From NCBI RefSeq assembly GCF_005047355.1, contig NZ_SUMC01000019.1, forward strand, positions 62,001 to 126,000: DNA of 64,000 nt, written 5' to 3'. A program made the translations under genes and the position numbers. Shown in pieces: positions 1 through 64,000 of the stretch. The number at the start of each line of letters is the position of its first letter. The first letter of the stretch is position 1. The notes under the pieces were generated by a model. It ran no database searches, was not told where the DNA came from, and worked only from the letters and a program-made list of their open reading frames with translations. This DNA is from Actinacidiphila oryziradicis. GTDB taxonomy: Bacteria; Actinomycetota; Actinomycetes; Streptomycetales; Streptomycetaceae.

Positions 1-233
1 TCGCCGCCGCTGCCGCCGACGCCGGGATCAGCCCGCGCGACGACCTCCCGCGCGATGTCGAGGTCGTGCGGCGCACCGGCGAGCACGGCTCGTACCTCTT
101 TGCGATCAACCACACCGCCACGGAGGCCAAGGTGCCCCTTGGCGCCGCCGGCACCGAACTGCTCACCGGCGAGCGGGCCGCAGGCGTACTGGCGGTGCCG
201 CCGGGCGCGGTGCGTGTAGTCCGCGCCGACTAG
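1..233 (+). CDS. GH42 beta-galactosidase, C-terminal end (partial)
   Basis: Only the last 76 codons lie in the window, read from base 3 to the TAG at 231-233. The segment YLFAINHTATEAKVPL followed by a short beta-rich end (ELLTGERAAGVLAVPPGAVRVV) matches the C-terminal beta-sandwich of bacterial GH42 beta-galactosidases, which removes terminal galactose from galacto-oligosaccharides. The catalytic barrel is outside the window. A GH53 galactanase follows downstream on the same strand, which fits a galactan-degrading locus: the secreted galactanase cuts the polymer and GH42 finishes the oligosaccharides inside the cell. The family call rests on the tail alone and could be another glycosidase with a similar C-terminal domain. 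Confidence 0.6.
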   Translation, partial: AAAAADAGISPRDDLPRDVEVVRRTGEHGSYLFAINHTATEAKVPLGAAGTELLTGERAAGVLAVPPGAVRVVRAD

Positions 234-235
234 GG

Positions 236-325
236 GTTGTGGGCAGTCGTTCCGCAGGGCGGAGCGAAGCCAGATGGGGGCACCTCCTGGGGGCACCTCC
301 CGGCCGAAGGCTGGGGGAGGGTCAG
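236..325 (+). repeat. Dispersed intergenic repeat, copy 1
   Basis: Starts GTTGTGGGCAGTCGTTCCGC and runs through GGGGGCACCTCC and CCCGGCCGAAGGCTGGGGGA. Close relatives occur at 30726-30834, inverted at 43245-43352, as a short form inside cobB at 21563-21605 and partly at 36481-36512. Complete copies end in TGCCCACAAC-like sequence, complementary to their start. No coding capacity is evident. Confidence 0.8.
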
Positions 326-429
326 GGGAAAAAGGCCCCCGCTACCCCGGACGGGCTCGATGGAAGCGAGCCCGTCCGGTCAGTCCCAAACCCAATCACA
401 CCCCACCCAGCCCGTTCGTCGAAGGGACA

Positions 430-858
430 ATGATGTTCCGACCGAGACGCACCATCCGGGCCACGGCCCGCACCCTCCTGCTCCCCGTGATCGCGGCCGT
501 CGGCCTCACCGCCGCCCCCCTGCAGTCCGCGCACGCGGCCAGCACACTCACTAACGGCGGCTTCGAGTCCAACGGCGCCGGAACCGCCACCCCCACCGGC
601 TTGTCCACCTACTCCGCCGCCGGGCAGAACAGCGCCTCGTACACCGAATCAGGCGGCCACTCCGGCTCGTACCGGCTCAGCCACTACTCGTCCTCCGCCT
701 ACAAGGTCGAGATCTACCGGGAGCCGACCTGGACCACCGTGACCGGCAACGGCTGGGACCCGACCGACGCCAACTCCGGTGACGCCTGGGAGAACCAGGC
801 GCTCTTCGACTACGACGACAAGGCCCTCCCCGCGATGACCTGGTTCAGCCACCGCTGA
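430..858 (+). pseudogene. Internally deleted galactanase (GH53) copy
   Basis: A 142-aa reading frame that joins the first part of the downstream galactanase to its last part. Residues 1-36 are a signal peptide like that of the neighbour (MMFRPRRTIRATARTLLLPV). The next ~60 residues copy the start of the N-terminal carbohydrate-binding region (NGGFESNGAG to SSAYKVEIY). The frame then jumps to EPTWTTVTGNGWDP and the C-terminal WFSHR. Everything equivalent to about residues 95-480 of the full protein, including both catalytic glutamates, is missing. The join lies in a TCTACCGGGAGCC stretch resembling TCTACTGGGAGCC of the parent, so a short-homology deletion after gene duplication is likely (inference). 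It could still be secreted but cannot be a galactanase. Confidence 0.85.
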
Positions 859-953
859 GGCCTCTCCGGTCCGGCTGGCGCCGCCGAGCACAGGGACGCG
901 GCGCCGCCCGGCCCACCACCAATCCCGCTGTCGAATGGAGCTGGACAACGACG

Positions 954-2534
954 ATGTTCCACTCAAGACGCACCATCCTGACCCGCTCTCTCGCGGTACC
1001 GCTGATAGCCGCCGGGGTGGCCTCACTGCCCACGCAATCCGCCCAGGCGGCCGACACCAGCACCCTCATCAACGGCGACTTCGAGGCCGACGGCACCGGC
1101 GCGGCCACCCCCGCCGGCTGGAGCACCAACAACGCCGCAGGCCAGAGCGACGCCTCGTACACCGAGCCCGGCGGCCACTCCGGCTCGTACCGGCTCAGCC
1201 ACTGGTCGGCCGCCGCCTACCGGGTCGAGACGTACCAGCACCTCTCCGGCCTGGCGAACGGGGATTACACCCTCACCGCCTGGGTCCGTTCCAGCGGCGG
1301 CCAGAACTCCGCCTACCTCGCCCTGAAGAACACCGGCCGAGCTGAGCAGCGCACCGATCTGCCGCCCACCCCCAACGGCGCGTGGATCCGGCTCGTCACC
1401 TCCGTCAGGGTGACCAATCACCAGTGCACCGTCAGCATCGTCTCCGACGCCAACGCGGGTAACTGGATCAATGTCGACGATGTGACCCTTACCCCCGGCT
1501 CGACGGGCCTCGCCATCAGGGGCGCCGACGTGTCGACCCTCAAGAAGAGCGAGGACTACGGCGGTGTCTACCGCTACCCGGGCGGCATCGCCGCCGACGC
1601 GCTGACCATCCTGCGCTCCGCCGGGATGAACTATGCCCGCCTCAAGGTGTGGGTCGACCCGGCCGACGGCTACAACAACAAGGCCCGCGTGCTCACCATG
1701 GCCAAGCGCATCAAGCGCCTCGGCATGGGCCTGCTGATCGACTTCCACTACTCCGACGCATGGGCCGATCCCGGCAAGCAGAACAAGCCCGCCGCCTGGG
1801 CCTCGGACTCCTTCGCGCAGCTGAAGGCGGACGTCTACAACCACACGTACGACGTCCTGCACGCCCTCAAAGCACAGGGCACCAAGGCCGACATGGTTCA
1901 GATCGGCAATGAGATCAACGGCGGCATCCTCTGGCCCGACGGCCGCTACGACAACTGGCCCGGCCTCGCCGCCCTCCTCAAGTCCGGCGCCGACGGGGCC
2001 AAGGCGGTCAGCCGCTCCACCCAGGTCGTCCTGCACCTCGCACAGGGCGGCGACGACTCCGGCGCCCGCTGGTTCTTCGACAACGTCGTCTCGTACGGCG
2101 TCCCCTTCGACATCATCGGCTTGTCCTACTACGGCTACTGGCACGGTCCCCTCAACGACCTCCAGACCACCCTGGACGACGTAGCCTCGCGCTACAGCAA
2201 GCCCGTCTTCGTAGCCGAGACCGCCTACGCCTTCACCTTGGACAACGACGACGCGCTGGAGAACAACATCGCGACCTCCTCCCAGCTCGTCGCCGGCTAC
2301 CCGGCCACCCCCGCCGGCCAGGCGGCGAACCTGCGCGACATCATGAACGTCATCGAGGCCGTCCCCGACAGCCGTGGTCTGGGCCTCTTCTACTGGGAGC
2401 CCACCTGGACCGCCGTCACCGGCAACGGCTGGGACCCTGCCGACCCCTCCTCCGGTGACGCCTGGGAGAACCAGGCGCTCTTCGACTACGACGACAAGGC
2501 CCTGCCCGCGATGCGCTGGTTCAGCCACCGGTAG
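954..2534 (+). CDS. Secreted arabinogalactan endo-beta-1,4-galactanase (GH53) with N-terminal binding domain
   Basis: A 526-aa protein. Residues 1-33 are a twin-arginine-like signal peptide (SRRTILTRS, cleavage near AQAAD). Residues ~35-182 form a beta-sandwich carbohydrate-binding-like domain (LINGDFEADG to WINVDDVTLT). Residues ~186-526 are the GH53 barrel. Seen motifs are GADVSTLKKSE, YARLKVWVDPADGY, LLIDFHYSDAWADPGKQ, MVQIGNEINGGILWP with the probable acid/base E320, and PVFVAETAY with the probable nucleophile E422. GH53 enzymes cut beta-1,4-galactan side chains of pectin outside the cell. ATG 954 gives the signal peptide directly. The partial GH42 gene upstream would process the products. 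A collapsed copy lies immediately 5'. A hairpin at 2551-2579 follows the stop. Confidence 0.93.
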   Translation: MFHSRRTILTRSLAVPLIAAGVASLPTQSAQAADTSTLINGDFEADGTGAATPAGWSTNNAAGQSDASYTEPGGHSGSYRLSHWSAAAYRVETYQHLSGLANGDYTLTAWVRSSGGQNSAYLALKNTGRAEQRTDLPPTPNGAWIRLVTSVRVTNHQCTVSIVSDANAGNWINVDDVTLTPGSTGLAIRGADVSTLKKSEDYGGVYRYPGGIAADALTILRSAGMNYARLKVWVDPADGYNNKARVLTMAKRIKRLGMGLLIDFHYSDAWADPGKQNKPAAWASDSFAQLKADVYNHTYDVLHALKAQGTKADMVQIGNEINGGILWPDGRYDNWPGLAALLKSGADGAKAVSRSTQVVLHLAQGGDDSGARWFFDNVVSYGVPFDIIGLSYYGYWHGPLNDLQTTLDDVASRYSKPVFVAETAYAFTLDNDDALENNIATSSQLVAGYPATPAGQAANLRDIMNVIEAVPDSRGLGLFYWEPTWTAVTGNGWDPADPSSGDAWENQALFDYDDKALPAMRWFSHR

Positions 2535-2550
2535 GCGCGGGCCCCGACAC

Positions 2551-2579
2551 CTGCCCGGCGCCGCGCTCGCCGGGCAGGC
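2551..2579 (+). terminator. Hairpin terminator after galactanase
   Basis: 11-bp perfect arms CCTGCCCGGCG and CGCCGGGCAGG with a 7-nt loop, 16 bases after the galactanase stop. No T-tract follows, which is common in Streptomyces. Confidence 0.7.
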
Positions 2580-2749
2580 TGCCTCGGGATATGCGCCGGA
2601 TTCACCGGCATTCGGCGCGGAATTTCACCCGAATTGATCGCTGAACATACAGAGTTTCGGCGAGCTATCCGGTCCTTTCATGCCTACTGTTGGTTCGTCG
2701 ACCTTCAATGAACGTCGACCCACAAACAGTGGAGAGAGGATTGGCGCGC

Positions 2750-3634
2750 ATGCCTGTACAGCTTGGTGACTACGCAACCGTCAACGGGATCAGAATCTAC
2801 TTCCAGGACGATGGTGACCCGTCCGGCGAGCCGCTGCTGCTCATCATGGGGCTGAGTTCTCAGCTGATCGCCTGGCCTCAGGATTTCGTCGACGAACTCG
2901 GTAGCCGTGGCTTCCGGGTGATCCGGTTCGACAACCGTGATTGCGGCTTGTCGGACAAGATCGAGGGCAGGCCGTACGACTTGCTGGAAGCCGGTCAGAG
3001 AGCCAAGGCAGCGGCGTATCAGCTGACCGACATGGCCGATGACTCCGTAGGGGTGCTGGCGCACCTGGGGATCCAAGAGGCACACATCGTCGGCGCGTCG
3101 ATGGGCGGAATGATCGCCCAGACCATCGCGATCCACCACGCCGAAAAGGTGCTGAGCCTGTGTTCGATCATGAGCACCACGGGCGCTCCTTTCGTCGGAC
3201 TTCCTACCCTGGAAGCGGCCATCGCCGTTTCCCTCCCGACGCCCCCCGAGCGTGACAAGGCGATTCCGCATATCGCCAATGTGATGCGGATCATCGGTTC
3301 GCGGACGCATGAGGCGGCGGAGCGGAAATACCGGCTCAATCTGGCCACGGAATCCTATGACCGTATGTTCTACCCGGAAGGCGGAAAGCGTCAGTTGGCC
3401 GCGATTCTCGCGGCGCCCGACCGAACCAAGGATCTGCGCAACGTGAATGTCCCCACTCTGGTCGTCCACGGCGGTGAGGACTCGCTGATCAATATCAGCG
3501 GCGGAAGGGCTACCCGCGACGCCGTCCCGGATTCCACCCTTCTTGAGGTCCCCGCCATGGGACACGACCTGCCCCGAGCCGTACGGGCGGAGATCATCGC
3601 GGAGATCGACGCCAACGCCCGCAAAGCAAGTTAA
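2750..3634 (+). CDS. Alpha/beta-hydrolase
   Basis: A 294-aa single-domain alpha/beta-hydrolase. It shows the nucleophile elbow GASMGG (S117), an acidic residue in HGGEDSLI (D244) and GHD with H272, a plausible triad; LLLIMGLSS supplies the oxyanion-hole strand. The FDNRDCGLSD motif is typical of this hydrolase/peroxidase-like group. I start at ATG 2750 because GGAGAGAGGA (2731-2740) sits 10 bases upstream; TTG 2690 and ATG 2708 are in-frame alternatives without a good ribosome site. No transmembrane segment or signal peptide, so cytoplasmic. The substrate cannot be told. It stands alone, followed by a hairpin at 3694-3722. Confidence 0.85.
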   Translation: MPVQLGDYATVNGIRIYFQDDGDPSGEPLLLIMGLSSQLIAWPQDFVDELGSRGFRVIRFDNRDCGLSDKIEGRPYDLLEAGQRAKAAAYQLTDMADDSVGVLAHLGIQEAHIVGASMGGMIAQTIAIHHAEKVLSLCSIMSTTGAPFVGLPTLEAAIAVSLPTPPERDKAIPHIANVMRIIGSRTHEAAERKYRLNLATESYDRMFYPEGGKRQLAAILAAPDRTKDLRNVNVPTLVVHGGEDSLINISGGRATRDAVPDSTLLEVPAMGHDLPRAVRAEIIAEIDANARKAS

Positions 3635-3693
3635 GGCAGGGCGGCTGCGCAGCCCCTGACCGCCAAGCGGTCGGAGTCTGCGCCACGGCACAC

Positions 3694-3722
3694 AGGCCCG
3701 GAACGTCAAACGGTCCGGGCCT
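3694..3722 (+). terminator. Hairpin terminator
   Basis: 9-bp arms AGGCCCGGA and TCCGGGCCT around an 11-nt loop, followed by TCTCC. It lies 60 bases after the alpha/beta-hydrolase stop. Confidence 0.65.
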
Positions 3723-3726
3723 TCTC

Positions 3727-4011
3727 CGTGCCAATGCCGATGCGCTGCCGTTGCTGGTGACACACGGGTGGCCCGGATCCATCGTGGAGTTCCTTGACGT
3801 CATCGGGCCCCTGACAGATCCCCGGGCACACGGTGGCGATCCGACTGACGCCTTTCACCTCGTGATCCCTTCCATTCCGGGATACGGATTGTCCGGGCCG
3901 ACCCGGGAACCGGGCTGGGACGTGCACCGTGTCGCGCGGGCCTGGGCCGAGTTGATCCGACGCCTGGGCTACCACCGCTATGGCACGCAGGGCGGCGACT
4001 GGGGACACGCG
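3727..4011 (+). pseudogene. Epoxide hydrolase fragment
   Basis: A frame reading ADALPLLVTHGWPGSIVEFL, then VIPSIPGYGLSGPT and YGTQGGDWG. These match the core of epoxide hydrolases of the EHN/juvenile-hormone type: HGWPG is the oxyanion-hole turn and the D of GGDWG is the nucleophile position. The N-terminal domain before it and everything after GGDWG (cap, second acid, histidine) are absent; the frame then runs into unrelated sequence and stops near 4044. No start codon or ribosome site fits. It is a remnant of a larger gene, cut off just before the inverted-repeat element at 4028. Confidence 0.85.
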
Positions 4012-4027
4012 GATGGCGTCCCGCCGG

Positions 4028-4191
4028 GTGGTGTAGGGGATTAAGGCACCGGAATCCACAGGTCGGGGACGGTGGCTCCGCCGGATCGGGTCTTCAACCC
4101 GCTTCAGCGGGAGGCTTCGCGGACTGCCGCCTCCACGGAGATCGTCATGAGCCTCGAACCGGAACGCGCAGCGCTTGATCCCCTACACCAC
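4028..4191. mobile_element. MITE-like element with 18-bp inverted ends
   Basis: GTGGTGTAGGGGATTAAG at 4028-4045 is the reverse complement, with one mismatch, of CTTGATCCCCTACACCAC at 4174-4191. The 128 bp between contain no recognisable transposase. The element sits between two gene remnants. Long inverted ends, small size and debris on both sides suggest a non-autonomous transposon relic. A clear target-site duplication is not visible, so the identity is tentative. Confidence 0.45.
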
Positions 4192-4200
4192 GTCGTGGGA

Positions 4201-4377
4201 CACGACCCCGTCCAGCAGCTCGATACCGTACAGATCGACGCCGCTCACGGGATGACCTTCCTGGACGCGGAGCCTCAACTCCGTGAGTACCGTGCCCTCT
4301 TCAGCGCAATGGAGGGCACGGCGCTGAGCGAGGTCAAGTCGCGAGATTTCATCCGCAGGATCACGCAGCAACTGTGA
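4201..4377 (+). pseudogene. C-terminal remnant of a DUF5753 (XRE-type) regulator
   Basis: The frame contains GMTFLDAEPQLREYRALFSA followed by MEGTALSEVKSRDFIRRI and QQL, then TGA. This resembles the C-terminal end of DUF5753 helix-turn-helix regulators, which in Streptomyces are usually paired with a DUF397 gene, exactly what follows here. The N-terminal helix-turn-helix and most of the DUF5753 domain are missing, replaced by the inverted-repeat element. The family match is from pattern memory and moderate. Confidence 0.55.
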
Positions 4378-4388
4378 AGGGGTCACCG

Positions 4389-4577
4389 ATGACGTCACCG
4401 ATCGCATGGCAGAAGTCCTCCTTCTCCCACGGCGAGTGCGTGGAGCTGGCCGCGGTCGATGGAGCGATCCGGCTCCGGGAGAGCGACGACCCCGGTGTGG
4501 TGGTCAACACCAGTCAGTACCGGCTGAAGGCCCTGATATTGGCCGTCAAGGCGGGGGAGTTCGACGACTTGCGGTGA
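4389..4577 (+). CDS. DUF397 domain protein
   Basis: A 62-aa protein, MTSPIAWQKSSFSHGECVEL and then AIRLRESDDPG. WQKSSFS..ECVEVA..GAIRLRESDDPG is the hallmark of DUF397, small actinobacterial proteins normally encoded next to an XRE/DUF5753 regulator; a few pairs affect sporulation or antibiotic production. ATG 4389 is chosen because AAGGGG lies six bases upstream; the GTG at 4374 overlaps the end of the upstream remnant. Its regulator partner is only a fragment here, so the gene is orphaned. Confidence 0.88.
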   Translation: MTSPIAWQKSSFSHGECVELAAVDGAIRLRESDDPGVVVNTSQYRLKALILAVKAGEFDDLR

Positions 4578-4621
4578 TGCTGGACGCCTCCTCCGACACG
4601 GGACCCCAAGAGGCGGCGGGA

Positions 4622-5599
4622 TCAGCGGCCCTGCCGATTCCGGCGATTGAGGGCGGCAAGGCTCAGGCGAAGCCTGTTGGTCAGCGCGCGGGCGAACAGC
4701 TTGGGGAGGGCGCTGGTGCAGGGGCCGTTGAAGATGATGAAGTCGTCGAACTTGTGGACGCCGGGTCGGCTGGCGACGGATTCGGCGGCGTCACGGATCG
4801 CTGTCAGCTGGACCACCGTCATTTGAAGTGGCACTTCGTCCGGCTGGTAGGTGGCGCCGAACGGGAAATCGCGGCCGGGTCGGCGGGTCATCTCGATGTG
4901 GCAGCCCAGTACGTGGGTCACCGGCCGGGACTGGGCGAACTCGACCAGCGTGCCCAGAGTGGCGGTGAACGCGGCGAAGTCGCGGACGTAGAGCCGGCCC
5001 GGGAGGACCGTGTCACCGGTCAGCAGGAACCCGGTCCACGGGTCGTAGACGGTGATCGCCGCCGCGTGGTGTCCGGGGGAGCCGATCACCTCCAGGATCC
5101 GTCCGCCGAGGTCGAATCGGACCGTCTCCTGCGCCCAGGCGTCGAAGCCGAAGAATGCCCGGACGGCATCGGCGTCCCTGGTCACCACCCGGGTGGCCGG
5201 GCGGTCGGCGAACTGCCCGTCTGCGGCGACATGGTCGCCGTGCCCGTGGGTGTGCGCGACGACGAGCTCGTAGTCAGGGCGCGGGTGCTGGGCGAGCCAC
5301 TGGGCCAGGATCGTGTCGACGGTCTCCCGTAGTGGGAACAGCTCCGGATCCGCGATCGCGCCGGTGTCCAGCAGCAGGGCCCGCTCGTTGCCGAACAGCA
5401 GGAAGAGGAACGGCGCCTCGAAGCTCGTGGTCTTGCTCTGACGCAGGATGAAGGTGTGCGCGTCGTAGGCGTGGACCTGGATTTTCGGATCGCTGTTGCG
5501 CCGCTTCGAAGGTGAGCCGTGGATCCAGCGGACGTCGAGGGAGCCGGACACCGGTGCGCCGTCCACGAAGTCGATCAGGCTGTCATGTATCGGTTTCAA
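4622..5599 (-). CDS. MBL-fold metallo-hydrolase
   Basis: About 325 aa. The metal-binding signature THGHGDH is near residues 117-123, with further likely ligands in GSPGHH, LLTGDTV and LGCH, in the order expected for the metallo-beta-lactamase fold. Enzymes of this fold hydrolyse lactones, thioesters and other esters; the substrate here is unknown. I choose TTG 5599, preceded by GGGGGA, which overlaps the end of the ArsR gene by 17 bases; an in-frame ATG at 5659 would add 20 unlikely residues. The overlap with arsR means co-transcription and probable control through the inverted repeat at 6163-6200. Confidence 0.82.
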   Translation of the reverse strand: MKPIHDSLIDFVDGAPVSGSLDVRWIHGSPSKRRNSDPKIQVHAYDAHTFILRQSKTTSFEAPFLFLLFGNERALLLDTGAIADPELFPLRETVDTILAQWLAQHPRPDYELVVAHTHGHGDHVAADGQFADRPATRVVTRDADAVRAFFGFDAWAQETVRFDLGGRILEVIGSPGHHAAAITVYDPWTGFLLTGDTVLPGRLYVRDFAAFTATLGTLVEFAQSRPVTHVLGCHIEMTRRPGRDFPFGATYQPDEVPLQMTVVQLTAIRDAAESVASRPGVHKFDDFIIFNGPCTSALPKLFARALTNRLRLSLAALNRRNRQGR

Positions 5600-6170
5600 C
5601 TTGACTGTCCCCCAGGTCGAGGTCGGGCAGCGGCGATGCCGCCAGAAAGAACCGGACATAGCGTTGGCCGTGCTGGAGCTGGGCGTCGTTCGCCTCCGTC
5701 TTGGCCAGGTAGGGCGCGAGGGTCTCGCGCCACTGCGCCTTGATGTCGGCGAGGTCGGCGGCGGACAGCGGGAGAGTCGCTGTCGTAAGAAGGTCTGCCT
5801 GCTGCCACTCGGCGGGCTCGCTGGGCCTGTGCTCGAGGTATGCGAGGACCCGCTCGGTCTCGCGCTTGGCGAGGACCTGGCCGAGCTGCTGGGTCACGAT
5901 CGGGTCCAGGTTCTGGGCCGAGGGCAGGCGAAGACGCCGGTCCGTCAGCCGCCACAACCGCTCGCGGCGGTCGCGGCCTTGACCGGCGTCTTCTACGAAC
6001 CCGTATCTGGCGAGCTGACGAAGGTGGAATGAGCAGCTTGCCTGCGAGACGTCAAGGATCCGTCCGCACCGTGCGGCTGTTGCCGGGCTGATTGCGCCCA
6101 GCAGTTCGATGAGGTCGAGCCGCAGGGGGTGCGCCAGGGCCTTGATGGCTTTGGGGTCGCCGATCTCCAT
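5583..6170 (-). CDS. ArsR-family winged-helix regulator
   Basis: 195 aa. Residues ~5-75 form an ArsR winged helix: DPKAIKALAHPLRLDLIELL, then DVSQASCSFHLRQLARYGFV as the recognition helix and wing. The C-terminal ~110 residues are probably helical and may bind ligand or dimerise. No cysteine metal-site pattern is obvious, so a metal sensor is not implied. ATG 6170 begins right where homology begins; the open frame upstream is not conserved-looking. The start codon lies inside a 17-bp perfect inverted repeat, suggesting autoregulation of arsR and the overlapping metallo-hydrolase. Confidence 0.85.
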   Translation of the reverse strand: MEIGDPKAIKALAHPLRLDLIELLGAISPATAARCGRILDVSQASCSFHLRQLARYGFVEDAGQGRDRRERLWRLTDRRLRLPSAQNLDPIVTQQLGQVLAKRETERVLAYLEHRPSEPAEWQQADLLTTATLPLSAADLADIKAQWRETLAPYLAKTEANDAQLQHGQRYVRFFLAASPLPDLDLGDSQVETDT

Positions 6171-6200
6171 ATCCCAAAGAGTACTTTGGGATATGGAGAT
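6163..6200. promoter_or_regulatory. 17-bp perfect inverted repeat over arsR start (operator)
   Basis: Left arm ATCTCCATATCCCAAAG (6163-6179), spacer AGTA, right arm CTTTGGGATATGGAGAT (6184-6200). The left arm contains the arsR start codon. AT-rich, palindromic and placed at the start of an ArsR gene, it is very likely the regulator's own binding site. It may also affect initiation of translation if transcribed. Confidence 0.75.
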
Positions 6201-6357
6201 GTCAACGACCTCTTTGGCTTTTCGGGGCCGGGCCGTCAGGTCTTCCGCACGTCGGCCACGCGCCCGAGCTATAGGATTATGGGTGCGGCATCGCGTGTCG
6301 GTCACCGGCCGGGTGAGGCATGGAGGTGGCCGTGAGATGCCTTGCGGAGGCATTCAC

Positions 6358-6762
6358 ATGTCAGTCGAGCTGAATCACACCATCGTGCACGCCCGGAACA
6401 ACCGGGAATCCGCCGAGTTCCTGGCGAACATCCTGGGCCTTGAGGTCGGGACCGAGTGGGGCCCGTTCATTCCTGTCGCCACCAGCAACGGCGTCACGCT
6501 GGACTTCGCCACCGTCCCCGCCGAGTCGATCACCATGCAGCACTACGCCTTCCTCGTCTCCGAGGAAGAGTTCGACGCGGCGTTCGGGCAGATCCAGCAG
6601 GCGGAGATCACCTTCTACGCCGATCCGTACCGGAAGCAGCCCGGCGAGATCAACCACAACGATGGCGGGCGCGGGCTGTACTTCATGGATCCGGCCGGCC
6701 ACGGCATGGAGATCATCACCCGCCCCTACGGCGGCCACGAGGCCACACGTCCGGCGCGGTGA
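6358..6762 (+). CDS. VOC-family (glyoxalase-fold) protein
   Basis: 134 aa. One vicinal-oxygen-chelate domain: MSVELNHTIVHARNN, LGLEVGTEWGPF, HYAFLVSEEEFD, then GRGLYFMDPAGHGMEIIT, which supplies the typical metal ligands (H near the start, H in the middle, E near the end). ATG 6358 has GGAGG seven bases upstream; the longer open frame from 6109 runs through the arsR operator and is not used. The family includes dioxygenases, isomerases and antibiotic-binding proteins; which applies cannot be read. It diverges from arsR and could belong to the same regulon. Confidence 0.88.
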   Translation: MSVELNHTIVHARNNRESAEFLANILGLEVGTEWGPFIPVATSNGVTLDFATVPAESITMQHYAFLVSEEEFDAAFGQIQQAEITFYADPYRKQPGEINHNDGGRGLYFMDPAGHGMEIITRPYGGHEATRPAR

Positions 6763-6767
6763 GTGAG

Positions 6768-6841
6768 CAAGGGCGGCAGGATTCGAAGCTGCGACGTGCG
6801 GGTTTGGAATCCGCTGCTCTGGCCGGCTGAGCTACGCCCCT
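6768..6841 (-). tRNA. tRNA-Trp-like gene (anticodon CCA), somewhat degenerate
   Basis: The reverse strand folds as a tRNA: acceptor AGGGGCG/CGCCCTT, D-arm GCTC-AGCCGGCCA-GAGC, anticodon loop TTCCAAA with anticodon CCA, 5-nt variable loop, T-loop TTCGAAT, discriminator G. A1-U72 and G73 fit bacterial tRNA-Trp. Two stem positions are mismatched: A31/C39 in the anticodon stem, and C53/C61 in the T-stem where G53-C61 is nearly universal. CCA is not encoded, which is normal in this genus. It may be a second, weakly functional copy or a pseudo-tRNA. Confidence 0.65.
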
Positions 6842-6843
6842 TT

Positions 6844-6883
6844 GTTGCGTCCGCCCTCCCGGCACCGGGAGGGCGGACGCAAC
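6844..6883. terminator. Long perfect hairpin between tRNA and dehydrogenase gene
   Basis: 19-bp arms GTTGCGTCCGCCCTCCCGG and CCGGGAGGGCGGACGCAAC separated by CA. It lies 32 bases past the dehydrogenase stop (minus strand) and three bases from the 5' end of the tRNA. It probably terminates the dehydrogenase transcript; on the plus strand it is followed by AGGATTTT and could serve the VOC gene too. Confidence 0.7.
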
Positions 6884-6915
6884 AGGATTTTCCGGCCCTG
6901 GCCGGGCCACGGCCG

Positions 6916-8445
6916 TCAGGCCTCGCGGACGCCGTCCACCCGGCGCGGCAGCCCCAGCGGGTTGTCGTCGCGGAGCTCGGCCGGCAGGAGCGCCGGCGGT
7001 GCGTCCTGGTAGACGACGGGGCGGAGCCAGCGCTCGATGGCGGTGCCGCCGACCGAGGTGGACGTCGTCGTGGTCGCCGGGTAGGGCCCACCGTGGTGCT
7101 GGGCCGGGGCGACGGCGACGCCGGTGGGCCAGCCGTTGACGACGACGCGGCCGGCGAGGGGGGTGAGGGAGGCCAGCAGTTCGGTGCCGCGCCCCTCTTC
7201 GCCGGAGGCCTCGGCGGAGGAGAGCTGGAGGGTGGCGGTGAGGTTGCCGGGGAGGCGGGAGAGGACGGCGGCGGCCTCGGCGTCGTCCTCGTAGCGGGCG
7301 ACGACGGTCACCGGGCCGAAGCATTCCTCAAGGAGCAGCTCGTGCGGCCCGTCCTCGGTGAGCCGGGCGGCCGGGACCGTGAGGAATCCGGCGCGCACCG
7401 AGTGCTCGCCGCCCTCGCCGGGGGTGACCGGGGCCTCGACGTCGGGGAGCGCGGCTCGTTCCCGTACGCCGGCGATGAAGGCGTCGCGCATGCGGTGGTC
7501 GAGGAGCACGCCTTCCCCCGTCTCGGCGACGGCCGTGGTGAGGGACTTCAGGAGCCGGTCACCGGCCTCGCCGACGGGGGCGAGGACCAGGCCGGGCTTG
7601 ACGCAGAACTGCCCGACGCCGAGCGTCGCGGACCCCGCCAGGCCCGCGCCGATCTGCTCGGCGCGCTCCTCGGCGGCGGCCTCGGTGATGACGACGGGAT
7701 TGAGGGAGCCCAGCTCGCCGTAGAAGGGGATGGGGGCGGGGCGGGCGGCTGCGGCGTCGAACAGCGCCCGGCCGCCCCGGACCGAGCCGGTGAAGCCGGC
7801 GGCGGAGACAAGCGGGTGCTTGATCAGGTCGATGCCGGCCTGGAAGCCGTGGACGACGGAGACGACATCCGCCGGCAGCCCGACCTGGACCGCCGCCCGG
7901 CGCAGCGCGTTGGCGGCGAGTTCGGAGGTGGCCGGGTGGTCGGGGTGGGCCTTGACGACGACCGGGTTGCCGGCCGCCAGCGCGCTCGCGGTGTCGCCGC
8001 CGGGGACGGAGAAGGCGAGCGGGAAGTTGCTGGCCGAGTAGACCGCGACGACGCCCAGCGGGATCTTGTAGCGCCGTAGATCCGGCCGGGGCGGGGCCAG
8101 TGAGGTATCGGCGTGGTCGATGATCACGTCGAGGAACGCGCCCTCGTCGATGCTGTCGGCGAACGCCCGCAACTGGTACGTGGTGCGCCCGAGTTCGCCG
8201 GTGAGCCGTCCCGGGCCGAGTGCGGTTTCCGCGTCGGCCGCCTCCAGCACCTGCGGTCCGGCCTCTTCCAGCAGATCGGCGGCGGTACGCAGCAGACGGG
8301 CGCGTACGGCGCGGTCGGCGAGCGCCGGGATGGTCGCCGCGGCGGCGCGGACGGCGGTGTCGACCTCCTCGGCCGTGGCCTCCGTCGCCACCTGCTCCCG
8401 CTGCTTCCCCGTGCGAGGGTCGACGCTCCAGACTGGTACAGCCAC
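6916..8445 (-). CDS. NADP-dependent aldehyde dehydrogenase, ketoglutarate-semialdehyde type
   Basis: 509 aa aldehyde dehydrogenase. YSASNFPLAFSVPGGDTASA and PVVVKAHPDHPAT form the cofactor site, GELGSLNP holds the general base E244, and GQFCVKPG holds the catalytic C281. The GQFCxKPG and HPxHPxTS patterns mark the subgroup that oxidises 2,5-dioxopentanoate (alpha-ketoglutarate semialdehyde) in non-phosphorylating sugar-acid and pentose pathways. The start gives MAVPVWSVDPRTG, the usual N-terminus. An IclR regulator is divergent across a 116-bp gap with a palindrome, a typical arrangement for sugar-acid catabolism. The upstream pathway enzymes are not in the window. Confidence 0.88.
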   Translation of the reverse strand: MAVPVWSVDPRTGKQREQVATEATAEEVDTAVRAAAATIPALADRAVRARLLRTAADLLEEAGPQVLEAADAETALGPGRLTGELGRTTYQLRAFADSIDEGAFLDVIIDHADTSLAPPRPDLRRYKIPLGVVAVYSASNFPLAFSVPGGDTASALAAGNPVVVKAHPDHPATSELAANALRRAAVQVGLPADVVSVVHGFQAGIDLIKHPLVSAAGFTGSVRGGRALFDAAAARPAPIPFYGELGSLNPVVITEAAAEERAEQIGAGLAGSATLGVGQFCVKPGLVLAPVGEAGDRLLKSLTTAVAETGEGVLLDHRMRDAFIAGVRERAALPDVEAPVTPGEGGEHSVRAGFLTVPAARLTEDGPHELLLEECFGPVTVVARYEDDAEAAAVLSRLPGNLTATLQLSSAEASGEEGRGTELLASLTPLAGRVVVNGWPTGVAVAPAQHHGGPYPATTTTSTSVGGTAIERWLRPVVYQDAPPALLPAELRDDNPLGLPRRVDGVREA

Positions 8446-8468
8446 CGCGGGTACCTCCAGGTTGTGCC

Positions 8469-8484
8469 GTTCGATATGCTGAAC
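8469..8484. promoter_or_regulatory. Possible IclR-type operator
   Basis: GTTCGATATGCTGAAC, a palindrome with GTTC/GAAC ends, lies between the divergent dehydrogenase and iclR genes. IclR-family sites are often of this TGTTC-N-GAACA kind. Assignment is by position and symmetry only. Confidence 0.45.
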
Positions 8485-8561
8485 AACATCTGCATGTGTG
8501 AATATGAATCTGCTCGGGAGCCTACGTTGGGGGATCCCGGCCGAACAAGAGGGGTCCCGCT

Positions 8562-9350
8562 ATGGCTGCTGGCGAGGGCGGAGGACCTGGCGGACCTGGC
8601 GGGTCACAGGTCAAGTCCGCGGTCCGGACGGTGGAGCTGCTGGAGTTCTTCGCGGGAAGCCCCGGCATGCACAGCCTCGCCGCCGTACAGGAGGCGGTCG
8701 GCTATCCGAAGTCCAGCCTTTACATGCTGCTTCGCACGCTCGTCGAACTGGGCTGGATCGAGACCGACGCCACTGGCACACGCTACGGCATCGGCGTACG
8801 GGCTCTCCTCGTCGGCACCTCCTACATCGACGGCGACGAGGTCGTCGCCGCCGCCCGCCCCACGCTCGACCGGCTCTCGGACGACACCACCGAGACCATC
8901 CACCTCGCCCGCCTCGACGGCACCAACGTCGTCTACCTGGCGACCCGCCAGTCCCAGCACTACCTGCGGCCCTTCACCCGCGTCGGCCGCCGCCTGCCCG
9001 CCCACTCCACCTCCCTGGGCAAGGCTCTGCTGGCGACCTACAGCGACGAGCAAGTGCGGAAGCTGCTCCCCGAGACCCTCGACGCGCTGACCGAGCACAC
9101 CCACACCGACCGCGAGAAGCTCATCGCCGAGCTGGAGCAGGTCCGTGAGCAGGGATACGCCGTCGACCGCGAGGAGAACACCCTCGGCCTGCGCTGCTTC
9201 GGCGTCGCCATCCCTTACCGCACGCCGGCCCGCGACGCCATCAGCTGCTCCGTGCCGGTCGCCCGGCTGACCCCGGCGCACGAACAGCTGATCAAGGACG
9301 CCCTCCTGGACGCCCGGGACCGCCTGACCCTGGCGACCCGTCGGCTGTAG
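8562..9350 (+). CDS. IclR-family transcriptional regulator
   Basis: 262 aa. Residues ~17-80 form the IclR winged helix (VKSAVRTVELLEFFAG, SLAAVQEAVGYPKSSLYMLL). Residues ~85-262 form the GAF-like effector domain, with GRRLPAHSTSLGKALLA and YAVDREENTLGLRCFGVAIP, both standard IclR signatures. ATG 8562 has GAGGGG upstream. It is divergent from the semialdehyde dehydrogenase and probably controls it in response to a sugar acid or its product; the effector cannot be named. Confidence 0.9.
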   Translation: MAAGEGGGPGGPGGSQVKSAVRTVELLEFFAGSPGMHSLAAVQEAVGYPKSSLYMLLRTLVELGWIETDATGTRYGIGVRALLVGTSYIDGDEVVAAARPTLDRLSDDTTETIHLARLDGTNVVYLATRQSQHYLRPFTRVGRRLPAHSTSLGKALLATYSDEQVRKLLPETLDALTEHTHTDREKLIAELEQVREQGYAVDREENTLGLRCFGVAIPYRTPARDAISCSVPVARLTPAHEQLIKDALLDARDRLTLATRRL

Positions 9351-9388
9351 CTTCCGTGTACCTTCCGGCCTGCCCACCGGCCTGGGGG

Positions 9389-10285
9389 TCAGAAGAAGTC
9401 GCCGCGGACCTCGACCGCGCCACCCGTGCCGCCACCCCGCGCCGCGTACAGATCGCCGCCCGCGTCCCGGACGCCCTTCGCGTGGTTGTACTGCCCCGCG
9501 AAGGTGTACGTCCCGGCGGCGAGTGTCTTGCCGCTCTTGAGCGTCCAGCGGTAGACCAGCGCACCGTTGTCCTCGGTGATGGTCACCGTGTAGTTGTCCG
9601 CCGCGAGCGTCGACCACGAACCGGTGCTGGCAACCGAACCGGTCAGGGCGATCCGCAGCTCGACGGTGAGCGTGGTCAGCGGCTTCTCGTTCTTGACCGT
9701 GACATCGCTCTCCGCCCAGAAGGTGTTGCTGTTCTTGGCCACCAAGCCGTCCGACCACAGGTAGCCGTCCCGCGGGTGGTTGCCGCGGCGTGTGTCCGGC
9801 GAGGCCGAGGAGGAGGCCCCGGCCGACGGATTGCCGGTCGGCGTATGCACCATGCCGGGAGCGGGGTTCGTCGTGCCGCCCGTGCCGGGTGAGGAGGTCA
9901 CCGGCTTGTGGGTCGGTGACCGGGTCGGCATCGACAGGTCCGGCGGCGCCGCCGGACCTGGGGAGGTCACCACCGACTGGCCGCCGTGGTCCTTGCCGTC
10001 CGTGGTCAGCCCCACTGCCAGCCCGCCCACGGCGAAAGCGCTCACCAGCCCGGCGGTCACCCCGACCACCCGCGCCCACGGTGCCGGTCCGATCGGCGAC
10101 CGGTGGCCGCCCCGGCCGAGCCAGCCGCCCCGGGCCGCCGGGCGGGGCGCGGCCATGCCGTGCTCGACCCGCCTCAGCATGCGCTCCCGGTCCGGCCGGT
10201 GCGAGTCCGCCGCCTCCCGCAGCTGGGTCCGCAGGTCGCTGAGCACCTCCGGACGCCGCTCGTCGTTGTTGTAAGGGTCGCCCAT
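9389..10285 (-). CDS. Single-pass membrane protein linked to SigE-like sigma factor
   Basis: 298 aa. Residues 1-65 are charged and cytoplasmic (LSDLRTQLREAADSHRPDRE), one transmembrane helix spans ~72-92 (VVGVTAGLVSAFAVGGLAVG), then comes a Pro/Ser/Thr-rich linker (~95-170). An outer beta-rich domain (~173-298) contains DGYLWSDGLVAKNSNTFWAE and TYTFAGQYNHAKGVRDAGGD. Its ATG shares one base with the sigma-factor stop (TGATG), so translation is coupled. Such partners often act as anti-sigma factors, but no ZAS or RsgI motif is seen; the sensing role is inferred from position. Outer-domain function unknown. Confidence 0.75.
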   Translation of the reverse strand: MGDPYNNDERRPEVLSDLRTQLREAADSHRPDRERMLRRVEHGMAAPRPAARGGWLGRGGHRSPIGPAPWARVVGVTAGLVSAFAVGGLAVGLTTDGKDHGGQSVVTSPGPAAPPDLSMPTRSPTHKPVTSSPGTGGTTNPAPGMVHTPTGNPSAGASSSASPDTRRGNHPRDGYLWSDGLVAKNSNTFWAESDVTVKNEKPLTTLTVELRIALTGSVASTGSWSTLAADNYTVTITEDNGALVYRWTLKSGKTLAAGTYTFAGQYNHAKGVRDAGGDLYAARGGGTGGAVEVRGDFF

Positions 10286-10878
10286 CAGTTCCTCCGTCCC
10301 GCATGTCCGGCGGCTGCCGCCGTCTCGCTGCCGCCGCTGCGCCGTCCGCGGGGTGCGCCCAGATCCCGTACGGCATCGGAACCGCCCAACAGCCGCTCAA
10401 GCTCGGCGATCCCGCGCGAGGTCTGGCTCTTCACGGTACCGACCGATATCCCGAGCGTCGCGGCGGTCTCCCGCTCCGACAGATCGAACGCGTGCCGCAG
10501 CACCACGCAGGCGCGCTTGCGGAACGGCAGCCGTCGCAGCGCCTCCCGTACATCGAGCACCGCCGGCACATCGGGATCATCGGTCCGCTCACTGCGCTGC
10601 GACCAGAACAACGCGACTCTGCGACGCTCCCGCACCATGCTTCGTATGCGCGTACGGGCCAGGTTGGCCACCACTCCACGGGCGTACGCGGCTGGATGGT
10701 CGGCGGCTCTCACTCGGTCCCACTGGTGCCACATCGCGACCAGCGCGTCCGCGGCCAGGTCGTCGGCCGCGTCCGAATCGCCGGTCAGAAGGTAGGCCAG
10801 CCGGGCCAGTTCGGCATAGTGCCGTTCGAAGAACTCGTGGAACTCGGCGGCAGCCGCGGTGTCTATGGCTGTGCCCAC
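10285..10878 (-). CDS. SigE-family RNA polymerase sigma factor (ECF)
   Basis: 197 aa. Region 2: FHEFFERHYAELARLAYLLT, then DAADDLAADALVAMWHQWD. Region 4: EALRRLPFRKRACVVLRHAF, then LSERETAATLGISVGTVKSQ. The layout and the F..F...H....RLAYLLTGD start are typical of the actinobacterial SigE-like ECF group. GTG 10878 is chosen because GAGAGG lies just upstream and homology starts there; the open frame extends 33 codons further. It is the first gene of a two-gene operon with a coupled membrane protein. Confidence 0.88.
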   Translation of the reverse strand: MGTAIDTAAAAEFHEFFERHYAELARLAYLLTGDSDAADDLAADALVAMWHQWDRVRAADHPAAYARGVVANLARTRIRSMVRERRRVALFWSQRSERTDDPDVPAVLDVREALRRLPFRKRACVVLRHAFDLSERETAATLGISVGTVKSQTSRGIAELERLLGGSDAVRDLGAPRGRRSGGSETAAAAGHAGRRN

Positions 10879-11342
10879 GATGACCTCTCCCCTTGCCTCG
10901 CTGTGCGCCGCCGCGTTCGCGAATTGGTGCGTGAGCGTAGCAGTGTGGGGGCGGCTGTTCGAGGTCACAGGGATCAAAACTGAACAAATAACACCACTGG
11001 TCCGGGCCCCGACGGGGCGGCCCGAAAATCTGGATCTCGCGGCAGCCTTCCCGCGACCAGCGGGGGCAACCAGTCTGTGGGACTCGCAGGTTGGCCCCTC
11101 CGTGTCCCACCCCCGCCACCCGTGGCCGGGCCAGTGCTCCGGCCCCGGTCAACGGCCCCGCCACGGGCGGCTATTACGCACACCGCACCCGGGACCGCGG
11201 CAGGGCGCCCATCCGCTGTTCGATCTCGGTGCGGACGGTGCGGACGGTGAGAGAGTTGCGCACGGTGCCGGCGGTGAGGGGGCGCCGGCGATGAGGGGGG
11301 GTGTGCGGGCCGTGGCTGTTCACTGCCTCGTACAGTGCACAT
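10879..11342. other. Intergenic, no gene recognised
   Basis: 464 bp between the divergent sigma-factor and amidohydrolase genes. It holds a GC-rich hairpin at about 11005-11020 (GGGCCCCGACGGGGC) and a short GTGCGGACG tandem near 11230-11250. No frame in it resembles a protein I know. Confidence 0.6.
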
Positions 11343-12425
11343 ATGGCTGATCTGCACATCAGGGGCCGAGTGCTCGTCGGGCCCGAGGACGTCCGGGACG
11401 AGCTGTGGGTCGTCGACGGCCGCATCACCTACGACCGCCCCGCCACGGCTCGCGACCTCCGCACGACGGACGGCTGGGTACTGCCCGGCCTCGTTGACGC
11501 CCACTGCCATGTGGGCCTCGGGGTCGACGGTCCGGTCGACGCCGCCGTCTCGGAGAAGCAGGCCCTCACCGACCGCGACGCCGGGACCCTGCTCCTCCGC
11601 GACGCCGGCTCCCCGTCCGACACCCGCTGGGTCGACGACCGCGAGGACCTGCCCCGCATCATCCGGGCCGGCCGTCACATCGCCCGTACCCGCCGCTACA
11701 TCCGCAATTTCGCCTGGGAGGTCGAGCCCGAGGACCTCGTCGCCTACGTGACGCAGGAGGCCCGCCGCGGCGACGGCTGGGTCAAACTCGTCGGCGACTG
11801 GATCGACCGCGAGGCCGGTGACCTCACCGCGTGCTGGCCGCGCGGTGCCGTCGAGGCCGCCATCGCCGCCGCCCATTCCGAGGGCGCCCGCGTCACCGCC
11901 CACTGCTTCGCCGAGGACTCCCTTCCCGACCTTGTCGAGGCCGGCATCGACTGCGTCGAGCATGCCACCGGCCTCACCGAGGACACCATCCCGCTCTTCG
12001 CCGCCCATGGCGTCGCCATCGTCCCCACCCTGGTCAACATCGCCACCTTCCCCGCCCTCGCCGCCCCGGGCGAAGCCAAGTACCCCCGCTGGGCCGCCCA
12101 TATGCTCCGCCTCCACGCCCGCCGTTACGACACCGTCCGGTCCGCCTACGACGCCGGCATCGCCATCTACGCCGGCACCGACGCCGGTGGCTCCCTCGCC
12201 CACGGCCTCATCGCCGATGAGGTCGCCGAGCTGATCCTGGCCGGCATCCCGGCCCTCGACGCCCTCTCCGCCTCCACCTGGGGAGCGCGCGAGTGGCTCG
12301 GCCGGGAGGGGCTTACGGAAGGCGCTCCGGCGGACCTGGTCGTGTACGGGGAGGACCCGCGCGCAGACGTGCGGGTGCTGGCCGCCCCGAAGCGCGTTGT
12401 GCTGCGGGGGCAGGTAGTGGGCTGA
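11343..12425 (+). CDS. Metal-dependent amidohydrolase
   Basis: 360 aa amidohydrolase-superfamily enzyme. An N-terminal beta domain leads to LPGLVDAHCHVGLG (HxH metal ligands). VKLVGDW carries the lysine position that is often carboxylated. VTAHCFAEDS and CVEHATGL supply two further histidines, and YAGTDAGGSL the metal-binding aspartate. The C-terminal EGAPADLVVYGEDPR is the closing beta domain typical of imidazolonepropionase/prolidase-like members. ATG 11343 follows directly on a CAT-rich promoter region. Probably hydrolyses a cyclic amide or dipeptide in the cytoplasm; the substrate is unknown. No operon partner is evident. Confidence 0.88.
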   Translation: MADLHIRGRVLVGPEDVRDELWVVDGRITYDRPATARDLRTTDGWVLPGLVDAHCHVGLGVDGPVDAAVSEKQALTDRDAGTLLLRDAGSPSDTRWVDDREDLPRIIRAGRHIARTRRYIRNFAWEVEPEDLVAYVTQEARRGDGWVKLVGDWIDREAGDLTACWPRGAVEAAIAAAHSEGARVTAHCFAEDSLPDLVEAGIDCVEHATGLTEDTIPLFAAHGVAIVPTLVNIATFPALAAPGEAKYPRWAAHMLRLHARRYDTVRSAYDAGIAIYAGTDAGGSLAHGLIADEVAELILAGIPALDALSASTWGAREWLGREGLTEGAPADLVVYGEDPRADVRVLAAPKRVVLRGQVVG

Positions 12426-12572
12426 CGCGCCCCCTCACGTGCGCTTGCGCCGATCGGGTGAACTGTGCGCCGTCGGGCTATCAGCGGAACGGGATATTCC
12501 GTTCAATGAGGTGTCAGAGCCTCCGGCCCGGAGGACGGCCGGGGGCTGCGGCAGCTCGCCTCGGGGGCAAGC

Positions 12573-13893
12573 ATGGTCGGTCAGGGTCCGCAGAAGTATC
12601 CGGGTGCTTCGAGGAAGTACTGGTACCAGGACGACTACGGCGGGGACGTGATGGAGGTAACACCGTCGTCCTGCACACGACGGAGGGCCGGACGGTGCCG
12701 TCGTACGGAGGTGGGAGCGTCGCGCCGAATCTGACGGCGCTTCCGGACCTCGACGCACGGAAGCTGGTCTGGTATCAGCACTTCGACATCGACATCTCGT
12801 CCAGAGCCCTGGCCAACAGGCCGGGCGGGGTGGAGACGAACACGCTCAACGTGTGCCAGGTGGAGCTGGTCGGCACGTGTGATCCGAAGACGCACGCCGA
12901 GTGGGGCGACGCGCCGCACATCTACTGGCCCCAGGCGCCGGAGTGGGCGCTGCGCGAGGTGGCGCGTTATCTGGCGTGGATGCAGCAGGAGCACGGGGTG
13001 CCATTGAGCGGGCCCAAGGCGTGGCTGCCGTATCCGGAGTCGGCCGGGAGCAGGAACGGGCAGCGGATGTCGGGAAAGGCGTGGAACGCCTTCAAGGGGA
13101 TCTGCGGGCATCAGCATGTGCCGGAGAACTGTGTGCATCCGGACACACCCATCCTGCGAGCCGATCTCACCTGGGTTCCTGCCGCTGATCTCCGAGTGGG
13201 AGAAGAGATCGTTTCCTTCGACGAGGAGACGATCGCGGTGGGCAGCACCAACGGCGGACGCAGGTACCGCCGTGGAGTGGTGACACGCAACGATCCGGGG
13301 CTGAAGGACTCGTACCGGGTCGGGACGGCCGGCGGTGAGGTGGTGGCCACGGCCGATCATCCGTGGCTGGTGCGAATTCCGTTTGCGAACCGGGGGTCCC
13401 GGACCGCCTGGGTCGTGAGCAGGGATCTGGTCCCGCTCGATCACCGGATCATCAGCATCGGCAGGCCCTGGGGGCTGGAGGACACCGGCATCGTCGGCCG
13501 GCCGGCGCTCCGGATGCCGACGGCCACGCCTTCGCCGGGGGACAGGACGGCTCATGGGCCGACGCCGGCCAGGTGGGCGGGGCGGTCCTCGACCGGGGGT
13601 CGTGCCGCTCGACGGGGATTCTATTGCCCGAGCAGTCCGGGCGGCCCCAGTGGCTTCTCCCGGCGGCGGAGCGTACGTGGGAGGGCGCGATGGTCGGCAG
13701 GACGACCGGCGACGTGGTCGTCCTCGGGCTGGAACACATCGGGGAGCAGCCGATCGCATCGATCTCCACATCCACCCGCACCTATATCGCGAACGGCTTG
13801 CTGTGCCACAACTCCCATGGGGATCCGGGTGCGATCGACTTCGCGGCGCTGCTCACCTACGCCAAGGAGGACGCGGGCGTCGATCCGGGTTGA
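12573..13893 (+). pseudogene. Peptidoglycan amidase-like gene interrupted by an intein and two frameshifts
   Basis: The frame from ATG 12573 reads MVGQGPQKYPGASRKYWYQD and DYGGDVMEV. At about 12658 one base is missing and the protein continues in the next frame as NTVVLHTTEGRTVPSYGGGS through KAWNAFKGICGHQHVPEN (ends 13129). An intein (13130-13812) follows, then SHGDPGAIDFAALLTYAKED to TGA 13893. The host resembles Streptomyces N-acetylmuramoyl-alanine amidase/PGRP-like proteins: H in VLHTTEG and H in HGDPG would bind zinc. A second one-base loss lies inside the intein at ~13475-13505. As written the gene cannot make a full product; sequencing error, recent decay or recoding are the options. 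Confidence 0.82.
13130..13812 (+). mobile_element. Intein (HINT domain) in the amidase-like gene, frameshifted
   Basis: Begins at Cys1 CVHPDTPILRADLTWVPAAD (block A). Block B is GEVVATADHPWLV with the T-x-x-H pattern. It ends RTYIANGLLCHN with His-Asn (blocks F/G), followed by Ser as +1 residue. All splicing residues are present. It spans 683 nt, one short of 228 codons. The middle contains PAGAPDADGHAF, resembling the core of a LAGLIDADG motif, so it may be the stump of a lost homing endonuclease (inference). The reading frame changes between WGLEDT and DADGHAF, so splicing-competent precursor cannot be made as the sequence stands. The insertion point lies inside the conserved HVPEN/HGDPG active-site motif, as is usual for inteins. 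Confidence 0.85.
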
Positions 13894-14181
13894 CGCGGCG
13901 TGACGCGCGGCGCACGTCGGTCGTTGTCTGTGACCGCGTGCGCCACTTTGACCTGTTGCTCGGGCCACAGGCGGGAACGGGCGTACTGAAAGGTGCGAAC
14001 GAATTCGAACGTAACGGCGGAAACCACCCATTGGAGTGAACTGACGCCAGGCGGCGGCGCATTCACTCCCGGTGCGTAAATATTGCGGGGTCGGAGTTGC
14101 CGACGAGCGCGCTGTTACTTCAGTGGCGCCGGTGGCCCTTGACCATTCGTACTGCCATGCCATTCGTGGGGGGTTCCCATT

Positions 14182-15222
14182 TTGTACAGCGCTACCTTCA
14201 GCATGCCCGCACGCCGTTCGGCGGCTGTCACCGCAGCCGCGGCCGCCCTGCTGCTCGCCGCGGCGCCCGCCCAGGCGACCGGCGGACCGGCGGAGGGAGG
14301 AACGGGCGAGGGCAGGGCGTCGGCCGCCGTCCTGCGGACGGGACTCGACGTCTCGCTGCTCGACAAGACGGCCGGTGTGCCACTGAACCTCTCGCTCAAT
14401 GAGGTGCAGGCGCCGGCCAGCGCCGAAAAGACCGCGTTGACCGCGAAGCTGGACGGGGTGGACCACGGCACGCCCTTCAACGTCCTGCGGGCAGAGGTCG
14501 CCACGGCGCGGGCAACCGTGGACAAGCACAAGGCCGAGGGCTACGTGAATCTGGTACGGGCGCAGGTGCATGTGCCGGGGCTGCCACTGCTCGGGCTGAT
14601 AAAGCTGCGCGCGGTGACGTCGGAGGCGACGTGTGAGGCGGGCAAGCGACCGACGGCGGCGTCCAATCTGCTCGGGGACGTGGTGGTCCTCGGCAAGAAG
14701 GTCACGGTGACGGCCGGCGGTCCGACGAATGTCACGGTGCCGGGGGTGGGGGAGGTGCGGCTCCATCTGTCCAAGGCGGAGACCACCTCCCGTACCGCGG
14801 CGGCGACGGCGCTTGAGCTGGACGTCAGGGTCAAACCGCTGAATCTGAACGTCGCGGAGGTCGCCGGTCGGATGACGCTGGCCAAGGCGAGCTGCGAGTC
14901 ACCCAAGGGCGGCGGTACTTCCTCGTCCGCAGGTGATCCCAGCGGTGCCCCCAGCAGTGAGCCCGCCAGCGGTTCTGCCGGTGCACCCGCCGACGGCGCA
15001 CCGACCCCGACCGCCGCGAAGGCGGACGGCGAGGCTGACACAAAGGTCGGGACCGGGACCAGGACCGGTTCCGGGGCCGCGGCCCAGGGCCTCGCCGAGA
15101 CCGGTGCCGGTTCCAGCACTCCCTTCCTCGCCGCCGGGGCAGGCGCCCTGGTCGTGGTCGGTGCCGGAGTGCTCTACGCCGTCCGTCGCCGCAAGGCGGC
15201 GGCTGAGGACGCCCGGGCCTGA
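14182..15222 (+). CDS. Secreted LAXTG-type cell-wall surface protein
   Basis: 346 aa. Signal peptide ~1-33 (AAVTAAAAALLLAAAPAQA). A beta-rich body ~45-245 has two cysteines (SEATCEAG and AKASCESPKG) that could pair. A Ser/Pro/Ala/Thr-rich wall-spanning stretch lies at ~248-305. The sorting signal is LAETG, then a hydrophobic helix (AAGAGALVVVGAGVLYAV) and RRRK. LAXTG plus helix plus basic tail is a sortase E substrate in Streptomyces. I recall the same gene (SCO1860) beside the cob operon in S. coelicolor. The TTG at 14182 has a G-rich stretch upstream; ATG 14203 is equally possible and still keeps the signal peptide. Confidence 0.88.
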   Translation: MYSATFSMPARRSAAVTAAAAALLLAAAPAQATGGPAEGGTGEGRASAAVLRTGLDVSLLDKTAGVPLNLSLNEVQAPASAEKTALTAKLDGVDHGTPFNVLRAEVATARATVDKHKAEGYVNLVRAQVHVPGLPLLGLIKLRAVTSEATCEAGKRPTAASNLLGDVVVLGKKVTVTAGGPTNVTVPGVGEVRLHLSKAETTSRTAAATALELDVRVKPLNLNVAEVAGRMTLAKASCESPKGGGTSSSAGDPSGAPSSEPASGSAGAPADGAPTPTAAKADGEADTKVGTGTRTGSGAAAQGLAETGAGSSTPFLAAGAGALVVVGAGVLYAVRRRKAAAEDARA

Positions 15223-15266
15223 CGGACCCGGGTGGCCCCGGGGGGGCCAGGGGCCGGGGGGAGAGC

Positions 15267-15303
15267 GTGGAGGGTGGCGACAGTGTCCGGCGCCGCCCTC
15301 CAC
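15267..15303. terminator. Bidirectional hairpin between surface protein and cob operon
   Basis: 13-bp arms GTGGAGGGTGGCG and CGCCGCCCTCCAC (one G-T pair) with an 11-nt loop, lying between two convergent genes. It is the likely 3' end of the whole cobalamin operon. Confidence 0.75.
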
Positions 15304-15314
15304 ATCTGCCGCGC

Positions 15315-16400
15315 TCAGCCGGTGAGGGCCTTGGCGAGGGCCACCACGAACCGGTCGGTGGTCCGTCCGTCGCGGACGGCCAGCCGCAGCCAGTCCGGGC
15401 CGAGCCCCGGGAAGGTGTCCGCTCGGCGGACCGCGAAGCCGAGCCCGCGCAACCGCTCACGGACCTCGGCGGCACCGGCCAGCCGGATGAGGAGGAACGG
15501 GCCGCGGGCCGGGCCTGCCACCGTGACCTCCGCGAACTCGCCCAGCCGGGCGGTCAGATATGCCCGGTCCTCGGCGACGGCGGCCGCCGCGCGCTCCGCC
15601 TCGGCAAGCGCGGCGGGCTCACTGCAGGCCACCGCTGCCGCCAGCGCCGGCGTGGACACCGGCCACAGCGGCTGGCACCGCGCCAGGCCGGCGATCCGCC
15701 CCCGGTCGGCGAGTACGTAGCCGATCCTGAGCCCGGCCAGGCCCCAGGTCTTGGTGAGACTGCGCAGGACGACCAGCCCTGGCAGATCACGGCATCCGGC
15801 CAGCGACTCGCGCTCGCCGGGTACGGCGTCCATGAAGGCCTCGTCCACGACCAGGGTCCGGCCCGGGCGGGCGAGCCCGGCGATGCCGGCTGCGGGGTGC
15901 AGCACGGACGTGGGATTGGTGGGGTTGCCCAGCACCACGAAATCCGCGTCCTCGGGGACCGCGGAGGCTTCGAGCCGGAAGCCGTCGGCAGCGTCCAGCA
16001 CTACCCGCTCCACCGGGTGGCCCGCGTCCCGCAGGGCCGCCTCGGGCTCGGTGAACTGCGGGTGCACCACGACCGCGCGGCGCGGTGCGAACGCCCGGGC
16101 AAGCAGGACGAAGGCCTCCGCCGCGCCCGAGGTCAGCAGTATTTCGTCACTAGGGCGACCATGTCGTACGGCCACGGCGTGTCGTGCCGCCCGCCCGTCC
16201 GGGTAGGCGGCCAGACCGTCCAGGGACGCGATGACACGCTCCTTCAGCCACGGCGGGGGAGTGCCGGTACGGACATTGACGGCCAAGTCCGTGAGCCCGT
16301 CACCGACCTCGGCGTCCCCGTGGTGCCGCAGGTCATAGCCGTCGTCCGTGGCGCTCTCGGCGCTCTCCGTGTTCTCAGTGTTCTCAGTGGGAATGGGCAT
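15315..16400 (-). CDS. cobC: PLP-dependent aminotransferase-like CobC (threonine-phosphate decarboxylase type)
   Basis: 361 aa fold-type I PLP enzyme. LTSGAAEAFVLLARAFAP is the cofactor phosphate region, VVLGNPTNPTSV and TLVVDEAFMDAVPG carry the Asn and Asp ligands, and SLTKTWGLAGLRIGYV holds the Schiff-base lysine. It belongs to the histidinol-phosphate-aminotransferase-like group found in actinobacterial cob operons (Rv2231c type), thought to supply the (R)-1-aminopropan-2-ol part of cobalamin from threonine phosphate. ATG 16400 overlaps the end of cbiX by 17 bases; a longer frame exists but is only the antisense of the His-rich tail. Last gene of the operon, followed by a terminator. Confidence 0.87.
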   Translation of the reverse strand: MPIPTENTENTESAESATDDGYDLRHHGDAEVGDGLTDLAVNVRTGTPPPWLKERVIASLDGLAAYPDGRAARHAVAVRHGRPSDEILLTSGAAEAFVLLARAFAPRRAVVVHPQFTEPEAALRDAGHPVERVVLDAADGFRLEASAVPEDADFVVLGNPTNPTSVLHPAAGIAGLARPGRTLVVDEAFMDAVPGERESLAGCRDLPGLVVLRSLTKTWGLAGLRIGYVLADRGRIAGLARCQPLWPVSTPALAAAVACSEPAALAEAERAAAAVAEDRAYLTARLGEFAEVTVAGPARGPFLLIRLAGAAEVRERLRGLGFAVRRADTFPGLGPDWLRLAVRDGRTTDRFVVALAKALTG

Positions 16401-17298
16401 GGCCGCCGTGGTGGTCGTGGTGGTGGCCGGAGCCGTGGCCGCCCGAGGAGTCCTCGGGGTGGTGGTGCGGCTGCTGCGGCTGACCGACACGGTCCTCGAA
16501 GCCGGGGAGCTTGACGCGGTACATGCAACTGTCGCAGTTCATCCGCAGGTCGCCCTTGAGGGTTTCCCGGTACCGCTCCATCACCAGCTCGGCGAGCTCC
16601 GGCTCCGGGCCGATGACGTCCGCCTGCCGCACGTCGACCTCCGGGTGCGCCGCGGCCCAGCCCTCCGCCTGCTGCCGTACCCGGTCCGGAAGGATCCCGG
16701 TGAACAGGAAGTAAGGCAGTACGACGACCCGCCTGGCGCCGAGCTTGGCACACCGGTCGAGCCCTGACGGCACGTCGGGCGCGGCCAGCGACACGAAGGC
16801 CGGCTCCACGCCCGCGTAACCACGGCCCTCCCACAGCAGCCGCGCCACCTTGCACACCTCGGCGTTGGCGTCCGGGTCGGTGGACCCGCGCCCGACAAGC
16901 AGCACGGTGGTCTCCCCCCGCTCCTCCAGCGAGACCTGCTCGTCCAGGCGGCGCTCCAACACCGTCAGCAGCGCCGGGTGGGGGCCCAACGGCCGCCCGT
17001 ACGCATACGACGTGCCCGGGTGGCGCTGTTCCTCACGGGCGAGCGCCGCGGGGATGTCGCCCTTGGCATGCCCCGCCGACACGAGGACCAGCGGCACGGC
17101 GGCGAAGCTCCGTACGCCCTTTCCCGCCAGCTCCCGCACGGCGTCGGCCAACGGCGGCGGAGACAGCTCGATGAAGCCGCCGCCCACCGGCAGTCCCGGA
17201 TTCTGCTCGCCGAGCTGCCGGACGAACGCCCGGAACGCTTCGGCTCCGGCCTCGTCCCTTGTGCCATGGCCTACGAGGAGGAGTGCGGGCGGGGTCAC
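16384..17298 (-). CDS. cbiX: Sirohydrochlorin chelatase-like CbiX with Cys/His-rich tail
   Basis: 304 aa. Two CbiX half-domains. The catalytic histidine is in LLLVGHGTRDEAG, a second is in VSAGHAKGDIPAA, and the second half has LVGRGSTDPDANAE and VVVLPYFLFTGIL. CbiX inserts cobalt (or iron) into sirohydrochlorin. Residues ~250-304 form an added tail: MNCDSCMYRVKLPGFEDRVG with a CxxC pair, then a run very rich in histidine (HHHPEDSSGGHGSGHHHDHH and on). This tail probably binds metal for delivery. The GTG start and the TGA of the upstream gene share GTGA, so translation is coupled. Confidence 0.88.
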   Translation of the reverse strand: MTPPALLLVGHGTRDEAGAEAFRAFVRQLGEQNPGLPVGGGFIELSPPPLADAVRELAGKGVRSFAAVPLVLVSAGHAKGDIPAALAREEQRHPGTSYAYGRPLGPHPALLTVLERRLDEQVSLEERGETTVLLVGRGSTDPDANAEVCKVARLLWEGRGYAGVEPAFVSLAAPDVPSGLDRCAKLGARRVVVLPYFLFTGILPDRVRQQAEGWAAAHPEVDVRQADVIGPEPELAELVMERYRETLKGDLRMNCDSCMYRVKLPGFEDRVGQPQQPHHHPEDSSGGHGSGHHHDHHGGHAHSH

Positions 17299-19265
17299 TG
17301 GTCGTTCTCCTTGGTGTTCTCGGTCGCTGCGGTGTTCTGGGTGCCTTGGGGCTGTGCCTGCCACCGGTAGCCGCGCGGGGTGACCATCCGGCCCGCCACC
17401 TCGCGGGTGGCGGTGTTGCCGACGGTGACGACGGTGACCATGTCGACGGCTCTCACATCGAGCGCGGCCAGGGTGGTCACCGCGCTGCGCTCGTCGGGGC
17501 GGGACGCCGCGTGCACGATGCCGACGGGCGTGGTGGGCGCACGGTGCTCGCCGAGGATGCCGAGAGCCTTGGGCAGCTGCCAGTCCCGGCCGCGGCTGCG
17601 CGGGTTGTAGAACGTGACGACCAGATCGGCCTCGGCGGCGGCCCGCACCCGGCGTTCGATGACCCCCCACGGCGTGTGCAGATCGGACAGGCTGATCGAC
17701 ACATGGTCGTGGCCGAGCGGTGCCCCGAGCACCGCGGCTGCGGCGAGCGCCGCCGTCACTCCGGGCACCCCGACCACGTCGATGTCGGTGCCCGCCTCGG
17801 CGAGGGCCGGGGACGCCATCGCGTAGACCCCCGCGTCGCCGCTGCCGATCAACGCGACCGCGTGGCCCTCCTGGGCCTCCGCCACGGCGCTGCGGGCCCG
17901 CTCCTCTTCCGCGCCGAGCCCTGACTCCAGCACCCGGGTCCCCGGGCGCAGCAGATCACGGATCTGGTCGACGTACTGGTCCAGGCCGACGATCACCGAC
18001 GCCCGGCGCAGCTCCTCCCTGGCACGCGGGGTCAGCAGATCGCGTGCCCCCGGGCCCAGCCCCACGACCGCCAGCCTGCCGCGAGGGCCGCGCCGGGCGA
18101 CTGCCGCGGTCGCCATCGCGGACTTCCGCTTGGGCACGAGGAGTCCGCAGCCCGACGCGGACGCCGCGAGAGCGGCCGCCTCGGCGACCGACGGCGTGCC
18201 GACAGCGGCGAGTGGTGCGGCCGACGGATTCGGCACCTCGATCGCGGCGAGCTCCGCTGCCCCGTACGTCGCCAGCGGCACGCCGAGCCGTTCAGCGGCC
18301 TCGACGATCCCGGCCTCGTCCGCCTTGGCGTCGACAGTCGCCAGCACCGCCACGGACCCGGCCGCCAGCCCGGCGTCCGCGAGCGACTGCCTGATCAGCG
18401 CCAGCACCTCGTCGGCCGAAACTCCCCGGCTGCCGCCGACGCCGACCACCAGCGACGGCGGCCGCAACACGGCGGTGCGCGCGTCCAGGGGCACGACCCG
18501 GTCGGTCACCCACAGCGTGAACCTGCCGTCACCGGCATCGCCGCCGCCCTGAGGGCCGCCCGCGCTCTCCTCCGCCGCCAGGGGCGCCGAGCCGGCCCCG
18601 GGCCCGACCTGGCGGTCCCCACGGCCGGCCGCCCCCGAGTCCGCCGCGACGCCGATTCGCGGGACGGCGGAGTCCGGCGGTGCCGAACCCGTCTTCGCCA
18701 TCGCGCTGTCGGTGGTGCCGGCCGTGTCCCGCCCTGCCGGGACGGCCAGCCGTGCCGGACCCGCCTCGGCCGACACGTTCGCCGGCAGCGCAGGCAGCGG
18801 CCACACCGCGTCCGTGCGCAGCGCGACCCGCTCGCCGTCGAGGATGGCGCGGCCGACGACGGCGAGCGCGCCTTCGGCCGGGAAGCCGAGCGTGTCGAGG
18901 CCCGGGGTACCCACCGCGTCGGTCGCGGTGGTGATGACCGGCGCGGCGCCGAGTACGTCGCAGACGGCACGGGCCAGCGTGTTGGCGCCGCCGCCGTGGC
19001 CGCCGAGCAGGGCCACGGCGTGCTGATGGGCCTCGTCGACGGTCACGATGCCGGGGTCGGAGTCCTTGCCGCGCAGCAGCGGCGCGACGAGCCGCACGAC
19101 GGCGCCCGTGGCGAGGAAGCACACGAGCTGATCGCACTCGGCGAAGGCGCGCTCCAGGGCCGGTGCGACCGGGGCGTCGTAGACGCGCGTTCGGTCCGGC
19201 CAGGCGGCGGCCAGGCGTTCACAGCCGCGCCGTCCCGCCGCGGTGGCGGCTATCAGGCCGATCAA
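17295..19265 (-). CDS. cobJ: CbiG-CobJ fusion: cobalt-precorrin-5A hydrolase / precorrin-3B C17-methyltransferase
   Basis: 656 aa bifunctional protein. Residues ~1-170 are the CbiG N-terminal part (LVCFLATGAVVRLVAPLL, VALLGGHGGGANTLA). Residues ~175-260 are a variable Ala/Gly/Ser-rich linker. Residues ~270-385 are the CbiG C-terminal domain (LVVGVGGSRGVSADEVLALI). Residues ~395-640 are the CobJ SAM methyltransferase (RLAVVGLGPGARDLLTPRAR, IGSGDAGVYAMASPAL, ADLVVTFYNPRSRGRDWQLP). Together they methylate C17 with ring contraction and open the lactone to release the two-carbon fragment. ATG 19265 overlaps the cobM stop (ATGA). The C-terminal TQNTAATENTKENDQ is low-complexity. The fusion is common in actinobacteria. 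Confidence 0.92.
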   Translation of the reverse strand: MIGLIAATAAGRRGCERLAAAWPDRTRVYDAPVAPALERAFAECDQLVCFLATGAVVRLVAPLLRGKDSDPGIVTVDEAHQHAVALLGGHGGGANTLARAVCDVLGAAPVITTATDAVGTPGLDTLGFPAEGALAVVGRAILDGERVALRTDAVWPLPALPANVSAEAGPARLAVPAGRDTAGTTDSAMAKTGSAPPDSAVPRIGVAADSGAAGRGDRQVGPGAGSAPLAAEESAGGPQGGGDAGDGRFTLWVTDRVVPLDARTAVLRPPSLVVGVGGSRGVSADEVLALIRQSLADAGLAAGSVAVLATVDAKADEAGIVEAAERLGVPLATYGAAELAAIEVPNPSAAPLAAVGTPSVAEAAALAASASGCGLLVPKRKSAMATAAVARRGPRGRLAVVGLGPGARDLLTPRAREELRRASVIVGLDQYVDQIRDLLRPGTRVLESGLGAEEERARSAVAEAQEGHAVALIGSGDAGVYAMASPALAEAGTDIDVVGVPGVTAALAAAAVLGAPLGHDHVSISLSDLHTPWGVIERRVRAAAEADLVVTFYNPRSRGRDWQLPKALGILGEHRAPTTPVGIVHAASRPDERSAVTTLAALDVRAVDMVTVVTVGNTATREVAGRMVTPRGYRWQAQPQGTQNTAATENTKENDQ

Positions 19266-20110
19266 GGGTGTGCTCCTTTGGTTTCGGTACCGCCGGCCTT
19301 GCCGGCAGCAGCGGCCCGCAGGGCCCTGCGGGCCGCGGGATCGGCCCGGCGGAAGCCGTGGAAATGGCCCGGATGGTAGAGGTGTGACCGAGTTCCGGCC
19401 GCAGAGAGAGCGGGCCCGACAAGGAAGAGGGTGTGTTTCCAGAGCTTGTGCTCCTTGACCGTCTCCTCCAAGGTGCCGATCGTGCAGCGCAGCACCAGCT
19501 CCTCCGGCCAGGTCGCCTGGTACGCGATCACGACCGGCGTGTCAGCCGGGTAGCCGCCCTCCAGCAGCTCCTCCGCGAGCTGTCCGGACCGGGCCGCCGA
19601 CAGGAACAGCGCCATGGTCGTGCCGTGCCGGGCGAACTCCCGTACCTCCTCGCTGGGCGGCATCGGCGTCTTGCCGCCGCCCAGCCGGGTCAGGATCACG
19701 GACTGCGCGACCTCCGGAATGGTCAGCTCCCGCTGCACGATCGCCGCGACGGCCGAGAACGCCGACACGCCCGGCACGACCTCGACCGCGATGCCTATGT
19801 GCGCGAGGCGGTCGAGCTGCTCCTGTGTGCCGCCCCACAGGGCCGGGTCGCCGGAGTGGATCCGGGCCACCTTCAGCCCCTCGCGCCGCGCCCGTTCGTA
19901 CACCACGAGCACGTCCTCCAGCGACATCGTCGCCGAGTCCAGGATCTCCGCCCCCTCCCGGGCGTGCTCCAGGACCTCGGCCTGCACAAGGCTCGCCGCC
20001 CAGATCACCACATCCGCGTCCGCGATGGCGCGGGCGGCGCGGAACGTCAGCAGATCCGCCGCGCCCGGGCCCGCCCCGACGAACGTCACCTTGCCGCTCG
20101 TGGCAGTCAC
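19262..20110 (-). CDS. cobM: Precorrin-4 C11-methyltransferase
   Basis: 282 aa class III SAM-dependent methyltransferase. KVTFVGAGPGAADLLTFRAA is the SAM-binding start, ARIHSGDPALWGGTQEQLD and VEVVPGVSAFSAVAAIVQ are family motifs, and PVVIAYQATWPEELVLRCTI is the C-terminal lobe. It methylates C11 of the corrin ring after C17 methylation. GTG 20110 shares GTGA with the cobI stop, so translation is coupled. Residues after ~245 (SAAGTRSHLYHPGHFHGFRR and a basic Ala-rich end) extend a little beyond the usual domain. Cytoplasmic. Confidence 0.93.
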   Translation of the reverse strand: MTATSGKVTFVGAGPGAADLLTFRAARAIADADVVIWAASLVQAEVLEHAREGAEILDSATMSLEDVLVVYERARREGLKVARIHSGDPALWGGTQEQLDRLAHIGIAVEVVPGVSAFSAVAAIVQRELTIPEVAQSVILTRLGGGKTPMPPSEEVREFARHGTTMALFLSAARSGQLAEELLEGGYPADTPVVIAYQATWPEELVLRCTIGTLEETVKEHKLWKHTLFLVGPALSAAGTRSHLYHPGHFHGFRRADPAARRALRAAAAGKAGGTETKGAHP

Positions 20111-20841
20111 AGCTTCCCTCCCCGGGACTCGCGCGCCGCCGGAGCGATCAGCGTCGACAAATACGGCAGCGGCCCGTCCAGCAACTCCTCCGCCGGCCGG
20201 ATCGACTCCTCCGGCAGGCCCAGCGCCGAACCCCACACCGCCCCCTCGGTCCGCCCCGTCTCGCGCAGCGCGGTCGCGACCTCCTCCGCCAGCCGCCCGA
20301 ACTTGTACGCCACCACCGTGCCGGGCCCCTCCAGCGCCTGCTTCAACACCGCCGAGCCGGCGGTCACCGGGACCAGCGTCAGCGGCTCCGTCCCCTCGGC
20401 CAGAACTGACCCGCTGCGCGCCGCCAGGTCCTGCATCGCGGTGATCCCGGGCACGGTGTCGACGCTCATGCCGTCCACCAGGCCGGCGACGGTCTGCGCG
20501 AGATAGGTGAAGGTGGAGTACACATTCGGGTCGCCGATCGTCGCGAACGCCACCGTGCCATGCGCCCGCAACAGCTCCGCGACCCGTTCGCCCGCCGCGT
20601 CCCACGCCGACTCACGGCGAAGGCGGTCGGTGCGCTCGTTGAGCGCGAAGACGACGCGTACGACCTTCGCCGCGTCCACGTAATGCAGCACGGTCGCCTC
20701 CGCACGGCCGCGCTCACCTGTATCCATGACGGGTACGACCACCACGTCCGCCGCCCGCAGCGCGTTCACGCCCTTCACTGTCACCAACTCCGGGTCGCCG
20801 GGCCCTACCCCGACCCCGATCAGCCGACTGCCGCCGCTCAT
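20107..20841 (-). CDS. cobI: Precorrin-2 C20-methyltransferase
   Basis: 244 aa class III methyltransferase. RLIGVGVGPGDPELVTVKGV is the SAM site start, FATIGDPNVYSTFTYLAQTV and SVDTVPGITAMQDLAARSG are characteristic, and VVAYKFGRLAEEVATALRET is typical of CobI/CbiL. It adds the C20 methyl group to precorrin-2 or its cobalt form, the first methylation after sirohydrochlorin. ATG 20841 overlaps the cobB stop in ATGA. As cbiX is in the operon, the cobalt-early order may be used, although cobN points to late insertion; the sequence alone does not decide. Confidence 0.93.
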   Translation of the reverse strand: MSGGSRLIGVGVGPGDPELVTVKGVNALRAADVVVVPVMDTGERGRAEATVLHYVDAAKVVRVVFALNERTDRLRRESAWDAAGERVAELLRAHGTVAFATIGDPNVYSTFTYLAQTVAGLVDGMSVDTVPGITAMQDLAARSGSVLAEGTEPLTLVPVTAGSAVLKQALEGPGTVVAYKFGRLAEEVATALRETGRTEGAVWGSALGLPEESIRPAEELLDGPLPYLSTLIAPAARESRGGKL

Positions 20842-22439
20842 GTCCCACACCTCTCGACGAACCTCCGGGCGAGCGATGGCTCGGCCGCCCAGTGCACATG
20901 CAGATACGAGGCGTGCACCCCCTCCTGAACAAAACCCTCGACGCGCCGGGACGGCTCGGTCAGCCCCCACGCGGGCGCAGCCCCCGCACCCGGCGAAACA
21001 ACCGTCCGGTGGAACTCGTGCCCGCGCAGCCGCGTCCCGGCCGCCGCCAGCGCGCTGTCCGACAGCGCCACCGCCTCGCGATACCCGAGAGTCAGCCGCT
21101 CCGACATCCGCGCCTCCACGTCCAGCACCCCGCACATCGGCAGGCCGTCCAGTTCGCGTGCCAGATAGAGCAGCCCCGCGCACTCGGCGGCGACCGGTGC
21201 CCCGGACGCGGCGAGTTCCGCCACCGCTTCGCGCAGCGGCTTGTTCGCCGACAGCCGGCCCGCGTGCTCCTCGGGGAAGCCGCCGCCGATCACCAGGCCC
21301 GCGGCCTGCTCCGGAAGGGATTCATCCCGCAGAGGGTCGAACGTGACGACCTCCGCCCCGGCCGCCGTCAGCAGTTCGGCGTGCTCCGCGTACGAGAACG
21401 TGAACGCGGCCCCGCCCGCCACCGCGACGACGGGCCGCCTGCGGCGGGCGTTCTCCCCCACCCCGCCCCTTCCCGAGACCGGGGGCTGCGCCCCCGGCCC
21501 CCCGCTGGCGCTCCGCCCCGGACCCCGGTCCTCAAACGCCGGACGGGCTGGATTGTCACCCGGTTGTGGGCAAACGTTCCGCAAGGCGGAACCGGTGGGC
21601 ACAACCTGGCCACCGGCCCGCGCATGTCCACCGGGGTCCGGGGCGGAGCCCCGGTTTCGGGAAGGGGCGGGGCTGGGGGAAGGGCCGCCGCAGGCGACCG
21701 CCGTCGCCGGGTCCCAGGGCGTGGCCGTAAGCGGCGGCGCACTACGCGCCAGGGCCAGCAGGCCCTCCAGATCGCACCCAGCCCGCACCCGCGCGGCCAA
21801 CGCCGCCACCAAGGCGACGGCGTCGCCGTGCCGCTCCGCGACCGGCACCAGCCCGAGGTGCCTGCTCGGCGCCGCGACATCGTCCGCGCGCCGCAACGCG
21901 CCGAGCACCGGCACCCCGGACTCCTCCATCGCCTCCCGGAGCAACTCCTCGTGCCGGTCCGAGCCGACCTTGTTCAAGATCACGCCCGCGACCCGCACCT
22001 GAGGGTCCCAGGACGCGAAGCCGTGCACCAGCGCCGCCACCGAGCGGGACTGCGACGAGGCGTCGACCACCAGCACCACCGGCGCCCGCAGCAACTTCGC
22101 CACATGTGCCGTCGACGCGAGCTCGCCCTGCCCGGCGGCCCCGTCGTACAGGCCCATGACGCCCTCGACCACCGCTATATCGGCGCCACGCGCCCCGTGG
22201 AGGAAGAGCGGGGCGATGAGTTCCGGCCCGCACATATATGCGTCGAGATTGCGGCCCGGCCGGCGTGTCGCCAGTGCGTGGTACCCCGGGTCGATGTAGT
22301 CCGGGCCGACCTTGTGCGGGGACACGGCGAGCCCGGCCTCGCTCCAGGCCGCCATCAGGCCGGTGGCGACGGTGGTCTTGCCGCTGCCGGAGGCCGGCGC
22401 GGCGACGACCAGCCGGGGGACAGGGTCGGCGGTTACCAC
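20838..22439 (-). CDS. cobB: Cobyrinate a,c-diamide synthase with an internal repeat insertion
   Basis: 533 aa, about 80 longer than usual. Residues 1-235 are the ATP-dependent synthetase domain: P-loop PASGSGKTTVATG, then KVGPDYIDPGYHALATRRPG and VEGVMGLYDG. Residues ~336-533 are the class I glutaminase domain: VIGGGFPEEHAGRLS, the nucleophile C420 in VAAECAGLLYL, and the histidine in GHEFHRTVV. It amidates the a and c side chains using glutamine and ATP. Residues ~250-332, rich in Pro, Gly and Arg, are encoded by dispersed repeat DNA (21444-21692) that keeps the frame open and lies exactly in the linker between domains. GTG 22439 overlaps cobO by seven bases. Confidence 0.92.
   Translation of the reverse strand: MVTADPVPRLVVAAPASGSGKTTVATGLMAAWSEAGLAVSPHKVGPDYIDPGYHALATRRPGRNLDAYMCGPELIAPLFLHGARGADIAVVEGVMGLYDGAAGQGELASTAHVAKLLRAPVVLVVDASSQSRSVAALVHGFASWDPQVRVAGVILNKVGSDRHEELLREAMEESGVPVLGALRRADDVAAPSRHLGLVPVAERHGDAVALVAALAARVRAGCDLEGLLALARSAPPLTATPWDPATAVACGGPSPSPAPSRNRGSAPDPGGHARAGGQVVPTGSALRNVCPQPGDNPARPAFEDRGPGRSASGGPGAQPPVSGRGGVGENARRRRPVVAVAGGAAFTFSYAEHAELLTAAGAEVVTFDPLRDESLPEQAAGLVIGGGFPEEHAGRLSANKPLREAVAELAASGAPVAAECAGLLYLARELDGLPMCGVLDVEARMSERLTLGYREAVALSDSALAAAGTRLRGHEFHRTVVSPGAGAAPAWGLTEPSRRVEGFVQEGVHASYLHVHWAAEPSLARRFVERCGT
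21444..21692 (-). repeat. Dispersed repeat DNA inserted in frame within cobB
   Basis: Contains GTTGTGGGCAAACGTTCCGC and GTGGGCACAACC (21563-21605, a strong hairpin) and CTCAAACGCCGGACGGGCTG (21531-21550), the same kinds of blocks found between genes at 236, 30726 and 43245-43480. Flanks carry CCCCGCCCCTTCCCGAGACC and its mirror GTTTCGGGAAGGGGCGGGG, so the unit has inverted ends of about 20 bp. It encodes about 83 residues with no stop. Confidence 0.8.
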
Positions 22440-23038
22440 TCGATGCCCTTCTGGCCCTTCTGACCCGCGTCCATCGGGTGCTTGATCTTCGTCATCTCGG
22501 TGACGAGATCAGCCACCTCGATCAGCTTCTCCGGCGCGTTGCGCCCCGTGATGACCACATGCTGCGTCCCCGGACGGTCCCACAGGACGGACACCACCTC
22601 GTCGGTGTCGATCCAGCCCCAGTGCATCGGATACGCGAACTCATCGAGTACGTAGAGGCGGTACGTCTCGGCCGCCAGGTCCCGCTTGACCTGCTCCCAG
22701 CCCTCGCGGGCCGCCTCCTCGCTGGTCGCTGCCTCCCTGACATTCCGCTGCACCCAGGACCAGCCCTCGCCCATCTTGTGCCAGGCGACGGTCCCGCCCT
22801 CACCCGAGTCGCCGAGCACCCGCAGCGCCCGCTCCTCGCCGACCTTCCACTTCGCCGACTTGACGAACTGGAACACCCCGATCGGCCAGCCCTGGTTCCA
22901 GGCGCGCAACGCCAGCCCGAACGCGGCCGTCGACTTGCCCTTCCCGATGCCCGTGTGCACCACGACCAGCGGGCGGTTGCGGCGCTGCCGCGTCGTCAGC
23001 CCGTCCTCCGGTACGACGCTCGGCTGTCCCTGCGGCAT
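22433..23038 (-). CDS. cobO: Cob(I)yrinic acid a,c-diamide adenosyltransferase
   Basis: 201 aa, CobA/CobO/BtuR family. P-loop-like VVVHTGIGKGKSTAAFGLAL, then GVFQFVKSAKWKVGEERALR and YRLYVLDEFAYPMHWGWID followed by GTQHVVITGRNAPEKLIEVA. It transfers the adenosyl group from ATP to reduced cobalt. The C-terminal DLVTEMTKIKHPMDAGQKGQ matches the end that orders on substrate binding. ATG 23038 shares a base with the stop of the preceding chelatase gene (TAATG). Confidence 0.94.
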   Translation of the reverse strand: MPQGQPSVVPEDGLTTRQRRNRPLVVVHTGIGKGKSTAAFGLALRAWNQGWPIGVFQFVKSAKWKVGEERALRVLGDSGEGGTVAWHKMGEGWSWVQRNVREAATSEEAAREGWEQVKRDLAAETYRLYVLDEFAYPMHWGWIDTDEVVSVLWDRPGTQHVVITGRNAPEKLIEVADLVTEMTKIKHPMDAGQKGQKGIEW

Positions 23039-25044
23039 TACGCGGCCCTCCGTACATCTCGCACCAGCGCCGCGACGCTGTCCGCGCGCAGCTCGTCCAA
23101 TGTCACCGCGGCGCCCTGCAGATCGCGCGCCAACGCCCCCGCCAGCCCCAGCCGCACCGGTCCCGACTCGCAGTCCACCACCACCGACGCCGTGCCCTCC
23201 GCTGCCAGCAGCCGCCCGGCGCGGGATGCGAGTGCCACCGGCTCCGGCCCGCCGGTCGCCCGGCCGTCCGTGACGACGATGAGCAGTGGGCGCCGCGCCG
23301 CGTCACGCAGCCGCTCCACGCGCAACACCTCACGAGCCTTCAGCAGCCCGGCCGCCAGGGGGGTCCGGCCCCCCGTCGGCAGCTTCTCCAGCCTTGCCGC
23401 GCCCGCCTCCACCGAGGACGTCGGCGGCAGCACGAGCTCGGCCCCGGTGCCCCGGAAAGTCACCAGCCCCACCTTGTCGCGCCGCTGATAGGCGTCCAGC
23501 AACAGAGACATCACCGCGCCCTTGACCGCGCTCATCCGCTGACGCGCGGCCATGGACCCGGACGCGTCGACGACGAAGAGGACCAGATTGCCTTCCTTCC
23601 CCTCCCTGGCGGCCTGCCGCAGATCGTCCTTCCTGACGATGAGGCCCGGGCCGCTGCGCCCACGTGCGTGCTGATGCGGGGCCGCCGCCTGCACGGTCGC
23701 CGCCAGGTGCAGTTTCGTCAGCGCGCCCCGGGGCCGCCGGGCCCCGGTCGTCCGCCCGTGTTCCGTACGGGCCCGTGAACGCCGGCCCGAGGCGCCCTCG
23801 CCCAGCCCCGGCACGCTCAGCGCCTTGGTCTTGAACGGTTCCCCGGCCGGGGCGGCCGCCTGCTCGCCGCCGGTGCCCGCGCCGGCCTCGGTCCGGTCGC
23901 CCTCGTCCGCCTCTCGCGGCGCCGGTACGTCCGGGCCGTCGTCGTCCGGACCGTCCTGCGGCGGCTGCCCGCCGCCGTCGGGGCCATCCGGATCGGGGTC
24001 CGAGTCCCCGTCCCCGCCCTCGCCCTCGCCCTCGCCGCGGTTCTGCTCCAGCGTCTCGTCCAGCTTGTCCTCGTCCAGACCGGGCGCGTCGAACGGATTC
24101 CGGCGCCTGCGGTGCGGCAACGCCAGCAGCGCCGCCTGCCGTACGTCCTCGGCGATGACCTCCGTGCGTCCCGCCCAGGCCGCCAGCGCGGTCGCGGCGC
24201 GGGCCATCACGATGTCCGCGCGCATGCCGTCCACCTCGAACGCCGCGCAGGTCGCCGCGATCTGCCGCAGCGGCCCGTCGCCGAGCCGCACCGACGGCAA
24301 CAGGGCGCGGGCGGCGGCGATCCGCTCACGCAGCGCGGTCTCCTCGGCGTCCCAGCGCGCGGCGAAGGCAGCCGGATCGTCGTCGTACGCAAGCCGTCGG
24401 CGTACGACCTCGACGCGCTCGTCCGTCTCCCGCGAGGCCGCGACCTCCACCGTCAGCCCGAACCGGTCGAGCAGCTGAGGCCGTAGCTCGCCCTCCTCCG
24501 GATTCATGGTCCCCACGAGCAGAAAGCGCGACGCGTGCCGTACGGAGACGCCTTCGCGCTCCACGTACGACGCCCCCATGGCAGCGGCGTCCAGGAGCAG
24601 GTCCACCAAGTGGTCGTGGAGCAGGTTCACCTCGTCGACGTACAGCACGCCCCGGTGGGCGTCGGCGAGGAGTCCCGGCTCGAACGCCTTCACTCCTTCG
24701 GAGAGCGCCCGCTCAATGTCCAGCGCCCCTACCAGGCGGTCCTCGGACGCGCCGACCGGCAGCTCCACCATCCGCGCCGGGCGCGCCGCCCCGGTCCCGG
24801 GCTCATGCGGCCCGTCCGGGCACCCGGGGTCCGGCGCCCCCGGGTCGCAGCTGAACCGGCACCCGGGGACGACCTCGACCTGGGGGATGAGTGTCGAAAG
24901 CGCCCGTACGGCCGTGGACTTGGCGGTGCCCTTCTCGCCGCGAACGAGGACGCCGCCGATCGAGGGCGAGAGTGCGTTGAGCAGCAGCGCCAGCCGCAGA
25001 TCGGGCATCCCGACGATCGCGGTGAAGGGATACGGGGTGCTCAC
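23038..25044 (-). CDS. Chelatase AAA+ and VWA fusion subunit (ChlI/ChlD-like, cobalt chelatase partner)
   Basis: 668 aa. Residues ~1-330 are a Mg-chelatase I-type AAA+ ATPase: Walker A VRGEKGTAKSTAVRAL, Walker B GVLYVDEVNLLHDHLVDLLL, sensor LVGTMNPEEGELRPQLLDRF. Residues ~335-430 are a strongly acidic, Pro/Gly-rich linker. Residues ~480-668 are a VWA domain with the metal-ion motif FVVDASGSMAARQRM and VVTDGRATGG. With CobN it should form the ATP-driven cobalt chelatase, standing in for CobS and CobT. GTG 25044 follows GAGGAG. A short 154-bp gap separates it from cobN, the largest inside the operon. Confidence 0.88.
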   Translation of the reverse strand: MSTPYPFTAIVGMPDLRLALLLNALSPSIGGVLVRGEKGTAKSTAVRALSTLIPQVEVVPGCRFSCDPGAPDPGCPDGPHEPGTGAARPARMVELPVGASEDRLVGALDIERALSEGVKAFEPGLLADAHRGVLYVDEVNLLHDHLVDLLLDAAAMGASYVEREGVSVRHASRFLLVGTMNPEEGELRPQLLDRFGLTVEVAASRETDERVEVVRRRLAYDDDPAAFAARWDAEETALRERIAAARALLPSVRLGDGPLRQIAATCAAFEVDGMRADIVMARAATALAAWAGRTEVIAEDVRQAALLALPHRRRRNPFDAPGLDEDKLDETLEQNRGEGEGEGGDGDSDPDPDGPDGGGQPPQDGPDDDGPDVPAPREADEGDRTEAGAGTGGEQAAAPAGEPFKTKALSVPGLGEGASGRRSRARTEHGRTTGARRPRGALTKLHLAATVQAAAPHQHARGRSGPGLIVRKDDLRQAAREGKEGNLVLFVVDASGSMAARQRMSAVKGAVMSLLLDAYQRRDKVGLVTFRGTGAELVLPPTSSVEAGAARLEKLPTGGRTPLAAGLLKAREVLRVERLRDAARRPLLIVVTDGRATGGPEPVALASRAGRLLAAEGTASVVVDCESGPVRLGLAGALARDLQGAAVTLDELRADSVAALVRDVRRAA

Positions 25045-25164
25045 ACTGGCTCCTCGGTCGTATGGATGCGGCTCGGTGCCGCTGCGCCTGCGGCGGGCTT
25101 TCCCCGCGCGCCCTCGCGGTTGCGCCGCTCGCCGCGGCGAGGCATCTGTTGGTGGCGTTCTTGT

Positions 25165-25191
25165 GTGCTCCCCGCGCATGCGGGGCTCCCG
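25165..25191. repeat. Isolated palindrome in the cobN-chelatase gap
   Basis: GTGCTCCCCGCGCATGCGGG followed by GCTCCCG: 6-bp arms CCCCGC/GCGGGG with a GCAT loop. It resembles a type I-E CRISPR repeat of Streptomyces but only one unit is present and no cas genes occur. A regulatory or attenuating hairpin between cobN and the chelatase subunit is possible. Confidence 0.4.
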
Positions 25192-25198
25192 GGGGAGA

Positions 25199-28100
25199 TC
25201 ACTCGCCTCCCTCCAGATCACCCTCGAGTTCGAGGTAGATCTCGCGGAGCCGGTCCAGGGTTTCCTGGTTCGGCTCCGCCCACAGTTGCCGGTCGGCCGC
25301 TTCCAGCAGCCGTTCCGTGATGCCACGCAGCGCCCATGGGTTGGACTTCTTCATGAAGTCCTGGTTCTCCTGGTCGAAGGCGTACTCGGAGGCCAGCTTC
25401 TCGTACATCCAGTCGTCCACGACGCCGGCTGTAGCGTCATACCCGAACAAGTAGTCCACAGTGGCCGCCATTTCGAAGGCCCCCTTGTAGCCGTGCCGCC
25501 GCATCGCCGCCATCCAGCGCGGATTGACCACCCGGGCCCGGAAGACCCGGTGCGTCTCTTCGCCCAGCGTCCGCGTTTTGACCTGGTCGGTGTTGGCACT
25601 GTCGCCGACATACGCCTCCGGGGAGACCCCCGTGAGGTGCCGGACCATGGCGACCATACCGCCGTGGTACTGGAAGTAGTCGTCGGCGTCGACGAGGTCA
25701 TGTTCCCGGGTGTCGATGTTCTTCGCGGCCACCTGGATACGCCGGAAGGCCGTCTCCATGTCGCCGCGCGCCGCGCGCCCGTCGAGCCCGCGCCCGTACG
25801 CGTAGCCGCCCCAGACGGCGTACACCTCGGCGAGGTCGGCGTCCGAGCGCCAGTTCCGCGCGTCGATGAGCGGCAGCAGACCGGCGCCGTAAGCCCCCGG
25901 CTTGGAGCCGAAGATGCGGGCCGTGGCGCGCCGCCGGTCGCCGTGCTCGGCGGTGTCCTGGTCGGCGTGGGCGCGGACGAAGTTCTGGTCGGCGGGCTCG
26001 TCGAGCTCGGCGACGGCCCTGACGGCGTCGTCGATCAGCGAGACGACATGGGGGAAGGCATCGCGGAAGAAGCCGGAGATCCGGACCGTCACGTCGATAC
26101 GGGGCCGGCCCAGCTCCTCCAGTGCGACCACCTCGAAGCCGGTGACCCGGCGGGAGGCGTCGTCCCAGACCGGGCGGCAGCCCAACAAGGCCAGGATCTC
26201 GGCGATGTCGTCGCCCTGGGTGCGCATGCAGGAGGTGCCCCAGACCGTCAGGCCGACGGACCTGGGGTAGGCGCCGGTGTCGGTGAGATGCCGGGCGAGC
26301 AGGGAGTCGGCGAGGGCGGTGCCGACATCCCAGGCCAGCCGGGAGGGGATGGCCTTGGGGTCGACGGAGTAGAAGTTGCGGCCCGTGGGGAGGACGTTGA
26401 CCAGCCCGCGCGTGGGCGAGCCGGACGGCCCGGCGGGGACATAGCCGCCACGCAGTGCGCGCAGGATGTTGTCGATCTCGTCGGTCGTCCGGGCGAGGCG
26501 GGGGACGACCTCGTCCGCGGCGAACTCCAGGACCCGCACCGCGTCGTGCACTTCTTGGCCGAATACCTCCGTGACCACCGACTTTGCCGCGCCGTGCGCC
26601 CAGTCGCGGGCCTCCATGGCCTCGGTGAGCCGCCGCGCCAGCAGCTCGATGAGGTCGATGGCGTCGGAGGCACTGCGGGACGGCCCCTCGGCCAGCGCGG
26701 TGAGCGCGGCCGGGACCTCGGCGCGGGCGCCGGGCTCGGCCAGCAGCTCTTTCTCGTCCAGCCCGAAGTGGGCGGCCAGCGCCGTCCGCAGGCCGGGCAG
26801 GGCGCTGCCGACGCCGCCCCAGACCTGGGCGGAACGGAGGATGGCCAGCACGAGGTTGACGCGGGCTTCGCCGGTGGGACCGCCGCCGAGGATATGGAGG
26901 CCGTCGCGGATCTGGACGTCCTTGATCTCGCAGAGCCAGCCGTCGACGTGCATGACGAACTGGTCGAAGGCGTCGTCGTCCGGCTGGTCGTCGACGTGCA
27001 GGTCGTGGTGGAGTTCCGCGGCCCGCACCAGGGTCCAGATCTGGCTGCGGACGGCCGGGGCTTTGCTCGGGTCGAGGTCGCTGACCAGCGCGTACTCGTC
27101 GAGCAGCTGTTCCAGCTTGGCGAGGTCGCCGTAGGAGTCGGCGCGCGCCATCGGCGGCACGAGGTGGTCGACGACCGTGGCGTGGCCGCGCCGCTTCGCC
27201 TGGGTGCCCTCGCCGGGGTCGTTGACGATGAAGGGGTACACGAGCGGCAGTTCGCCGAGCACCGCGTCCGGCGCGCAGCCGGCCGAGAGGCCCAGTCCCT
27301 TGCCCGGCAGCCACTCCATGGTGCCGTGCTTGCCCAGGTGCACGATGGCGTCGGCGCCGAAGCCGCCCTCCGATGTCGCGGTCTCAAGCCACCTGTACGC
27401 CGCCATGTAGTGGTGTGAGGGCGGCATGTCGGGGTCGTGGTAGATCGCGATGGGGTTCTCGCCGAAGCCGCGAGGCGGCTGGATCATGATGACGACACTC
27501 CCGAACTGGAGGGCGGCCAGCACAATGTCGTCGCCGTCGACATAGAGACCGCCCGGCGGCTCGCCCCAGTGCTCCAGCATGCCGGCGCGCAGCTCGGGGT
27601 CGAGGGTGGCGAACCACCGCTGGTAGTCGGCGAGCGGGACCCGCGCGGGGGCGGCGGCCAGCTGCTCCTCCGTCAGCCACTCCACATCGTGGCCGCCCGC
27701 GGCGATGAGCCGGTGGATCAGCTCGTCGCCGCCTTCGGGGTAGCCGTCGACGTCGTAGCCCGCGGCGCGCAGCGCGTGCAGCAGCCCGACTGCCGAGGCC
27801 GGGGTGTCCAGGCCGACGGCATTCCCTACCCGGGAGTGCTTGGTGGGGTAGGCGGTGAAGACCAGCGCCAGCCGCTTCTCCGCGTTCGGTTTGTGCTTCA
27901 GCGCCGCGTGCCGCACCGCGATGCCGGCGACACGCCCGGCCCGCTCCGGATCGGCCACATATACCGGCACATCGTCCGGGCCCTGCTCCTTGAAGGAGAA
28001 CGGCACAGTGATCAGCCGGCCGTCGAACTCCGGGATGGCGACCTGCATCGCCGCGTCCATCGGCGACAGCGCCGCGCTCGACGCCTCCCAGGCGGCCCGG

Positions 28101-29074
28101 GACGAGGTCAGGCACAGGCCCTGCAGTACGGGTACGTCCAGCTCGCCGAGCGCGCCGATGTCCCACGCCTCGTCGTCCCCGCCCGCCGAGGCGTCCGACG
28201 CCCGGGTCCCGCCCGCCGCGAGCACGGTGGCGACCAGCGCGTCGGCGCGGCCCAGCAGCTCGTACAGCCCGGCGTCGGAGCCGCGCCCCTCTGTCGTGCG
28301 CGCTTCGCCTTGACTCCGCTGCGGGCGGGTGCCGGTCGCTCGTTCCTCGCTCCCGACCCCCACCCTCCGCTGCATCTCGGCTACGCCGCGCCCCTCTGTC
28401 GTGCGCGCTTCGCCTTGACTCCGCTGCGGGCGGGTGCCGGTCGCTCGTTCCTCGCTCCCGACCCCCACCCTCCGCTGCATCTCGGCTACGCCGCGCAGCG
28501 AACCGCAGTAGACCGGCAGCGCGTTGGCGCCCTTCGCCTCGATGGCGGCGCACAAGGTGTCGACGAAAGCCGTGTTGCCGGACAGCTCGTGCGCCCGGTA
28601 GAAGAGCACGCCCACGGTCGGCCGGCCCTCCTTGTAGGCGTACGAACCATGCACCCCGTACTCCGGCATCGCGGCCGGCGGTTCGAAGCCCTCGCCGGTC
28701 AGCAGCACGGTGTCGGAGAGGAAGTGCGCCAGCTCGCGCAGATTCTCCGGGCCGCCCTCGACGAGGTAACGCAGCGCTTCAGCCACCACGCCCGCCGGGA
28801 CGGACGACTCGGCCATCAGCTCCGCGTCCGGCACCGTCTCGCCGCCAAGGAGCACGGTCGGAACCCCGGACGCGCGCAGCGCGGCAAGCCCGTCCTCCCA
28901 GGCGCGCTTGCCGCCGAGCAGCCGTACGACGACGAGGTCCGCGCCGTCCAGCAGCGCGGGCAGTTCGGTGGCGCCGTCTACCCGGGTCGGATTGCCGATG
29001 CGGTACGGCGTGCCGCAGGCGCGGGCCGCCAGCAGATCGGTGTCGGCGGTGGAAAGCAGCAGGACCGTGCTCAC
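25199..29074 (-). CDS. cobN: Cobaltochelatase large subunit CobN
   Basis: 1291 aa CobN/magnesium-chelatase H-type protein. Motifs: YKEGRPTVGVLFYRAHELSG near 165-185, RLALVFTAYPTKHSRVGNAV, FGSVVIMIQPPRGFGENPIA, YHDPDMPPSHHYMAAYRWLE, AIVHLGKHGTMEWLPGKGLG, and near the C-terminus RNWRSDADLAEVYAVWGGYA and MVRHLTGVSPEAYVGDSANT. It binds hydrogenobyrinic acid a,c-diamide and cobalt. GTG 29074 follows GGGGG. Residues ~195-265 are two identical 35-residue copies encoded by a 105-bp tandem repeat (28281-28490), an insertion not expected in the family and placed in a surface region before the DAGLYELLGRADALVATVLA segment. Confidence 0.94.
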   Translation of the reverse strand: MSTVLLLSTADTDLLAARACGTPYRIGNPTRVDGATELPALLDGADLVVVRLLGGKRAWEDGLAALRASGVPTVLLGGETVPDAELMAESSVPAGVVAEALRYLVEGGPENLRELAHFLSDTVLLTGEGFEPPAAMPEYGVHGSYAYKEGRPTVGVLFYRAHELSGNTAFVDTLCAAIEAKGANALPVYCGSLRGVAEMQRRVGVGSEERATGTRPQRSQGEARTTEGRGVAEMQRRVGVGSEERATGTRPQRSQGEARTTEGRGSDAGLYELLGRADALVATVLAAGGTRASDASAGGDDEAWDIGALGELDVPVLQGLCLTSSRAAWEASSAALSPMDAAMQVAIPEFDGRLITVPFSFKEQGPDDVPVYVADPERAGRVAGIAVRHAALKHKPNAEKRLALVFTAYPTKHSRVGNAVGLDTPASAVGLLHALRAAGYDVDGYPEGGDELIHRLIAAGGHDVEWLTEEQLAAAPARVPLADYQRWFATLDPELRAGMLEHWGEPPGGLYVDGDDIVLAALQFGSVVIMIQPPRGFGENPIAIYHDPDMPPSHHYMAAYRWLETATSEGGFGADAIVHLGKHGTMEWLPGKGLGLSAGCAPDAVLGELPLVYPFIVNDPGEGTQAKRRGHATVVDHLVPPMARADSYGDLAKLEQLLDEYALVSDLDPSKAPAVRSQIWTLVRAAELHHDLHVDDQPDDDAFDQFVMHVDGWLCEIKDVQIRDGLHILGGGPTGEARVNLVLAILRSAQVWGGVGSALPGLRTALAAHFGLDEKELLAEPGARAEVPAALTALAEGPSRSASDAIDLIELLARRLTEAMEARDWAHGAAKSVVTEVFGQEVHDAVRVLEFAADEVVPRLARTTDEIDNILRALRGGYVPAGPSGSPTRGLVNVLPTGRNFYSVDPKAIPSRLAWDVGTALADSLLARHLTDTGAYPRSVGLTVWGTSCMRTQGDDIAEILALLGCRPVWDDASRRVTGFEVVALEELGRPRIDVTVRISGFFRDAFPHVVSLIDDAVRAVAELDEPADQNFVRAHADQDTAEHGDRRRATARIFGSKPGAYGAGLLPLIDARNWRSDADLAEVYAVWGGYAYGRGLDGRAARGDMETAFRRIQVAAKNIDTREHDLVDADDYFQYHGGMVAMVRHLTGVSPEAYVGDSANTDQVKTRTLGEETHRVFRARVVNPRWMAAMRRHGYKGAFEMAATVDYLFGYDATAGVVDDWMYEKLASEYAFDQENQDFMKKSNPWALRGITERLLEAADRQLWAEPNQETLDRLREIYLELEGDLEGGE
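28281..28490 (-). repeat. 105-bp tandem duplication inside cobN
   Basis: Two units of 105 bp, 28281-28385 and 28386-28490, apparently identical. Each begins CCGCGCCCCTCTGTCGTGCG on the plus strand and contains CTCGTTCCTCGCTCCCGACC. 105 is divisible by three, so each adds 35 in-frame residues (GVAEMQRRVGVGSEERATGT, RPQRSQGEARTTEGR) to CobN. Confidence 0.92.
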
Positions 29075-29115
29075 GGTGCCCCCATCAGTCAATGGCTTGT
29101 CGTTCACGGCGTCGT

Positions 29116-30711
29116 TCACGGTGCCCCCGGCGGGACGAAGGGCAGTCCTGGCGGTGCCCCGCCTTCGATGAGCCGCATGAGCGCGGCGGTGTCCGCGTGC
29201 TCCTCGATCAGGTCGCCGAGGCGGTCGAGCTGTTCCTCGCGCAGTGCGCCGAACGCCGTATCGGGCGCGGGGACGAATCGGCGCCCCGCCGCCTCCGCCA
29301 CCCGGCGCAGGAAGGCCCGCCGGAAGCCGTCGCTCTCCAGCGAGCCGTGCCAGTGCGTGCCCCAGACGGACCCCGCCCGGCACCCGTCCAGGCTCTGCCC
29401 CTGGCCGTCGAAGATGAACCCCTCGCCGCCGTCGCCCACATCGGCGACGCCGTGATGGATCTCGTACCCGGTATCCACCCGCTCGCCCAGCGCCACGCCG
29501 ACCGGCCGGGCCAGGGTCTTCTCCGGCGCGAAGCGCACCCGTACCGGCAGCAGCCCCAGCCCGTCGACACGCCCGGCCCGCGACTCGACGTCATCCTGGA
29601 TGGTCTCGCCGAGCAGCTGGAATCCGCCGCATATGCCGAGCACCGGCCGCCCCTCCGCCGCCCGCCGCGCGATCGCGTCGGCCAGCCCGCGTGCCCGCAG
29701 CCACTCCAGCGCCCGTACCGTCCCACGAGTACCAGGCAGCACCACGAGGTCCGCGTCGGCCAGTTCCTCCGGCCGGTCCGTGAACCGCACCACAACGCCC
29801 GGTTCGGCCGCCAGGGCGTCCACATCCGTGAAGTTCGACATCAGCGGCACAGCGGCGACCACCACCCGGAGCAAATCCTCGCCGTACGGCGGCGCGCCGC
29901 TGCTCTCCCGTACGGTCCCGTGCCGCGACATGCGCAGCCCGTCCTCCTCATCGATGCCGAGACCGTGCCGGTACGGCAGTACGCCCATGACCTGCCGCCC
30001 GGTCAGGCCGCGCAGCATGTCGAGGCCCGGCTCCAGCAATGCCACATCGCCCCGGAACTTGTTGACGATGTAGCCGGCGACCAGCGCCTGGTCCTCGGCG
30101 CTCAGCAGCGCCGTCGTCCCGAAGAACGACGCGAACACCCCGCCCCGGTCGATGTCCCCGACCACGACGACCGGCAGCCGTGCGGCCCGCGCCAGCCCCA
30201 TGTTGACGATGTCGGTGCGCCGCAGATTGATCTCGGCAGGGCTGCCCGCACCCTCACAGATCACCGCGTCGTACTGTCCCCGCAGCTCCTCCAGGCACCC
30301 CGCCACCGTCCGCAGCAGCTCCGCCCGGTGCTCCGAGTACGGTGCTGTCCCGGGGGACGGCCCCCGGACCCCCGCCCAAAAGCCGCGTGCGCTCATCTCA
30401 CCGACCGGCTTGCCCAGCAGTACCACCTGGCTGCTGCGGTCACTGCCCGGCTTCAGCAGCACCGGATTCATCAGCGCGGTCGGCTCGATACGGGCCGCCT
30501 GCGCCTGCATCGCCTGGGCACGGCCGATTTCGGCGCCCTCGCGGGTCACGAACGAGTTCAGCGACATGTTCTGCGCCTTGAAGGGCGCCACGCGCACGCC
30601 CTTCCGGGCCAGCCAGCGGCAGATCCCCGCCGTCACCACACTCTTGCCCGCGTCGGACGTGGTCCCGGCGACCAGCAGCCCGCCGCCGGTCTTACCGCTG
30701 ACGCCGCTCAT
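29116..30711 (-). CDS. cobQ: Cobyric acid synthase
   Basis: 531 aa. The N-terminal synthetase domain has LLVAGTTSDAGKSVVTAGIC, RVAPFKAQNMSLNSFVTREG, DAVICEGAGSPAEINLR and VVVVGDIDRGGVFASFFG. The C-terminal glutaminase domain has VVLPGTRGTVRALEWL, the nucleophile Cys in PVLGICGGFQLLG and the His in GTHWHGSLE. It amidates the b, d, e and g side chains. ATG 30711 follows AGGAGGGG. Residues ~108-123 (FWAGVRGPSPGTAPYS) are unusual for the family and match GC-rich repeat DNA at 30345-30392 (CCCGGGGGACGGCCCCCGGA), a third in-frame insertion in this operon. It overlaps the extended cobD end by four bases. Confidence 0.93.
   Translation of the reverse strand: MSGVSGKTGGGLLVAGTTSDAGKSVVTAGICRWLARKGVRVAPFKAQNMSLNSFVTREGAEIGRAQAMQAQAARIEPTALMNPVLLKPGSDRSSQVVLLGKPVGEMSARGFWAGVRGPSPGTAPYSEHRAELLRTVAGCLEELRGQYDAVICEGAGSPAEINLRRTDIVNMGLARAARLPVVVVGDIDRGGVFASFFGTTALLSAEDQALVAGYIVNKFRGDVALLEPGLDMLRGLTGRQVMGVLPYRHGLGIDEEDGLRMSRHGTVRESSGAPPYGEDLLRVVVAAVPLMSNFTDVDALAAEPGVVVRFTDRPEELADADLVVLPGTRGTVRALEWLRARGLADAIARRAAEGRPVLGICGGFQLLGETIQDDVESRAGRVDGLGLLPVRVRFAPEKTLARPVGVALGERVDTGYEIHHGVADVGDGGEGFIFDGQGQSLDGCRAGSVWGTHWHGSLESDGFRRAFLRRVAEAAGRRFVPAPDTAFGALREEQLDRLGDLIEEHADTAALMRLIEGGAPPGLPFVPPGAP
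30345..30392 (-). repeat. Short palindromic repeat within cobQ
   Basis: GTCCCGGGGGACGGCCCCCG followed by GACCCCCGCCCAAAAGCC; arms CCGGGGG/CCCCCGG form a hairpin. The same style of sequence occurs in Streptomyces intergenic regions and in the cobD 5' end at 31868-31905. It is translated without a stop. Confidence 0.6.
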
Positions 30712-31907
30712 GCGCCCCTCCTGTGGTTGTGGGCAGTCGTTCCGCAGGGCCGAGCGATGCGGGATGGGGGCACCTCCTGGGGGCGCCTCCCGGCCGAAGG
30801 CTGGGGGAGGTAGCTGGGGGAAGGTGGGCACAACCCGGGGGCCCGGGGGCCGGCCCCCGGTTTCGGGAAGGGGCGGGTCAGGCAAGAACTCCCGCCCGCC
30901 CCGGCGCCCTTGGCCGCACCCACCGCCGCCCACACCAGCCGGCCGCCCACAGCCGCGGCCAGCGCCAAGAGGCCCACCCGGCGGGACAGCCGCACTGCCC
31001 GCTCGATGTCCCGCACCTCGACCGGCCGGTTCCCGGCGCCCAGGACCGGCCGGTGCTCCGCCCGCCCCGCGTAGGCGAGCGTGCCGCCGAGGCGTACGCC
31101 CAGCGCACCAGCGAACGAGGCCTCGACCGGACCGGCGTTGGGGCTCGGGTGCCGCGCGCCGTCCTGCCGCCACACCCGCCACGCCCCGCGCGGGTCGGGA
31201 CCGGCCAGCACGGCCAGGACCGCGGTCAGTCGCGCCCCCGGCCATCCGACGACGTCGTCGAGCCGGGCCGAGGCCCAGCCGAACCGGCGGTGGCGGGGCG
31301 ACTTGTGGCCGACCATCGCGTCCAGGGTGTTCACGGCACGGAACCCGGCCAGCCCGGGGACTCCGCCCAGCGCGCCCCAGACCAGGGCGCCGACGACCGC
31401 GTCCGAGGTGTTCTCGGCGACCGACTCGACGACCGCCCGCGCGATCTGCTGCCCGTCCAGCGCCTGCGGGTCCCGCCCGCACAGATGCGGCAGCCGCGCA
31501 CGGGCCTCCTCGATGTCCCCGGCCTCCAGCGCGGTGCCCACCGCCCGCGCCTCACGGCCGAGCGACGTGCCGCCCAGCACGGCCCAGGTGACGGTGGCCG
31601 TCAGACCCGCGGACGCGGCGGGGGAGTGGCGTACGGCCCGGGCGGCGAGCGCGGCGGCGGCCACGGTCCCGCCGGCGCACAGCGCGGTGTATGCCGCGCC
31701 CCGGCCCCGGTGGTCGCGCCACAGCCGGTGCTCCAGCGCGGCGGCCGCGCGCCCGAAGGCGGCGACGGGGTGGCCGCGGCGCGGGTCGGCGGCGGCGAGG
31801 TCGGCGAGGTAGCCGAGGGCGGCACCGTAGGCGAAGGCGCGCTGCGCACGCGCGGCGGAGTACTGCGTTCTCCCGGGGAGCGACCCCCGGTACCCCCACG
31901 AAAGCAT
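30708..31907 (-). CDS. cobD: Cobalamin biosynthesis membrane protein CobD/CbiB, both ends altered by repeats
   Basis: 399 aa. The core (~20-340) is CbiB-like: ALGYLADLAAADPRRGHPVA, ARAVVESVAENTSDAVVGAL, LAGFRAVNTLDAMVGHKSPR, HPSPNAGPVEASFAGALGVR, with several membrane helices. It attaches aminopropanol (or its phosphate) to adenosylcobyric acid at the membrane. The last ~60 residues (from SSCLTRPFPKPGAGPRAP) are encoded by the dispersed repeat at 30726-30880, which has replaced the normal end and runs four bases into cobQ. The first ~15 residues (MLSWGYRGSLPGRT) also come from repeat-like DNA that supplies the ATG. First gene after the riboswitch. Confidence 0.88.
   Translation of the reverse strand: MLSWGYRGSLPGRTQYSAARAQRAFAYGAALGYLADLAAADPRRGHPVAAFGRAAAALEHRLWRDHRGRGAAYTALCAGGTVAAAALAARAVRHSPAASAGLTATVTWAVLGGTSLGREARAVGTALEAGDIEEARARLPHLCGRDPQALDGQQIARAVVESVAENTSDAVVGALVWGALGGVPGLAGFRAVNTLDAMVGHKSPRHRRFGWASARLDDVVGWPGARLTAVLAVLAGPDPRGAWRVWRQDGARHPSPNAGPVEASFAGALGVRLGGTLAYAGRAEHRPVLGAGNRPVEVRDIERAVRLSRRVGLLALAAAVGGRLVWAAVGAAKGAGAGGSSCLTRPFPKPGAGPRAPGLCPPSPSYLPQPSAGRRPQEVPPSRIARPCGTTAHNHRRGA
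30726..30834 (+). repeat. Dispersed repeat, copy 2, forming the cobD 3' end
   Basis: GTTGTGGGCAGTCGTTCCGC to GGTGGGCACAAC, over 85% like copy 1 by eye, followed to about 30885 by a GGGGGCCGGCCCCC hairpin and GTTTCGGGAAGGGGCGGG. Read on the minus strand it encodes the C-terminal tail of CobD. Confidence 0.85.
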
Positions 31908-31984
31908 GGGGTCAGCCCGCCGTAATGGCGGGTGTTCGGCGGCAGCCGGGCATGGCAGGGGTCCTCACTCAGGGTCCGCGCCCT

Positions 31985-32149
31985 GGTTCGACGTGACCGG
32001 CGGTGAGAGTCTCCTGGCTCCCGGATCCGCGCATCCCCGGCCTTCCAGCCGATCGCTCGGCCGTGACCTAGGTGGGGGTGCACTCCCCGGTGACAGTGGC
32101 GGGACCGCGCCGGATTCGCACCGGACTTCCTCTCCTGCCGCCGTATGGC
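31985..32149 (-). ncRNA. Cobalamin (AdoCbl) riboswitch
   Basis: The minus strand reads GGAAGTCCGGTGCGAATCCG then GCGCGGTCCCGCCACTGT (the B12-box region), and downstream GGGAGCCAGGAGACTCTCAC with CGCCGG. These blocks in this order define the cobalamin riboswitch. It lies in the leader of cobD and should lower expression of the whole operon when the cofactor is plentiful. The end of the aptamer is about 75 bases before the cobD start; how it switches (transcription or translation) is not clear because no intrinsic terminator is obvious. Confidence 0.95.
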
Positions 32150-32155
32150 TACGGC

Positions 32156-32185
32156 AGTCCACCACGTGCCGCGAATGCCCGTCAA
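32156..32185 (-). promoter_or_regulatory. Promoter of the cobalamin operon
   Basis: On the minus strand TTGACG (32180-32185), an 18-base spacer, then TGGACT (32156-32161). Spacing and sequences fit the main vegetative sigma factor. The predicted transcript start, ~32149, is at the 5' edge of the riboswitch. Confidence 0.65.
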
Positions 32186-32229
32186 CTCACGATTGACCTG
32201 CGAAGAGGGATGTGTGAAGACACACACGA

Positions 32230-32259
32230 GCGGGGTACGTATCAATGTCCGTACCCCGC
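32230..32259 (-). terminator. Hairpin after the phosphate transporter operon
   Basis: 10-bp perfect arms GCGGGGTACG and CGTACCCCGC with a 10-nt loop, 43 bases beyond the stop of the small membrane gene and upstream of the cob promoter. It should separate the two minus-strand operons. Confidence 0.7.
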
Positions 32260-32301
32260 ATGTCAGATGTACTGCGTCGTCCGAGGGCCGTCCGGCGCCC
32301 G

Positions 32302-32499
32302 TCAGGCGACGATCAGGAAGATCCCGTACGCCACCGCGGCCGCGCACAGCGCGAAGCAGGCACAGGCGCCGGTACGGGCGAGGACGGCGCCCTCCTTGCT
32401 GAGGCCGACGATGCCGAGCGAGAAGAGGCCGACGAGGCCGACGGTCATGACGAGGCTGACGCCGAAGACCGCCCCGAGGGCTTGCCAGTCGATGTGCAT
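32302..32499 (-). CDS. Small two-helix membrane protein
   Basis: 65 aa: MHIDWQALGAVFGVSLVMTV then GLVGLFSLGIVGLSKEGAVL and CACFALCAAAVAYGIFLIVA. Two hydrophobic helices, residues ~7-30 and ~44-64. It lies 23 bases after the phosphate transporter and is probably co-transcribed; the same small gene accompanies the transporter in other Streptomyces as I remember. A helper role in the transporter is a guess. Confidence 0.78.
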   Translation of the reverse strand: MHIDWQALGAVFGVSLVMTVGLVGLFSLGIVGLSKEGAVLARTGACACFALCAAAVAYGIFLIVA

Positions 32500-32522
32500 G
32501 ATGGGTGCTGGTCCTTCCGGTC

Positions 32523-33758
32523 TCAGGCGGAGGCTTGGGCGGGGTCGGCGGTGGTCGTCAGGGGCGCCGGGGCGGGGATGGTTGCCTTGAGCTCGCCGCC
32601 GACGGGCGCGATGGCGGTGGTGATGACACCGGGCGGCTCTTCCTCGGCGCCGCCACCGGCTTCGTTGACGTTGGTGTGGTCGATCGGCCTGCGGCGCGAG
32701 GCGGCCCGGATCGCCGCGCAGGCGGCGAGCGCGAGGACGGCCACGGCCGTGATTCCCCAGGCGCCCTGGTCGGCCAGGAGGGCCGCGCAGGCGGCGACGA
32801 GGCCGGCCGCCGGAAGGGTCAGCACCCAGGCGGCCGCCATCCGGCCGGCGGTGCCCCAGCGCACCACCGCGCCCTTGCGGCCGAGGCCGGAGCCCATGAC
32901 GGAGCCGGAGCAGACCTGGGTGGTGGAGAGGGAGAAGCCGAGGTGTGAAGAGGCGAGGATGACGGTCGCGGCGCCGGTCTGGGCGGCGAAGCCCTGGGGC
33001 GGCTGGATGTCGGTGAGGCCCTTGCCCATGGTGTGGATGATCCGCCAGCCGCCGATGAAGGTGCCGAGAGCGATGGCGAGGCCGGCCGAGACGATCACCC
33101 ACACAGGCGGGTCGGAGTGGGGGGCGACGACGCCGCCGGTGATCAGGGCGAGGGTGATGACGCCCATCGTCTTCTGGGCGTCATTGGTCCCATGGGCGAG
33201 GGAAACCAGGCCGGCGGAGGCGATCTGGCCGGCGCGATAGCCCTTGGCGGTCGCCGCGGGGTCCGCGTCGCGGCCGATCCGGTAGGTGAGGCGGGTAGCG
33301 AGCATCGAGGCGAGGCCGGCCACGATGGGCGCGGCGGCGGCCGGGATGAGGATTTTCATGACGATCGCGTCGCCATTGACGCCATTGGCGCCGACGGCGA
33401 CCAGAGTGGCGCCGATGAGACCGCCGAAGAGGGCGTGCGAGGAGCTGGACGGCAGTCCGGCCAGCCAGGTCAGCAGGTTCCAGAGGATGGCGCCTACCAG
33501 GCCGGCGAAGATCACTTCTGGTTTGACGCCCGCGGACTCGTCGATGATGCCGCCGGAGATCGTCTTGGCGACCGCGACGGAGAGGAATGCTCCGGTCAGG
33601 TTGAGTACGGCGGACATGGCCACCGCCGTCTTGGGTTTCAGGGCACCGGTGGAGATGGTGGTTGCCATCGCGTTCGCGGTGTCGTGGAAACCGTTCGTGA
33701 AGTCGAACACGAGAGCGGTAACGATCACGATTCCGATCAGGAGCGTGATGTGTTCCAT
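32523..33758 (-). CDS. Low-affinity inorganic phosphate transporter, PiT family
   Basis: 411 aa with about ten membrane helices. Both halves of the PiT inverted repeat carry the signature: FTNGFHDTANAMATTISTGA near the N-terminus and LVSLAHGTNDAQKTMGVITL near residue 190; PSSSSHALFGGLIGA is also typical. It takes up phosphate (as metal phosphate) with protons. A cytoplasmic tail from ~355 is low complexity. ATG 33758 starts MEHITLLIGIVIVTALVFDF. Two 11-bp PHO-box units lie 51-72 bases upstream, so PhoP control is likely. In S. coelicolor the gene at this place is called pitH2, from memory. Confidence 0.93.
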   Translation of the reverse strand: MEHITLLIGIVIVTALVFDFTNGFHDTANAMATTISTGALKPKTAVAMSAVLNLTGAFLSVAVAKTISGGIIDESAGVKPEVIFAGLVGAILWNLLTWLAGLPSSSSHALFGGLIGATLVAVGANGVNGDAIVMKILIPAAAAPIVAGLASMLATRLTYRIGRDADPAATAKGYRAGQIASAGLVSLAHGTNDAQKTMGVITLALITGGVVAPHSDPPVWVIVSAGLAIALGTFIGGWRIIHTMGKGLTDIQPPQGFAAQTGAATVILASSHLGFSLSTTQVCSGSVMGSGLGRKGAVVRWGTAGRMAAAWVLTLPAAGLVAACAALLADQGAWGITAVAVLALAACAAIRAASRRRPIDHTNVNEAGGGAEEEPPGVITTAIAPVGGELKATIPAPAPLTTTADPAQASA

Positions 33759-33782
33759 TTACCCAGGCAATCGTTTGATCGG

Positions 33783-33986
33783 TCAGTGGCGATGGCGACC
33801 GTACGGAGGCAGGATGAACGGAAGGTGAACTTGGGGCGGCTTAGGGGTGCCGTGGTCGGAGGGTCGGCCCTTGGTGAGTTCTTTCAGCCGTGTGAGTGAC
33901 CCGTTGAAGGCGTCCTGCTCGCCCGGGAGGGTGCCGGAGTTGTCGTACTGCCAGAAGGTCCACGCTTCCCACCCGGCCGGCCGAGG
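33783..33986 (-). pseudogene. C-terminal fragment of a GH25 lysozyme-like protein
   Basis: The minus strand reads PAGWEAWTFWQYDNSGTLPG then EQDAFNGSLTRLKELTKGR in one frame. WTFWQY..SG.LPG..D.FNG is the end of GH25 (Chalaropsis-type) muramidases. The rest of the enzyme is absent: the frame upstream is GC-rich filler. Past the homology the frame runs on through the PHO box to TGA at 33783. It is a relic of a deletion at this locus. Confidence 0.7.
33809..33830 (-). promoter_or_regulatory. PHO box (PhoP binding site)
   Basis: On the minus strand GTTCACCTTCC followed directly by GTTCATCCTGC, two 11-bp direct repeat units of the GTTCACC type bound by Streptomyces PhoP. It lies upstream of the PiT transporter. 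Confidence 0.8.
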
Positions 33987-34110
33987 CGGCGGGCTGCGAC
34001 TTCCCCCGCCCGCGCAGGGCCGAACTTTGGCCGGAAAACCGCGCCCTCTCTTGCGGGCGCCGACCGGTGCACCGCAACGCCGCTTTAGCGCGGGGCCCAG
34101 CCCAAACCAC

Positions 34111-34216
34111 CTCAGGGCAAGGTGCCTCAGCTCACGACATCTCAGCTGACGACACCTCAGCCCGCAACACCTCAGCCCGCAACGCCCTCAGCCCGCAACG
34201 CCTCAGCGCGGACCGG
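34111..34216 (-). repeat. 15-bp tandem repeat just after an oxidoreductase stop
   Basis: Seven units of 15 bp (one of 16), each starting CTCAG on the plus strand, such as CTCAGCCCGCAACAC, CTCAGCCCGCAACGC and CTCAGCTGACGACAC. The units nearest 34160-34201 are almost identical and those at the ends diverge. The oxidoreductase stop codon lies in the next CTCAG, so the array could have grown from the 3' end of that gene. Confidence 0.88.
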
Positions 34217-34217
34217 C

Positions 34218-35609
34218 TCAGTGCCGCCCGGTGACCCGGTCCGCGAACTTCGCGACCCGGTCCGTCTCCCCGCTGCGACCGGCCTGCTCACGGCGGTCCG
34301 CGCTCCGGTAGGCCGCGTACATTCCGTGCACCCCGAGCCAGCGCAGCGGCTCCGGCTCCCAGCGGCGTACCCGGTGGCCCACCCACGGCAGCCCGGTCAG
34401 CTCGGTCTGCCCGCCCTGACCCGAATCCAGCTGCACCAGGTCGCGCAGGGTGCGTGCCGCCAGATTCGAGGTGGCGACACCGCTGCCCACATAGCCCCCC
34501 GCCCAGCCCAGCCCCGTGGAGCGGTCCAGCTCAACGCTCGCGCACCAGTCGCGCGGTACACCCAGCACGCCTGACCAGGCCTGCTCGACCGCCACCCCGG
34601 CGGCGGCGGGGAAGAAACGCACCAGGATCTCGCGCAGCGCGTCAATGGTGGCGGCCTGTGTACGCCCGTTGTTGTCCGTCCGCGAGCCGAAGCGGTACGG
34701 CACTCCCCGGCCGCCCAGCGCGATCCGGTCGTCGGCCGTGCGCTGCGCGTACATATACGCGTGCGCCATGTCGCCGAGTGTCTCGCGGCCCTCCCAGCCG
34801 ATGGTGTCCCACACATGCTGCGGCAGGGGCTCGGTCACGATCATCGATGAGTTCATCGGCAGCCAGGCCCGTCTCTGGCCCTTGATCGACGCTGTGAAGC
34901 CCTCAGTGCAACGCAGCACATATGGCGCGCGTACGGACCCGTACGGTGTCACCGCGTGCTTCGGCCGGATCTCGGTCACCGGTGTCGACTCGTGGATCAC
35001 CACGCCCAGCGCCTCGACCGCCCCCGCCAGCCCCTGCAACAACTTGACGGGTTGCACCCGCGCGCCGTGCGGCGTCCAGGTGCCGCCCGCCGTCCCGGCC
35101 ACCCTGATCCGCGCCGCCGACTCGGCCGCGCTCAGCAGCAGCCGGTCCTTCTCGCCGAAGGCGGCCTCCGCCGCGTGAAAGGCCTTCAGCCGGGACAGCT
35201 GGGCGGGGGAGTGCGCCACCTCCAGCACACCGCCCATGTGGATGTCGGCTTCGATGCGCTCCTCGGCGGCGACCCGCACCACCTCGTCCACCGTCTCGTT
35301 CATCGCGCGCTGCAGCGCGAGCGCGGCGTCCGGGCCGTGCAGCTTCGCATAGCGGTCGCGGCCGGCGATGCCGTTGTACAGCCAGCCGCCGTTGCGGCCT
35401 GAAGCCCCGTAGCCGCAGAACTTCTGCTCCAGCACGGTGATCCGCAGGAACGGCACCGCCTTCTTCAGGTAGTACGCGGTCCACAGACCGGTGTACCCGC
35501 CGCCGACGATGCACACATCGGCGGTCGTGTCGCCGGGTAGCGGCTCCCGCGGCGTGGGGACGCCGGTCTGCGCGTACCAAAAGGAGATACCGCCATTGAC
35601 GGTGGTCAT
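34218..35609 (-). CDS. FAD-dependent amine/amino-acid oxidoreductase (DAO family)
   Basis: 463 aa. The FAD-binding start is DVCIVGGGYTGLWTAYYLKK with the GxGxxG pattern at ~35-40, followed by the acidic residue in ITVLEQKFCGYGASGRNGGW. The ASGRNGGW and C-terminal WAGGYVGSGVATSNLAARTL blocks are typical of DAO-fold enzymes of the PuuB/glycine-oxidase kind that oxidise amines or N-methyl amino acids. No signal peptide. It is divergent from the class II aldolase gene with a 117-bp gap. Substrate unknown. Confidence 0.87.
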   Translation of the reverse strand: MTTVNGGISFWYAQTGVPTPREPLPGDTTADVCIVGGGYTGLWTAYYLKKAVPFLRITVLEQKFCGYGASGRNGGWLYNGIAGRDRYAKLHGPDAALALQRAMNETVDEVVRVAAEERIEADIHMGGVLEVAHSPAQLSRLKAFHAAEAAFGEKDRLLLSAAESAARIRVAGTAGGTWTPHGARVQPVKLLQGLAGAVEALGVVIHESTPVTEIRPKHAVTPYGSVRAPYVLRCTEGFTASIKGQRRAWLPMNSSMIVTEPLPQHVWDTIGWEGRETLGDMAHAYMYAQRTADDRIALGGRGVPYRFGSRTDNNGRTQAATIDALREILVRFFPAAAGVAVEQAWSGVLGVPRDWCASVELDRSTGLGWAGGYVGSGVATSNLAARTLRDLVQLDSGQGGQTELTGLPWVGHRVRRWEPEPLRWLGVHGMYAAYRSADRREQAGRSGETDRVAKFADRVTGRH

Positions 35610-35726
35610 ATTGCCTCTGCTGTCCGTATGACTGATCGAACCTCGCGGTGTGCCGGGACGTTACTGCGCCCCGCGGGCGCGCGGCAACGCGCAACCTGTC
35701 AGGATCGGGGCTCGGAGGTGGCGTGT

Positions 35727-36419
35727 ATGTCAGTACGAGACGGACAGCGGGACGGGCGGCGACGCGACAAGCTGGAACTGGCCTGGTCGGAGCTGGTGAC
35801 CACAGCGCGGCGCACAGTCGCGGACGGGCTGGTGGTCGGTACGTCCGGCAATGTATCGGTACGCGTGGGTGAACTGGTGCTCGTCACTCCAAGCGGCATC
35901 CCGTACGACCGCATCCGCCCGACTGACACGGTCGGCGTCGACCTCGACGGCAAGCAGGTGGTAGGCGAGCTCCGGCCCAGCAGCGAACTCCCCATGCACC
36001 TCGCGATCTACCGCAACACCGACGCCCAGGCCGTCGTCCACACCCATGCCGTGCACGCCACCGCCGTCTCCACGCTCCTCTACGAGCTGCCCGCCATCCA
36101 CTACATCGCCGCAGAACTCGGCGGCAAGATCCGCGTCGCCGACTACGCCACCTACGGCAGCGAGGAGCTCGCCGCCAATGTGCTCCGCGCACTGCGCGAC
36201 CGCACCGGCTGCCTGCTGCGCAACCACGGCACCATCGTCTACGGCGACGACCTCGACCAGGCCTACGACCGCACTGCCCAGCTCGAATGGATGTGCCAGG
36301 TATGGCTCGCGGCGCGCTCCGTGCAGGGCTTCTCGCCGTCCTTGCTTTCCAAACGCGAACTCGCCCGCGTCGCCGAGAAGCTCCGCGGCTACGGCCAGCC
36401 CGGCGCACCGTCCGAGTAA
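35727..36419 (+). CDS. Class II aldolase (L-fuculose-phosphate aldolase-like)
   Basis: 230 aa. GLVVGTSGNVSVR is the phosphate/substrate-binding start and LVTPSGIPYDRI, ELPMHLAIYRNTDAQAVVHT and HAVHAT supply the glutamate and zinc histidines, with a further histidine in CLLRNHGTIVYG. It should split or form a ketose 1-phosphate with zinc. ATG 35727 has GGAGG eight bases upstream; the open frame from 35628 is longer but lacks a ribosome site. In Streptomyces this type is often of uncertain substrate. Confidence 0.9.
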   Translation: MSVRDGQRDGRRRDKLELAWSELVTTARRTVADGLVVGTSGNVSVRVGELVLVTPSGIPYDRIRPTDTVGVDLDGKQVVGELRPSSELPMHLAIYRNTDAQAVVHTHAVHATAVSTLLYELPAIHYIAAELGGKIRVADYATYGSEELAANVLRALRDRTGCLLRNHGTIVYGDDLDQAYDRTAQLEWMCQVWLAARSVQGFSPSLLSKRELARVAEKLRGYGQPGAPSE

Positions 36420-36480
36420 TGCCTGGTCAGTTCCCATAACTGCCGGTGCATCGGGCAGCGCGTGGGACGGCGCAGCCCTT

Positions 36481-36512
36481 GGCCCACCGCCCGGCCGAAG
36501 GCTGGGGGACGG
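36481..36512 (+). repeat. Partial dispersed repeat
   Basis: GGCCCACCGCCCGGCCGAAG then GCTGGGGGACGG, matching the CCCGGCCGAAGGCTGGGGGA block of copy 1 and copy 2. It lies between the aldolase and the next hydrolase. Confidence 0.65.
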
Positions 36513-36594
36513 CGCCGAGCCCGCAGCAGACCACCGGAATCCCGGTGGGCGTCACCCGCCCGGCCGCCCCCACTGGCTGTGAGGCGCCGGCGCG

Positions 36595-37725
36595 GTGACA
36601 CTGGAACGGATGCGCCTTCGTACAGCTGCGGCCGTGGCCGCCACCACTGTCATCGGTGCCGGAGTGGCCGCTGTGGCGGCCGGCCGGTACGTCTCCGGCC
36701 TGGCCCTGAAACCGCACCCGAACGGCCCGGAAGCCGAGCCGCTGCACACCGTGCACGCCACCACCACCGGACGGGTCACACTCACCCGCAGCGTCGCCTC
36801 CAGCCGCCCGGGCATCTACGGGCTGGCCGGTGACGATGTGCATGCCGTGGCCGGCGAGGTACTGTCCACCACTCCCGACACCGTGACGCGCAGTCTGGAG
36901 CGTGTGCAGCGCGGGGCCCTGACCCCCGGCACCCGCGTCCGGATTACACCGCAGCTCTACGAGGGCGATCCGAGCAGCGCTCTCGGCCTCGGCCACGCCG
37001 AGGTCGAGATCCCCGGCGAACTCGGTCCGCTGCCCGCCTGGTTTGTCCCCAGCGCCCGCGACACCTGGGTCATCACGGTGCACGGCATCGGCACCACCAG
37101 GGAACACCCCCTGAACGTCATGCCGGCCCTGTGCGGCCAGCTGTTCCCCGTCCTCGACATCGCCTACCGCAACGACCCCGGCGCCCCGGAGTCACCCGAC
37201 GGCCTCGCGCACCTCGGCGACACCGAATGGCGTGACCTCGACGCGGCGATGCGCTACGCGGCGAGCCACGGGGCGGACCGGTTCATCCTCTACGGATGGT
37301 CCACCGGCGCCACGATGGCGCTGCGTGCCGCCGCCCACTCCCCGCTGAGCGACCGCGTCAGCGGACTGGTCCTGGACTCACCCGTGCTCGACTGGCAGTC
37401 CACGGTCCGGGCCACCGCCGCCGCACGCGGTGTCCCCGGCGCGCTGCTGCCGCTCGGCGTCCGCGCCGCGGAGGGCCGCACCGGGCTGCACGCCGCGCGC
37501 ATCGCCGACGCAGCCGAACCCAGCCGGCTGCGCGTACCCACCCTCATCTTCCACGGCCCCGACGACACCATCGCGCCCTGGGGCCCCTCACGCGAGCTCG
37601 CCGCCCGCCGCGCCGACCGCGTCGTCCTCCACCCCGTCCCCGGCGCCCCGCACGCCGCGATGTGGAACGTGGACCCCCACAGCTATGAGGAGACGCTACG
37701 CCGCTTCCTCACACCCTTGGCCTAG
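36595..37725 (+). CDS. Membrane-anchored or secreted alpha/beta-hydrolase
   Basis: 376 aa. An N-terminal hydrophobic segment, residues ~8-35 (TAAAVAATTVIGAGVAAVAA), is a membrane anchor or uncleaved signal. The hydrolase domain (~145-376) shows WVITVHGIGTTREHPLNV, the nucleophile elbow LYGWSTGATMAL, FHGPDDTIAPW with the acid, and APHAAMWN with the histidine. A region of ~100 residues between anchor and hydrolase has no known domain. GTG 36595 is used; ATG 36610 is an alternative. The substrate is unknown; esterase or peptidase activity both fit. Confidence 0.83.
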   Translation: MTLERMRLRTAAAVAATTVIGAGVAAVAAGRYVSGLALKPHPNGPEAEPLHTVHATTTGRVTLTRSVASSRPGIYGLAGDDVHAVAGEVLSTTPDTVTRSLERVQRGALTPGTRVRITPQLYEGDPSSALGLGHAEVEIPGELGPLPAWFVPSARDTWVITVHGIGTTREHPLNVMPALCGQLFPVLDIAYRNDPGAPESPDGLAHLGDTEWRDLDAAMRYAASHGADRFILYGWSTGATMALRAAAHSPLSDRVSGLVLDSPVLDWQSTVRATAAARGVPGALLPLGVRAAEGRTGLHAARIADAAEPSRLRVPTLIFHGPDDTIAPWGPSRELAARRADRVVLHPVPGAPHAAMWNVDPHSYEETLRRFLTPLA

Positions 37726-38013
37726 GCCCTGGTCGGCGTCGTCTTCGTAGCCGGGCTACTCGGGCGATTCGACAACGCAGCGAGCGTGTGGGCGCCCGCC
37801 GCGCTGGGCGGCGGCGAAGGGGCCGCTCACGATCCGCCGGACGCACGAGCCGCGGCCGTCCGCCGGGCCGTGCTCCCACCGAGCGGGGCGCGACGGCAGA
37901 GCGGGCTTCCGCCCGGCGTGGCCGACGGAATACTCCCACCGTAGGCGGGCAATTCGCACACTGCCCGGTCCAGCGTTTGGGATTCCGGGCACCCAACCGC
38001 AAGACTGCTCCTC
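37726..38013. other. Intergenic, promoter-like site near its end
   Basis: No gene seen. TTGGGA (37977-37982), an 18-base spacer and AAGACT (38001-38006) precede the GTG at 38014 by seven bases, suggesting a leaderless transcript for the next gene. Confidence 0.45.
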
Positions 38014-39396
38014 GTGACGTCCCGTACTCCGCGAGACACGCCGCTGCGCCTCGTCCCCCGCAGGCCGCTGGCCGCCGCGCGTCGTGCCGCCACGACGAGC
38101 AGGTCCCGTCCGCCCAGGCCGCCCGAGGGGACCCCGGCGCTGGCCGAGCTTTCCCGCCGGGCCCGCGCCGAGCTCGTCGATGCCGTACGACTGGCCCGCT
38201 GGGCCGACGCCGTGTCAAGCGGCGCCGCGCCCGGCTCGACCGGCATATTGCGCGATGCCGATGTGCGGCGGGCCGCGGCGGCACTAGGACTGACGGACCG
38301 GGAGGTCCGGGCGGCCTGGGACCGGGCCCGGCTGGCCGGTCTCATCGAGCTGCACAAGGGAGCCGCCCGCCCCGGCTGGCGGCTGCGGGCCTGGGACCGT
38401 GACGACACGGCGGTGCTACGCGGCTGGGTCGCCCTCTTCGACGCCTGGTCCCTGGCCCATCCCGCGGCCGACGACCCGGCGTGCACGGATGTCGACCCGT
38501 CACTCGTCGCCGAGGCGATCGAGGCCGCCCCCCAGCTCCTCTCACTGCTGCACCTGTCGTCCGGCCCGGTCGCGGTCGCCGCGCTGCTCGACCTGCTCCG
38601 CCAGCGGGTGGCCGAGCTCCGCGAGGAGCGTCACGAGCCGCCGGCCGAGGGCAGCGGCGACCCGCTGCCGGTGCTTCTGGACTGGACACTCGACGCATTC
38701 GCCCGCGTGGGCGCCCTGCATCCGCGTGACTCCGCCAGGCCCGGCGAGGTCACCATCACTGCCCTCGGCAGCTGGGCGGTCTGGGTGAAGCTGGAGCAGA
38801 TCTGCGTCGCCGCCCAGGGGCCGGCCGGGCACATCGAGCAGTCCGCCGAGGAGATGCTCAAGGCGTGCGTGGGTCTCTCCCCGGGCCCCGCCCGCGCCGA
38901 GCACCAGGCTTGGCTCGCCGCCCGCCCCGCCGCGCAGGCGGTCGCGGAGCTGCTGGAGGTCGGCCGCGGCGAGGACGCCCTGTTGCGCGGGCTGGCCTTC
39001 GAAGCGCTGCGCGTCGTCGGTGCCCCCGCCGAGCCCGCCGTACGCGCCGTGGTGGAAGAGCCGCCGCTGCGCCCTTACGCGCTGCTGTGGCTGGCCGAGC
39101 AGGAGGGCCGCGACCCGGAGGACGTCGCCGATCTGCTCACCCGTGACGAGGCCACCTGGCTGTGGGTGGACACGGCTGCGGCCGTCGCCGATCACGGCGA
39201 GAGCCATCTCCTGGTGAGCCACCTGGACGCCGCCGTCCAGGGCTCCGTCCCCCGATTGCTCAAGGAGCTCCGCGCCGTCGGGCACCCCCGCACCGTCCAG
39301 GTGCTGGTCGCTCTCGCCGCCGCGCATCCCGATCCGGCGCTGGCCAAGGCGATGCGCCGCGCCGCCTTCCAGCTCCACACCGGCGGCGAGGAGTGA
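38014..39396 (+). CDS. Uncharacterised alpha-helical (HEAT-like) protein
   Basis: 460 aa, not recognised with certainty. Residues ~1-40 are basic and disordered-looking (SRTPRDTPLRLVPRRPLAAA). Residues ~50-130 may form a winged helix (SRRARAELVDAVRLARWADA to LTDREVRAAWDRARLAGLIE). The rest is helical with HEAT-like periodicity, for example GLAFEALRVVGAPAEPAVRA and SHLDAAVQGSVPRLLKELRA. No catalytic motif, signal peptide or membrane helix. The GTG start has no ribosome site but a -10-like AAGACT lies seven bases before it, so translation may be leaderless. Function unknown. Confidence 0.75.
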   Translation: MTSRTPRDTPLRLVPRRPLAAARRAATTSRSRPPRPPEGTPALAELSRRARAELVDAVRLARWADAVSSGAAPGSTGILRDADVRRAAAALGLTDREVRAAWDRARLAGLIELHKGAARPGWRLRAWDRDDTAVLRGWVALFDAWSLAHPAADDPACTDVDPSLVAEAIEAAPQLLSLLHLSSGPVAVAALLDLLRQRVAELREERHEPPAEGSGDPLPVLLDWTLDAFARVGALHPRDSARPGEVTITALGSWAVWVKLEQICVAAQGPAGHIEQSAEEMLKACVGLSPGPARAEHQAWLAARPAAQAVAELLEVGRGEDALLRGLAFEALRVVGAPAEPAVRAVVEEPPLRPYALLWLAEQEGRDPEDVADLLTRDEATWLWVDTAAAVADHGESHLLVSHLDAAVQGSVPRLLKELRAVGHPRTVQVLVALAAAHPDPALAKAMRRAAFQLHTGGEE

Positions 39397-39426
39397 CATC
39401 GCCCCGGCCACCCGGCACCCACCCGG

Positions 39427-39847
39427 CTACCCAGGTATTTCCGGCGCGTAGGTGCCGAAGGTCCACAGATTGCCTTCCGGGTCGCGGGCCGTGTAATCCC
39501 GCGACCCGTAATCCTGGTCGATGAGCGGCAGAACGATCTCCGCGTCGTGTTCCGACCGCCCGCTCGAAGTGCGCGTCGGGGTCCTCGACCACCACATACA
39601 GCGAGACCGGGCCCAGATCCTCGGCCGCCCTGCGGAACGGCGTATCGGCCTGGGCCGTACCGAGCATCACCGCCCCGTTGCCGTAGGCGAGTTCGGCGTG
39701 GTGGACGGTGCCGTCCTCACCCGCGTACACCGCGAGCTCGGTGAAGCCGAACGCCTCCTTCAGGAAGGCGATCGCCGCCCGCGCCTGGCGGTACCGCAGC
39801 GCGGGGTAGATGGCCGGCCGGCCGTCTCCGGGGCCGGTGACTGCCAT
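39427..39847 (-). pseudogene. PhnB-like VOC protein, frameshifted
   Basis: From ATG 39847 the frame reads AIYPALRYRQARAAIAFLKE, AFGFTELAVYAGEDGTVHHA and SLYVVVEDPDAHFERAV. Then, at ~39548-39556, homology moves to another frame: EHDAEIVLPLIDQDYGSRDY, TARDPEGNLWTFGTYAPEIP and a TAG at 39427. Together they make a full ~140-residue PhnB/glyoxalase-type protein. A change of one or two bases explains it. Unless it is a sequencing error, the gene is broken; the unshifted frame would add an unrelated tail. Confidence 0.85.
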
Positions 39848-39990
39848 GACGATCACGCTCCCTCTTCCGGTGCCATCCGATGTGACCTGAATCTCAGTCT
39901 TGCATCCGGGTCCGACAACACTCCCCGGGCCGCCTGCGCGAACGGCCGCCCGGCCGGAAATAACGTGGCGATCGGGCCGCGCGTCCCCGG

Positions 39991-39996
39991 TAGACT
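39991..39996 (+). promoter_or_regulatory. -10 box for the ABC-F leader
   Basis: TAGACT ends eight bases before the ATG at 40004, so transcription should begin at or within a base of that A. A weak -35 (TGGCGA) lies at 39966-39971 with a 19-base spacer. Confidence 0.55.
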
Positions 39997-40003
39997 GACT
40001 CGT

Positions 40004-40027
40004 ATGGCAGTTCTCCTCGCGTCTTAG
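40004..40027 (+). CDS. Seven-residue leaderless uORF before the ABC-F gene
   Basis: ATG GCA GTT CTC CTC GCG TCT TAG encodes MAVLLAS. It begins where transcription from the TAGACT box should start, so it can be read without a ribosome site. It ends 68 bases before the ABC-F start; GACGGC (40027) and GCCGTC further on can pair. Many ABC-F genes are controlled by ribosome stalling on a short upstream frame; here that is an inference from layout. Confidence 0.5.
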   Translation: MAVLLAS

Positions 40028-40095
40028 ACGGCGTCGCGCACCTCACCCGCCCGCCCGTCCCGACTGCCGTCCGCCACGCCCTGGAGCTATTTCCC

Positions 40096-41694
<1,599 letters not shown>

Positions 41695-42085
41695 GGAATG
41701 AGCACTTCCTGAGCGCGCCCGGCGCGCCCAGGTCACCCGGGTGGATCAATCTCTGGATCATTCGGCCGACAGGTGATCCATCATCTGTGTGAGAAGAGCT
41801 CGTACCCCGGCGTGCCGCAGTGCGGAGTCCAGCGTTTGAAGTCGATCAGCCGCATGACCCGGGAGAACTCCTTACCGACCGTGATTGACCTGCCCTTTTC
41901 TTGCGGGGTTCGCCGAGAGATCGAAACCCGACCGGCGGAATCTCTGATTCCGCCCACCCTGTGGGGACTCCCCGGGCGTGCGTCGGCGCAAATGTTGTCG
42001 CATGGACCTTGCCGAATGGGTGGCCATGAGGCGCCCGAGGGGTGATCATGAGAGTCCGAAGCGCACTTCCCTGGAGGAGGCACGG
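41695..42085. other. Intergenic, no gene recognised
   Basis: 391 bp with lower GC than its surroundings. It contains several GATC-rich segments (GGTGGATCAATCTCTGGATC, GGTGATCCATCATC) but I find no convincing gene. It probably holds the promoter and leader of the small HTH gene. Confidence 0.6.
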
Positions 42086-42307
42086 GTGGCCGAGACTCTG
42101 AAGAAGGGCAGCCGGGTGACCGGCGCCGCGCGCGAAAAGCTCGCGGCAGACCTGAAGAAAAAGTACGACTCCGGTGCAAGCATTCGAGCGCTGGCCGAAG
42201 AAACCGGTCGCTCTTATGGCTTTGTGCACCGGATGCTCAGTGAGTCCGGCGTGACCCTCCGTGGTCGCGGCGGAGCGACCCGAGGCAAGAAGACCGCCTC
42301 GGTCTGA
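42086..42307 (+). CDS. Small helix-turn-helix DNA-binding protein
   Basis: 73 aa, highly basic. VAETLKKGSRVTGAAREKLA leads to DLKKKYDSGASIRALAEETG and RSYGFVHRMLSESGVTLRGR: a single resolvase-like helix-turn-helix (ASIRALAEETGRSYGFVHRM), then a GRGGATRGKK basic tail. GTG 42086 has GGAGGAGG six bases upstream. The protein is well conserved among Streptomyces as I recall; its role is unknown, perhaps chromosomal or regulatory binding. Stands alone. Confidence 0.88.
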   Translation: MAETLKKGSRVTGAAREKLAADLKKKYDSGASIRALAEETGRSYGFVHRMLSESGVTLRGRGGATRGKKTASV

Positions 42308-42426
42308 CGGGCCTGGGTGCCTCATGCAACCCGGAATGTCCGCTGCAGTACCACCCGGTCGCCTTGTGCGCCGACCGGGTGGTTACTCTTCGGTAATCCA
42401 GTCCGTGGCTTGCTCGGAGGTGCCCG

Positions 42427-43218
42427 ATGTCCGACCCCAATGTGCTGCTCGAGCGTGACGGCGTACGGCTTACTTCAGAAGACGCCGTTGCCACCGTCAC
42501 GCTCTGCAATCCGGACAAGCGGAATGCTCAGTCGCCCGCCCTCTGGCGGGCCCTGACCGAAGCGGGCCGACTGCTGCCGGGCAGCGTAAGGGTGGTCGTG
42601 CTGCGGGCGGAGGGCGTGTCGTTCTCCGCCGGGCTCGACCGGCAGGCATTCACCCCCGAGGGGTTCGAGGGCGAGCCCTCCTTCGCCGATCTCGCGCGCG
42701 GCTCCGAGAAGGAACTCGACGTCACCATCGCCGCCTACCAGGACGCGTTCACCTGGTGGCGCCGCAACGACCTCATCACCATCGCCGCCGTCCATGGCCA
42801 CGCCATCGGCGCCGGCTTCCAACTCGCCCTCGCCTGCGATCTGCGCGTCGTCGCCGACGACGCGCAGTTCGCCATGCGCGAGACCAGCCTCGGCCTTGTC
42901 CCCGACCTCGGAGGCACCAAGCCGCTCACCGACCTCGTCGGCTACGGCCGCGCCCTCGAGATCTGCGCCACCGGCCGCTACGTCCACGGCGCCGAAGCCG
43001 AACGCATCGGCCTCGCCAACCTCCTCGTCCCCGGCGCCGACCTCGACGCCGCCGTCCTCGACCTCGCAGCCGCGATCCTGGCTGCGCCGCGGGACGCCGT
43101 CATCGAGACCAAGGCTCTTCTCCGCGATGCCTCCGGTCGCGCTTACGACGACCAGCGCGCCGCGGAACGGGCCGCCCAGGCGCGCCGCCTGCGCGACCTC
43201 GCCGGCGTCGGCGAGTAG
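42427..43218 (+). CDS. Enoyl-CoA hydratase/isomerase family protein
   Basis: 263 aa crotonase-fold protein. VATVTLCNPDKRNAQSPALW is the N-terminal strand, VSFSAGLDRQAF gives one oxyanion-hole NH, and HGHAIGAGFQLALACDLRVV the second. The catalytic glutamate position lies in ETSLGLVPDLGGTKPLTDLV, where proline-aspartate replaces the usual acid spacing, so hydratase activity is likely but not certain. RBS GGAGG lies before ATG 42427. It probably acts in fatty-acid or branched-acid breakdown. A dispersed repeat follows its stop. Confidence 0.87.
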   Translation: MSDPNVLLERDGVRLTSEDAVATVTLCNPDKRNAQSPALWRALTEAGRLLPGSVRVVVLRAEGVSFSAGLDRQAFTPEGFEGEPSFADLARGSEKELDVTIAAYQDAFTWWRRNDLITIAAVHGHAIGAGFQLALACDLRVVADDAQFAMRETSLGLVPDLGGTKPLTDLVGYGRALEICATGRYVHGAEAERIGLANLLVPGADLDAAVLDLAAAILAAPRDAVIETKALLRDASGRAYDDQRAAERAAQARRLRDLAGVGE

Positions 43219-43244
43219 GCGCCTGCGCCTGGGCCGGTGGCTCC

Positions 43245-43352
43245 GTTGTGCCCACCCTCCCCCAGTTGCCTCGCCCAGCCTTCGGTCGGGAGGTGCCCCA
43301 GGAGGTGCCACCGTCTCGCTTCGCTCGGCCCTGCGGAACGCCTGCCCACCAC
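43245..43352 (-). repeat. Dispersed repeat, copy 3 (inverted)
   Basis: The minus strand reads GTGGTGGGCAGGCGTTCCGC to GGGTGGGCACAAC, the same build as copies 1 and 2. It is followed to ~43495 by a second block with CAGCCCGTCCGGCGTCTGAG, which also occurs (inverted) beside the copy in cobB. The 300-bp gap to the next gene holds nothing else. Confidence 0.82.
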
Positions 43353-43518
43353 GCTGGCCCAATCCGGTCCGTCCGGCGGGGGACTGGGGGTGGAGCCCCG
43401 GCAACAACCCAGCCCGTCCGGCGTCTGAGGACCTGGGGGTCCCCCCACGCGGCGCCAGCCGCATATCGGACGGCGCCGCGAAGGGGCGGGGAGGGGGAAA
43501 GCACCGCAGGCGGCAGCG

Positions 43519-44157
43519 TCAGCCGATGTCGGTGACCACGACCGGCGCGCCGACCGTCGCGCGCACGGCGCGGGCGACGTCCAGAGGGCGGTAGCCGGCT
43601 GCGACGGCGATCTGGACCCCGGAGCCGAAGCCGCCGAGGCGTGAGGTGAGCCGTGCGACACCGGGCACGGCGACGGTACCCGGCGCGGAGGGCCGGCCGG
43701 GCGAGGGGCTCTCGATGGCCGGCGCTGCGGCCGGCCCGGGGCCGGCGGTGTCGCCGTCGTCCAGGAGGCCCGTGACCGTCAGGTCGACGACGGTGACGGC
43801 GAGCCCGATCCCTTCGCGTGCCGAGTCCCACAGGGCGTGCCGGAGGCGGTCGGCCGTGTCGGGCAGCGGCCGCTCGGGGGAGGCCTCGAAGGCAGCCTCG
43901 ATACGGAGCGGCCGGCGCGGGAGCGAGCCAGGGGGCGCGTCGGCGGGGACGCCCGGCCCGGAGCCGGCGGCGAGGCCGATCCGGAGCGCTGCGAGCCGTA
44001 CCCCGCCGCCCACCGCGCGGCCGTGAGCGGCGCGCCGCAGGACGACCACCGCGGCGTGTTCGGTGATCCAGGTGCCGTCATCGGCCTCGCCGAGCGGAAG
44101 GACGGGCCCAGGCGCCAACTGCTCCCGTACCGCATCCGCCAACCGGTCCACGGACAC
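43519..44157 (-). CDS. Asp23-cluster associated protein of unknown function
   Basis: 212 aa. VDRLADAVREQLAPGPVLPL starts it, then DDGTWITEHAAVVVLRRAAH, and the end GSGVQIAVAAGYRPLDVARA with VRATVGAPVVVTDIG resembles the Asp23-type fold. In Streptomyces databases such genes carry the odd name nucleopolyhedrovirus P10 family protein (from memory). GTG 44157 follows AGGAGG at nine bases. It is divergent from the Asp23 gene cluster with a 135-bp gap and is probably co-regulated. Confidence 0.75.
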   Translation of the reverse strand: MSVDRLADAVREQLAPGPVLPLGEADDGTWITEHAAVVVLRRAAHGRAVGGGVRLAALRIGLAAGSGPGVPADAPPGSLPRRPLRIEAAFEASPERPLPDTADRLRHALWDSAREGIGLAVTVVDLTVTGLLDDGDTAGPGPAAAPAIESPSPGRPSAPGTVAVPGVARLTSRLGGFGSGVQIAVAAGYRPLDVARAVRATVGAPVVVTDIG

Positions 44158-44292
44158 CGGCTCTCGCCTCCTCTTTCTCTTTTCGAATCCTCGCCCGACT
44201 GCCGCATCCCCGCAGCACCACGGGGCATGCGCACATAGTGTGGGGCATGCAGCGGCGCGTACCGCTCCGTTGAGCCGAAGGGACGATTGCCG

Positions 44293-44787
44293 ATGACCGA
44301 GACAGCGAACTGGAGCCGGCAGGAACCCTCCGCGAAGGAGGCAGAGGGCGAGGCCAGGACGTTGGACAAGGGACGTGTGCCGCTGGGCGATCCGGCGAGC
44401 CGCGGGCGGACCACCATCGCGGACGGCGTGGTGGAGAAGATCGCAGGGCTGGCGGCCCGTGATGTGGTCGGCGTCCATGCCATGGGCACCGGCTTCTCGC
44501 GCACCTTCGGCGCCGTACGGGACCGGGTGCCCGGCGGCGGGAAATCCGCAACCCGGGGCGTGAAGGCGGAGGTCGGCGAGGTACAGACCGCCCTCGATCT
44601 GGACATCGTGGTGGAGTACGGCGTCTCGATCGTGGAGGTGGCCCGCGCGGTGCGGGAGAATGTGATCGTCGCGGTCGAGCGGATGACCGGCCTCGAAGTG
44701 GTCGAGGTCAATATCGCGGTCGGCGATGTGAAACTTCCGGATGACGCGGACGATGACGGTGCAGAGCCGGAGCAGAGGGTCCAATGA
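44293..44787 (+). CDS. Asp23/Gls24 family envelope stress protein
   Basis: 164 aa. The Asp23 domain (~35-150): GRTTIADGVVEKIAGLAARD, VVGVHAMG, VKAEVGEVQTALDLDIVVEY, SIVEVARAVRENVIVAVERM, LEVVEVNIAVGDV. The N-terminus is acidic and the C-terminus ends DDADDDGAEPEQ. Asp23 proteins are abundant and sit at the membrane through AmaP in firmicutes; an AmaP-like gene is four genes downstream. ATG 44293 is used. Its stop overlaps the next start (ATGA). Confidence 0.9.
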   Translation: MTETANWSRQEPSAKEAEGEARTLDKGRVPLGDPASRGRTTIADGVVEKIAGLAARDVVGVHAMGTGFSRTFGAVRDRVPGGGKSATRGVKAEVGEVQTALDLDIVVEYGVSIVEVARAVRENVIVAVERMTGLEVVEVNIAVGDVKLPDDADDDGAEPEQRVQ

Positions 44788-44966
44788 GCAATGCCGCACT
44801 GGGTCTGATTGTGGGAATGGCGCTCGGCTTCGCCGGATACTTCGGCGGATTCGGGGCCTTCCTCCTGGTGGCCGCGCTCGGCGCGATCGGGTTTGTCGCG
44901 GGGCGGCTCCTCGACGGCGACGTCGAGCTGGGCGACTTCTTCCGGCCTCGCGACCGGCGGCGGTGA
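44784..44966 (+). CDS. Small two-helix membrane protein of the Asp23 cluster
   Basis: 60 aa: MSNAALGLIVGMALGFAGYF then GGFGAFLLVAALGAIGFVAG and LLDGDVELGDFFRPRDRRR. One long or two short helices (~5-42) with glycine-rich packing, and a charged cytoplasmic end. It resembles the DUF2273-type small proteins found with Asp23. Starts in ATGA with the gene before, so translation is coupled. Confidence 0.82.
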   Translation: MSNAALGLIVGMALGFAGYFGGFGAFLLVAALGAIGFVAGRLLDGDVELGDFFRPRDRRR

Positions 44967-44970
44967 AACG

Positions 44971-45342
44971 GTGACTTCGGCGGTGCCGGCCCAGGTGCCG
45001 GCGGCGGACCGGGGCGCGCTACGGATCGCGGACCGCGTCGTCGCGAAGATCGCCGCCCACGCCGCCCGGGAGGTGCTGGTGGACGCGCCGCAGGCCGAGC
45101 ATGTGCCAAGGGGCACCGCCCCGCACGCCTCGGTGTCGGTGCGCCGGAAGGCGGCCCGGGTACGACTGTCGGTCGAGCTCGGCTATCCCAGTGACATCGG
45201 CTCGGTGTGCCGCTCGGTGCGGCAGCATGTCACCGAGCGGGTACAGGCGTTGACGGGCATGGCAGTGCCGGAGGTGGCTGTCGAGGTCGAGCGACTCCAC
45301 TCGCCGGCGACGCGCAAGGCGGACGAAGAGAGAGTCCGATGA
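44971..45342 (+). CDS. Second Asp23/Gls24-like protein
   Basis: 123 aa. ADRGALRIADRVVAKIAAHA (Asp23 start), ASVSVRRKAARVRLSVELGY, SDIGSVCRSVRQHVTERVQA, LTGMAVPEVAVEVERLH. It is shorter than the first Asp23 protein and lacks its acidic tail. GTG 44971 lies four bases after the preceding stop. Its end overlaps the next gene's ATG. Confidence 0.85.
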   Translation: MTSAVPAQVPAADRGALRIADRVVAKIAAHAAREVLVDAPQAEHVPRGTAPHASVSVRRKAARVRLSVELGYPSDIGSVCRSVRQHVTERVQALTGMAVPEVAVEVERLHSPATRKADEERVR

Positions 45343-45962
45343 GCGAGCGTACGAACGACCCCATCGCTACGACCCAGCCCCTGCCGCCCGTCGGGACGGT
45401 ACCGGCACCGGAGCCCGAAGGCCGCGCCCGCCGCTTCTGGTCGGCCCGGCGCATCCCGTCCGCGCTCACCGCGTTCGTCGTGCTCGGCGCGGCCGGACTC
45501 CTGCTGTACGACGTCGCCGCGGTCCGCGCCGGACGCCCCGCGATGCAGTGGCGCAAGACCCTCGCCGATGAGCTGGCCACCCGCCCGCTGGACGACCCCT
45601 GGGTGCTGGCAGGCGCCGCCGGAGCCGTTGTCGTAGGGCTGTGGCTGATCGTGCTGGCTGTCACCCCGGGGTTGCGCGATGTGCTGCCCATGCGCCGCGA
45701 CACGCCCGGGATCCGGGCCGGGCTCGACCGGCATGCCGCCGAACTCGCCCTGCGTGACCGCGCTATAGAGGTGTCCGGCGTGCGCTCCGCGCGTGTCGCG
45801 GTCAGCCGGCGCGCTGCCAAGGTCCGCGCGGAGGCGCACTTCCGGGAGCAGGAGGAGGTCCGCGGCGACCTGGAGGCAGTGCTTGCCGAGGGTATCCGGC
45901 ATCTCGGGCTGGACCGCCCGCTGCGGCTCGAACTACGGCTCAGCCGCCTGGGGAAGGGGTGA
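45339..45962 (+). CDS. DUF6286-type membrane protein
   Basis: 207 aa. N-terminal ~35 residues cytoplasmic, helix 1 ~42-60 (SALTAFVVLGAAGLLLYDVA), helix 2 ~90-108 (VLAGAAGAVVVGLWLIVLAV), then a cytoplasmic Asp23-like domain (LALRDRAIEVSGVRSARVAV, AHFREQEEVRGDLEAVLAEG). It has the same build as AmaP: two helices followed by a small alpha/beta domain. Translationally coupled to the Asp23 gene before it (ATGA). Confidence 0.82.
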   Translation: MSERTNDPIATTQPLPPVGTVPAPEPEGRARRFWSARRIPSALTAFVVLGAAGLLLYDVAAVRAGRPAMQWRKTLADELATRPLDDPWVLAGAAGAVVVGLWLIVLAVTPGLRDVLPMRRDTPGIRAGLDRHAAELALRDRAIEVSGVRSARVAVSRRAAKVRAEAHFREQEEVRGDLEAVLAEGIRHLGLDRPLRLELRLSRLGKG

Positions 45963-45969
45963 CCGGCCC

Positions 45970-46566
45970 ATGCTTGGCAAGCTCAACCGGACCCTCCTCG
46001 CGCTGACCGGCCTGGTGCTGCTCGCGGCCGGACTCGCGGTGCTGGTCGGCGGCCTGGACCTACAGCGCCGCTGGGGGTTCACGATGCCGGACGAGTGGCC
46101 CTTCGACGGACCGAAGGACGTACTCCTCAGCACGAGCGAAAGGACCCGCTACCGGAACGAGGACTGGTGGTGGCCCACCGTCATCGCGGCACTCGGCGTG
46201 GTTGTCGTCGGGGCGCTCTGGCGGCTGCTGGCCCAGCTCCGCAGCCGCCGGCTCCGCCAGGTGTTCGTCGACAGCGGCGACGGGGCAGGCGCGGTGCTGC
46301 GCGGCCGGGCCCTGGAGGACGTCGTCATCGCCGAGGCAGAGGCCCTCGATGGCGTCGAGCGTGCCCGGGTCGCCCTCACCGGCAAGCGCGACGCTCCCAG
46401 GGCCTGCATAGTGCTGGCCCTCGCCCCGTATGCCGAGCCCGGCAGGGTGCTCGACGGTCTGCATTTTGACGTCCTGGAGAGCGCCCGCACCTCGGCCGGC
46501 CTGGCGGCGCTGCCTGCCGAGGCCCGGCTGCGGGCCGTCAGCCACCGGGCGGCGCGGGTCATGTAG
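45970..46566 (+). CDS. AmaP-like alkaline shock membrane anchor protein
   Basis: 198 aa. Helix 1 ~8-30 (LLALTGLVLLAAGLAVLVGG), a loop outside with GFTMPDEWPFDGPKDVLLST, helix 2 ~68-88 (WWWPTVIAALGVVVVGALWR), then a cytoplasmic domain with VVIAEAEALDGVERARVALT. AmaP proteins anchor Asp23 to the membrane. Last gene of the five-gene plus-strand cluster; seven bases after DUF6286. The stress that induces it in this organism is not known from the sequence. Confidence 0.82.
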   Translation: MLGKLNRTLLALTGLVLLAAGLAVLVGGLDLQRRWGFTMPDEWPFDGPKDVLLSTSERTRYRNEDWWWPTVIAALGVVVVGALWRLLAQLRSRRLRQVFVDSGDGAGAVLRGRALEDVVIAEAEALDGVERARVALTGKRDAPRACIVLALAPYAEPGRVLDGLHFDVLESARTSAGLAALPAEARLRAVSHRAARVM

Positions 46567-46657
46567 GCGGTGTCCGGCGCGGGGGCGGGTCACGGGCGAA
46601 TCCCGAATCCCGCGCCGGCGAATCCCGCGCGGCTCCCAGGACGTGGCCGCTGCCCCG

Positions 46658-48442
46658 CTAGCGGGCCGTCCCCGCGCCGGACAGCGCCAACGCCGTGTTG
46701 ACCAGCCCGATATGACTGAACGCCTGCGGGAAGTTGCCCAGTTGGCGCCCGGCCAGCGGGTCCCACTCCTCGGCGAGCAGTCCCACGTCGTTGCGGAGCG
46801 ACAGCAGCCGCTCGAACAGCTCGCGTGCCTCCCCCTTCCGGCCTGTGGAGTGCAGTGCGTCCGCCAGCCAGAAGGAGCAGGCCAGGAACGCCCCTTCGCC
46901 GCCCGGCAGCCCGTCGACGGTGCTGTCGTCCAGCGTGTAGCGGCGCACGAACCCGCCGTGGTCCAGCTCCCGCCGCACCGCGTCGACCGTGCCGACGACG
47001 CGCGGGTCGGATGGCGGCAGGAAGCCGGTCTGCGGGATCAGCAGCGTCGCCGCGTCGAGCTCCTGGGACCCGTAGAACTGGGTGAAGGTGTTGCGTTCGG
47101 TATCGAACCCCTTGTCGCACACCTCGCGGTGCACGTCTTCGCGCATCGCCCGCCAGGACGCCGGGTCGCCCTTGCGATGCGGCTGCCGCTCCAGCGTGCG
47201 TACGGCGCGGTCCGCGGCGACCCAGGCCATGACCTTCGAATGCACGAAGTGCCGCCGGGGGCCGCGCACCTCCCACAGGCCCTCGTCGGGCTCGCGCCAT
47301 TTGGACTCCAGGAAGTCCATCAGCGAGCGCTGCACATTCCACGCGTGCCGCTTCTCGGCCAGCCCGGACTCATGGCCGAGGTAGAGCGAGTCGAGGACCT
47401 CGCCGTACACATCGAGCTGTAGCTGCTGGACGGCGGCGTTCCCGACGCGGACCGGCGAGGAACCCTCGTAGCCCGCCAGCCACGGAACCTCGAACTCCGG
47501 CAGCCGCCGCTCGCCCGTGAGGCCGTACATGATCTGCAGATCGGCGGGATCGCCCGCCACCGCGCGCAGCAGCCAGTCGCGCCATTCGCCCGCCTCCTTG
47601 AGGAAGCCGGTGGAAACCAGCACATTGAGTGTGAGGGTGGCGTCGCGCAGCCAGCAGTAGCGGTAGTCCCAGTTCCGTACGCCCTGGATCTCCTCGGGCA
47701 GCGAGGTGGTGGCGGCGGCGACAATGCCGCCGCTCGGGGCGTAGGTAAGGGCCTTGAGGGTGATGAGGGAGCGCAGCACGGCGTCCCGCCAGGGGCCTTC
47801 GTAGCGGCATTGGGAGGCCCACTTCGTCCAGTCCTCCAGGCTGTGCTTGAGGGACTTGTACGGGTCGACCCGCTGCGGCTGCTTCTCGTGCGAGGGGTGC
47901 CAGGTGAGGACGAAGGCCACCCGCTCGCCCGCGGCGACGGTGAAGTCGGCGTAGGTGCAGAAGTCCTTTCCGTACATCCGCACTTCGGGCTCGCTGCGAA
48001 GCCATACCGAGTCCGGGCCGGCGACGGCCACCCGGTGGCCGTCGGTGCGCCGCATCCACGGGACGATGCTGCCGTAGTCGAAACGCAGCCGGAGTTCGCC
48101 GCTCATGGCGACCCGGCCGGATATGCCCTCGACTATGCGGACCACATCGGGCGCCTTGTCCCGCTGCGGCATGAAATCCGTGACCTTGACGGTGCCGGAG
48201 GGGGTCTCCCAGAAGGTGTCCAGGACCAGGGTGTCACCCCGGTAGGCGCGGTTGGTGCAGTCGGCGGCGCCAACCGGGGCGAGCAGCCAGTGGCCGTTGT
48301 CCTGGTCGCCGAGGAGTGCCGAGAAGCACGCGGAGGAGTCGAAGCGCGGGAGGCAGAGCCAGTCCATGGAGCCGTTCTTGCCGACCAGCGCTGCGGTCTG
48401 GAGATCGCCGATGATCGCGTAGTCCTCGATCAGTCCTGGCAC
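46658..48442 (-). CDS. GH15 glucoamylase/trehalase-type glycosidase
   Basis: 594 aa. N-terminal beta domain: IEDYAIIGDLQTAALVGKNG, SMDWLCLPRFDSSACFSALL. Catalytic (alpha/alpha)6 domain: GVRNWDYRYCWLRDATLTLN holds the usual acid region, and GLLAEEWDPLAGRQLGNFPQ the second acidic residue (E in EEW). This GH15 type in actinobacteria includes cytoplasmic trehalases and glucoamylase-like enzymes. No signal peptide, so cytoplasmic. ATG 48442 begins MPGLIEDYAI, the standard N-terminus. It may recycle trehalose during spore germination or stress (inference). Confidence 0.9.
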   Translation of the reverse strand: MPGLIEDYAIIGDLQTAALVGKNGSMDWLCLPRFDSSACFSALLGDQDNGHWLLAPVGAADCTNRAYRGDTLVLDTFWETPSGTVKVTDFMPQRDKAPDVVRIVEGISGRVAMSGELRLRFDYGSIVPWMRRTDGHRVAVAGPDSVWLRSEPEVRMYGKDFCTYADFTVAAGERVAFVLTWHPSHEKQPQRVDPYKSLKHSLEDWTKWASQCRYEGPWRDAVLRSLITLKALTYAPSGGIVAAATTSLPEEIQGVRNWDYRYCWLRDATLTLNVLVSTGFLKEAGEWRDWLLRAVAGDPADLQIMYGLTGERRLPEFEVPWLAGYEGSSPVRVGNAAVQQLQLDVYGEVLDSLYLGHESGLAEKRHAWNVQRSLMDFLESKWREPDEGLWEVRGPRRHFVHSKVMAWVAADRAVRTLERQPHRKGDPASWRAMREDVHREVCDKGFDTERNTFTQFYGSQELDAATLLIPQTGFLPPSDPRVVGTVDAVRRELDHGGFVRRYTLDDSTVDGLPGGEGAFLACSFWLADALHSTGRKGEARELFERLLSLRNDVGLLAEEWDPLAGRQLGNFPQAFSHIGLVNTALALSGAGTAR

Positions 48443-48491
48443 GGTACCGCCCTTCTGCCGGGGAGCCGGGGTACTTGAGGAAGCCGGGGAC

Positions 48492-49310
48492 TCAAGGAGA
48501 TGACGCGGTCGCCGCGGCGACCGGTTCGGCGGTCCGGCCGCCCTCCTTCTCGCCGGCTTTCTCCTGGTCCTTGCGTTCTCGTCTCACCAGGATGACCCAT
48601 GCGACCGGAACCATTGCGGTGAACAGCCACCACTGGATGGCGTAGGCCATGTTCAGCGAGGCGTCGACGGGGCTCGGCCTCGGGATCAGCTCGGGCTGGT
48701 GGCCGGCCGGCCGGGGCGAGGTGGCACTGAGCTCCACATAGCCGTCGACGAGCTTCTCGGGGACGGCTTTCGCCAGCATCGTGCTGTTGATCAGCATGAT
48801 CTGGCGGGCGGGCAGTCCGGCCCGGTTCCGGATGCCGGTGATCGAGGTGGTCTCGTCCGGCCGGAGCCGCCCGGTGACCGTGATCTCGCCGTTCGGTGCC
48901 GCGGGCACCTTGGGGAACGTGGTGAGGTCGCTTCCCGCCGCGATCCAGCCCCGGTTGACCAGGACCGCCCTGCCGTCCGCCATCACCAGCGGGGTGATGA
49001 CGTGGTACCCGATGGTGCTGTCGTCGGCCGCGGTGCGCTGCCGGGCGACCATCTCGTGCGCGGTGTCGTAGTGACCGCTCGCGGTTACCGTCCGGTAGGT
49101 GTACTTCTTCGGTACGGTCCCGCCGGGAGCGGTCAGCTTCTCGACCGGCACCGGGGCGGCGGTGAGATTGTCCGCGGTCAGCGTGTTGTTCGAGACCTTG
49201 GACTCATGTCGGTGCAGCTGCCAGAAGCCCAGCCTGTACATCGTGGGCATGACGAGCAGGCCGATGAGGGTGAGGATCACCCATTGCCGGGACAGCAGGA
49301 AGCGGTACAC
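48492..49310 (-). CDS. SURF1-like cytochrome oxidase biogenesis protein
   Basis: 272 aa. Helix 1 ~6-24 (LSRQWVILTLIGLLVMPTMY), then RLGFWQLHRHESK, an outer domain with YRTVTASGHYDTAHEMVARQ and AVLVNRGWIAAG, and helix 2 ~225-245 (YAIQWWLFTAMVPVAWVILV). LGxWQxxR and VNRGW are SURF1 hallmarks. SURF1 helps insert heme into cytochrome c oxidase. The GTG at 49310 has no clear ribosome site, so a leaderless or nearby alternative start is possible. Confidence 0.9.
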   Translation of the reverse strand: MYRFLLSRQWVILTLIGLLVMPTMYRLGFWQLHRHESKVSNNTLTADNLTAAPVPVEKLTAPGGTVPKKYTYRTVTASGHYDTAHEMVARQRTAADDSTIGYHVITPLVMADGRAVLVNRGWIAAGSDLTTFPKVPAAPNGEITVTGRLRPDETTSITGIRNRAGLPARQIMLINSTMLAKAVPEKLVDGYVELSATSPRPAGHQPELIPRPSPVDASLNMAYAIQWWLFTAMVPVAWVILVRRERKDQEKAGEKEGGRTAEPVAAATASSP

Positions 49311-49360
49311 GACATCGACGGTACAACTCGGGCGGCGGCCGTCTGCAGGAGGGGCGCGCC

Positions 49361-49612
49361 CTACGTCGCCGGGACTGATCCGATACGGTCGACGATCCCG
49401 TGCACGCCCTCCGCCTTGGCGCAGTGGGCGCCGCAGAAGAACCGGCCGTCGGCCTCCACGCCCTTGCCGGTGATCCGCACCCGGCAGTGCTCGCAGACGG
49501 GGGCCATCCGGTGGATGGCGCAGTCGAAGCTGTCGAACGTATGGCGGACGCCCTGCGCTTCGATATGGATCGGCATCGAGTAGTCGTTTCCGCAGACTTC
49601 GCATCGTGTCAT
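49361..49612 (-). CDS. Small Cys/His-rich zinc-binding protein
   Basis: 83 aa. MTRCEVCGNDYSMPIHIEAQ, DSFDCAIHRMAPVCEHCRVR, ADGRFFCGAHCAKAEGVHGI. Cysteines in CEVC, FDCAIH, CEHC and FCGAHC can bind two zinc ions, like short LIM or treble-clef proteins. It is conserved in actinobacteria by my recollection, with no known job. It lies between SURF1 and the exonuclease. Confidence 0.82.
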   Translation of the reverse strand: MTRCEVCGNDYSMPIHIEAQGVRHTFDSFDCAIHRMAPVCEHCRVRITGKGVEADGRFFCGAHCAKAEGVHGIVDRIGSVPAT

Positions 49613-49704
49613 GAGGCCCAGCGTGCGGCCGGTCGCGGCGCCCGGCAATCGCAGGCCGGGCGCGCCGCCGCCGCTCCACCCGATCAGCCGTGCGCTCCCG
49701 CTGA

Positions 49705-50685
49705 TCAGCCATGTACTCCTTGCGCCGGGGACACCGCCTTGAGCAGCTCCGCGAAGCGGTGCTCGTCCATGACCGGGGTGCCGAACTGGCGGGCCTTGGT
49801 GGCCTTGGTGCTGGGGGAGTCCGGGTCGTTGGTGACCAGCAGACTGGTGAGGCGGCTGAGGCTGGTCGCGACATGCAGTCCGGCGTCGGTGGCCCGGTCC
49901 TCCAGCAGCTCGCGGTCGATGCCGGTGTCCCCCGAAAAGGCGACCCGCATGCCCTGGACGAGGGGGCCGTCGGGGGCCAGGCGCCCCGGGTTGGGGTAGG
50001 GGCAGGCAGGGCGCTTGCGGGCGGGCCGCCAACTGGTCGGCCGGTAGGAGACACCATTGCGCTCGGCGGAACGCGTCGAGGGGCCGTCCACCCATTCGGT
50101 GAGCGGGCGGCAGGCGTGCAGCGGCAGCCGCAGCCCGGCGGCGGCCGCGAGGTGCAGGCTGGGACGGAAGGCCTCGGCCAGGACGCGGGCGTCGTCCAGG
50201 GCATGGTGGGCGCGCTGCTGGACGACACCGTAGTGCGCGGCCAGTGACTCCAGCCGGTGATTGGGCAGCGGGAGAGCGAGCTCCTTGGAGAGCACGATGG
50301 TGCACAGACGCTGCTCGACGGGTGCGGCGGTCCGCGCGCGGGCGTACTCCCGGGACAGCATCGACCAGTCGAAGACCGCGTTGTGCGCGACCAGCACCCG
50401 GCCGGCCAGCCGCTCGGCCAGCTGTCCCGCGATCTCCGGGAAGAGCGGTGCGTCGGCGAGCATTTCGCTGGTCAGTCCGTGGATCCAGACCGGCCCCGGA
50501 TCGCGCTGCGGGTTCACCGGCGAGTACCAGTGGTCCTGGACCTCCCCTTGCGCGTCCAGCCGGTAGACGGCGGCCGACACTATGCGGTCGTCGCGGCCGA
50601 GCCCGGTGGTCTCGACGTCGACAACGGCGTATCCGTCCGGGTAAGCGGCGGGCCACGGTGCTTGGGGGAGCTGGGACGCGTGCAT
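49705..50685 (-). CDS. DEDD-type 3'-5' exonuclease with C-terminal BRCT domain
   Basis: 326 aa. Exo I YAVVDVETTGLGRDDRIVSA (D and E), Exo II LVAHNAVFDWSMLSREYARA, Exo III AHHALDDARVLAEAF: the DnaQ-like DEDDh set (H in HHALDDA). Residues ~240-320 form a BRCT domain (GMRVAFSGDTGIDRELLEDR, HVATSLSRLTSLLVTNDPDS). It resembles actinobacterial epsilon-like proteins of DNA repair. ATG 50685 begins MHASQLPQAPWPAAYPDGYA. Probably trims DNA or RNA in repair. Confidence 0.9.
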   Translation of the reverse strand: MHASQLPQAPWPAAYPDGYAVVDVETTGLGRDDRIVSAAVYRLDAQGEVQDHWYSPVNPQRDPGPVWIHGLTSEMLADAPLFPEIAGQLAERLAGRVLVAHNAVFDWSMLSREYARARTAAPVEQRLCTIVLSKELALPLPNHRLESLAAHYGVVQQRAHHALDDARVLAEAFRPSLHLAAAAGLRLPLHACRPLTEWVDGPSTRSAERNGVSYRPTSWRPARKRPACPYPNPGRLAPDGPLVQGMRVAFSGDTGIDRELLEDRATDAGLHVATSLSRLTSLLVTNDPDSPSTKATKARQFGTPVMDEHRFAELLKAVSPAQGVHG

Positions 50686-50788
50686 GGTGGAACACAATAC
50701 GGGCCGCCACCGACAGCGGTTGTACGGTGAGAGAGCCCCGTAATTACCGCAACTCGGACAAACAATCTCAGTGAGCAAGGACATCGCC

Positions 50789-51832
50789 ATGCGTGCCACC
50801 GTCATCCGCGCCCCCCATGACATCGCGGTCGAGGAAGTGGCCGATCCGGTGGTCCAAGCTCCCGGGGACGCGGTTGTGCGGGTGGTGCTCGCCTGCGTCT
50901 GCGGCAGCGATCTGTGGGCGTACCGGGGGGAGTCGCCGCGGCGGCCGGGACAGCGGATCGGCCATGAGTTCCTGGGTGTTGTCGAGGAGACCGGTCCGGG
51001 CGTGTCCCGGCTGGCGGCCGGTGACCTGGTCGTGGCGCCCTTCGTGTGGTCCGACGGGACCTGCGAATACTGCGCCGAGGGTCTGACCACCTCCTGCCCG
51101 CAGGGCGGCTTCTGGGGCTCGGTCGGCTCGGACGGCGGCCAGGGTGAGGCGGTACGGGTTCCGTACGCGGACGCGACACTGGTGCGGCTGCCGGACGGAG
51201 CCGCCTCCGACGAGCGGCTGCTGACGGCCCTCCTCACCCTCTCCGACGTGCTGGGAACCGGCCATCACGCGGCCGTTGGCGCGGGCGTGCGGCAGGGCTC
51301 CACGGTCGCCGTGGTCGGTGACGGCGCGGTCGGCCTGTGCGGGGTGCTCGCAGCCCGGCGGCTGGGCGCGGGGCGGATCATCGCACTGGGCCGGCATGAG
51401 GCACGGACCGGGATCGCCCGGAAGTTCGGGGCGACGGATGTGGTCGCCGAGCGCGGCGAGGCCGCGGTGGAGGCGGTACGGGAGCTGACGGGCGGTCAGG
51501 GCGCGCAGTCGGTGATCGAGGCGGTCGGCACCGAGCAGTCGATGGTCACGGCTGTGCACATCACCCGCGACGGCGGGGCGATCGGCTATGTCGGCGTGCC
51601 GCACGGCAGCGCCACCGGCCTGGACCTCGAAGCGATGTTCGACCGGAACATCGCGCTGCGCGGCGGGGTCGCCCCCGTCCGTACCTACATCCCGCAGCTG
51701 CTCCCGGATGTGCTGGACGGCACGATCGACCCGTCGCCGGTCTTCGACCTCACGGTGTCCCTCGCGGGGGTCCCCGGTGGCTACGAGGCGATGGACGAGC
51801 GAACCGCCCTCAAGGTGCTGGTGAAGCCCTGA
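50789..51832 (+). CDS. Zinc-dependent alcohol dehydrogenase (MDR family)
   Basis: 347 aa. Catalytic zinc site: VCGSDLWAYRG (C, D), IGHEFLGVVEETG (H, E). A partial structural-zinc loop, SDGTCEYCAEGLTTSCPQGG, has three visible cysteines of the usual four. The NAD(P) fold is VAVVGDGAVGLCGVLAARRL. Close in pattern to zinc-dependent dehydrogenases that use small alcohols or glutathione adducts. ATG 50789 has AAGGA seven bases upstream; GTG 50771 is the other option. Substrate unknown. Confidence 0.9.
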   Translation: MRATVIRAPHDIAVEEVADPVVQAPGDAVVRVVLACVCGSDLWAYRGESPRRPGQRIGHEFLGVVEETGPGVSRLAAGDLVVAPFVWSDGTCEYCAEGLTTSCPQGGFWGSVGSDGGQGEAVRVPYADATLVRLPDGAASDERLLTALLTLSDVLGTGHHAAVGAGVRQGSTVAVVGDGAVGLCGVLAARRLGAGRIIALGRHEARTGIARKFGATDVVAERGEAAVEAVRELTGGQGAQSVIEAVGTEQSMVTAVHITRDGGAIGYVGVPHGSATGLDLEAMFDRNIALRGGVAPVRTYIPQLLPDVLDGTIDPSPVFDLTVSLAGVPGGYEAMDERTALKVLVKP

Positions 51833-51877
51833 GGGCGGCGCCCGGCGCGGCGGACGGACAAGGCCGCTTCGCGGTGG

Positions 51878-53404
51878 TTACTTCGTAACCGCTGCCAGCG
51901 CGTTGACGATCCCGTAGCCGTAGAAGCTGTTCACGTGCTTGTTCCCGGTGCAGGTGGAGTCCTGCACTCCGTTGCCGTCGGGGTCGTAGAGGCCCGTCGG
52001 GCAGCCGGGGTTGACCGCCTCGGCCTTGAGGATCCGCAGGACCTCGGCCGGGGTGGCGTGCGGGTGAGTGCTTTTCACCAGGGCCGCGACGGCGGCGACA
52101 TGCGGGCTCGCCATGGAAGTGCCCTGGAGGTAGCCGTAGGTGTTGCCGGGCAGGGTGGAGAGGATCCGGCCGTTCCGGGAGGCGGTGTCCGGGATCTGGT
52201 ACTTGTCGCCGCCGGGACCGGCGACGTCGATCACGCCGAGACCGTAGCTGGAGTAGTACGACTTGAGGTTCTGCACGCCGGTCGCGGCGACGGTGGCGAT
52301 GCCCGGGAGCTGGGTCGGGATGTCAAAGCACTTGTGCGGGTCGATCGTTCGGGTGACCGCGGTGGTGTCGTCCGGACTGGAGTTGTCGACGAGCGAGGCG
52401 GAGTCGAGGTCGTCGTTGCTGTTGCCGGCCGAGGCGACGTTCAGTACGCCCTTCTTCTGGGAGTACAGCGATGCCCGGTTGACGGCGTCCACGATGGCCC
52501 GCTGGTCGGGGTCGTCCATGCAGTTGTAGAGCCACGGGTCGATGTAGTAGCTGTTGTTGGTGACCTCGACGCCGTGATCGGCGGCGAAGACGAAGGCGCA
52601 GACCACGCTCTCCGGGAAGAAGAGCTCGGTGACCGGGTCGGCCACCTTGATGGAGGCGACCTTGACGCCCGGGGCGACGCCGGCCACACCGATGCCATTG
52701 CGGGCGGCGGCGATCTCGCCCGCCACATGGGTGCCGTGGTAGGCGCCGGAGTCGGACGGGCGCCAGGCGCCGGGCGTGGTGTCGGCGACGCCGCCGACGC
52801 AGTTCGCGGACTGCGACGCGGAGAAGTTGGCGGCCAGGTCCGGGTGGGTGTCGTCGACTCCGGTGTCGATGACGGCGACGGTGACCTTGCTGCTGCCCGG
52901 GTTGATCGTGGCGGCCTTGTCGGCGCCGATGGCCGGCAGGTCCCACTGGTTGGCCTCGAGCGGCTCCTGGCCCGCTGCGGCCTTGGACGAGGCCTTGGCG
53001 ACCTCGGCGGCGGTGAGCACCTCCGGCGATCCCAGCTCGGTCGTGGAGGCTGCTGAGAGGGCCGCGGTGCGGGTCGCGCCGGCTGTCTGCACGCCGCGGA
53101 CCTTGCGGATCTCGGCGGCGAAACCGGGGTTCGCGGAGTGGACGACGATGACGCCTATCTTCCCGTAGGCGATGACGACCTCGCCGCCCGCCTTGACGAT
53201 CGCTCCTTCGACGGACTTGACGGTGTGCGGGTCGACCCTGGTGTTGACCACGTACGACAGCAGCGGGCCGTCGGCGGCCGCGCTGTCCGCCGCGTCGGCG
53301 GCCGGGTGGGCCGAGGCAGCGTTCGGCAGGAGGGCGATCGCGCCCGCCAGGGCCATGGCGAGGGGTATCGCCAGCGCGCGGCGACGTCTTGGCAGAGGAG
53401 CCAT
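51878..53404 (-). CDS. Secreted subtilisin-like serine protease (S8)
   Basis: 508 aa. Signal peptide ~1-32 (RRRRALAIPLAMALAGAIAL to ASA), a propeptide ~45-145, then the catalytic domain: VAVIDTGVDDTHPD (Asp), SGAYHGTHVAGEIAA (His), LQGTSMASPHVAAVAALV (Ser). The C-terminal stretch ends DSTCTGNKHVNSFYGYGIVN. Cysteines in the mature part may pair. It degrades proteins outside the cell. ATG 53404 has GGAGA six bases upstream. Convergent with the dehydrogenase gene. Confidence 0.92.
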   Translation of the reverse strand: MAPLPRRRRALAIPLAMALAGAIALLPNAASAHPAADAADSAAADGPLLSYVVNTRVDPHTVKSVEGAIVKAGGEVVIAYGKIGVIVVHSANPGFAAEIRKVRGVQTAGATRTAALSAASTTELGSPEVLTAAEVAKASSKAAAGQEPLEANQWDLPAIGADKAATINPGSSKVTVAVIDTGVDDTHPDLAANFSASQSANCVGGVADTTPGAWRPSDSGAYHGTHVAGEIAAARNGIGVAGVAPGVKVASIKVADPVTELFFPESVVCAFVFAADHGVEVTNNSYYIDPWLYNCMDDPDQRAIVDAVNRASLYSQKKGVLNVASAGNSNDDLDSASLVDNSSPDDTTAVTRTIDPHKCFDIPTQLPGIATVAATGVQNLKSYYSSYGLGVIDVAGPGGDKYQIPDTASRNGRILSTLPGNTYGYLQGTSMASPHVAAVAALVKSTHPHATPAEVLRILKAEAVNPGCPTGLYDPDGNGVQDSTCTGNKHVNSFYGYGIVNALAAVTK

Positions 53405-53693
53405 GGGATCTCCATTCGTCCAACGACCCGCTCCGGCGGCAGGGTTGCCTTTGGACGGGTACATGACGATGGAAACTAGCGTCGGTCCGACGGCCTGATC
53501 AATGGATACCGACGATAAGTTCGGATTTCGGTTCGTATCTGACTGCTCATCAGGCGCGGCACGCGACACACTGAGCGACGTCGTACCCCTGTCGTAGGCC
53601 GTGGTCACGCCTTTACCATGCGCAGGTCCGATCTTTGCGTGATGAATCTCACGTCCCTTGTCCGCGCCCGCACTTCTCCCCACAGGAGGCACC

Positions 53694-54077
53694 GTGGCCC
53701 CCGCACGACCGCCGACACCCTCGGACCCGCCGACCCCGGCTTCGTACGCGGAGGTACGGGCGAGCGCGGAGTTCGTCCAACTGCGCAGCTCCTACCGGAG
53801 CTTCGCGTTCCCCGTGACCGTCGCCTTCATCGCCTGGTACCTGCTCTACGTCCTGCTATCGAGCTTCGCCGACGGTTTCATGGGCACCAAGGTCGTCGGC
53901 CACTTCAATGTCGCGTTCGTATTCGGGCTCGCGCAGTTCCTGACGACGTTCCTGATCGCCTGGCTCTACTCCCGCTACGCGAACGCCCGGCTGGACCCCG
54001 GTGCCGAAGCGCTCAAGGCCCGGCTGGAGAACGGCACCGGAAGCACCACCGGACAGAACACGGAGGCGCAGGCGTAA
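53694..54077 (+). CDS. DUF485 membrane protein, partner of acetate symporter
   Basis: 127 aa. RASAEFVQLRSSYRSFAFPV, helix ~38-58 (TVAFIAWYLLYVLLSSFADG), helix ~70-90 (NVAFVFGLAQFLTTFLIAWL), then YSRYANARLDPGAEALKARL. This is the YjcH/DUF485 pattern: F..LR..YR.F.FP....F..WY. It usually precedes ActP. GTG 53694 follows AGGAGG. Its stop and the symporter's ATG share TAATG. Confidence 0.92.
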   Translation: MAPARPPTPSDPPTPASYAEVRASAEFVQLRSSYRSFAFPVTVAFIAWYLLYVLLSSFADGFMGTKVVGHFNVAFVFGLAQFLTTFLIAWLYSRYANARLDPGAEALKARLENGTGSTTGQNTEAQA

Positions 54078-55702
54078 TGCGGACACACACGATCCCACTG
54101 GCCGCGGCCGCCGCGAGCGAGCACCGAACGCTGATCATCACGCTCTTCGCCGTCTTCGTCGCCGCCACCCTCGCCATCACCGTATGGGCCGGCCGCCAGA
54201 CCAAGGACGCCACCGACTTCTACGCGGGCGGCCGCTCCTTCAGCGCCTTCCAGAACGGTCTTGCGATCTCCGGCGACTACATGTCCGCCGCGTCCTTCCT
54301 CGGCATCGCGGGCGCCATCGCACTCGTCGGATACGACGGGTTCCTCTACTCGATCGGCTTCCTCGTCGCCTGGCTGGTGGCACTGCTGCTGGTCGCCGAA
54401 CCGCTGCGCAACTCCGGCCGGTTCACCATGGCCGACGTTCTTGCCTTCCGGCTGCGCCAGCGGCCGGTCCGTACCGCGGCGGGGATCTCCACCATCGTGG
54501 TGTCGATCTTCTATCTGCTGGCCCAGATGGTCGGTGCCGGCGCGCTCGTCTCGCTGCTGCTCGGGGTGACCGGCGAAGGGCCGAAGCGGCTTATCGTCGC
54601 GCTGGTCGGTGTCGTGATGGTCCTCTACGTCACCATCGGCGGTATGAAGGGCACGACCTGGGTCCAGATGATCAAGGCAGTGCTCCTGATCGCCGGCACC
54701 CTGCTGATCACCATCCTGGTGCTCAACAAGTTCAACTGGAACCCGTCCAGCCTGCTGGGCGCCGCCGCCGACAAGAGCGGGCAGGGGTCGAAGTTCCTCG
54801 AACCGGGCCTGAGGTACGGCGTCGACACCACCAGCAAGATCAATTTCATCTCCCTCGGTATCGCCCTTGTCCTCGGCACCGCGGGCCTGCCGCACATCCT
54901 GGTGCGCTTCTACACCGTCCCCACCGCCAAGGCCGCCCGGAAATCGGTCAACTGGGCGATCGGCATCATCGGCGCCTTCTATCTGATGACGATCGCGCTG
55001 GGCTTCGGCGCGGCGGCCCTCGTCGGCGCGGCCAAGATCACCGCGAGCGACAAGTCCGGCAACACCGCCGCCCCGCTGCTCGCCCAGGCCGTCGGCGGTG
55101 GTGAAGGCTCCACCTGGGGCTCGGTCCTGCTCGCGGTGATCTCCGCGGTCGCCTTCGCGACCATCCTCGCGGTGGTCGCCGGACTGACCCTGGCCTCCTC
55201 CGCATCGTTCGCCCACGACTTGTGGGCCAACGTCATCCGCAAGGGGCGCACCACCGAGAAGAGCGAGGTGGCCGTCGCCAAGCTCGCGGCCGTGGCGATC
55301 GGCGCGGTTGCGATCGCACTCGGCATGTACGCCACCAAGCTCAACGCCGCGGCGCTGGTCGCCCTGGCCTTCGCGGTCGCCGCCTCCGCCAATCTCCCGA
55401 CGATCCTCTACAGCCTGTACTGGAAGGGCTTCAAGACCCAGGGCGCCCTCTGGTCCATCTACGGTGGTCTCATCTCCTCGGTGGTGCTGGTGATCTTCTC
55501 GCCGGTGGTCTCCGGGTCACCGGAGGCGCTCTTCTCCGGGACGGACTTCCACTGGTTCCCGCTCACCAACCCCGGCATCGTCTCCATTCCGCTCGCTTTC
55601 GCGCTCGGCTGGCTCGGCACGCTGCTCTCCGGTGAGCAGCCGGACGCCGAGAAGTACAAGGAGCTGGAGGTGCGTGCCCTCACCGGGGCCGGGGCCGACT
55701 GA
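54077..55702 (+). CDS. actP: Cation/acetate symporter (SSS family)
   Basis: 541 aa with about 13 membrane helices. TKDATDFYAGGRSFSAFQNG and LAISGDYMSAASFLGIAGAI are the SSS signature start, GTAGLPHILVRFYTVPTAKA the second signature, and LASSASFAHDLWANVIRKGR is typical of ActP. It takes up acetate (and similar short acids) with sodium or protons. Translational coupling to the DUF485 protein (TAATG) supports a pair working together. The cytoplasmic end is EQPDAEKYKELEVRALTG. Confidence 0.93.
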   Translation: MRTHTIPLAAAAASEHRTLIITLFAVFVAATLAITVWAGRQTKDATDFYAGGRSFSAFQNGLAISGDYMSAASFLGIAGAIALVGYDGFLYSIGFLVAWLVALLLVAEPLRNSGRFTMADVLAFRLRQRPVRTAAGISTIVVSIFYLLAQMVGAGALVSLLLGVTGEGPKRLIVALVGVVMVLYVTIGGMKGTTWVQMIKAVLLIAGTLLITILVLNKFNWNPSSLLGAAADKSGQGSKFLEPGLRYGVDTTSKINFISLGIALVLGTAGLPHILVRFYTVPTAKAARKSVNWAIGIIGAFYLMTIALGFGAAALVGAAKITASDKSGNTAAPLLAQAVGGGEGSTWGSVLLAVISAVAFATILAVVAGLTLASSASFAHDLWANVIRKGRTTEKSEVAVAKLAAVAIGAVAIALGMYATKLNAAALVALAFAVAASANLPTILYSLYWKGFKTQGALWSIYGGLISSVVLVIFSPVVSGSPEALFSGTDFHWFPLTNPGIVSIPLAFALGWLGTLLSGEQPDAEKYKELEVRALTGAGAD

Positions 55703-55838
55703 CCACCTCCGCTACGGCGGACAGGCGCGGCTCCGGTCCGTGCCCGTCCGCCGTAGCGGTCGGTATCTGCATTGTCAGACCGTGGCCATAGGCTGGGGAC
55801 GAGTGGGCACACCCGGTGCCCAGAAGGAGGCGGAGCGC

Positions 55839-56828
55839 GTGCTCATCGACACGTACGGACGCGTTGCCACCGACCTGCGCGTTTCACTGACCGACCGGTG
55901 CAATCTGCGCTGCACGTACTGCATGCCCGAGGAAGGGCTGCAGTGGCTCGCCAAGCCCGAATTGCTCACCGACGACGAGATCGTCCGTATGGTGCGGATC
56001 GCCGTCACCGATCTGGGCGTACGAGATGTCCGCTTCACCGGCGGTGAGCCGCTGCTCCGGCCCGGGCTGGTCGGGATAGTCGAGCGGTGCGCGGCCCTGG
56101 AGCCCCGGCCCAAGATCTCGTTGACCACCAACGGCATCGGGCTGAAGCGCACCGCCGCCGCGCTGCGCGACGCCGGACTGGACCGGGTCAATGTCTCGCT
56201 CGACACGCTCCGCCCCGAGGTCTTCCAGGCCATGACGCGCCGCAAGCGCCACCACGACGTCATCGGCGGCCTGGCGGCGGCCCGTGCCGCCGGTCTGGCC
56301 CCGGTCAAGGTCAACACCGTGCTGATGCGCGGCATGAATGACGACGAGGCCCCCGATCTGCTGCGGTGGGCCGTGGACCACGACTACGAGCTGCGCTTCA
56401 TCGAGCAGATGCCGCTGGACGCGCAGCACGGTTGGCAGCGCAGCGACATGGTCACCGCCGAGGAGATCCTGGAGAGTCTGCGGACCCGCTTCACCCTGAC
56501 CCCCGAGGAGTCCTCGACGCGCGGCTCCGCCCCCGCGGAGCGCTGGCTGGTGGACGGCGGCCCGGCCAGGGTCGGGGTGATCGCCTCCGTCACCCGCCCC
56601 TTCTGCCGCGCCTGCGACCGCACCCGGCTCACCGCCGACGGCCAGGTCCGCAACTGCCTCTTCGCCCGCGAGGAGTCGGACCTGCGCGGCGCGCTGCGTT
56701 CGGGCGCCCCGGACGCGGCGATAGCCGACCTCTGGAAAGCCGCGATGTGGGGCAAGAAGGCCGGCTCGGGCCTGGACGATCCCTCGTTCCTGCAGCCGGA
56801 GCGCCCGATGTCAGCGATCGGAGGCTGA
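55839..56828 (+). CDS. moaA: GTP 3',8-cyclase, molybdenum cofactor biosynthesis
   Basis: 329 aa radical SAM enzyme. LRVSLTDRCNLRCTYCMPEE has the CxxxCxxC cluster, VRFTGGEPLLRPGL the SAM motif, and the C-terminal second cluster is in FCRACDRTRLTADGQVRNCL. The end SAIGG is the double-glycine tail needed for MoaA activity. It starts molybdopterin synthesis from GTP. GTG 55839 follows AAGGAGG. Other moa genes are not nearby. It overlaps the convergent small gene by 18 bases. Confidence 0.95.
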   Translation: MLIDTYGRVATDLRVSLTDRCNLRCTYCMPEEGLQWLAKPELLTDDEIVRMVRIAVTDLGVRDVRFTGGEPLLRPGLVGIVERCAALEPRPKISLTTNGIGLKRTAAALRDAGLDRVNVSLDTLRPEVFQAMTRRKRHHDVIGGLAAARAAGLAPVKVNTVLMRGMNDDEAPDLLRWAVDHDYELRFIEQMPLDAQHGWQRSDMVTAEEILESLRTRFTLTPEESSTRGSAPAERWLVDGGPARVGVIASVTRPFCRACDRTRLTADGQVRNCLFAREESDLRGALRSGAPDAAIADLWKAAMWGKKAGSGLDDPSFLQPERPMSAIGG

Positions 56829-57035
56829 TCGCCCCCACTCCTCGAGGGCCACGACGTCCTTGAGGAAGCCGCGCAGCCCCAGGAACTTCGACAGGTGCTC
56901 GCGGTGCTCCTCGCAGGCCAGCCATGTCTTGCGGCGCTCCGGAGTGTGGATCTTCGGGTTGTTCCACGCCAGCACCCACACAGCGGCGTTGCGGCAGCCC
57001 TTGGCCGAGCAGATCGGCGACTCGTCGGTGTTCAC
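56811..57035 (-). CDS. Small conserved protein with Cys/His motif
   Basis: 74 aa: VNTDESPICSAKGCRNAAVW, VLAWNNPKIHTPERRKTWLA, CEEHREHLSKFLGLRGFLKD. Cysteines at 9 and 14, one in ACEEH and following histidines form a likely zinc site. A similar short protein is common in actinobacteria as far as I recall; role unknown. The GTG start gives the best N-terminus. Its last codons overlap moaA on the other strand, the two genes being convergent. Confidence 0.75.
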   Translation of the reverse strand: MNTDESPICSAKGCRNAAVWVLAWNNPKIHTPERRKTWLACEEHREHLSKFLGLRGFLKDVVALEEWGRSASDR

Positions 57036-57267
57036 ACGACCAGTGTCCCGGACGCGGTCCGCGGAGCGCCCCTGACATGTCCCGTTACATGGGCGACGCC
57101 GGGCAGCCACGGGGGGAGCCGCCCGGCGTCGGTCCGTCGCTCCGACGGGGGATGCGGAGCGCACACGAAGTATGTCACGCGACAACCCCCGCAGTGCAGT
57201 GGGTGCTCATGATTGATCTGAGCTTTTCTTGAGCTTGGACGATTGGTACAGATCAACTCTGACCGGG

Positions 57268-57630
57268 CTACGGACTTTCGCCGTCCTGCGTGCCGGATTC
57301 CGCTGGGACGGGCTCCGCCGGGACGTGCGAGGTGCTGCGGTCCAGCGCGGGCTGGGACGGCGGCGGGAGGAAGGACGAGGGGAGCCCGGGCGCGTTCTCC
57401 CGGCCGGCGTTGGCGATGACGACCGCGACGTAGGGCAGCAGCAGGCCCACCACCAGTGCGACCCAGGCCAGTGGGCGCTGGACGTTCCACAGCGTGACGC
57501 CCAGGATGACGGAGACAGTGCGGATCAGCATCGAGATGACATATCGGCGCTGCCTGCCCCGGACGTCCTCCGTAAGGCCGGTCCGGGCCCCGGTGATCCG
57601 GATCACCTCCGGGCCCCTGTGCTTCCGCAT
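57268..57630 (-). CDS. DUF3099 membrane protein
   Basis: 120 aa. MRKHRGPEVIRITGARTGLT, VRGRQRRYVISMLIRTVSVI, LAWVALVVGLLLPYVAVVIA: two helices (~32-55 and ~60-80), then a Pro/Ser-rich cytoplasmic tail (PSSFLPPPSQPALDRSTSHV). The ITGA..GL..D...R.RRY pattern is DUF3099. ATG 57630 has GGAG close by; ATG 57654 would add eight residues. Function unknown. Confidence 0.83.
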   Translation of the reverse strand: MRKHRGPEVIRITGARTGLTEDVRGRQRRYVISMLIRTVSVILGVTLWNVQRPLAWVALVVGLLLPYVAVVIANAGRENAPGLPSSFLPPPSQPALDRSTSHVPAEPVPAESGTQDGESP

Positions 57631-57849
57631 CACGCTCCACCGCCCGCTCATCACGCCGAAACTCCAATTCCGGGCCCTTCCACGGTACGCCGCGAGTCCC
57701 CCGCATTCGAGACCAGGGGCGCATCACGGATGCCGCGTACCCCTGCGACGTACGGCTGACGTACGCCCCCGACGTGCGGCGTACCGCGCCTCGGCACACA
57801 CTGGCCGCAATGGGCGGCGCTGCCGTCGGCACACGAGGAGGCGAGCGGC

Positions 57850-58125
57850 ATGAACTGGTTGTGGGCCATCATCGTCGGTCTGGTGCTGGGCGTGATCGCG
57901 AGGGCGATCATCCCCGGGAAGCAGGCCATTCCGCTGTGGCTGACCGTGATCTTCGGCATCCTCGGGGCGCTGCTGGGCAACGCCGTGGCGGGCTGGATCG
58001 GCGTCGCCCACACCAGCGGCATCGACTGGATCCGGCATCTGCTGCAGCTGGCCGGCGCTGTCGTGATCGTCGCGCTGGGCAGCCCGCTCTGGGCCTCGGT
58101 CCGGGGCGGACGCAGGGCAGCCTGA
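57850..58125 (+). CDS. GlsB/YeaQ/YmgE-type small membrane protein
   Basis: 91 aa with three hydrophobic helices: MNWLWAIIVGLVLGVIARAI, PLWLTVIFGILGALLGNAVA, HLLQLAGAVVIVALGSPLWA, and the G..AR...PG.....L...FGI.GA..G pattern of transglycosylase-associated/GlsB proteins, which are stress linked. GGAGG lies before ATG 57850. Monocistronic, ended by the hairpin at 58140. Confidence 0.87.
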   Translation: MNWLWAIIVGLVLGVIARAIIPGKQAIPLWLTVIFGILGALLGNAVAGWIGVAHTSGIDWIRHLLQLAGAVVIVALGSPLWASVRGGRRAA

Positions 58126-58139
58126 CCACTGGGACCAAA

Positions 58140-58169
58140 ACGGGGGCCGGACCCAACCGGTGCCCCCGT
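58140..58169. terminator. Hairpin between convergent genes
   Basis: 8-bp arms ACGGGGGC and GCCCCCGT with a 14-nt loop, between the GlsB-like gene and kptA. The run of A before it becomes a T-run for the minus-strand gene, so it may end both transcripts. Confidence 0.7.
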
Positions 58170-58194
58170 GCCCTGCCCCGGCCGGTGCGCCGGC

Positions 58195-58746
58195 TCAGCC
58201 GGTGCGCTGCCGCAGGTGCGTCGGCGGCACCCGGTCGGTGAGCCATACGCCGTTGGCGCTCACCCGGAATATGTGGCCGGTGGCGGCCAGCCCCGCCGCG
58301 TCCACCTCCAGCACCACGGGACGGCCGTGCCGGGAACCCACCCTCACGGCTGTCTCCACATCCGCCGACAGGTGAACATCCCGCCGGGACATCGGCTTGA
58401 GCCCTTCGCGCAGCACCAACGGCAGAACCGTGGTGGCCGTGCCGTGGTACAGCACGGCGGGCGGCTCGGCCGAGGCGAGACCCAGGTCCACCACGATCGT
58501 GTGCCCCTGGCTGGCCCGGATCCGGCGGCCGTCGTCCGAATAGGCGAAGCGCTGCTTGTTGTTGTTGGCGACCACATGATCCAGCTCGGCGCGCGAGAAG
58601 TGGCGGCCCGCCAGGGCGGACGCGGCGATCAGCTCGTCCACGTCCGCCCAGCCGCCCTCGTCGAGGGTGATCCCGACCGCCCCGGGGTCGTGCCGCAGCA
58701 CCCGGGACAGGAACTTCGACACCCTCACTGTCCGCTTCTCGTCCAT
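58195..58746 (-). CDS. kptA: RNA 2'-phosphotransferase, Tpt1/KptA family
   Basis: 183 aa. VSKFLSRVLRHDPGAVGITL, DEGGWADVDELIAA (N-terminal winged part), then QRFAYSDDGRRIRASQGHTI, LYHGTATTVLPLVLREGLKP and RRDVHLSADVETAVRVGSRH. The R-H-R-R set typical of Tpt1 (R in SRVLRH, H and R in IRASQGH, R in RRDVHL) is visible. In fungi it removes a splice-site 2'-phosphate using NAD; in bacteria its use is unclear, perhaps RNA repair or ADP-ribosylation. It lies seven bases before the end of the tldE-like gene. Confidence 0.92.
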   Translation of the reverse strand: MDEKRTVRVSKFLSRVLRHDPGAVGITLDEGGWADVDELIAASALAGRHFSRAELDHVVANNNKQRFAYSDDGRRIRASQGHTIVVDLGLASAEPPAVLYHGTATTVLPLVLREGLKPMSRRDVHLSADVETAVRVGSRHGRPVVLEVDAAGLAATGHIFRVSANGVWLTDRVPPTHLRQRTG

Positions 58747-58753
58747 CCGTCTG

Positions 58754-60166
58754 TCAGACCCCCTGGCTGACCGAGCTCATGTTGAAGTCCGGGATCCGCA
58801 TCGCCGGAGTCGCCGTACGGGTGAAGTAGTCGCCCCACTCGCGTGAGAGCGTCCGCTCGCTGCGCCCCACCTCCGAGACCCGGCCGAGGAGATCCACCGG
58901 CGACTCGTTGAACCGGAAGTTGTTCACCTCGCCGGTCACCTCGCCGTTCTCCACCAGATAGACCCCGTCCCGGGTGAGACCGGTGAGCAGCAGCGTCGCA
59001 GGATCCACCTCCCGGATGTACCACAGGCAGGTGACCAGCAGCCCGCGCCCGGTGTCCGCGACCAGCTCCGCCAGCGAGCGCGTCCCGCCCCCGTCCAGGA
59101 TCAGGTTGTCCGTCATAGGCGCCACCGGCAGCCCGGTCAGGCCCGCGCTGTGCCGGGTGGTGAGCAGATTCGTCAGCACCCCGTCCCGCACCCAGTCCAC
59201 CGGGCCGACGGGCAGCCCGTTGTCGAAGACGGAGGTGACGTCGCCGGAGGTGTGCGCCACCACGAATGGCGCCGACTCCAGTCCTGGCTCGTTCGGATCG
59301 CTGCGCAGCGACAGCGGAAGCTCGGACAGCTTCTCGCCGACCCGGGTGCCGCCGCCCGGCTTGCTGAAGACCGTACGGCCCTCGGCGGCGTCCCGGGCCG
59401 AGGACGACCACAACTGGTAGATCGCCAGGTCGGCCACCGCGGACGGCGGCAGCAGCGTCTCGTACCGGCCCGCGGGCAGCTCGACCCGCCGCTCCGCCCA
59501 GGCCAGCCGCTGCGCCAGCTCGGCGTCGAGCGCTGTCGGGTCCACATCCTTGAAGTCCCGGGTCGCCGCCCCCGCCCACGCGGACCGCGTGCGGTCCAGG
59601 GACTTCGCGTTGAGCTCCAGGGTGCCGGTCGGCTGGTCGTGCCGCAGTCGCAGCCCGGTGGACGTGCCCAGATAGCTGGAGGTCACCGAGTGGTACGCGA
59701 AGCCGTACAGCTGGCGGCCGCCTGCCCGGGCGGTCGAGAAGGCCTCGCCGAGCGCCGGGGCGAACGCCGCGAAGACCTCCGAGGACGTCTCGGCGGGCGC
59801 CTCCGTGAAGTCCGAAGACACCGGCACACCCTCGACCAGCGGCTGGGCGTCCTCGGCCGGTCCCGCCTCGCGAGCGGCCGCCTCCGCCGCCCGTACCAGC
59901 GGCTCCAGCTCGTCGGCCGTCACAGCGGCGCGGGACACCACTCCTGACGCGGTGCCCTGCGAGCCGTTCACCGTGGCGATGACGGTGAGGGTCCGGCCAC
60001 GGGTGACGCCATTGGTCGTCAGCGCGTTTCCCGCCCACCGCAGATTGGCGGTGGACTCCTCGTCGGCGATCACGATCATGCCGTCCGCCCGGGACAGCGC
60101 CAGGGCGCGCTCGACGATCTCGGAAGGGGAAGCCGAGGAAGGGGAGGAAGAGGTGCGGGGGCTCAT
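58754..60166 (-). CDS. TldE/PmbA-type metalloprotease subunit
   Basis: 470 aa, TldD/PmbA family without the zinc motif. [74 protein letters not shown], and the C-terminal [20 protein letters not shown]. It is the inactive partner (TldE) that forms a heterodimer with TldD, whose gene precedes it with an ATGA overlap. The complex cleaves unfolded or modified peptides inside the cell, as in microcin and RiPP maturation in other species; no such peptide gene is seen here. Confidence 0.9.
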
Positions 60167-61686
60167 CGGCCGCCCTCCTGCGTGGTGTTGAGGATATTGA
60201 CGCCGCGGAACAGCGCGGAAGGGCAGCCATGGCTCACGGAAGCGACCTGGCCGGGCTGTGCCTTGCCGCAGTTGAAAGCTCCGCCCAGAACATAGGTCTG
60301 CGGGCCGCCGACGGCCTCCATCGAGCCCCAGAAGTCGGTGGTGGTCGCCTGGTAGGCGACATCGCGCAGCTGTCCGGCCAGCCTGCCGTTCTCGATCCGG
60401 AAGAACCGTTGCCCGGTAAATTGAAAATTGTACCTTTGCATGTCGATCGACCAGGAGCGGTCGCCGACGATGTAGATCCCGCGCTCCACGCCCGCGATGA
60501 GATCCTCGGTCGACGGTCCGTCCGGCGCCGGCCGCAGCGACACATTCGCCATCCGCTGCACCGGGACATGCGCCGGCGAATCCGCGTAGGCGCAGCCGTT
60601 GGACCGTTCGAAGCCGGTGAGCTTCGCGATTCTGCGGTCCAGCTGATAGCCCACCAGGGTGCCGTCCTTCACCAGGTCCCAGGACTGGCCGGCCACCCCC
60701 TCGTCGTCGTAACCGACCGTCGAAAGGCCGTGCTCGGCGGTGCGGTCGCCGGTCACATTCATCAGCTCGGAGCCGTACTTCAACTTCCCCAACTGGTCGA
60801 AGGTGGCGAAGGAAGTGCCCGCGTAGGCCGCCTCGTAGCCCAGCGCGCGGTCCAGCTCCGTGGCGTGCCCGATCGACTCATGGATGGTCAGCCACAGATT
60901 GGACGGGTCCACCACGAGGTCGTACGAGCCCGCCTCGACCGACGGCGCCCGCATCTTCTCCGCCAGCAGCTCCGGGATCTCCGCCAGCTCCGAGTCCCAG
61001 TCCCAGCCGGTGCCGGTCAGATACTCCCAACCGCGCCCGACCGGGGGTGCCAGGGTCCGCATGGAATCGAACTCGCCGCTCTCCGCGTCCACCGCGACCG
61101 CCGTCAGCTGCGGATGCAGCCGTACTCGCTGCTGTGTCGTTGTCGTACCGGCCGTGTCCGCGTAGAACTTGTTCTCCTGGACGGTCATCAGTGAGGCGTC
61201 CGCGTGCGCCACGCCGTCCGCCGCCAGCAGGCGTGCGCTCCACTCCGCCAGCAGACCCGTCTTCTCCGCGTCCGGTACGTCAAAGGGATTGATTCCGTAC
61301 GACGAGACCCACACCCTGTCGGCGTGCACCGGCTCGGCCGCCAGCTCCACCCGCTCGTCCGACCCGGCAGCCGCGATGACCTTGGCCGACAGCTTCGCCA
61401 TCGCCACCGCCTGCCCCGCCACTCGGGCGGCCCCGTCCATAGTCGGATCCACGCCCGAGGCGAAGCCCCACGCCCCGCCGTGCACCACCCGGACCGCGTA
61501 TCCCGCGTCCGTGCTGTCCGACGAACCGGAAGTCCTGCCGTCCCGCAGCCGCCACGAGGCGCTGCGCACCCGCTCGAAGCGGAAGTCGGCGTGGTCCGCG
61601 CCCAGCGCCCGGGCCCGGGCGAGCGCCGCGTCGGCCAACGCCCGCAACGGCAACGCCAAGAATGACTCATCCACTTCATGAGGCAC
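60163..61686 (-). CDS. TldD-type zinc metalloprotease subunit
   Basis: 507 aa. LRALADAALARARALGADHA, WRLRDGRTSGSSDSTDAGYA, the zinc motif LWLTIHESIGHATELDRALG (HExxxH with H, E, H), and the cysteine in YVLGGAFNCGKAQPGQVASV, likely a zinc ligand. TldD is the active half of the TldD/TldE protease. ATG 61686 begins MPHEVDESFLALPLRALADA. Start codons and stops overlap in ATGA with the next gene, so the two are made together. Confidence 0.92.
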   Translation of the reverse strand: MPHEVDESFLALPLRALADAALARARALGADHADFRFERVRSASWRLRDGRTSGSSDSTDAGYAVRVVHGGAWGFASGVDPTMDGAARVAGQAVAMAKLSAKVIAAAGSDERVELAAEPVHADRVWVSSYGINPFDVPDAEKTGLLAEWSARLLAADGVAHADASLMTVQENKFYADTAGTTTTQQRVRLHPQLTAVAVDAESGEFDSMRTLAPPVGRGWEYLTGTGWDWDSELAEIPELLAEKMRAPSVEAGSYDLVVDPSNLWLTIHESIGHATELDRALGYEAAYAGTSFATFDQLGKLKYGSELMNVTGDRTAEHGLSTVGYDDEGVAGQSWDLVKDGTLVGYQLDRRIAKLTGFERSNGCAYADSPAHVPVQRMANVSLRPAPDGPSTEDLIAGVERGIYIVGDRSWSIDMQRYNFQFTGQRFFRIENGRLAGQLRDVAYQATTTDFWGSMEAVGGPQTYVLGGAFNCGKAQPGQVASVSHGCPSALFRGVNILNTTQEGGR

Positions 61687-61879
61687 GGCGGCCCCCCTTT
61701 CTGCCGGTCACGACTCCCATGCAGGCAGTGAATCATGCCGCGCTGACAATCGGGCCGGGCGGGCATTTCTGTAGGGATCCGACAGGGACCGCCCGACGCC
61801 CCTGTCGGGGTCGATTCTCCGTACCCGAGCGTAGACCGATAGTTTTCGTACTCCAGACACTTAGCGAAAGGGTGATCCG

Positions 61880-62584
61880 TTGAGCCGCTCGGTTCTCGTC
61901 ACCGGAGGAAACCGGGGCATCGGCCTCGCTATTGCCCAGGCCTTCGCCGATGCGGGTGACAAGGTCGCCATCACATACCGCTCGGGCGAGCCCCCCAAGG
62001 GCTTTCTCGCCGTCAAGTGCGACATCACGGAGAGTGAGCAGGTCGAGCAGGCCTACAAGGAGATCGAGGAGAAGCAGGGCCCGGTCGAGGTACTGGTGGC
62101 CAACGCCGGTGTCACTCGCGACCAGTTGCTGCTCCGGATGTCCGAGGAGGATTTCACCTCAGTCCTGGAGACCAACCTCACCGGGACCTTCCGGGTGGTG
62201 AAAGCCGCCGCCAAGAAAATGCTGCGCGCCCGCAAAGGCCGGATCATCCTCATCTCCTCGGTGGTCGGCCTGCTCGGCTCGGCGGGCCAGGCGAACTACG
62301 CCGCCTCCAAGGCCGGACTGGTCGGCTTCGCGCGCTCCCTCGCCCGGGAGCTCGGCTCGCGCAACATCACCGTCAATGTCGTCGCGCCCGGCTTCGTCGA
62401 CACCGATATGACCCGGGTGCTCACCGACGAGCAGCGCAAGACCATCGTCGGGCAGGTCCCGCTGGGCCGTTACGCCCAGCCGGAGGAAGTCGCCGCCTCG
62501 GTCCGCTTCCTCGCCTCCGACGAGGCCGCATACATCACTGGAGCCGTCATTCCCGTAGACGGCGGATTGGGCATGGGTCACTGA
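61880..62584 (+). CDS. fabG: 3-oxoacyl-ACP reductase
   Basis: 234 aa short-chain dehydrogenase. SVLVTGGNRGIGLAIAQAFA (cofactor site TGGNRGIG), VLVANAGVTRDQLLL (NAG), ISSVVGLLGSAGQANYAASK with catalytic Ser, Tyr and Lys, and VAPGFVDTDMTRVLTDEQRK. It reduces 3-oxoacyl-ACP with NADPH in fatty-acid elongation. TTG 61880 is used because AAAGGG lies upstream and the protein starts at the usual place. inhA follows after five bases: a two-gene operon as in mycobacteria (mabA-inhA). Confidence 0.93.
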   Translation: MSRSVLVTGGNRGIGLAIAQAFADAGDKVAITYRSGEPPKGFLAVKCDITESEQVEQAYKEIEEKQGPVEVLVANAGVTRDQLLLRMSEEDFTSVLETNLTGTFRVVKAAAKKMLRARKGRIILISSVVGLLGSAGQANYAASKAGLVGFARSLARELGSRNITVNVVAPGFVDTDMTRVLTDEQRKTIVGQVPLGRYAQPEEVAASVRFLASDEAAYITGAVIPVDGGLGMGH

Positions 62585-62589
62585 GCAAA

Positions 62590-63369
62590 ATGAGTGGAAT
62601 CCTCGCAGGCAAGCGCATCCTCGTCACCGGCGTCCTCACAGACTCCTCGATCGCCTTCCACACGGCCAAACTCGCACAGGAAGAGGGTGCCGAAGTCGTC
62701 CTCACCGGCTTCGGACGGCTCAGCCTCGTCGAGCGGATCGCCAAGCGGCTGCCGAAGCCCGCGCCGGTCATCGAGCTGGACGTACAGAACACCGAGCACC
62801 TCGACGGGCTGGCGGCCAAGGTCACCGAGCACATCGGCGAGGGCATCAACCTCGACGGCGTGGTGCACTCCATCGCCTTCGGACCGCAGGACGCGCTGGG
62901 CGGCAACTTCCTGCACACTCCCTGGGAGTCGGTCGCGACCGCGGTCCACGTCTCCGCGTACTCGCTGAAGTCGCTGACCATGGCACTGCTTCCGCTGCTG
63001 GAGCAGCGCGGCGGCTCGGTCGTCGGCATGGACTTCGACGCACAGGTGGCGTGGCCGAAGTACGACTGGATGGGCGTGGCCAAGGCGGCGCTGGAGTCCA
63101 CCTCCCGCTACCTCGCCCGTGACCTGGGTGAGAAGAACATCCGGGTCAACCTGATCTCGGCCGGCCCGATCAAGTCGATGGCCGCCAAGTCCATCCCGGG
63201 CTTCGAGGACCTGGCGGCGGTGTGGGACTCCCGCGCCCCGCTGAAGTGGGACCTCGCCGACCCGGAGCCGGCCGCTCGCGGCGTCGTCGCCCTGCTGTCG
63301 GACTGGTTCCCGAAGACCACGGGCGAGATCGTGCACGTCGACGGCGGTCTGCACGCGATCGGCGCGTAA
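62590..63369 (+). CDS. fabI: Enoyl-ACP reductase (InhA/FabI type)
   Basis: 259 aa. MSGILAGKRILVTGVLTDSS, IAFHTAKLAQEEGAEVVLTG, LDGVVHSIAFGPQDALGGNF, SAYSLKSLTMALLPLLEQRG, FDAQVAWPKYDWMGVAKAAL with the active-site Tyr and Lys, LISAGPIKSMAAKSIPGFED. It does the last reduction of each fatty-acid cycle using NADH. The sequence is close to InhA/FabI. It follows fabG directly and is ended by the hairpin at 63410. Confidence 0.95.
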   Translation: MSGILAGKRILVTGVLTDSSIAFHTAKLAQEEGAEVVLTGFGRLSLVERIAKRLPKPAPVIELDVQNTEHLDGLAAKVTEHIGEGINLDGVVHSIAFGPQDALGGNFLHTPWESVATAVHVSAYSLKSLTMALLPLLEQRGGSVVGMDFDAQVAWPKYDWMGVAKAALESTSRYLARDLGEKNIRVNLISAGPIKSMAAKSIPGFEDLAAVWDSRAPLKWDLADPEPAARGVVALLSDWFPKTTGEIVHVDGGLHAIGA

Positions 63370-63409
63370 CCGCCTTCGGGCAGGGCCCGGGACCGCCTCG
63401 GGCGCGATG

Positions 63410-63442
63410 GCCCCGGCCCGCCTCTTCGGCGGCGGCCGGGGC
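63410..63442 (+). terminator. Hairpin after fabI
   Basis: Arms GCCCCGGCC and GGCCGGGGC with a partly paired CGCC..GGCG inside, 41 bases past the fabI stop. Confidence 0.65.
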
Positions 63443-63525
63443 ATCGGCACGCCCGGGCCCGGGTGTCACCCGGATGGCCGACCAGAACTGGGCGCCGGGG
63501 GCCCGGGAGTGCGCACGATGGCCGC

Positions 63526-63828
63526 ATGCTGCGCATTCCGGCACTCCTGCTTCTCACCGGCGCCGCGTGCGGCGTCACCGTTCAGGCCGCGTGGGCCGCG
63601 GGGCCTGAGCAGACCGAATGCCGTACGTCCGTGAAGGGCAGCGAAGGCATCGCGATCTGCTTCAATCCCGACCCTGACATCGATCACGCACAGCTGCACA
63701 TTGAGTGCCGCCGCTGGTGGGACCCGGATGTGGACGGCCGCCCGGTGGCGGTGGGCCCCGCCGAGACCGTGACGCTCTCCGACCGCTGCTGGAAGGAGAT
63801 CCAGAGCGTCTGGGTCACCCTCCGCTGA
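63526..63828 (+). CDS. Small secreted protein with cysteines
   Basis: 100 aa. Signal peptide ~1-24 (MLRIPALLLLTGAACGVTVQ, AAWAAG). The mature part (~76 residues) holds TECRTSVKG, IAICFNPDPD, LHIECRRWWDPDVDGRP and LSDRCWKEIQSVWVTLR: four cysteines that can form two disulfides. I do not recognise the family. ATG 63526 has no strong ribosome site; TTG/GTG choices upstream would spoil the signal peptide. Its end overlaps the convergent regulator gene by 14 bases. Confidence 0.7.
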   Translation: MLRIPALLLLTGAACGVTVQAAWAAGPEQTECRTSVKGSEGIAICFNPDPDIDHAQLHIECRRWWDPDVDGRPVAVGPAETVTLSDRCWKEIQSVWVTLR

Positions 63829-64000
63829 CCGTCCAGCCGAGGCTCCAACTGAAGGCGTGCCCGCCCGCCTCTGCGGCCGCCGTCGCCGCGTTTCCGGCGC
63901 GGATGGCATCCACCAACCGCGTGTGGTCCACATACTGCTCCGGGCGCAGCTCCTCGCCGAGGTCCGCCTGCAGGAAGCCGCGGATCACCTCGCCCAGGTC
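63815..64000 (-). CDS. GntR/FadR-type regulator, C-terminal end (partial)
   Basis: 61 residues to the stop: DLGEVIRGFLQADLGEELRP, QYVDHTRLVDAIRAGNAATA, AAEAGGHAFSWSLGWTVSGG. The H..LVDAI.AG....A..A...H pattern is the last helices of the FCD effector domain of FadR-like GntR regulators, including one of the metal-binding histidines. The start and DNA-binding domain are outside the window. Confidence 0.8.
   Translation of the reverse strand, partial: DLGEVIRGFLQADLGEELRPEQYVDHTRLVDAIRAGNAATAAAEAGGHAFSWSLGWTVSGG

Follow-up and report, generated by a model that had tools for sequence, protein, structure and literature searches.

Related Systems

The closest described relatives of the element reported here are the LAGLIDADG inteins of actinobacteriophages, which belong to the same sequence family across the whole 265-residue intein of protein P0123 (31–33% identity in the 25 records listed of 138). 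All 138 phage records were below 60% identity, and the 25 listed comprised 17 portal and 8 terminase proteins. The genes that house these inteins are annotated as terminase (Mycobacterium phages) or portal protein (Gordonia phages) and serve DNA packaging, whereas the present intein interrupts a peptidoglycan amidase. The best curated match was the Rv2578c-type radical SAM intein (NF038136), covering both the N- and C-terminal splicing regions (P0066 residues 173–454, 9.0e-15). However, that intein has a different host and site, and the score obtained here was far below the 700-bit cut-off that the model sets for whole proteins.

On the host side, the endolysins of the Streptomyces phages BRock, KimJongPhill, Lika and Ankus (PHROG 1493) belong to the same amidase family and are 61–72% identical to P0121 (40 rows listed). 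The best of these rows, ranked by coverage × identity, cover 31–34% of P0121, and none of those listed has the amidase and the intein together. Compared with the AmpD/Amidase_2 zinc amidases, the amidase described here differs in its insertion site and in a histidine where AmpD presumably has its catalytic lysine.

Group I introns of staphylococcal-phage endolysin genes are likewise self-splicing elements in a lysin gene, but they act at the level of RNA, not protein (PMC5526547). A literature search, with preprints and most subscription papers outside its range, found no report of an endolysin, or any other peptidoglycan hydrolase, that contains an intein. One sentence of PMC5526547 counts against novelty: it mentions "introns and/or inteins" in phages of staphylococci and gives lysin genes as the example, although another passage of the paper names introns for the endolysin. 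PMC3706429 describes inteins in terminases, as well as free-standing HNH endonucleases near lysin A genes. Priority is not certain; an actinophage intein survey cited in PMC11855218 was not among the papers that the search returned.

Organization of the Locus

The window analysed here is a stretch of 64,000 nucleotides (contig positions 62001–126000) from an 11.5 Mb draft genome (G000) of 389 contigs with 6.25% contamination; other G numbers denote further genomes, P numbers proteins and L numbers loci. Translation of the three forward frames divided a broken amidase gene at 12573–13893 into three frame pieces (Table 1). The gene opens with MVGQGPQKYPGASRKYWYQDDYGGDVMEV at an ATG and, after a one-base frame change, reads ...TVVLHTTEG...GHQHVPEN, continuing in an unchanged frame with CVHPDTPILRADLTW...VVATADHPWLVR. 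A second one-base frame change is followed by ...YIANGLLCHN and then SHGDPGAIDF...DPG*. Both changes are in the same sense and do not cancel each other.

Table 1. Features of the amidase locus in the window.
Feature	Position	Strand	Basis
Upstream flank, amidohydrolase (PF01979)	11301..12425	+	Near the downstream flanking gene in most of the genus
Amidase gene start, ~29 residues	12573..12660	+	Ends at the first break, ~12658; 26/28 residues as in the P0001 start
N-extein: amidase domain from VLHTTE to GHQHVPEN, with two of three putative zinc ligands	12656..13129	+	153/156 (98%) identical to P0001
Intein N-terminal splicing region	13130..13489	+	CVHPDTPIL from 13130, TADH at 13349–13360; Hint fold of P0001 187–415
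Second one-base frame-break zone, within the intein	13490..13507	+	Frames compared with P0001 and G029
LAGLIDADG homing-endonuclease remnant (RPAGAPDADGHAFAGG..., motif lost, centre deleted)	13495..13677	+	Aligns with LAGVLDADGHAFAGG regions of P0066, P0121, P0123 and G029
Intein C-terminal splicing region, WEGA...PIASISTSTRTYIANGLLCHN	13678..13812	+	HN at 13807–13812; same ending in other amidase inteins; Hint fold
C-extein: +1 Ser, HGDPG (D, third putative zinc ligand), stop	13813..13893	+	Translation, comparison with P0001
Downstream flank, SCO1860-family LAETG-anchored surface protein	14182..15222	+	NF041527, 2.3e-112

The order and boundaries of the pieces were set by P0001, an unbroken protein of 446 aa from a Streptomycetaceae metagenome-assembled genome. 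The two intein pieces are 115/120 (96%) and 99/102 (97%) identical to it, and the C-extein shares 26 of 31 aligned columns, with 5 gaps. The insert spans 683 bases in the window and 229 residues in P0001. Both the proposed reading from HVPEN through CVHPDTPIL, TADH and GLLCHN to SHGDPG and the two one-base losses breaking host and intein (~12658 and ~13475–13505) were borne out by the forward frames and P0001.

The amidase gene is carried by some Actinacidiphila between two conserved chromosomal genes. A prophage location of the window gene was unsupported: the genes on either side of it are chromosomal and are collinear across genomes of the genus. This single chromosomal locus occurs within one genus as four alleles. 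Blastn of the syntenic locus in G013 found an empty allele that matches window positions 12585–13129 and then 13815–14916, with Leu at +1. The intein at the G029 locus is full, with 267 residues and a LAGLIDADG-type motif, the G025 and G008 loci have 164-residue mini-inteins, and the G000 locus has a shrunken, frame-broken intein. In addition, G000 contains a paralogue of the amidase (L068 8402–10291, G000:C349), 59% identical and with an empty site, HVPEN-D-HGDPG.

Identity of the Insert

Inteins are characterized by a nucleophilic C1, a TxxH block B and a C-terminal His-Asn. All of these are present in the window frames, together with a +1 Ser, so the splicing residues are kept, as originally predicted; we take CVHPDTPIL to be block A and TADH to be block B. 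A Hint fold was predicted in the structure of P0001 at residues 187–415, exactly spanning the insert and agreeing with its proposed identity as an intein. C187, H414 and N415 of P0001 are invariant across the 33 rows of alignment A2.

An insert of the same kind was found at the same place in 36 of 179 related proteins; 111 were empty and 32 were neither, by patterns that require Cys at the first position and H-N or H-D at the end; inserts lacking these residues would fall among the 32. Since 36 relatives have the insert at one place, chance is ruled out. Ser, Thr or Cys at +1 was found in 36/36 intein-bearing proteins (always Ser or Thr) vs 11/111 empty relatives. The databases name the intein-bearing relatives "hypothetical protein" or "Hint domain-containing protein", and P0133 "peptidoglycan-binding protein". 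In the proposed profile search, NF038136 matched at 2.3e-9 and TIGR01445 scored under its cut-off. A Pfam search with the window gene pieces returned nothing useful.

Based on the above results, we assign a probability of about 0.94 to the following reading. The insert is an endonuclease-bearing (LAGLIDADG-type) intein that splices in cis, and its fixed site lies within the active-site motif of an N-acetylmuramoyl-L-alanine amidase of the phage-endolysin type, carried by some Actinacidiphila between conserved chromosomal genes. The window copy was probably destroyed recently by two one-base frameshifts.

A BIL domain or another self-cleaving Hint domain, which would process the protein without splicing, is very improbable. 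BIL domains lack a conserved extein site and an endonuclease and do not require a +1 nucleophile. In contrast, the insertion here lies within one conserved motif, empty homologues exist, most long forms have LAGLIDADG, and Ser or Thr at +1 in every intein-bearing relative corresponds to the requirements of splicing; the fixed site, this +1 residue and LAGLIDADG led us to reject a BIL or toxin-type Hint domain. Moreover, cleavage without ligation would leave the putative third zinc ligand of the window gene stranded on a 26-residue C-terminal peptide.

Hardly any weight can be given to the view that the insert belongs to the normal domain make-up of this amidase subfamily, although it is in frame and under purifying selection in intact copies. 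It is absent from 111 of 147 classified relatives and from the orthologous G013 locus, an empty allele that contradicts an ordinary host domain. The 40 listed phage endolysins match P0121 without the intein, and the phylogeny of the insert differs from that of the host. As the original prediction had expected, uninterrupted homologues, among them close relatives such as the same-genus G013 locus, read HVPEN-x-HGDPG, that is, one conserved host motif. With the predicted Hint fold and these empty relatives, both of the refuting conditions set at the outset were decided in favour of the intein.

The Host Amidase

The PHROGs family phrog_1493 (endolysin) matches P0001 across residues 15–186, so the predicted amidase host stands and is refined to an endolysin-type amidase of Streptomyces phages. 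The predicted structure of the empty homologue P0004 matches the AmpD fold; the assignment is taken from this comparison and not from the Foldseek matches of the host model, only 3 of which were found at E ≤ 0.001, with TM ~0.4–0.5. For PF01510 (cut-off 26), P0004 scored under the cut-off (18.7) and P0106 and P0109 over it (27.2 and 26.5). A PDB sequence search with the host profile gave 0 matches.

H35, H180, H182, H188 and D190 are invariant in 30 empty homologues (alignment A3). From the AmpD comparison, three residues are the likely zinc ligands: the VLHTTE histidine, the first histidine of GHxH and the HGDPG aspartate. The HGDPG histidine had been proposed to bind zinc. However, the AmpD-fold match puts it on what we take to be the position of the catalytic lysine of AmpD; the ligand residues and spacing of AmpD are here our assumption, and a literature search for these residues found nothing.

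The Endonuclease Part

The window intein is best described as a decayed endonuclease-bearing intein, which refines the original prediction, and not as a plain mini-intein. The window and P0001 read AGAPDADG and have the centre deleted; an intact LAGLIDADG motif and domain are absent from the window copy. P0001 fills 52 of 94 endonuclease positions, and both P0001 and P0003 retain AGAPDADGHAFAGG with the endonuclease centre deleted. By sequence, G029 appears to have an intact domain; P0001, P0003 and the window have a shrunken one, and G025 and G008 have lost it. The motif is visible in most long forms among the relatives. PF14528 (cut-off 22.5) scored 20.5 bits in P0134 and 21.0 bits in P0135 and did not match P0066 or P0123.

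Four extein-free proteins of 274–302 aa (P0129, P0131, P0132 and P0122) belong to the same family and have eroded splice residues. In the first three, the endonuclease part is 83–86% identical to P0123 and the Hint part only 58–66%. They look like intein-derived free-standing homing endonucleases, of which yeast HO is a comparable case. P0122 is less clear (84 and 77% identity to P0123) and could be a fragment; the start of P0129 could be a mis-called GTG.

Decay of the Window Copy

Among G000, G029, G025 and G008, dN/dS was 0.06–0.27 in the N-extein and 0.08–0.30 in the splicing parts (Nei–Gojobori; some dS values exceed 1, so the ratios are rough). These low values point to purifying selection; therefore, the gene probably kept working until lately. 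Together with the near-identical unbroken P0001, the ratio in the splicing parts accords with the suggestion that the decay is recent.

Sequencing or assembly errors could also account for both frameshifts, with the intein real and the organism possessing an unbroken copy. This explanation has a substantial but smaller chance. Consistent with it are the existence of a near-identical unbroken copy, the draft state and contamination of the genome, and another small window gene (39430–39905, minus strand), presumably glyoxalase-like, for which comparison with two complete-genome references likewise suggests a frame break. It was weighed with a frame-split screen, an imperfect one that yields many artefactual flags and picked up the amidase itself with only one of two references. 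On the window's contig (2001–146000), the screen flagged 2/89 and 4/64 genes with the two references. Between two complete genomes it flagged 2/82 and 4/73. The reverse queries flagged 3/80 and 1/68. Thus, the contig has no general excess of indels, and a 1.3 kb gene with two breaks does not fit the screen rates. On these grounds, real gene loss in the strain is the favoured explanation, held with some reserve.

Distribution and Mobility

On the host tree, a 70-row N-extein tree of 21 intein-bearing and 49 empty rows (empties thinned, 20 distant long-branch intein-bearing rows left out), the intein label needs 7 changes, of which the starred branches force 5; a single change was sufficient in 0 of 200 bootstrap trees. 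The empty relative P0002 is sister to the window's trio (99/81). P0066 and P0128 have inteins 75% identical and N-exteins 35% identical; for P0066 and P0123 the values are 82% and 61%. Seven mini-inteins cluster on the intein tree (90/83) and lie apart on the host tree. The trees and identities indicate that the intein moves horizontally.

In a family scan, with scoring limited to the best candidates of each genome, 6 of 394 genomes had the intein, one of them in another gene, and it fills 5 of 49 host places found across 43 genomes. Any intein match occurred in 4 of 392 genomes of the genus of G179, a set partly overlapping with the family set. A class-wide draw matched 4 of 374 genomes, namely the window's own genome and three weak ones.

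Two IMG/VR contigs, L096 and L097 (2 of 4 loci of the scan), bear the amidase gene with the intein. L096 (52 kb) has primase and helicase neighbours and, judged by its length, is the contig of P0128, so it adds no case beyond the 36; in L097 (21 kb), genes for a tape-measure protein and a tail terminator lie upstream. Against PHROGs, the intein-bearing frame of L096 matched no family and that of L097 matched an HNH-endonuclease family alone (1.4e-5); their endolysin-type label is based on alignment to A2 (47% and 30%). Among the matches listed from 50,697 phage records, there was no isolated phage with an intein in an endolysin. The plasmid search gave 2 distant records, and the viral-contig search with P0132 gave 1 relative.

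Other intein-like sequences were also observed. L067 (7773–10370, G023:C2, minus strand) contains an 866-codon frame with a relative of the intein (34–37% identity) in another gene; the locus is probably a prophage, judging by eye from adjacent terminase-like and portal-like frames. In L091 (G509:C13:200130-200537), another genome of the family has an apparent decayed copy of the same intein, a relic after EN whose frame loses similarity past a LAGLIDADG-like motif. In the window's own genome, a thyX-type thymidylate synthase also contains an intein (L001, G000:C337:55397-56062), and a frame of 934 codons gives one more intein match (L002/L003, G000:C368:131872-133122). Thymidylate synthase is a known intein host in Streptomyces, according to PMC5050341.

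Proposed Mechanism and Significance

We suggest the following scheme for the intact relatives. The precursor would be inactive because the insert separates the HVPEN loop, with the second putative zinc ligand, from HGDPG, with the third. Cys1 and the +1 Ser/Thr would carry out the usual acyl shift and transesterification, after which the C-terminal His-Asn would cyclise and release the intein, and the ligated ...HVPEN-S/T-HGDPG... amidase would form. In the past, the LAGLIDADG domain would have spread the intein by copying it to alleles that lacked it. The gene of the window genome would have been lost recently through two one-base frameshifts.

It is conceivable, though unlikely, that the intein serves as a post-translational lock, with the amidase synthesized as a zymogen and its splicing, which might be conditional, timing the cutting of the wall. 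If so, the endonuclease-less mini-inteins in G025, G008 and P0007 and in P0035, P0051 and P0067 would persist through use, and not only because precise loss is hard.

The intein is mechanistically ordinary; its specialist interest lies in its host, in its spread across bacteria and viruses and in the allele series at one locus. Inteins are found mostly in DNA-handling proteins, and spread through actinobacterial peptidoglycan amidases and some viruses departs from this pattern. With a non-DNA host, splicing could be read as wall lysis, and the four-allele locus would offer a compact setting in which to test the homing cycle and a possible timing of lysis by splicing.
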